From Gemmatimonadota bacterium (GTDB lineage: Bacteria; JBHIER01; G020348925), in assembly GCA_020348925.1 (NCBI GenBank), contig CP070758.1, positions 2,642,660-2,660,735 on the forward strand: DNA of 18,076 nt, read 5' to 3'. The position numbers and the translations under genes were made by a program. Numbering within the stretch: position 1 is the stretch's first letter; each line of letters begins with the position of its first letter. Positions 1 through 18,076 of the stretch are shown piece after piece. The notes beneath the pieces were generated by a model. The model searched no databases. It saw only the letters and a program-made list of their open reading frames with translations, and was not told where the DNA came from.

Positions 1-1112
1 ATATTGCTCATGATGGTTTGCCGCATGTTCTGAGTGTTGATGGCTTCGAAGCCGAAGCCGAAGTAAACGACTTTGTAGGTTCCCGTTTCCGCCCGGACGG
101 CCCCGCAGCGTGTTTCGTCATACTTGAAGACCTCTCTCGCCGGCCCGAGGGGAGAGACAACGCTGGGAGAGGTCTGGTTGTCCGCTCCGTCTTCTCCGGC
201 GATCTCAATGTCCAATCCGTGGGAGAGAGCATCCCCGGTCAGACCGGAGAGGGAAAAATCGTCAGAGGAATTCACCTCGTACGCTGCGCGGAGGTAATTT
301 CGATAAAAGTCGCACGCCGCCTCGCCGAAATCAGGACTGGCGGGATCGCACAGCGACCAGCCGATGTCCTGGCCGCTGATAAAGAGGTTTCCGCCTCCGT
401 CCAGATAAGTCGAGAGGGCGCTTATGTCGGATGGGCTTAAAGCCGGCGAGGCTTCGCCGGTCGCCCAGATTACGGTCTCAAAGAAGTTGAGATCCACAGA
501 GGCCACCTCTTTGCAGCAGCGGATCCATGTTCCGAAGGTTACGTCTCCGGTGAGAGCCTCTTCATAGAATTGTTCGTAATTTTCCTCCCCATCGTCATCG
601 ACTATGAGAACGTCCGTACCGGCAGTGATGCCCACGAGTGTCACGGATTTTGTGAGGCTCGGGTTCGCATTTGACTGGACGGTCAGCGTGACCGAGCCTC
701 CCCCGTCTCTATCCTGGGGGTAGATATAGGCCGAGAATGAATCTTTCTCCGCGGCATGGAGAGTGAGCTGGAAGGTGTCGACATCAGGCCTCAGACAGAA
801 ACCGTCCTCGCCTCCGATACACATGGCCGAATACCATCCGGATGGGAGGTTTTCAATTCTGAGAAGGTCGTACGTATCCGTTTCATCACCGAGGTTTACT
901 ATCTCTGCGTGCAACTTGATTTCACCGGTTCCCAAGGCCTGTATTTTAATCGGGTCCAGGGATAGGAAATCGAAATCCACGGATGCTGTCCTGTTGAAGG
1001 CATCATCCTTATTATCCGAATTATCCGGGCGTCCCCACGTTCCTGCAGTTATTGTGGCAAGGGCCAATGTTATCAACAAGGTATATCTCATTGCGTTTTG
1101 TAAACGTTGCAT
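1..1112 (-). CDS. Secreted multidomain protein, 3' end beyond window
   Basis: The minus-strand frame stays open from an ATG at 1112 to the window edge (370 codons, no stop), so the C-terminus is missing. The start is supported by AGAGGAG about 8 nt upstream; a second in-frame ATG lies at 1091. Residues 1-25 form a signal peptide: basic residues, then a hydrophobic stretch (about 11-23) ending in small residues. Residues about 45-160 look like a beta-sandwich of the kind found in secreted proteins (NLGDETDTY, NLPSGWY). From about 168 comes a region starting DVLIVDDDGEENYEQ, followed by YLDGGGNLFISGQDIGWSL (236-254). This resembles the Rossmann/amidotransferase-like segment of large secreted proteins that often end in FlgD-like or sorting domains; that end cannot be seen here. 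It lies 38 bp behind the lipoprotein gene and is probably co-transcribed. No enzymatic role can be assigned. Confidence 0.8.
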   Translation of the reverse strand, partial: MQRLQNAMRYTLLITLALATITAGTWGRPDNSDNKDDAFNRTASVDFDFLSLDPIKIQALGTGEIKLHAEIVNLGDETDTYDLLRIENLPSGWYSAMCIGGEDGFCLRPDVDTFQLTLHAAEKDSFSAYIYPQDRDGGGSVTLTVQSNANPSLTKSVTLVGITAGTDVLIVDDDGEENYEQFYEEALTGDVTFGTWIRCCKEVASVDLNFFETVIWATGEASPALSPSDISALSTYLDGGGNLFISGQDIGWSLCDPASPDFGEAACDFYRNYLRAAYEVNSSDDFSLSGLTGDALSHGLDIEIAGEDGADNQTSPSVVSPLGPAREVFKYDETRCGAVRAETGTYKVVYFGFGFEAINTQNMRQTIMSN

Positions 1113-1150
1113 TGAGGCGTCTCCTCTCTTTCTGTGGTTGCGTTTTTTTC

Positions 1151-2359
1151 TCATCGAATAGGATCGGAAGCGGCTTGAAGAATCTCTCGCGTATCGTTAT
1201 CCTGGACAAAGACAACGATGTGTAAATGGTCGGGATTCCAGCTAAAGTCAATCGTATAGTCCCGAGTCAACTGTACGTTCGTTTCCGGTAAAAGGGTGAT
1301 CGGCTCGCCTGTCGGGTCGGGAAGCATGTCCCTCATGACCTGGTGAAAAATGCTTTTTCCGTTGGGCGCCTCAAATTCTATCCCGGATTCGGTGATGACG
1401 AAGTGTGCCCGGAGCGCCCTGCCGGAGAGATCCGCACATGATACGATGGAGGCCGTCGCATTTCCCTGAAGGCCGTTGGTGGTATTTGAGATAGTAATGT
1501 CTATTTCGGTTTCCCTCTTCATCCTGTCCTCAAGGATGGTCTCCCAGACGTTGTGATCGCGACCGGCGTCGATGGAGCCGTCAAGAAAGAGGTGGGGAGC
1601 GAAGAGATTGTCGTAATAGTCATTCCGGGCGGCGTTCTCCACAGTGTTATCCAGATAGAACGGGTCATCACCCGGGGGCGGCCACCAGACGTGGTACCGG
1701 ATGACAATGAAGGATCCAGAGTAACGTTCGCTGAGTGAGTCCAAAACAAGACTCGACGGAAAACACGGCTCGCACGTCGTGCTGGTGAAATCCTCGCCCA
1801 GAACGACGTGTTGTGCGTTTAAAAGGGAGAAGATCGCTTGAACCGTTTCATTTTCCAGCACCTGAACGGACAGAGACTCCGGACAACTTTTGTGCCCCTG
1901 AAGCTCAATGTGTACTGAATAGATACCCACTAGCACATTCGAAAGTGTATCAGGGGTCGTTCTTCCGGTACTGGTACCGTCCAGGAAGATGGCCGCTCCC
2001 ATCGGACTTGAAACGACGGCGATGGCGCCTTCCTTGGCCGTGACAAAAAGAAGGAATTCGACCGGGATTATATTATTTTCAAGAACTTCGACCGCATGTG
2101 AACCTGGGGAGCTTTCGTATCCTGACAGGACAACAGATACCGTATATGTACCAACAGGTATATGAAAGAGGGTATCAGGCGTGGTCCGTCCGGTGTCCAG
2201 GCCGTCAAGAAAAATGCGGGCGCCGATGGGGTCTGTCATGACGGCAATTGCACCCTCGCTCGTCATCTCCAGTGGAGGATCTTTCTGCCCGCAGGAGAAA
2301 AAAAGCAGAATGAAGCCTAAGAAGTAAAGAACCGAAAGCTTTTCTGAAAAGGATGTCAT
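1151..2359 (-). CDS. Lipoprotein with two PEGA domains and Omp28/thioredoxin-like domain
   Basis: This 402-aa protein begins with a type II signal peptide. The hydrophobic stretch ends in a lipobox with Cys23 (LLFFSC), followed by Gly-Gln, so there is no inner-membrane retention Asp at +2 and an outer-membrane location is likely. Two PEGA-type repeats follow (about 35-103 and 110-178). Both carry the core GRTTPDTL and end with a VLEN strand; PEGA domains are surface or peptidoglycan-associated beta modules. From about 183 a thioredoxin-fold segment resembles the Omp28 family: LGEDFTSTTCEPCFPSS with a CxxC at Cys196/Cys199, then a YHVWWPPPGDDPFY stretch and a loop PHLFLDG like the cis-Pro region of thioredoxins. 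The start ATG has GGGTGGGA just upstream. A promoter candidate lies about 190 bp upstream. It may be a surface-exposed redox or binding protein; the substrate is unknown. Confidence 0.85.
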   Translation of the reverse strand: MTSFSEKLSVLYFLGFILLFFSCGQKDPPLEMTSEGAIAVMTDPIGARIFLDGLDTGRTTPDTLFHIPVGTYTVSVVLSGYESSPGSHAVEVLENNIIPVEFLLFVTAKEGAIAVVSSPMGAAIFLDGTSTGRTTPDTLSNVLVGIYSVHIELQGHKSCPESLSVQVLENETVQAIFSLLNAQHVVLGEDFTSTTCEPCFPSSLVLDSLSERYSGSFIVIRYHVWWPPPGDDPFYLDNTVENAARNDYYDNLFAPHLFLDGSIDAGRDHNVWETILEDRMKRETEIDITISNTTNGLQGNATASIVSCADLSGRALRAHFVITESGIEFEAPNGKSIFHQVMRDMLPDPTGEPITLLPETNVQLTRDYTIDFSWNPDHLHIVVFVQDNDTREILQAASDPIR

Positions 2360-2545
2360 TCATCCCACCCTTTCAAGGACATAAACCTGAAATGTCGCGG
2401 AAAATACTGAGGTTTGAGAGCAAATCTTTGATCCCGTCCGTGTTCGATTCGTCGCGTTCTCTTTGCTTATTGGTGCGATTTGTCCCTAACTATCTGAAGT
2501 GAATGGTACATATGCCCCTTCTCCCAATCAGCATCTGCTTTGAAA

Positions 2546-2572
2546 TCTATAATAACCTCCCGGGTTTGTCAA
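2546..2572 (-). promoter_or_regulatory. Sigma-70-type promoter candidate for lipoprotein gene
   Basis: On the minus strand a perfect TTGACA (2567-2572) is followed after 15 bp by TATAGA (2546-2551); a 17-bp spacing would use the poorer TAGATT. It would give a leader of roughly 180 nt before the lipoprotein ATG at 2359. No known riboswitch is recognised in that leader. Confidence 0.4.
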
Positions 2573-2615
2573 GTATTTAAAAATTGTGGGAGGGGTCTGT
2601 ATGATTCCATGTTCT

Positions 2616-2639
2616 GAGGTGAGCCCAGCTCAGCTCCTC
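2616..2639 (-). terminator. Hairpin just after the activase gene
   Basis: Starting 7 bp beyond the stop of the 1411-aa gene, the minus strand can fold GAGG-(AGC bulge)-TGAGC-TGG-GCTCA-CCTC, a 9-bp stem with a three-base loop. No U-tract follows directly, so it may be an mRNA 3'-end hairpin rather than a full intrinsic terminator. Confidence 0.35.
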
Positions 2640-2646
2640 CGTGTCT

Positions 2647-5600
2647 CTATTCTTTTTTTCTCTGATGGAATTGTGTCACTTGGTGCATGAAGGCTTCAAG
2701 CCGCGTTAAGGATTGGGTTTCCTCTTGGCCGTCGTACGCCAGATTTAACCAGGGGACGTTGTCGTAGTCCTCCCGAAACCTTTTGGAAATGGCTATGACC
2801 ACCATACCCGGCATGCACGTAAAGGGCATGACGTTGACGATGCCCGAGAGCCCCTTTTTGACGTAATCGGCAGCTTTCCCGATACTCAGGATCGCCTCCC
2901 CCCCGAAGGTGTGATGCATATATCGAGCACTGTTGCCCAGGACCTCGGAGGTCGGGGGTTCATGAATGTTGAGAAGCATATCCTTGAAAGGTTTCGAGAT
3001 GGTGTGCTCGTCGTACCGCTGGACCCGATCCTTGATCCAGCCCTTGACAAAATCTGTGTAGACTCCGTAGGCCAGACTGTCTTCCTTGAAACGGTGATTG
3101 GTGTACAGAACCCACTCGGAGATCGGGGCCACCCAGGCTTCACCGCCCAGGCTTTCGATCTTGGTCACGACGTCGTTATTGCTGAAACGGTTGGACCGAA
3201 TGAAGATCTCCCCGACAACGCCCACGATCGGTTTGCGCGTCTTCTTGTCGACGGGGATTTTTTGAAAGCGCTCCTTGATCTGCCCAAGAACCCCCGCAAG
3301 ATTTCCGTTGGTGCCGGCGAGCTCGTCCTCGATGAGCTTGAGGCACTTTTTGTACACCTTCTCGGTCTCACCCCTATTTATTTCGTAGGGACGCGTCTCC
3401 CACAGAAGTTTCTGGAGAAGGTCGACGGCCACAATTCCCCTCCAGGCCCGGCGCTGAAAACCGTTTCCCAAATCGCCGAATTCGCTGTAGGAATTCCTAG
3501 AGCTCGGGGAAATGATGGGTATATCCGGATATCCCAGCTCACCAAGAATGATGCGATCCATTCGGTTGTATTGGCCGAAGCGGCAGGGCCCACTGGCCGA
3601 GGGCATGAGAAAAGCCGTTCGGTTCGGATCGAAGCTCGGTTCCTGGACCTTTTTCACAATATCACCAGTGGTTACGATAAAAGGGAAGCATTCCTTCCCT
3701 GAGGCGTGTTCTCTTCCCAGCCGTACGGTCTCGTCATCCGATTCCGGAAGCACTTCCGAATCCAGACCGTAGTGGCGGAGGGCAGCACTGATGGCGTATG
3801 CATGGTCGGACATGTGAGGAACGAAAATGGTTCTGCTGGCCAGTCCTTTGGCCGAGGGCGTGGCTTCGTGCCATTCCCTGCTGGAGATCTCCCGCTGATC
3901 CTCGTTCTCAAGACTGTCGAAAAAGGCCTCGCATCGTGTGATGGTTCCCGCATCGGCGCTGTGCTCGTCGATCTCCAACTGCAGATAGGGCTTTCCAGTC
4001 ATAATTGCTCGGACGTAGTGCTCGATAAAGGAGTCCGGCCCGCACTTGAAGTTGGAGATGTATATGACATGCAGTCTCGGGTCACTTCTCACGATCTCGG
4101 CAGCGCTGAGTATTCTCTGCCCGTACTTCCAATACATGTTCGGAAACTCGGTGGAAATATCCTGGTCTTCCAGAGAAAGGAAATCCATGGGAATGGCCAG
4201 CACCCCCATATCCTTCAATTTCTTCGGAAGGTCGAGATTGATCCCGGGATCGCAACCGTTGTAGGGCCGACTTATAATGACGACGGCGCGTTGATCCGGC
4301 GACAGACCCTTCATGACCTCGCGGCCGCGGCGTCGAAGATTCTCATAAAAGGTGCTTTGGGCGTCCTTGGCGATTCGAAGGGCACTTTTCACATCAGCGG
4401 CTGTTCTCCCCAAGCTCTTACCCAAACGAACCAGGGTCTGCTCAATGTGTTTTTCCCCTCGCTGAAACAGAATCGGCGGTGTCAAAAGTTGCGGGCCAGC
4501 CCCATCAAAGCGTATGGCCGAATGTATCGTGTACGGCAGGGCCTGGACGAGAGGGCAGACGTAATTCTGCGATATATTCGGGTTTGAGCGGGCCATATTT
4601 ATGATGCTCGGCAGGAAGATGTAATCGACACCCTTTTCGAAAAGATCCATAATGTGGCCGTAAACGATCTTTACGGGAAAACAAGTGTCCGCCACATCGT
4701 TTTCAACCGAGCTGTGGATGAGCTGGCGGTTGGTGGTCTCCGACAGGACGACCTCGAAGCCCAGTTCCGAGAAGAAGGCCTTCCACAGAGGATAGAGTTC
4801 ATAAAAATGGAGCACCCGCGGCATGCCGACCCGCTGCCGCTGAGGACCGGAAGATGTTGATGTGGGGAGGGATTGTCCCTCATAAGATGTCAGGAGAAGA
4901 TGCTCCCTCTCTCCAAAGAGATCGGGCAGATCCGCGCCCCTCCCTTTGGCCTCATCCACCTCGTAACGCTCGCAGCGGGGTCCGTAGAAGAGGGGCCTCT
5001 CGTTTTCGAAGACGACTTTTCTGACGTCACACCTGTTCTCACATTTTTTACATTCAAAGGAGGTGGTGGTGTACTTTCTGTGACTCAGATCGAATCCCTT
5101 GAAGCGGCTCGGTCCCTCGATCTTGGCCTTCATGGCCAGGATGGCCACTCCGATAGCACCGGTAACATCGTGGTGCGGTGGCACGGTGATGCGTTTCCCC
5201 AGCACCTTTTCGAAGGCGGCCACCACGGCACTATTCCAGGCCACTGCACCCTGGAAGAAAATTTTGTTCCCGATACGCTTCTCCCCGACCACTTTATTCA
5301 GGTAATTGTAGACGATGGAGTATCCCAAACCCGCAACCAGGTCCTCCTTTTCGGCCCCCTTCTGTTGATACGAGACGAGATCCGATTCCATAAAGACGGT
5401 GCATCTGTCGCCGAAACGACCCGGGGTTTTGGCCTGTAAAGCCAGGTCACCGAATTCGCCGACGATGTTGATGTCCAGCCGCTCCGCCTGTTCCTCGAGA
5501 AAGGAGCCGGTGCCGGCGGCACAGACTTTATTCATTTCGAAGTCGACGACGATACCGTTGTCGATGCTGATGTACTTCGAATCCTGACCTCCTATTTCGA

Positions 5601-6882
5601 AAATGGTGTCCACGTCCGGATCAAAGTGTATGGCGGCCGTGGCCTGGGCTGTGATCTCATTTCTGACCACATCCGCCCCGACGTAGTCTCCCGAGAGGTA
5701 GCGCCCCGAACCGGTCGTGCCCACTCCGCAAACAGTGACTCGATCTCCCAGTTCCCGTCCCACTTCCTCCAGGCCTCGACAGACTGCCAGGAGAGGACGA
5801 CCCGCCGTTCGCAGATATCGACGGGCCAGGACATTTTTCTCCTTGTCCAGAACGACCACGTTGGTGCTCAGGGAACCGATGTCTATGCCGACATAGGCCT
5901 CAGTTTTTTTCGCGCCGCCCTTCAGAGGGTGCAGCTTCGTCTGAACCTGCTCGTTGGCCAGTTCGTAGTCAAGGCTGAGCTTTTCGAGCCCTTCCGGTGG
6001 TGTCTGTTTCACCTTCAGGTGCGATCTTAAGGCGTCGAGGCCGGGCCACGGGGCCTGGATCGCAGTCTTACGCTCTCGCGCCACAAGGACCGCCCCGATA
6101 GCTCCCATGGAGGCAAAATGCTCGGGAATGATGAGCTCCCCGTCTTTGAGGTCGAGAACATCCCTGAAAGCCTTGACCACTCCGAGGTTCGCTGCCACCC
6201 CACCCTGAAAAGCAACCGGCTTTTTGAAGCTCTTGCCGCGACCGACGTTACTTTTGAAACTTCTGGCCACAGCGTAGCAGAGTCCCGCCACAATATCGTA
6301 ATCCGGCGTACCGATCTGCTGCAGGTGGATCATGTCCGACTTGGCGAAGACACTGCAGCGGCCGGCTATTCGAGGTGGTCTCTCCGATTTGAGCGCCAAT
6401 TGACCGAACTCCTCCTCAATGGACAATCCCATGCGGCTGGCCTGCTGGTCGAGGAAAGAACCGGTTCCCGCAGCACAGATGGCGTTCATGGCAAAATCCG
6501 TGAGTCGTGCTCCCCCATCTCCCGGCTCCTCTTCGAGAAGGAGCAGCTTCGAATCCTGCCCTCCCATCTCTATCACTGTCCGCACCTGGGGATAATAGAC
6601 TCCGACAGATCTCGCTTGAGCAACAATCTCGTTTACGAACTCAGCCCTGAGAAGATTTGCAAGTAACTCTCCACCCGATCCTGTAACGGCGACTAGTGAA
6701 ACCTGATGAGGGGAGAACCTGGTGAGGATATCCTCCATAACTCTCAGAACAGTCGGTAACGGTTGTCCTTTCGTTCTGTTGTAATGATCCTCGAGGATAG
6801 AATTCTTTTCATCGAAGATGACGATCTTTGCACTGACCGAACCGACATCAATACCTATAAAAATCTTTTTCTCCATAAACAT
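2647..6882 (-). CDS. Giant single-chain acyl-CoA dehydratase activase/reductase-like protein (two BcrA/HgdC ATPase modules plus COG3580/COG3581)
   Basis: This 1411-aa protein has two tandem BadF/BadG/BcrA/BcrD-type ASKHA ATPase modules. Module 1 (about 6-270) has IGIDVGS, GGQDSK (108-112), CAAGTGSFL with Cys136, and RCSVF with Cys176. Module 2 (about 328-585) repeats these as VGIDIGS, GGQDSK, Cys454 and Cys494. In HgdC-type activases two equivalent Cys from each subunit hold one [4Fe-4S] cluster at a dimer interface. Next comes a CxxCxxxC motif (Cys611, 614, 618; Cys637 nearby). The rest (about 685-1411) is DUF2229/HgdB-like, with ADTCFP, NGCDPG, KCGPDSFIEHY, GKECFPF, GPCRFGQYN and MPFTCMPGM. 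The family uses ATP hydrolysis to push single electrons to very low potential; here donor and acceptor parts are fused. The physiological substrate is not known. The start at 6882 has only a weak GAG upstream; a second ATG lies at 6876. The upstream gap holds paired direct repeats. Confidence 0.9.
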   Translation of the reverse strand: MFMEKKIFIGIDVGSVSAKIVIFDEKNSILEDHYNRTKGQPLPTVLRVMEDILTRFSPHQVSLVAVTGSGGELLANLLRAEFVNEIVAQARSVGVYYPQVRTVIEMGGQDSKLLLLEEEPGDGGARLTDFAMNAICAAGTGSFLDQQASRMGLSIEEEFGQLALKSERPPRIAGRCSVFAKSDMIHLQQIGTPDYDIVAGLCYAVARSFKSNVGRGKSFKKPVAFQGGVAANLGVVKAFRDVLDLKDGELIIPEHFASMGAIGAVLVARERKTAIQAPWPGLDALRSHLKVKQTPPEGLEKLSLDYELANEQVQTKLHPLKGGAKKTEAYVGIDIGSLSTNVVVLDKEKNVLARRYLRTAGRPLLAVCRGLEEVGRELGDRVTVCGVGTTGSGRYLSGDYVGADVVRNEITAQATAAIHFDPDVDTIFEIGGQDSKYISIDNGIVVDFEMNKVCAAGTGSFLEEQAERLDINIVGEFGDLALQAKTPGRFGDRCTVFMESDLVSYQQKGAEKEDLVAGLGYSIVYNYLNKVVGEKRIGNKIFFQGAVAWNSAVVAAFEKVLGKRITVPPHHDVTGAIGVAILAMKAKIEGPSRFKGFDLSHRKYTTTSFECKKCENRCDVRKVVFENERPLFYGPRCERYEVDEAKGRGADLPDLFGEREHLLLTSYEGQSLPTSTSSGPQRQRVGMPRVLHFYELYPLWKAFFSELGFEVVLSETTNRQLIHSSVENDVADTCFPVKIVYGHIMDLFEKGVDYIFLPSIINMARSNPNISQNYVCPLVQALPYTIHSAIRFDGAGPQLLTPPILFQRGEKHIEQTLVRLGKSLGRTAADVKSALRIAKDAQSTFYENLRRRGREVMKGLSPDQRAVVIISRPYNGCDPGINLDLPKKLKDMGVLAIPMDFLSLEDQDISTEFPNMYWKYGQRILSAAEIVRSDPRLHVIYISNFKCGPDSFIEHYVRAIMTGKPYLQLEIDEHSADAGTITRCEAFFDSLENEDQREISSREWHEATPSAKGLASRTIFVPHMSDHAYAISAALRHYGLDSEVLPESDDETVRLGREHASGKECFPFIVTTGDIVKKVQEPSFDPNRTAFLMPSASGPCRFGQYNRMDRIILGELGYPDIPIISPSSRNSYSEFGDLGNGFQRRAWRGIVAVDLLQKLLWETRPYEINRGETEKVYKKCLKLIEDELAGTNGNLAGVLGQIKERFQKIPVDKKTRKPIVGVVGEIFIRSNRFSNNDVVTKIESLGGEAWVAPISEWVLYTNHRFKEDSLAYGVYTDFVKGWIKDRVQRYDEHTISKPFKDMLLNIHEPPTSEVLGNSARYMHHTFGGEAILSIGKAADYVKKGLSGIVNVMPFTCMPGMVVIAISKRFREDYDNVPWLNLAYDGQEETQSLTRLEAFMHQVTQFHQRKKE

Positions 6883-7028
6883 TTTCTACTCAAAAGTAAT
6901 TTTTCGGCAGGCATGAAGGTGGGCACTGCACACTTCTCGAAAAAAGAGCATGTCCCCCATCCTCAGTGACAAGACCGGGGCACATCACCTGTCCGACTCT
7001 TCTCTGTCCGTGACCGATACATATGCGT

Positions 7029-7093
7029 ATATTACTTTTCCATATCCGTTTCCGTTGACGATAAACACTACATATTACTTTGCTCAATCCGTT
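7029..7093 (-). repeat. Paired 22-bp direct repeats upstream of the activase gene
   Basis: On the minus strand AACGGATTGAGCAAAGTAAT plus AT (7093 to 7072) and AACGGATATGGAAAAGTAAT plus AT (7050 to 7029) match at 18 of 22 positions. They share AACGGAT and AAAGTAATAT. They are 43 bp apart, close to four DNA turns, and end about 145 bp upstream of the activase ATG. The outer copy overlaps the perfect palindrome CCGTTAACGG (7089-7098). This looks like a tandem regulator-binding site. Confidence 0.45.
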
Positions 7094-7112
7094 AACGGCT
7101 AATATATTCATG

Positions 7113-7307
7113 CTACTCTGCCAAAGGGACTATGCACTCCACCGGGCATACACCCACACATTGTGGTCCGTCATCCATCCCTTCACACTCAGTACAGAGG
7201 GCAGTATCAATAATATATGTATCCTCACCTTCACTGATTGCGTTATTCGGGCACTCCGATTCGCACACACCGCAAGAAATGCATTCTTCTGTAATGGACA
7301 TAGCCAT
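7113..7307 (-). CDS. 2[4Fe-4S] ferredoxin, long-insert (YfhL/Alvin-like) type
   Basis: This 64-aa small acidic electron carrier has cluster I ligands Cys9, Cys12, Cys15 plus Cys54, and cluster II ligands Cys38, Cys41, Cys50 plus Cys19. Eight residues separate the second and third Cys of the second motif (CTEC-x8-CVGVC). This insertion is typical of the Allochromatium vinosum/YfhL type of ferredoxin, whose clusters have low and unequal potentials. The C-terminal extension seen in many of that type is short here. Cys58 is an extra cysteine. The start has an excellent GAGGAGG about 8 nt upstream, and a TTGACT-17-TATTTT promoter lies behind it, so expression can be independent of the AOR cluster. 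By position it could carry electrons between the AOR complex and the ATP-driven activase encoded next; this is inferred from context. Confidence 0.93.
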
Positions 7308-7384
7308 TGTTCTGTCCTCCTCTCGTTGCTCGTTTCAATGGTGGTCCGTCACTGACACCCATACTCCGAAAAGAAAGTTCGGAA

Positions 7385-7413
7385 AAAATAGTTTTACTCA
7401 TGTATAAAGTCAA
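7385..7413 (-). promoter_or_regulatory. Promoter for the ferredoxin gene
   Basis: On the minus strand TTGACT (7408-7413) and TATTTT (7385-7390) are separated by exactly 17 bp, with AT-rich flanks, about 80 bp upstream of the ferredoxin ATG. It is the best sigma-70-like promoter in the window. Confidence 0.6.
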
Positions 7414-7418
7414 GGGTA

Positions 7419-7436
7419 AAAGGGTCAGATCCCTTT
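7419..7436 (-). terminator. Short hairpin between mobB and ferredoxin genes
   Basis: A perfect 6-bp inverted repeat, AAAGGG-ATCTGA-CCCTTT, lies 21 bp beyond the mobB stop and directly upstream of the ferredoxin promoter. Its T-rich edge (CCCTTTTACC) makes a weak terminator for the AOR operon possible, but the stem is short. Confidence 0.35.
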
Positions 7437-7457
7437 CGCTGGTGTTTCAAAATCCGA

Positions 7458-8159
7458 TCACTTTTCAATAGTCATCTCGATCGAGCCGGTGCGGAAACCT
7501 CGGAGTGATGAAAGCAGACCGATGATCGTATTCGAAATCATCCGTGCGATGAAAGGATTCAATGGCAGGATCTCGCCGTCAATTCTTAGATCGACCTCCC
7601 CTTGGAGAGAGGCACAATCTTCTACGGTTTTCTCTCCCATTACGATGGCTTTGGCCAGTTCGTAACACGTGTCGAAGCCACAAGCCCCGCAATCCAACCT
7701 TGGCAGCTTGAAGGATTTTTCAAGAACGAGATCAGCCAGCTCGTGGATGTCACTCACAAGAGGAACGGAGAGATCCTCGCCTGATCCGACGACACATATT
7801 TGAAGCCCATCAAAGAGATTTTTCGCCTCGGTCTCATCGCGCAGGCACACAATCTTGGGATATGTCTTTTCATCCTTGAAGCCCTCTATAACGGCGATGT
7901 CTGTCCTGAAGAATTTCAGGACTTCCTCTAATGGCATGACCTCCTGAAAAGAGATCACTGTTTCAGAATCGGACAGGGCAGCTCCCTGACCGGAACACTC
8001 GATCATCTTCGTGCTGTCCACATCAGCCGGGGTGAGGTTCGAATCGGAGTGCTTGATCACGGCCACGGTGAATCCTCTGCTCCGAAGTTCCTGGCACAAA
8101 TTGACTGCCAATGAGGTTTTGCCACTTTTTTTAAAACCGACAATTCCTATGACCTTCAT
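7458..8159 (-). CDS. mobB: MobB-like GTPase fused to an Fe-S domain
   Basis: This 233-aa protein has an N-terminal MobB domain (1-150) with a P-loop GFKKSGKTS (Gly8-Ser16), the motif VAVIKHSD and the Walker-B-like region DIAVIEGFKDE. MobB proteins bind GTP and assist insertion or modification of the molybdopterin-guanine dinucleotide cofactor. Residues 157-182 hold CxxCxxxxCx16C (Cys157, 160, 165, 182), the pattern of the four-cysteine Fe-S domain (PF04060) also seen in corrinoid Fe-S proteins. A further conserved-looking tail (about 190-233, with NPFIARMISNTIIG) follows. A clear RBS (AAGGAGA) precedes the ATG. The gap to the MoaD-like gene upstream is 93 bp. It is the last gene of the AOR cluster. 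AOR-family enzymes carry bis-pterin without the nucleotide, so the MobB role here may be delivery or quality control rather than guanylation. Confidence 0.88.
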   Translation of the reverse strand: MKVIGIVGFKKSGKTSLAVNLCQELRSRGFTVAVIKHSDSNLTPADVDSTKMIECSGQGAALSDSETVISFQEVMPLEEVLKFFRTDIAVIEGFKDEKTYPKIVCLRDETEAKNLFDGLQICVVGSGEDLSVPLVSDIHELADLVLEKSFKLPRLDCGACGFDTCYELAKAIVMGEKTVEDCASLQGEVDLRIDGEILPLNPFIARMISNTIIGLLSSLRGFRTGSIEMTIEK

Positions 8160-8190
8160 TCTGCTTCTCCTTATCTAAGGTGAAAAAGCG

Positions 8191-8212
8191 CGAGGCGTTC
8201 TTTGGGTCCTCG
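8191..8212 (-). other. Weak hairpin with T-run between moaD-like and mobB genes
   Basis: On the minus strand CGAGG-12 nt-CCTCG is followed by CGC and then five T. The stem is only 5 bp with a 12-nt loop, so it could at most act as a leaky attenuator that lowers mobB expression relative to the upstream genes. Confidence 0.2.
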
Positions 8213-8252
8213 ATCCAAGGGGAAATGCTTTCTGTTCCATATGGGAGGAATA

Positions 8253-8540
8253 TTATCCGCCCCCGATGAGGAGCATGAAGGTGACGATGTCACCATCGTT
8301 CAGAGGCGCGTCATGTTTGTCCGCAGTTATCCAGACCTTTCTGTTGAGGGCAATCTGAATCATGGTGTCGAACTCGCCCTGTCTGGTTGTGAGAGCCTCT
8401 TTCGCCTTCTGACCGTATTTTTGAATCAAAGCCTCTATGAGTTCTTTTACGGTCGTACCGGTAAAATCGAATTCCAATTCTTCTTTACCGATGACCTTGT
8501 TCAGCATGGGCAAAAGGCGTATTTCAAGATGAACCTTCAT
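8253..8540 (-). CDS. moaD: MoaD/ThiS-like ubiquitin-fold sulfur carrier ending in Gly-Gly-Gly
   Basis: This 95-aa beta-grasp protein (MKVHLEIRLLPML at the N-terminus, then TTVKELIEALIQKYG, ALNRKVW and LNDGDIVTFMLLI) ends in Gly-Gly-Gly. MoaD-family proteins are adenylated at the C-terminal glycine by an E1-like enzyme, become thiocarboxylates and give sulfur to precursor Z to make molybdopterin. The predicted partner enzyme is encoded immediately upstream, 13 bp away. I chose the ATG at 8540 because AGAGGA sits 8-9 nt upstream and the family fold begins there; an in-frame extension to 8594 would overlap the MoeB gene and adds no family-like sequence. The third terminal glycine is unusual, since most family members end in exactly two. 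It could instead serve another sulfur-transfer role, but the AOR context favours tungstopterin. Confidence 0.88.
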   Translation of the reverse strand: MKVHLEIRLLPMLNKVIGKEELEFDFTGTTVKELIEALIQKYGQKAKEALTTRQGEFDTMIQIALNRKVWITADKHDAPLNDGDIVTFMLLIGGG

Positions 8541-8553
8541 AGTCGTATTCCTC

Positions 8554-9591
8554 TCAATTGCCGATGTACTTGGAGTATAACGCTCTGGCCACATTCGGAT
8601 CTTCGGTGCCTTTCACAATGACCCGTCCGTCAGGGAAAATGACCAGATGATAGGTATCGACATGAAACATAATCATGTCCGGGGAGACCTCTGTGCGGCC
8701 GGCCGGTTCGAGCTTTTTTGCCAACGTCTCAAGATGTATCCCTTTCGGTTCATAGTAGGTGATCATCACCGTATTTCGCCCACAGAGTGCGGTTACGGAA
8801 GCACCCTCTCGAGCCTTGAGGGCCGGATACTCCTCTTTTTGGCAGGACGCGCAATCCTCTTGCCGCTGCAATTTCGTCCCGACACACGTCCCCTCCCATA
8901 CGTCACAATAGATGAGCTCGCCGGATGGTGTTTGCCTTCCAGTCAACAGTTTGAAGCATTCGGAAACCTGAAGAGAGCCCACTGTTTGAACGATGGAAAG
9001 AAGAACCCCGGAGGTGTCGCAGGTGTGGAGGTGTTCAGGAGGAGGGATTTGGGGAAAGATGCATCTCAAGCACGGAGTGACACCTGGGACGATGGTCGTG
9101 CACATCCCGCGACTTCCCGCCACTGCACCGTAAATCCAGGGGATATTCCCCTTCACGCAGGCATCGTTCATGAGGTACCGCGTCTCAAAGTTATCCGTGC
9201 CGTCCATTACGACGTGGCTCCCCGCAACGATCTCCTCAATGTTGCCGTAATGCACATCCGTTACGACGGCCTCGAGGGACGCACTCGAATTCATCCTCAG
9301 CAATTTTCGTCGAGCAGCCGTAGCCTTGGGAAGATGCTTCCGGGCATCCTCCTCATCATAGAGAATCTGATGAAGGAGGTTCTCCTCCTCGACGAAATCG
9401 CGATCGACGATTTTTATTTTTCCGACACCGGCCCGAACGAGAGAGGTCGCAATGACAGAGCCCAATCCCCCGCACCCAATGAGGGTTACTCTGCTCATTG
9501 ACAGTCGTTCCTGACCTTCAGGGCCGATCCCCGAAAAGAGCATCTGTCGTGAATATCTTTTTAAATGTCGAAGGTTTTTCTCTTTCATCAT
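8554..9591 (-). CDS. moeB: MoeB/ThiF/HesA-type E1-like adenylyltransferase with C-terminal extension
   Basis: Begins with the family motif RYSRQMLFSGIGPEGQERL (12-30). The ATP site GCGGLGS is at 39-45 and acidic loop IVDRDFVEEENLLHQ at 61-75, with DGTDNFETRYLMND at 130-143. A zinc site is formed by Cys174/Cys177 and Cys247/Cys250. Cys191 in TCDTSGVL matches the conserved cysteine of MoeB-like enzymes. The family adenylates the C-terminal glycine of MoaD- or ThiS-like carriers; the next gene encodes such a carrier. Residues about 265-345 (starting VTALCGRNTV) form an extra C-terminal domain seen in some anaerobe and archaeal members. I prefer the start at 9591 (GAGG about 10 nt upstream, 345 aa); an ATG at 9624 would add 11 residues without a clear RBS. 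Confidence 0.9.
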   Translation of the reverse strand: MMKEKNLRHLKRYSRQMLFSGIGPEGQERLSMSRVTLIGCGGLGSVIATSLVRAGVGKIKIVDRDFVEEENLLHQILYDEEDARKHLPKATAARRKLLRMNSSASLEAVVTDVHYGNIEEIVAGSHVVMDGTDNFETRYLMNDACVKGNIPWIYGAVAGSRGMCTTIVPGVTPCLRCIFPQIPPPEHLHTCDTSGVLLSIVQTVGSLQVSECFKLLTGRQTPSGELIYCDVWEGTCVGTKLQRQEDCASCQKEEYPALKAREGASVTALCGRNTVMITYYEPKGIHLETLAKKLEPAGRTEVSPDMIMFHVDTYHLVIFPDGRVIVKGTEDPNVARALYSKYIGN

Positions 9592-9657
9592 GAAAGGATA
9601 CCTCGCGTAACGTGAGTTTTTCATACCGGACAATCAAACATATACTCTGTGCGTCTT

Positions 9658-10578
9658 TCAAGGTGTCTTCTTCCGTAAGGTGTGAAGCATATAATTTGGA
9701 TTCTCAATTGAGAAGAACAATATCCTCTCCAAGAGTATCCCGCTGAGGAGACTGATCAAAATGGCCGTCGCGGGTATCATCAAGGGCTCCTTCGCTGCTG
9801 TTGATCCCAAGATAAAGGTGAAGGGAAGAATGAAGGTCAAGAGAATATACCAGCGGGGAATCCTATCTTCGCCGTCCCGAAACGTTCCTCCCGAGGCCTT
9901 ATCATGTATGGTTTCAGCATATCTCTTGTAGCTCAAAACTGTCAGGAACAGAAAAACAAGAGAAAGAGCCATGGCAAACAGGAGGATCCGTATGGCCCCT
10001 CCCGCCATATTGGAACAAAAGATCGCGTCGATCCAAAATACCGTTGCTGCACCCAGAAGAGAGCCTGAGATGATGGAATACACCGAAAGAATGTTTGTAT
10101 TCCACAAAGGGTGGGAGACGAACTTGTAGGCCCAACCGGTGCTTCCGAGAGTCAGCAGGCCGGAGATGATGACGAGGATGGCCGATATGATTCGAAGGAG
10201 ACCAAATGTGTTGAAGACGTACAGCATAAGACAATCGACGGCCACAAGGCCTGTAAAGACTCCTGCCAGGAGAACCTCCCAACTCACCTGCGAGCGGAGG
10301 TTTTTTATCATGGCCAGAAAACGCAGCCGGTCACTCAGGTGAAAAATGGAGAACAGCGTAGCGATCAGGATAAGAATCAGCGAACCCCCCATACTTATCT
10401 TGACAAGCTGGGGGAAACGATTTCCAGCCTGCAGAAATCCGGCCACGATTCCGGTCCCGACAGACCAGCGTGAGAAGAGGACGAAGAGAACTAAGGGGTA
10501 GTCGGGATCATACCGGTCCGTTCTCCTCTCGCAGTTCTCTTGAAGGCGAAAATACGTCGATTTCGGAAATGACGCCAT
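9658..10578 (-). CDS. DmsC-like membrane anchor, probable quinone-reactive subunit
   Basis: This 306-aa integral membrane protein has about eight hydrophobic helices (near 29-48, 61-80, 101-122, 125-147, 162-185, 194-215, 242-260, 264-285). It matches the DmsC (DMSO reductase anchor) pattern: PLVLFVLFSRWSVG in helix 1, FHL with His80 followed by an arginine-rich loop, SWE at 99-101, SHPLWNT at 155-161 and an ILLERILFF end. DmsC-type anchors take electrons from, or pass them to, menaquinol and contain no heme. It starts 9 bp after the AOR-B stop, and a perfect 10-bp hairpin lies directly before its start. Its neighbours are AOR and Fe-S subunits rather than a DmsA-type enzyme, so it probably anchors a cytoplasm-facing AOR complex. 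No strong RBS is visible; expression may be coupled to AOR-B translation. Confidence 0.82.
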   Translation of the reverse strand: MASFPKSTYFRLQENCERRTDRYDPDYPLVLFVLFSRWSVGTGIVAGFLQAGNRFPQLVKISMGGSLILILIATLFSIFHLSDRLRFLAMIKNLRSQVSWEVLLAGVFTGLVAVDCLMLYVFNTFGLLRIISAILVIISGLLTLGSTGWAYKFVSHPLWNTNILSVYSIISGSLLGAATVFWIDAIFCSNMAGGAIRILLFAMALSLVFLFLTVLSYKRYAETIHDKASGGTFRDGEDRIPRWYILLTFILPFTFILGSTAAKEPLMIPATAILISLLSGILLERILFFSIENPNYMLHTLRKKTP

Positions 10579-10587
10579 GTTTTCTTG

Positions 10588-12447
10588 TCAGACTTCCGAA
10601 ATCTCCAGGACTTCGGAAGTCTCTCTCATGCGTGAATTGTTTTTGGGTAATCCGGTTTCAGATTCCCAATCTCTCAGGGCGTAATACCGGGACAGCATAG
10701 TACGCCATTCCTGGTGTGAGCATCCTGCTCTCTCTGAATCCCCGGTGAGCAACCTATCCATCGGAAATCGTTCCTCATCCGCTCGACTCACCCCCTCCCG
10801 TGCTGCAAGACGCCGCTCATCTGCGATCACCTTTTCAGAAGCATTGATGAGGGCCTCCTCGTCCAGACCGAGATCTGCCACGGCCGACAGCTGTTCGATT
10901 AAATCCGCAGGATTCAGGACGGGAAGTCTGGCATAGGGAAATGAGCAGACGCCGGCAAGGTCGGCGGCACATTTTACATCTTCGGTTCGCTTTACGATAT
11001 GAGCAATCGTATCGATGTTTGGTGGAGGGTTCACTCCGCTCTCGGATTGTCCCTGTTTTTTCCGGGTATTGTGTTCATGTCTCATATCGCCGGACAGGCC
11101 GATCACTTTTTTGAGGTTATCCCAATCGCCCGTCGAGACAGCCGCATGAAGGGCCGAATTCATTCTCATATCTTTGAGACCAACGAGTTCAAGGCCTTTC
11201 ACATGTGCGACGAGCTCTTCGCTTTGGCGGCCTACTATTTCGGATGCCCTCAAAGCGCCTTCGGCGAGGGTGTCACCACTCCCTTCACGCTTCGCAATTT
11301 TTTCTATGAGCTTCACAGCCCCTTCCGCGTTTCCCCAGTGAAGGGGAATGTCGTCCGTCTCGTGTTCGCGGAACAGACCTTTGTCGAAGGTCCTCATGGC
11401 CCAGGCGATGGTCCCGCCCGTTGATACTGGGTCGAGTCCATATAGTATGCACATCTGTATCATTTTTAAAATAGAATCCCACCGGGCGATTCCCATTTCA
11501 GGGCCCAGAGCACGGACACTTTCTCCGTGCGCTCCTCCGAAGTGGATCCCGTCGTAAGGGCCGCTTTTCACGTGCGTATAGCGGCCGCAATGTATGGGGC
11601 AGGCGAAGCACCCTTGCTTGCTGAAAAAATAGTTTTTACGGTAATACCGGGAGTTGATGTCCTGAAACGAGCCCCCCGGCGACTGGCCCTGATGTTCTCT
11701 CAAGACGAAGAGTGTCCCCTCGAAGCTGAGGGCTTGGGTTCGCGAGTCCCCCTGTATTTTATGGATCAATCCTTTACATACTGCGGCAAGATGCTCAGGA
11801 TCATGGAGGCTTGCGGATCGGCTTCCCCTCACGGCCACGGCTTTCAGGTTCTTCGAGCCCATAACTGCTCCCAGGCCCAACCTCCCGGAATCCCAGTGAA
11901 AGGCGTTGACCAGAGAGGCGTATCGAACAAGACGTTCCCCGGCCGGTCCGATGCACAGCACTTGAACGGTTCTGTCCTTCAGTTCTTCCTGAATGAGAAC
12001 GGTCGTTTGATGGGTGTCTTTGCCCCACAAATCGGTTGCATCTCTCAATTCCACATCGTTGTCATGAATCCAAATATATGTTGGATGCTCAGCCTGACCC
12101 CTTATGACTATTTGATCGGAACCTGTAAATTTGAGCTCAGCGCCCCAGTGGCCGCCCATGCTCGATGTGGCGTATGTCTGGGTCGCAAGCATGGGCGATT
12201 TCGACGCCACAGACGTAATGGCCGCACAGGGCGCACATGTACCGGTCAGCGGTCCGACGGCCAGACAGAAAGCTGTCTTCGGATCATACGGATCAAGATC
12301 TGCCTTGGTCTCCTCGGAGAAAACGTTCACATTAAAACCTCTGCCGCCTATCCACGACTCGAGATAATCAGAGGACAGATGCTCGTGCTCGATCTTTCCC
12401 CTGGAGAGATCGATCCGCAATCTTTTTCCCGCCCAGCCTTTTATCAT
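10588..12447 (-). CDS. AOR-family tungstopterin oxidoreductase B (divergent active site)
   Basis: This 619-aa AOR family protein has family landmarks: IGGRGF (33-38), AVGPLTGT (63-70), SSMGGHWGAELKFTG (95-109), GLGAVMGSKNLKAVAVRG (191-208), and GLDPVSTGGTIAWAM (337-351). The [4Fe-4S] ligands are Cys280, Cys283, Cys287 and Cys501 in DLAGVC. Most family members have EGPEYE(T/S) after the cysteine triplet; here it is GGAHGES (304-310). The usual DHLR is WDNLKK (442-447), so the conserved His is Asn444. The ATG at 12447 overlaps the stop of the Fe-S gene as ATGA, and residues from here match the family start (WAGKRLRIDLS); a longer in-frame extension to 12768 lies inside the Fe-S gene and is rejected. 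Substrate unknown: an aldehyde, or an acyl-CoA/aromatic-CoA as for BamB, are both possible. Confidence 0.9.
   Translation of the reverse strand: MIKGWAGKRLRIDLSRGKIEHEHLSSDYLESWIGGRGFNVNVFSEETKADLDPYDPKTAFCLAVGPLTGTCAPCAAITSVASKSPMLATQTYATSSMGGHWGAELKFTGSDQIVIRGQAEHPTYIWIHDNDVELRDATDLWGKDTHQTTVLIQEELKDRTVQVLCIGPAGERLVRYASLVNAFHWDSGRLGLGAVMGSKNLKAVAVRGSRSASLHDPEHLAAVCKGLIHKIQGDSRTQALSFEGTLFVLREHQGQSPGGSFQDINSRYYRKNYFFSKQGCFACPIHCGRYTHVKSGPYDGIHFGGAHGESVRALGPEMGIARWDSILKMIQMCILYGLDPVSTGGTIAWAMRTFDKGLFREHETDDIPLHWGNAEGAVKLIEKIAKREGSGDTLAEGALRASEIVGRQSEELVAHVKGLELVGLKDMRMNSALHAAVSTGDWDNLKKVIGLSGDMRHEHNTRKKQGQSESGVNPPPNIDTIAHIVKRTEDVKCAADLAGVCSFPYARLPVLNPADLIEQLSAVADLGLDEEALINASEKVIADERRLAAREGVSRADEERFPMDRLLTGDSERAGCSHQEWRTMLSRYYALRDWESETGLPKNNSRMRETSEVLEISEV
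10591..10621 (-). promoter_or_regulatory. Perfect 10-bp inverted repeat at the AOR-B/DmsC-like junction
   Basis: GACTTCCGAA and TTCGGAAGTC pair perfectly around an 11-nt loop. The repeat covers the last codons of AOR-B, ends exactly before its TGA, and is 12 bp from the ATG of the membrane anchor. The right arm and loop contain the only purine-rich stretches (GGAG, GGAAG) that could serve as an RBS for the anchor, so folding would hide it until ribosomes finishing AOR-B open the stem. Confidence 0.6.
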
Positions 12448-12932
12448 ATTCGTTTCAAAATTCCGCGATATTGTTCTGCGAGGGATTGACCGACGTGCCG
12501 CCTCTTCTTCCAAGCAATACATTCTGCAGGAATATAAGAAAGCGCTCCTGTAGTACAGACGCCCAGGCATTGGGGATCGCCCTGACACACATCGCACGTG
12601 ATGGTTTTTTTCGTGAGCGGGTGCACTTTGGGGGCGGCATATGGGCAGGCGTAGATGCACGATTCGCAACCCACACAGATCGCATCGTCCGTAATCACAG
12701 CCCCCGTTTTCGGGTCGCGCTTGCGAGCCTTCGTCGGACAGACCTGCTCGCACACGGGATCGATGCACCGCTGGCAGATCATGGGAATGTGAACGGCCAT
12801 CTCACCCCAGGTCTCGATTGTGATTCTGGAATAACGGGGGTTACTGGCACCATCGTGAACGAGTGAGCAGATGGCCTCACACGACCTGCAGCCGGTGCAC
12901 AGATCCGGATCGACAAAAAGAATCTTATGCAT
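12444..12932 (-). CDS. Four-cluster [4Fe-4S] electron-transfer subunit (partner of AOR-B)
   Basis: This 162-aa protein of the HycB/DmsB/AorA/BamC-like ferredoxin group has sixteen cysteines in four sets: Cys12/15/18/22, 53/56/61/65, 86/89/92/96 and 113/116/122/126. That predicts four [4Fe-4S] clusters forming a wire; Cys138 is extra. It has no signal peptide or twin-arginine motif, so it acts in the cytoplasm. Its TGA overlaps the AOR-B ATG, which points to stoichiometric coupling with that catalytic subunit. It lies 22 bp behind the very similar Fe-S gene at 12955. The two have identical cysteine spacing, so they are paralogues. Its role would be to move electrons between the AOR pterin/Fe-S site and the DmsC-like anchor or a ferredoxin. 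Confidence 0.93.
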   Translation of the reverse strand: MHKILFVDPDLCTGCRSCEAICSLVHDGASNPRYSRITIETWGEMAVHIPMICQRCIDPVCEQVCPTKARKRDPKTGAVITDDAICVGCESCIYACPYAAPKVHPLTKKTITCDVCQGDPQCLGVCTTGALSYIPAECIAWKKRRHVGQSLAEQYRGILKRI

Positions 12933-12954
12933 GGTAAGAGAAATTTCCCCTGCC

Positions 12955-13437
12955 CTATCCGACGAATTTTCTCATCAGCTCGGAGAAATGCTCCCCGGCC
13001 GATCGTTTCTTCTTCAAAGCCGCCGCGCTGACATCAATATATTCTATCGCCTTTGGATCGCAGAAACTGACGCACGTCGGCTCGCCGTCGCACAGATCGC
13101 ACTTCATCACTTTCTCCTCGGTCGCGTCTATGCCCATCCCCCCGAAAGGACAGGCTGCGACACACATGAAGCAGCCAATACACTTGTCGTAATCAACGAC
13201 AACCCGGTTCAGGTCAGTCTCGCGGGAGATCGCATCCTTGGGACAGACCGTCATGCATGCTGCCGTTTGACAGTGCTGGCACAGCATCGGCAGATAGAAA
13301 CCGTCCGCCTCCCATTTGATGATGTTGATTCGCGCCCGCGACGGGTTGCTGACGCCGGTCTTCTTGACCGAACAGACCATTTCGCACAGCCTGCAGCCCG
13401 TGCATTTCTCGTGATCGACAATTAAGAGTTTTTGCAT
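12955..13437 (-). CDS. Four-cluster [4Fe-4S] electron-transfer subunit (partner of AOR-A)
   Basis: This 160-aa protein has sixteen cysteines at 12/15/18/22, 53/56/61/65, 86/89/92/96 and 113/116/122/126, the same positions as in the adjacent paralogue. Other shared blocks are KLLIVDHEKCTGC near the start and ACPFGG after cluster 3. It is of the AorA/BamC/HycB type that partners AOR-family enzymes. The ATG at 13437 is chosen because the family begins at this point; a longer frame to 13497 would overlap AOR-A. It follows AOR-A by 25 bp. No export signal is present. The gene order AOR-A, Fe-S, Fe-S, AOR-B suggests two catalytic units joined by two electron wires, but it could also be two separate AOR-Fe-S heterodimers. 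Confidence 0.93.
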   Translation of the reverse strand: MQKLLIVDHEKCTGCRLCEMVCSVKKTGVSNPSRARINIIKWEADGFYLPMLCQHCQTAACMTVCPKDAISRETDLNRVVVDYDKCIGCFMCVAACPFGGMGIDATEEKVMKCDLCDGEPTCVSFCDPKAIEYIDVSAAALKKKRSAGEHFSELMRKFVG

Positions 13438-13462
13438 CTCTTTCCCTTTCGATTGAGTCTCT

Positions 13463-15370
13463 TCAAAGCATGTGGGACGGCTCTTTATCCAAACCAAGCT
13501 TCTTTAACGTCTCCGGCTTGGGCACGCCCTTCTCGTCCCAGCCGTGCAATTGGTAGTACTCATCGATCATTTTTGTGAACTTGTCTCGATCAATACTTTT
13601 CCCTCTGGCCACATCCAGTCCTATGGGCGTCGGCTCGTCGAAGTACCGGTCCGGCAGCCAGTCATCCTGTCGCGTCAGTCCCTCGCGGATGTTGAAGAGT
13701 CTCTCGATGTTGTAAGCACGATCGGCCACCTCCCAGATGTCGGCCGGGGATAACTCAAGACCGGTGTTGTGATACAATAGTTTCGAGAACTCATCGAAGC
13801 TGAGCAGATTGGGGCTCAAGAAGACGGAGTGAAATTTACACACGCCCAAACAGTCCACGGCCTCGTAGCACATCTCCTGCCACTGAACCATGCGGGGTTT
13901 GCCCTCGTAGTCCGAAAAATCTGAGCTCAAGGGACCATCATAGGGGGTGGGATGGCCGAAGATCTTTCGCAGCGCTTCCTCCGGAAGATGGTACAGATCG
14001 ATGGCCGGGCGGCTGCGCAGATGGTCGGAGCCGCGGGATGAGGTGGCAATGCCCAGGGCCAGTGAGGGTGTCGGCCGCTCGTCGGAGTGAAGGTTACTCA
14101 TGCCCTTCACCTGTATGTTGTACTTGAGCGAATCTCTTCCGATTCTTTCACTGGCGCGGAGAGGACCCTCAGCCAGGATATCACCCAGACCCTGGCGCTT
14201 GCCGATGCGGTGAATCATCTCCAGCACGGCCTCGTCGTTTCCGAAGTTGAGCTGCAATCCGTCGGTGTCCTCGTCCGTCAGGATGCCTTTTTCATAGAGC
14301 TCCATGGCCCAGGCAATCATGCTGCCCGTCTCCAGCGTGTCGAGACCGTAGTCGTTGACGAGATGGTTGCCGGCCAGGACCGTGTTGAAGTCGGTGCACC
14401 CCTGTTCGGCGCCGAAGGCACCCTGTGTTGTGTATTCAGGTCCCTCCGCATAGGTCCCCGCGTAAGGACCTTCCTTAATGACGTAGCGGTGGCGGCAGTG
14501 GAGCTGGCAGCCGAAGCAGCCGGCCGTGCCGATGGTCACGTCGTCCAGGTTCTCACACTCGAGGTTTTCGCTGTCCGGCAGCTGGTTTTGTTGGAAATTT
14601 TTCACCCTGACCAGACCGGTCGAGTTGGTCACACCGTAAATGAACATCGTCCCCCAGCGCTGCATAATCTGTCCGAATTTGGTCGAGGTGATTTTATCGA
14701 TAATTTCTTTATTGTATTTCAGGGCCTCCTCCGGATGCCTGATGGTGATGTCCATGGTGCCCCGGACGGCCACGGCCTTCAGGTTTTTCGATCCCAGGAC
14801 AGCACCCATTCCGGTCCGACCGCCGGCATCCTTGTGGCTCGTCCTGACGTTGGCAAAGCGGACCCGTTTCTCGCCGGCAGGGCCGATGACGAGAGATTGG
14901 ATCTCCTCGTCCTCGAGCTCTTTTCGAATGAGATCCTGGGTCTCGAAAGCACCCTCTCCCCACAGATGGGACGCGTCCCTGATCTCGATCTCACCGTTGT
15001 GTATCCACAGGTAGACAGGGGTCTTCGCTTTCCCCCTGACGACCAGATGGTCGAATCCGGCCCAGCGCAATTCCGGGCCGAAGAAGCCGCCCATGTTGGT
15101 ACTTCCGAGGTAACCTGTCAGGGGCGATTTCGCCGCCACATGCGTCCGCGATGAGGCCGAGGCCAGGGTTCCGGTCAAAACGCCGGCGCTGATCATGGCC
15201 GCATTGTCAGGGCCAAGGGGATCGACACCTGCATCCGTGTGGTTGTACAACAGATACATATCGAGCCCCCGCCCACCGATGTACTTTCGACGTATCTCCA
15301 TAGGAATTGGCTTCGTCTCGACTTCCCCGGTCGTGAGGTTGATATACGCTATTTTTCGATGTAATGCCAT
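13463..15370 (-). CDS. AOR-family tungstopterin oxidoreductase A
   Basis: This 635-aa AOR-family protein is typical in most landmarks: IGGRGLDMYLLY (31-42), GVLTGT (63-68), NMGGFFGPELRWAGFDHLVVRGK (92-114), RTGMGAVLGSKNLKAVAVRG (185-204), GLDTLETGSMIAWAMELYEKG (342-362) and SDHLRSR (448-454). The [4Fe-4S] ligands are Cys285, Cys288, Cys292 and Cys511 (DCLGVC). The usual EGPEYET/S motif reads EGPEYTT (309-315). It resembles both AorB-type aldehyde oxidoreductases and BamB of class II benzoyl-CoA reductase; sequence reading alone does not separate the two. The start at 15370 has GAGGAGGAA about 9 nt upstream; an in-frame extension to 15484 is non-family sequence that overlaps the zinc-ribbon gene. 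No twin-arginine signal, so the enzyme is cytoplasmic. The gap to the zinc-ribbon gene is 19 bp. Confidence 0.93.
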   Translation of the reverse strand: MALHRKIAYINLTTGEVETKPIPMEIRRKYIGGRGLDMYLLYNHTDAGVDPLGPDNAAMISAGVLTGTLASASSRTHVAAKSPLTGYLGSTNMGGFFGPELRWAGFDHLVVRGKAKTPVYLWIHNGEIEIRDASHLWGEGAFETQDLIRKELEDEEIQSLVIGPAGEKRVRFANVRTSHKDAGGRTGMGAVLGSKNLKAVAVRGTMDITIRHPEEALKYNKEIIDKITSTKFGQIMQRWGTMFIYGVTNSTGLVRVKNFQQNQLPDSENLECENLDDVTIGTAGCFGCQLHCRHRYVIKEGPYAGTYAEGPEYTTQGAFGAEQGCTDFNTVLAGNHLVNDYGLDTLETGSMIAWAMELYEKGILTDEDTDGLQLNFGNDEAVLEMIHRIGKRQGLGDILAEGPLRASERIGRDSLKYNIQVKGMSNLHSDERPTPSLALGIATSSRGSDHLRSRPAIDLYHLPEEALRKIFGHPTPYDGPLSSDFSDYEGKPRMVQWQEMCYEAVDCLGVCKFHSVFLSPNLLSFDEFSKLLYHNTGLELSPADIWEVADRAYNIERLFNIREGLTRQDDWLPDRYFDEPTPIGLDVARGKSIDRDKFTKMIDEYYQLHGWDEKGVPKPETLKKLGLDKEPSHML

Positions 15371-15389
15371 GGAACCGTTCCTCCTCAGA

Positions 15390-15581
15390 TCATGTTGAAA
15401 TGCGCTCAGGAATACTGTCCCAGACCGGCCCTCGAATTTTTGCCGTCTTCGGATAGGGCCATGAGATACGCCATTGCATATCACATTTCGGACAGTTCGC
15501 CTTGTCCGCTCTGGCTGCCGGTCTGAATCGCGTGAAGCAGTTCAAACAGCGAACCTCACCATCCCTGGTCCGTGCTTTCAT
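15390..15581 (-). CDS. Small zinc-ribbon protein, uncharacterised
   Basis: This 63-aa basic protein has two CxxC knuckles (Cys12/Cys15 as CLNC and Cys30/Cys33 as CPKC) in the spacing of a zinc ribbon or rubredoxin-like fold, followed by a tryptophan-containing tail (WRISWPYPK). I do not recognise a named family. Its ATG overlaps the queH stop (ATGA) and a strong GGAGG lies 8 nt upstream, and it ends 19 bp before AOR-A. This tight placement suggests a part in AOR assembly or regulation rather than tRNA modification, but it could equally be a nucleic-acid-binding accessory of queH. Confidence 0.75.
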   Translation of the reverse strand: MKARTRDGEVRCLNCFTRFRPAARADKANCPKCDMQWRISWPYPKTAKIRGPVWDSIPERIST

Positions 15582-16147
15582 GGTTTCCGCCTCCCTTCTT
15601 TTTTACTGTAGACACACCCACAGTAGTTCTGCCTATAGATTCCCAGGATCTCGCTCATTTCTGTTGTTCTCTTGAAGCCGTTCTTTTTCTTAAAGTTGCT
15701 CTCTAAAAAGTGAACGCCATACTTTTTCACCGCCTCGCAACCGGTTCTATTAATTGTTTCGGCTTTTTTGTGGGGACTGACGGTCAGTGTTGTTGCAATG
15801 ATGTCAAAATTCTCCTCCCGGGCGCACTGAGCGGTCTTTTCCAATCTCATGCGAAAACAGGCTTCACAGCGGCGTCCGCCCTCCGGTTCATTCTCCATGC
15901 CCTTGATCGACCCGAACCATTCGCTCACATCATACTCTTCGCAGCGGAGTTCAATATCATATGTTTTTGCGAGATTTTTTGCCTCATTAAGCCGGAGTTG
16001 ATACTCGTTTTCAGGATGGATGTTGGGATTATAGAAGAGACCTGTTACTTCATAATCCTTTTTTAAGAGATCGATGACATACGGTGAGCAGCCTGCGCAG
16101 CACATATGGAGCAACAGTTTCGGATGGTTTGAGGTCACAAGGCTCAT
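15578..16147 (-). CDS. queH: Epoxyqueuosine reductase QueH
   Basis: This 189-aa member of the QueH family (DUF208, PF02677) catalyses the last step of queuosine synthesis: reduction of epoxyqueuosine to queuosine in tRNA, replacing QueG in many anaerobes. Visible motifs are the HMCCAGC loop (Cys16, Cys17, Cys20), CEACFRMRL with Cys94/Cys97, TLTVSPHKK (120-128) and YCGCVYS with Cys176/Cys178. Known QueH uses Cys/Asp-bound [4Fe-4S] and a second iron site, and these cysteine sets match. Start choice: the ATG at 16147 is the only family-consistent one, but the best RBS (GAGGAG) is about 15 nt away with an intervening ATG-TAA, so initiation may be weak. It is the first gene of the run leading into the AOR cluster, with ATGA overlap to the zinc-ribbon gene. 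Confidence 0.93.
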   Translation of the reverse strand: MSLVTSNHPKLLLHMCCAGCSPYVIDLLKKDYEVTGLFYNPNIHPENEYQLRLNEAKNLAKTYDIELRCEEYDVSEWFGSIKGMENEPEGGRRCEACFRMRLEKTAQCAREENFDIIATTLTVSPHKKAETINRTGCEAVKKYGVHFLESNFKKKNGFKRTTEMSEILGIYRQNYCGCVYSKKEGRRKP

Positions 16148-16241
16148 GGGGAACTATTACATCTCCTCTGAAAATCACTCTCAATCTTTATACGATAGAT
16201 TGAAAATTTAGAGACTTGGAGGGCTCGAATCAAGCTCTTTC
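16148..16241 (-). promoter_or_regulatory. AT-rich leader of queH and the AOR cluster
   Basis: This 94-bp segment sits between the terminator and queH, so any promoter for the run must lie here or inside queH. It has an AT-rich stretch with TATAAA near 16190, but I find no matching -35 hexamer. CAATCT and AGATTG form a small inverted repeat around it. Nearer the ATG, GAGGAG is followed by ATGTAATAG, which puts a minimal start-stop before queH. No preQ1 or Moco riboswitch is recognised. Confidence 0.3.
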
Positions 16242-16270
16242 TAAAAACGGAGGGTGTTGCTGAACCTCCG
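16242..16270 (-). terminator. Intrinsic terminator of the 243-aa gene
   Basis: Four bases after the gene's stop codon the minus strand has CGGAGG, a 10-11 nt loop (TTCAGCAACA), CCTCCG and then TTTTTAG. The 6-bp GC-rich stem followed by five T is a classic Rho-independent terminator. It separates this gene from the queH-AOR run. Confidence 0.75.
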
Positions 16271-16274
16271 AACT

Positions 16275-17006
16275 CTAAGCATTTTTTATGTCTTCGACGA
16301 TCTCAATGACCTTTCCCACGTTGTGCCCGTCCCCTGAAACCGCCAAGGTGATGGCTCCTTGAGAGTCGTCCAAACCGCCGGAGGCGATATGGACAACGTT
16401 GACATCGGCCAAAAGTTGCAGGGCATTGATTTCATTAACAGTCCTGCCATACATGACCGGCATGAATCCCACCTTTTTCCCCGTGGCATAATCGACGGTT
16501 TCGAGGCCACAGGTATTCGACGCCTCTTTCACCGATGGAATGAGTTTTTCCAGTCCCACGGGGATGATGAGGTGGGAGCCGCGGGCGGCCAATATGCCGA
16601 TGGCTGTGCCGATTGTACCGCCCACATCGTTGTGGAGGAGAATACCCGCATTCCCGTCAGGATCGACGGCATTTGCCCCTTTGATGAAGACGTCATCTCT
16701 ACTGTAGGTCTGGAGCGCATCCTTCGGATGAACGTCGACTCTCTTCCCCTTGTGCAGAACGACGGGAGGTATCCGATCCTGGCCTTCAGAGACCTTCAGC
16801 TCGCCGCCGCCGATATACCCCGCCAGGAATCGTTCAGTCTCGACAGTTTCGCCTGAGATCTCCTGAGCAACATAGGTGTTGGTGCTGCCCCAGCCAACGA
16901 TGATGGTACCTTGCTTCAAAGCATTTGTAACTTCCGGGAGAGCGGCGACCCCCTTGGCAATGAGTCTCTTCGATTCCGTAGGGGTGAGGACAATGAGTGC
17001 CTTCAT
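16275..17006 (-). CDS. Conserved-looking protein of unknown function (243 aa)
   Basis: I do not recognise an assigned function. The protein is soluble, with no signal peptide or membrane segment. It begins MKALIVLTPTESKRLIAKG; glycine-rich turns follow (GTIIVGWGSTNTYV near 33-46, AGYIGGGELK near 62-71, LHNDVGGTIGTAIGILAARG near 122-141). Other motifs include DDVFIKGANAVDPDGNAGI and LIIPVGLEKLIPSVKEA. The pattern of hydrophobic strands ending in glycine loops suggests an alpha/beta fold that binds a nucleotide, CoA or sugar phosphate; this is an inference. The ATG at 17006 has AGGAGG 5-6 nt upstream; a TTG one codon earlier is less likely. It is a single-gene unit between lipA (181 bp away) and its own terminator. 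Confidence 0.8.
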   Translation of the reverse strand: MKALIVLTPTESKRLIAKGVAALPEVTNALKQGTIIVGWGSTNTYVAQEISGETVETERFLAGYIGGGELKVSEGQDRIPPVVLHKGKRVDVHPKDALQTYSRDDVFIKGANAVDPDGNAGILLHNDVGGTIGTAIGILAARGSHLIIPVGLEKLIPSVKEASNTCGLETVDYATGKKVGFMPVMYGRTVNEINALQLLADVNVVHIASGGLDDSQGAITLAVSGDGHNVGKVIEIVEDIKNA

Positions 17007-17069
17007 CAAAACCTCCTCATTGGCTTTGAACTTCGTGAGTTTATGTTTTCCACAGGAGCTTTGTATGTC

Positions 17070-17090
17070 ATTCCGGTTTCATACCGGAAT
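17070..17090. repeat. Perfect 8-bp inverted repeat of dispersed-repeat type
   Basis: ATTCCGGT-TTCAT-ACCGGAAT inside a GTCATTCCGG...CCGGAATCC context. Short ATTCC-n-GGAAT units of this kind (like the dRS3 elements of Neisseria) are scattered in many genomes; a partial echo, GATTCCGGCATCCCGTGAC, follows about 35 bp later. No T-run follows on either side, so it is not an obvious terminator. Confidence 0.5.
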
Positions 17091-17152
17091 CCCCTCAGTG
17101 TCGAGTGCATTGCGCCGACCGAGGAGATTCCGGCATCCCGTGACAAGCCCAG

Positions 17153-17186
17153 CCCGAAACGGCAGCTTGTGAATGAAGCGGGCTGA
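17153..17186 (-). terminator. Possible weak hairpin after lipA
   Basis: Just beyond the lipA stop, AGCCCG and CGGGCT pair around a 22-nt loop on the minus strand, followed by TTGTCACGGG. The loop is long and there is no U-tract, so it is at most a poor terminator or RNA 3'-end structure. Confidence 0.25.
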
Positions 17187-17190
17187 CAAT

Positions 17191-18045
17191 TTATCCAACC
17201 TCTTTGAAATAATGATCGGCCAGATATGAACTCCGGACAAGGGGGCCGGAGGCGACGGATTGAAATCCTATGGCCTCCCCGAATTTTCGATATTCATCAA
17301 ACGTATCCGGATGAACGTATTCAATCACAGGAACACACTCTTTTGAAGGTTGTAGATATTGCCCTATTGTGATAATATCGCATCCCACGTTTCTGAGATC
17401 CTGCATCGTACCCAGGATCTCCTCCTCGATCTCCCCGAGGCCGACCATGAAGCCCGATTTGGTCGTTAGCACGGGGTTACTCTCTTTTATCTGTTCAAGA
17501 ACAAAGAGGGAGCGGTCGTAATCGGTTCGCCGATCTCTCACCTCTGGAGTCAATCGGGCAACGGTCTCCACGTTGTGACTGATCACATCCGGCCCGGCAT
17601 CGATGATTTTTTGAAGCGAGTTCACATTCCCATCAAAGTCCGGGATCAATACCTCAATCGATGTATTATTACAAGCGCTTCGTATAGCCTTCACTGTAAA
17701 AGCAAAATTGGCGGCTCCACCATCGGACAAATCATCCCGGGTGACGGACGTAATCACGCAGTATTTCAATGATAGCGCCTTCACCGCTTCAGCCACCCGG
17801 TGTGGCTCCTCCTCGTCCGGTGCTGAAGGGTGACCGGTTGAAACGTTACAAAATCGGCAGACTCTGGTACACACATCTCCCAGAATCATAAACGTCGCCG
17901 TGCCCCGCCCCCAGCACTCCCCTAAATTGGGACAGGCGGCCTCCTGACCGACCGTGTGAAGACGCAATTGTTGCAGTGTCGTTGTTACATCCTTGAAATG
18001 TTCGCCAACATGCAGAGGTGATTTGAGCCACGCGGGTTTTCTCAT
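17191..18045 (-). CDS. lipA: Lipoyl synthase LipA, with an altered auxiliary-cluster motif
   Basis: This 284-aa radical SAM enzyme inserts two sulfurs into octanoyl groups on lipoyl carrier proteins. The radical SAM motif CTRVCRFC has Cys59, Cys63 and Cys66. Other family marks are GTATFMILGD, SVTRDDLSDGGAANFA, SHNVETVARLTPEVRDRRTDY, KSGFMVGLGE, GQYLQPS and the C-terminal RSSY, whose serine ligates the auxiliary cluster. The auxiliary motif CX4CX5C normally reads as in TVCEEAxCPNxxEC; here it reads TVGQEAACPNLGEC, so the first cysteine is Gly33 (codon GGT) while Cys38 and Cys44 remain. That cluster is the sulfur source in known LipA. The ATG at 18045 gives a normal length, but the frame stays open to the window edge (SIPIDERLHK upstream), so the true start could lie outside. 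RBS support is weak. Confidence 0.92.
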   Translation of the reverse strand: MRKPAWLKSPLHVGEHFKDVTTTLQQLRLHTVGQEAACPNLGECWGRGTATFMILGDVCTRVCRFCNVSTGHPSAPDEEEPHRVAEAVKALSLKYCVITSVTRDDLSDGGAANFAFTVKAIRSACNNTSIEVLIPDFDGNVNSLQKIIDAGPDVISHNVETVARLTPEVRDRRTDYDRSLFVLEQIKESNPVLTTKSGFMVGLGEIEEEILGTMQDLRNVGCDIITIGQYLQPSKECVPVIEYVHPDTFDEYRKFGEAIGFQSVASGPLVRSSYLADHYFKEVG

Positions 18046-18076
18046 TTTATGCAGTCTCTCGTCAATTGGAATGGAC

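Follow-up and report, generated by a model that had tools for sequence, protein, structure and literature searches.

A gene cluster pairing two WOR large subunits with a DmsC-type anchor: a possible cytoplasmic, membrane-attached WOR

Do two different AOR-family proteins, encoded side by side with two Fe-S proteins and a DmsC-like membrane protein, form a single membrane-attached enzyme? The genes lie at 7458 to 15370 on the minus strand of the window (the whole stretch of 18,076 nucleotides that was analysed), where the first-pass annotation had claimed eight consecutive same-strand genes: AOR-A, FeS1, FeS2, AOR-B, a DmsC-family anchor, ThiF/MoeB, a MoaD-like carrier, and MobB-FeS. All eight are present, Pfam agrees on their domains, and the intergenic distances from AOR-A to MobB-FeS (25, 22, -4, 9, 24, 13, and 93 bp) are operon-like. 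A ninth gene had been overlooked, encoding a 63-residue zinc ribbon (ZnR) immediately upstream of AOR-A; its start overlaps the stop codon of QueH (ATGA), whose role is probably housekeeping. Promoter and terminator scans gave signals no better than chance. The features are as follows:

15578 to 16147, minus: QueH (epoxyqueuosine reductase), which heads the overlapping run (PF02677, E 6e-68)
15390 to 15581, minus: ZnR, 63-aa CxxC-x14-CxxC zinc-ribbon or rubredoxin-like protein (weak zinc-ribbon profile matches)
13463 to 15370, minus: AOR-A, WOR large subunit, 635 aa (AFOR_N E 2e-77, AFOR_C E 1e-119)
12955 to 13437, minus: FeS1, WorS-like 4x[4Fe-4S] protein (Fer4-type domains, 16 Cys)
12444 to 12932, minus: FeS2, WorS-like 4x[4Fe-4S] protein (Fer4-type domains, 16 Cys)
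10588 to 12447, minus: AOR-B, divergent WOR large subunit, 619 aa (AFOR_N E 2e-70, AFOR_C E 2e-70)
9658 to 10578, minus: DmsC/NrfD-family anchor, 8 predicted TM helices (PF04976, 40 bits)
8554 to 9633, minus: MoeB/ThiF-family adenylyltransferase with C-terminal extension (PF00899, 230 bits; NF009123)
8253 to 8540, minus: MoaD-like sulfur carrier, C-terminal GGG (PF02597 (ThiS/MoaD), 34 bits; TIGR01687, 46.9 bits)
7458 to 8159, minus: MobB fused to an FeS domain (PF03205, 66 bits; PF04060, 50 bits)

The best solved relative of AOR-A is 1aor (395 bits), and all four Cys ligands of the [4Fe-4S] cluster are present (288, 291, 295, and 494 in PfAOR numbering). Aldehyde-oxidising AORs sensu stricto are marked by the second-shell residues Thr243, Glu313, Tyr427, and His448 (PMC12096430, PMC13328260), and this set is complete in neither protein of the window: AOR-A has T/T/S/H, keeping His448 and replacing Glu313 by Thr, and AOR-B has T/E/K/N. 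A Cys ligand like that of BamB or YdhV was considered and rejected for both, as the Glu313 segment, which in YdhV contains GGNTC, is without Cys in each of them. The best PDB matches of FeS1 are the WOR small subunits 9mqx_E and 8c0z_C (the latter at 2e-35), and small subunits that resemble it act as wires (PMC10413684). The description of FeS1 and FeS2 as ‘four-cluster’ proteins is borne out by the 16 Cys of four cluster motifs in each; in both, the first motif is reached at residue 12, the stretch ahead of it holds neither a twin arginine nor a TM segment, and there is no Tat signal. Of 29 Desulfobacterota loci, 28 have ZnR immediately upstream of the AOR-A ortholog, and so does an archaeon; C12, C15, C30, C33, and RGPVW are invariant in alignment A3. 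The ZnR-AOR-A-FeS1 module is common, an AOR-A ortholog being found in 78 of the 389 genomes of a Desulfobacterales class.

AOR-B also has the four [4Fe-4S] ligand Cys; His448, Tyr427, Arg76, Asn93, and Tyr312 are all replaced. Its AlphaFold model (pTM 0.86) has the AOR fold (Z 46.5 to 1aor) and is uncertain at 243-264 and 444-474, both of which are pocket segments. In the structure comparison (VIA-align), the rows ranking under the AOR family had low Z, consisted of single ubiquitin-like domains, and were disregarded. Loss of His448 is rare and not unique, occurring in 11 other AORs (146 examined). The FeS2-AOR-B-DmsC module is itself rare: a scan of genome contigs with AOR-B alone gave no match, and the relatives of AOR-B from the alignment scan are all at or below 37% identity, the nearest being stand-alone FeS-AOR pairs. 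In the tree, AOR-A and AOR-B fall into separate clades, each among AORs that have their own Fe-S protein, so the claim of two different AORs holds, and each goes with its own four-cluster protein.

A cluster with two AOR genes is unusual, yet it is not unique: tandem pairs occur at loci L045, L092, L096, L105, L124, and L166. None of these has the window's gene order or a DmsC. In the unrelated tandem clusters of the window, L124, and L166 alike, one AOR keeps His448 and its partner has lost it. The full order was looked for in other genomes and was not found, a result that the first-pass annotation had named as counting against it and that weakens its claim. This absence is weak evidence, since the source genome is the sole representative of its phylum among the genomes searched; this phylum is uninformative, as are those of G032, G086, and G042, with 1 to 4 genomes apiece. 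The order FeS2-AOR-B-DmsC has an independent counterpart in a Hecatellales archaeon, whose FeS-AOR-DmsC trio (L093, 4014-7365) shares with it a PF04976 anchor (42 bits), an AOR without His448, and inverted anchor charges. The trio differs in having a single AOR and no adjoining cofactor genes, and the AORs are 31% identical. We considered whether two Hecatellales contigs, C130 (ZnR-AOR-A) and C50 (FeS-AOR-DmsC), join into the window's order and rejected this, because, by eye, the 181 bp upstream of that FeS gene look like an unrelated gene's 3′ end.

That each module occurs alone weakens the one-complex reading, since the pairs may form two separate enzymes. The genes would then encode two co-transcribed activities, a soluble Class II-like WOR (ZnR, AOR-A, and FeS1) that reduces ferredoxin and a membrane WOR (FeS2, AOR-B, and DmsC) with its own substrate. 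ZnR-AOR-A-FeS1 is complete on its own in Desulfobacterota, FeS-AOR-DmsC stands alone in Hecatellales, and the closest relatives of AOR-B are stand-alone pairs, all of which argue for such a division. However, the modules are contiguous, with 22 bp between FeS1 and FeS2, and have one common set of cofactor genes; moreover, FeS1 and FeS2 are of the same type (38% identity), which would fit a heteromeric wire. We regard two enzymes as a real possibility, if a rather doubtful one.

The protein that would hold such a wire at the membrane has eight hydrophobic segments and matches PF04976 at 40 bits (cut-off 22.3). Its H80, S96, and E101 align with His65, Ser82, and Glu87 of DmsC, which are tied to quinone binding (PMC8076601), in agreement with the earlier claim of a DmsC-type quinone anchor. 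The ratio of K/R on the quinone side to the opposite side is 19:4; by the same measure, it is 21:3 in the archaeal homolog and 19:6 in an Fe-S-fused DmsC without export signal, and 4:8 and 2:11 in the exported homologs DmsC and YnfH of E. coli. By the positive-inside rule, the inverted pattern predicts that the quinone side faces the cytoplasm, as has been argued for SoeC; that is, the anchor is predicted from its sequence to be flipped. An AlphaFold model of the anchor from a two-sequence alignment was poor (pLDDT 45) and was left out of the argument.

No quinone pool is established, because MqnA/D are absent genome-wide and no Men genes were seen in a 1.3 Mb sample (26% of the genome), and menaquinone as the electron partner of the complex is unproven. 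Nuo membrane subunits were likewise not seen in the same sample. These results favour an alternative in which the DmsC-like protein docks the complex, perhaps moving ions, and electrons are exchanged with ferredoxin, as has been proposed for NrfD-like systems without quinones. There is a precedent in Dehalococcoides, where a membrane complex includes an NrfD-like subunit although quinones are lacking (PMC10772276). Against this, all three quinone-linked DmsC residues are kept in the anchor, SdhA and SdhB homologs are present in the genome, and the check for Men genes covered 26% of it. We therefore consider a quinone-free anchor unlikely.

The first-pass annotation had called the architecture unlike known ones, and indeed a second large subunit and a DmsC anchor are both absent from every published WOR class (PMC13328260); two WOR large subunits, each with its own Fe-S wire protein, plus an anchor predicted to be flipped, are outside the five published classes. 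The Class II arrangement, a four-[4Fe-4S] WorS beside WorL, is found in both pairs of the window, but Class II as defined has neither the second WorL nor the anchor. AorABC of Aromatoleum aromaticum (8C0Z, Class II/III) also combines WorL with a 4x[4Fe-4S] WorS, which can polymerise; it has one type of each, however, and ends in the soluble NAD-binding AorC instead of a membrane anchor. The window has no FAD/NAD-binding WorN (AorC) domain (Class III) and no WorABC-type subunit domain (Class IV). Class IV bifurcating WORs and the benzoyl-CoA reductase BamBC share the AOR-fold large subunit and ferredoxin-like partner but require WorABC/BamD-I modules, which the window does not have, and 1aor gives a better alignment than BamB with each of the two AORs. 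Two AORs and the eight clusters of FeS1 and FeS2 could in principle make two branches that split electrons between quinone and ferredoxin, as had been suggested, but no result favours this: known bifurcating WORs depend on the WorABC module (PMC13328260), the window has no flavin, NAD, or WorABC-type subunit and no flavoprotein gene, and we judge bifurcation highly improbable. Class V (E. coli YdhYVWXUT, clade 41) is likewise a WOR predicted to be linked to the membrane, and it too has a membrane subunit and Fe-S partners; it differs in its Tat-exported WorS, other anchor type, and single WorL. The WorS-like proteins of the window have no Tat signal or TM segment, and YdhV groups with L027 (100% branch), away from AOR-A and AOR-B.

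Two systems outside the AOR family share a DmsC-type anchor. In the E. coli YnfEFGH cluster, a pair of paralogous catalytic genes goes with an Fe-S protein and a single such anchor, but it is of the DMSO reductase family, with a single Fe-S gene and the exported orientation. The catalytic subunit of the cytoplasmic sulfite dehydrogenase SoeABC also belongs to the DMSO reductase family and not to the AORs. Its anchor is of the DmsC family as in the window, is expected to be inverted with a cytoplasmic quinone site, and keeps His65/Glu87 (PMC8076601).

The original reading is thus upheld for the two different AORs, the Fe-S pairing, and the DmsC anchor, not upheld for electron splitting, and weakened by the gene order not being found elsewhere. 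We put just short of even confidence in a cytoplasmic, membrane-attached WOR in which two different WorL-WorS pairs and a flipped DmsC-type anchor deliver electrons to quinone. That these form one complex, (AOR-A FeS1)(FeS2 AOR-B)DmsC, on the cytoplasmic membrane face, with AOR-B repurposed as part of a sixth WOR architecture, we suggest tentatively, as clearly less than an even proposition. The data establish which genes are present and how closely they are spaced, where the two modules come from, which residues have been lost, and that the anchor has inverted charges and keeps the quinone-site residues; the assembly into one complex, the electron path, the quinone acceptor, and the substrate we infer. 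AOR-A and FeS1 would be the main catalytic pair, with an active site that is atypical in having Thr313 alongside His448. FeS1 would pass electrons to FeS2, a polyferredoxin of like type, much as the wire of A. aromaticum carries electrons from its AorA subunits. FeS2 would dock on the cytoplasmic side of the anchor, where quinone would be reduced, so that the DmsC-like protein would fill the place of the NAD-binding AorC at the end of the A. aromaticum wire. AOR-B, seated on FeS2, may be a W/Mo enzyme for a non-aldehyde substrate or mostly a structural and electron-relay subunit. ThiF, the MoaD-like carrier, and MobB-FeS would serve cofactor maturation; the cluster does have its ‘own cofactor genes’, although these are ordinary, as ThiF and MoaD-like genes often adjoin WOR genes (PMC13328260). 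In another bacterium, MobB is specific for W (PMC13197769).

Among published WOR classes, the only respiratory links are in the exported clade-41 enzymes, none of which has a known activity (PMC13328260). If our reading is true, tungsten chemistry would have a second and independent coupling to the membrane, through a cytoplasmic WOR that carries its own quinone anchor, and such an enzyme would need no soluble ferredoxin. The uncharacterised ZnR, the constant neighbour of AOR-A across many Desulfobacterota, may be a subunit of a widespread WOR or a factor in its maturation. The recurring pairs in which one AOR keeps His448 and the other has lost it make it possible to test whether AORs have become partners that have no catalytic role or a different one.

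The window (G000:C1:2642660-2660735) comes from a single-contig genome of 5.04 Mb that holds six AFOR_N genes in total. The genes considered here, in transcription order, are:

16147-15578, minus strand, QueH, the first transcribed
15581-15390, minus strand, ZnR, a 63-residue zinc-ribbon protein
15370-13463, minus strand, AOR-A, a tungsten oxidoreductase (WOR) large subunit
13437-12955, minus strand, FeS1, a four-cluster WorS-like protein
12932-12444, minus strand, FeS2, a second WorS-like protein
12447-10588, minus strand, AOR-B, a different WOR large subunit
10578-9658, minus strand, DmsC-like membrane anchor
9633-8554, minus strand, ThiF/MoeB
8540-8253, minus strand, MoaD-like protein
8159-7458, minus strand, MobB-FeS fusion, the last of the run

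From ZnR to MoaD, successive genes overlap or lie no more than 25 bp apart. Pfam bears out all the gene assignments of the first-pass annotation, from which ZnR was absent. MobB is linked to bis-MGD guanylation; here it (7458-8159) is encoded in one operon with enzymes related to ones that have a nucleotide-free cofactor, and it may instead have a W-specific role (cf. PMC13197769). A 1411-residue protein, in which two BcrAD/BadFG activase domains are combined with DUF2229, is encoded on the operon strand at 2647-6882, 575 bp downstream of MobB-FeS.

Each part of the operon is of a known kind. When some 4,000 WORs were recently sorted into five classes, none of the classes had two large subunits, and membrane association was reported for clade 41 only, with an exported WorS (PMC13328260). 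By the criteria tested for Classes III, IV and V, the operon belongs to none of the three.

Aldehyde-oxidising AORs have in common Thr243, Glu313, Tyr427 and His448 in PfAOR numbering (PMC12096430, PMC13328260); the corresponding residues are T, T, S and H in AOR-A and T, E, K and N in AOR-B. Among 147 aligned sequences, His448 is found in 134 and Glu313 in 114. Thr313 is common to AOR-A orthologs and thus marks the AOR-A subfamily. AOR-B has Ile in place of Arg76, unique in the alignment, and Ser in place of Asn93, a frequent change. Both proteins retain the four cluster cysteines and the Asp489/Asp343 positions. The predicted model of AOR-B (pLDDT 78, pTM 0.86) matches 1aor with Z 46.5 and an rmsd of 2.1 over 577 residues, its uncertain stretches including pocket segments 243-264 and 444-474. 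Given the residue changes, the retained cysteines and this match, AOR-B looks like a folded, cluster-bearing AOR whose pocket is remodelled for different chemistry or a reduced role. Tandem clusters at two comparison loci, L124 and L166, likewise pair one AOR having His448 with a neighbour lacking it; as the sample was picked by similarity to AOR-B, this is suggestive only. The L124 cluster (7355-12635, Desulfobacteraceae BB40) is an exported double WOR, running Tat-FeS, AOR, Tat-FeS, AOR, then further Fe-S and HdrA-like genes, with His448 missing from the second AOR.

ZnR, AOR-A and FeS1 form a conserved, fairly common module. Of 389 genomes from the class to which Desulfobacterales MAG CSMAG_771 belongs, 78 encode an AOR-A ortholog (lowest identity among the orthologs listed, 56%). 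Of 29 loci retrieved from that search (L187-L215), 28 have ZnR directly upstream, and the contig of the 29th stops about 100 bp upstream of AOR-A; an FeS1 homolog follows AOR-A in most fully read loci. A maximum-likelihood tree built from 146 AORs groups AOR-A with Desulfobacterales proteins at 100% SH-aLRT branch support, and a Hecatellales protein joins this group next. The placement of ZnR ahead of AOR-A recurs in Desulfobacterota and in one archaeon (window 15390-15581; L178, L170, L187-L215); ZnR fits no curated family and is a candidate for a subunit of the WOR or a factor in its maturation. At L179 (6078-7651), a 361-residue AOR homolog without most of the C-terminal domain has a four-cluster Fe-S gene of its own next to it and a full AOR-A nearby; the homolog is possibly a pseudo-AOR or a decayed gene.

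No AOR-B or DmsC homolog was found in the neighbourhoods of the AOR-A ortholog loci examined, and the first-pass expectation that the full operon order would recur outside the source genome failed in every locus compared, the set searched containing one genome of this phylum, the source genome itself. The main alternative, to which we give a substantial but minority weight, is that two separate enzymes share a common operon.

AOR-B groups with six AORs at 99% SH-aLRT in the same tree, several with an adjacent FeS gene; its best relatives are 35-36% identical among 386 genomes across the domain, and at most 37% in public genome contigs. Some of the clade adjoin an AMP-ligase and an HdrA/FlpD-like flavoprotein (L038), and the sets with an Fe-S protein at L038 (2786-10047), L071 and L072 resemble a Bam-type acyl-CoA enzyme cluster. 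A Hecatellales archaeon (L093) encodes an Fe-S protein, an AOR and a DmsC (PF04976, 42 bits) in the order and strand of FeS2-AOR-B-DmsC. The archaeal AOR shares only 31% identity with AOR-B and groups in a different clade, alongside a relative retaining His448, so the FeS-AOR-DmsC arrangement has probably originated more than once.

Eight hydrophobic segments run through the DmsC-like protein. To gauge its orientation, we counted K+R per loop and compared the quinone side with the opposite side; DmsC proteins of exported complexes turn their quinone side to the periplasm. The ratio is 19:4, where E. coli DmsC has 4:8 and YnfH 2:11, and from this the anchor is predicted to be inverted in the membrane, as has also been argued for SoeC (PMC8076601). 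A sequence check found no Tat signal in FeS1 or FeS2, in agreement with an inverted anchor. The Hecatellales DmsC gives 21:3. The charge pattern is likewise inverted (19:6) at L237 (7670-9685), where a DmsC-type membrane domain and an Fe-S domain without export signal make up one protein, followed by a molybdopterin oxidoreductase.

Among solved structures, FeS1 is nearest to the small subunits of two enzymes, the bifurcating WOR 9mqx and AorABC (8c0z). Those of AorABC stack into a cluster wire with spacing below 15 angstrom, on which the NAD-binding AorC forms the cap (PMC10413684). On the model of this wire, we suggest a single complex, preferred here over two separate enzymes, in which electrons would pass in two steps from AOR-A through FeS1 and FeS2 to the membrane, with the DmsC-like protein as cap and AOR-B seated on FeS2. 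Quinone would be the acceptor if the anchor's H80, S96 and E101 act as do the residues with which they align, His65, Ser82 and Glu87 of E. coli DmsC, which are tied to quinone handling (PMC8076601). The absence of MqnA/D from the source genome, and of Men genes from the 26% of it covered, counts against this acceptor; the presence of SdhA and SdhB is the sole genomic point in its favour. Acyl-CoA dehydratase genes lie near AORs, namely the activase at 2647-6882 and an HGD-D beside AOR-A in L170, and at most hint at CoA-ester or aromatic metabolism as the substrate area.
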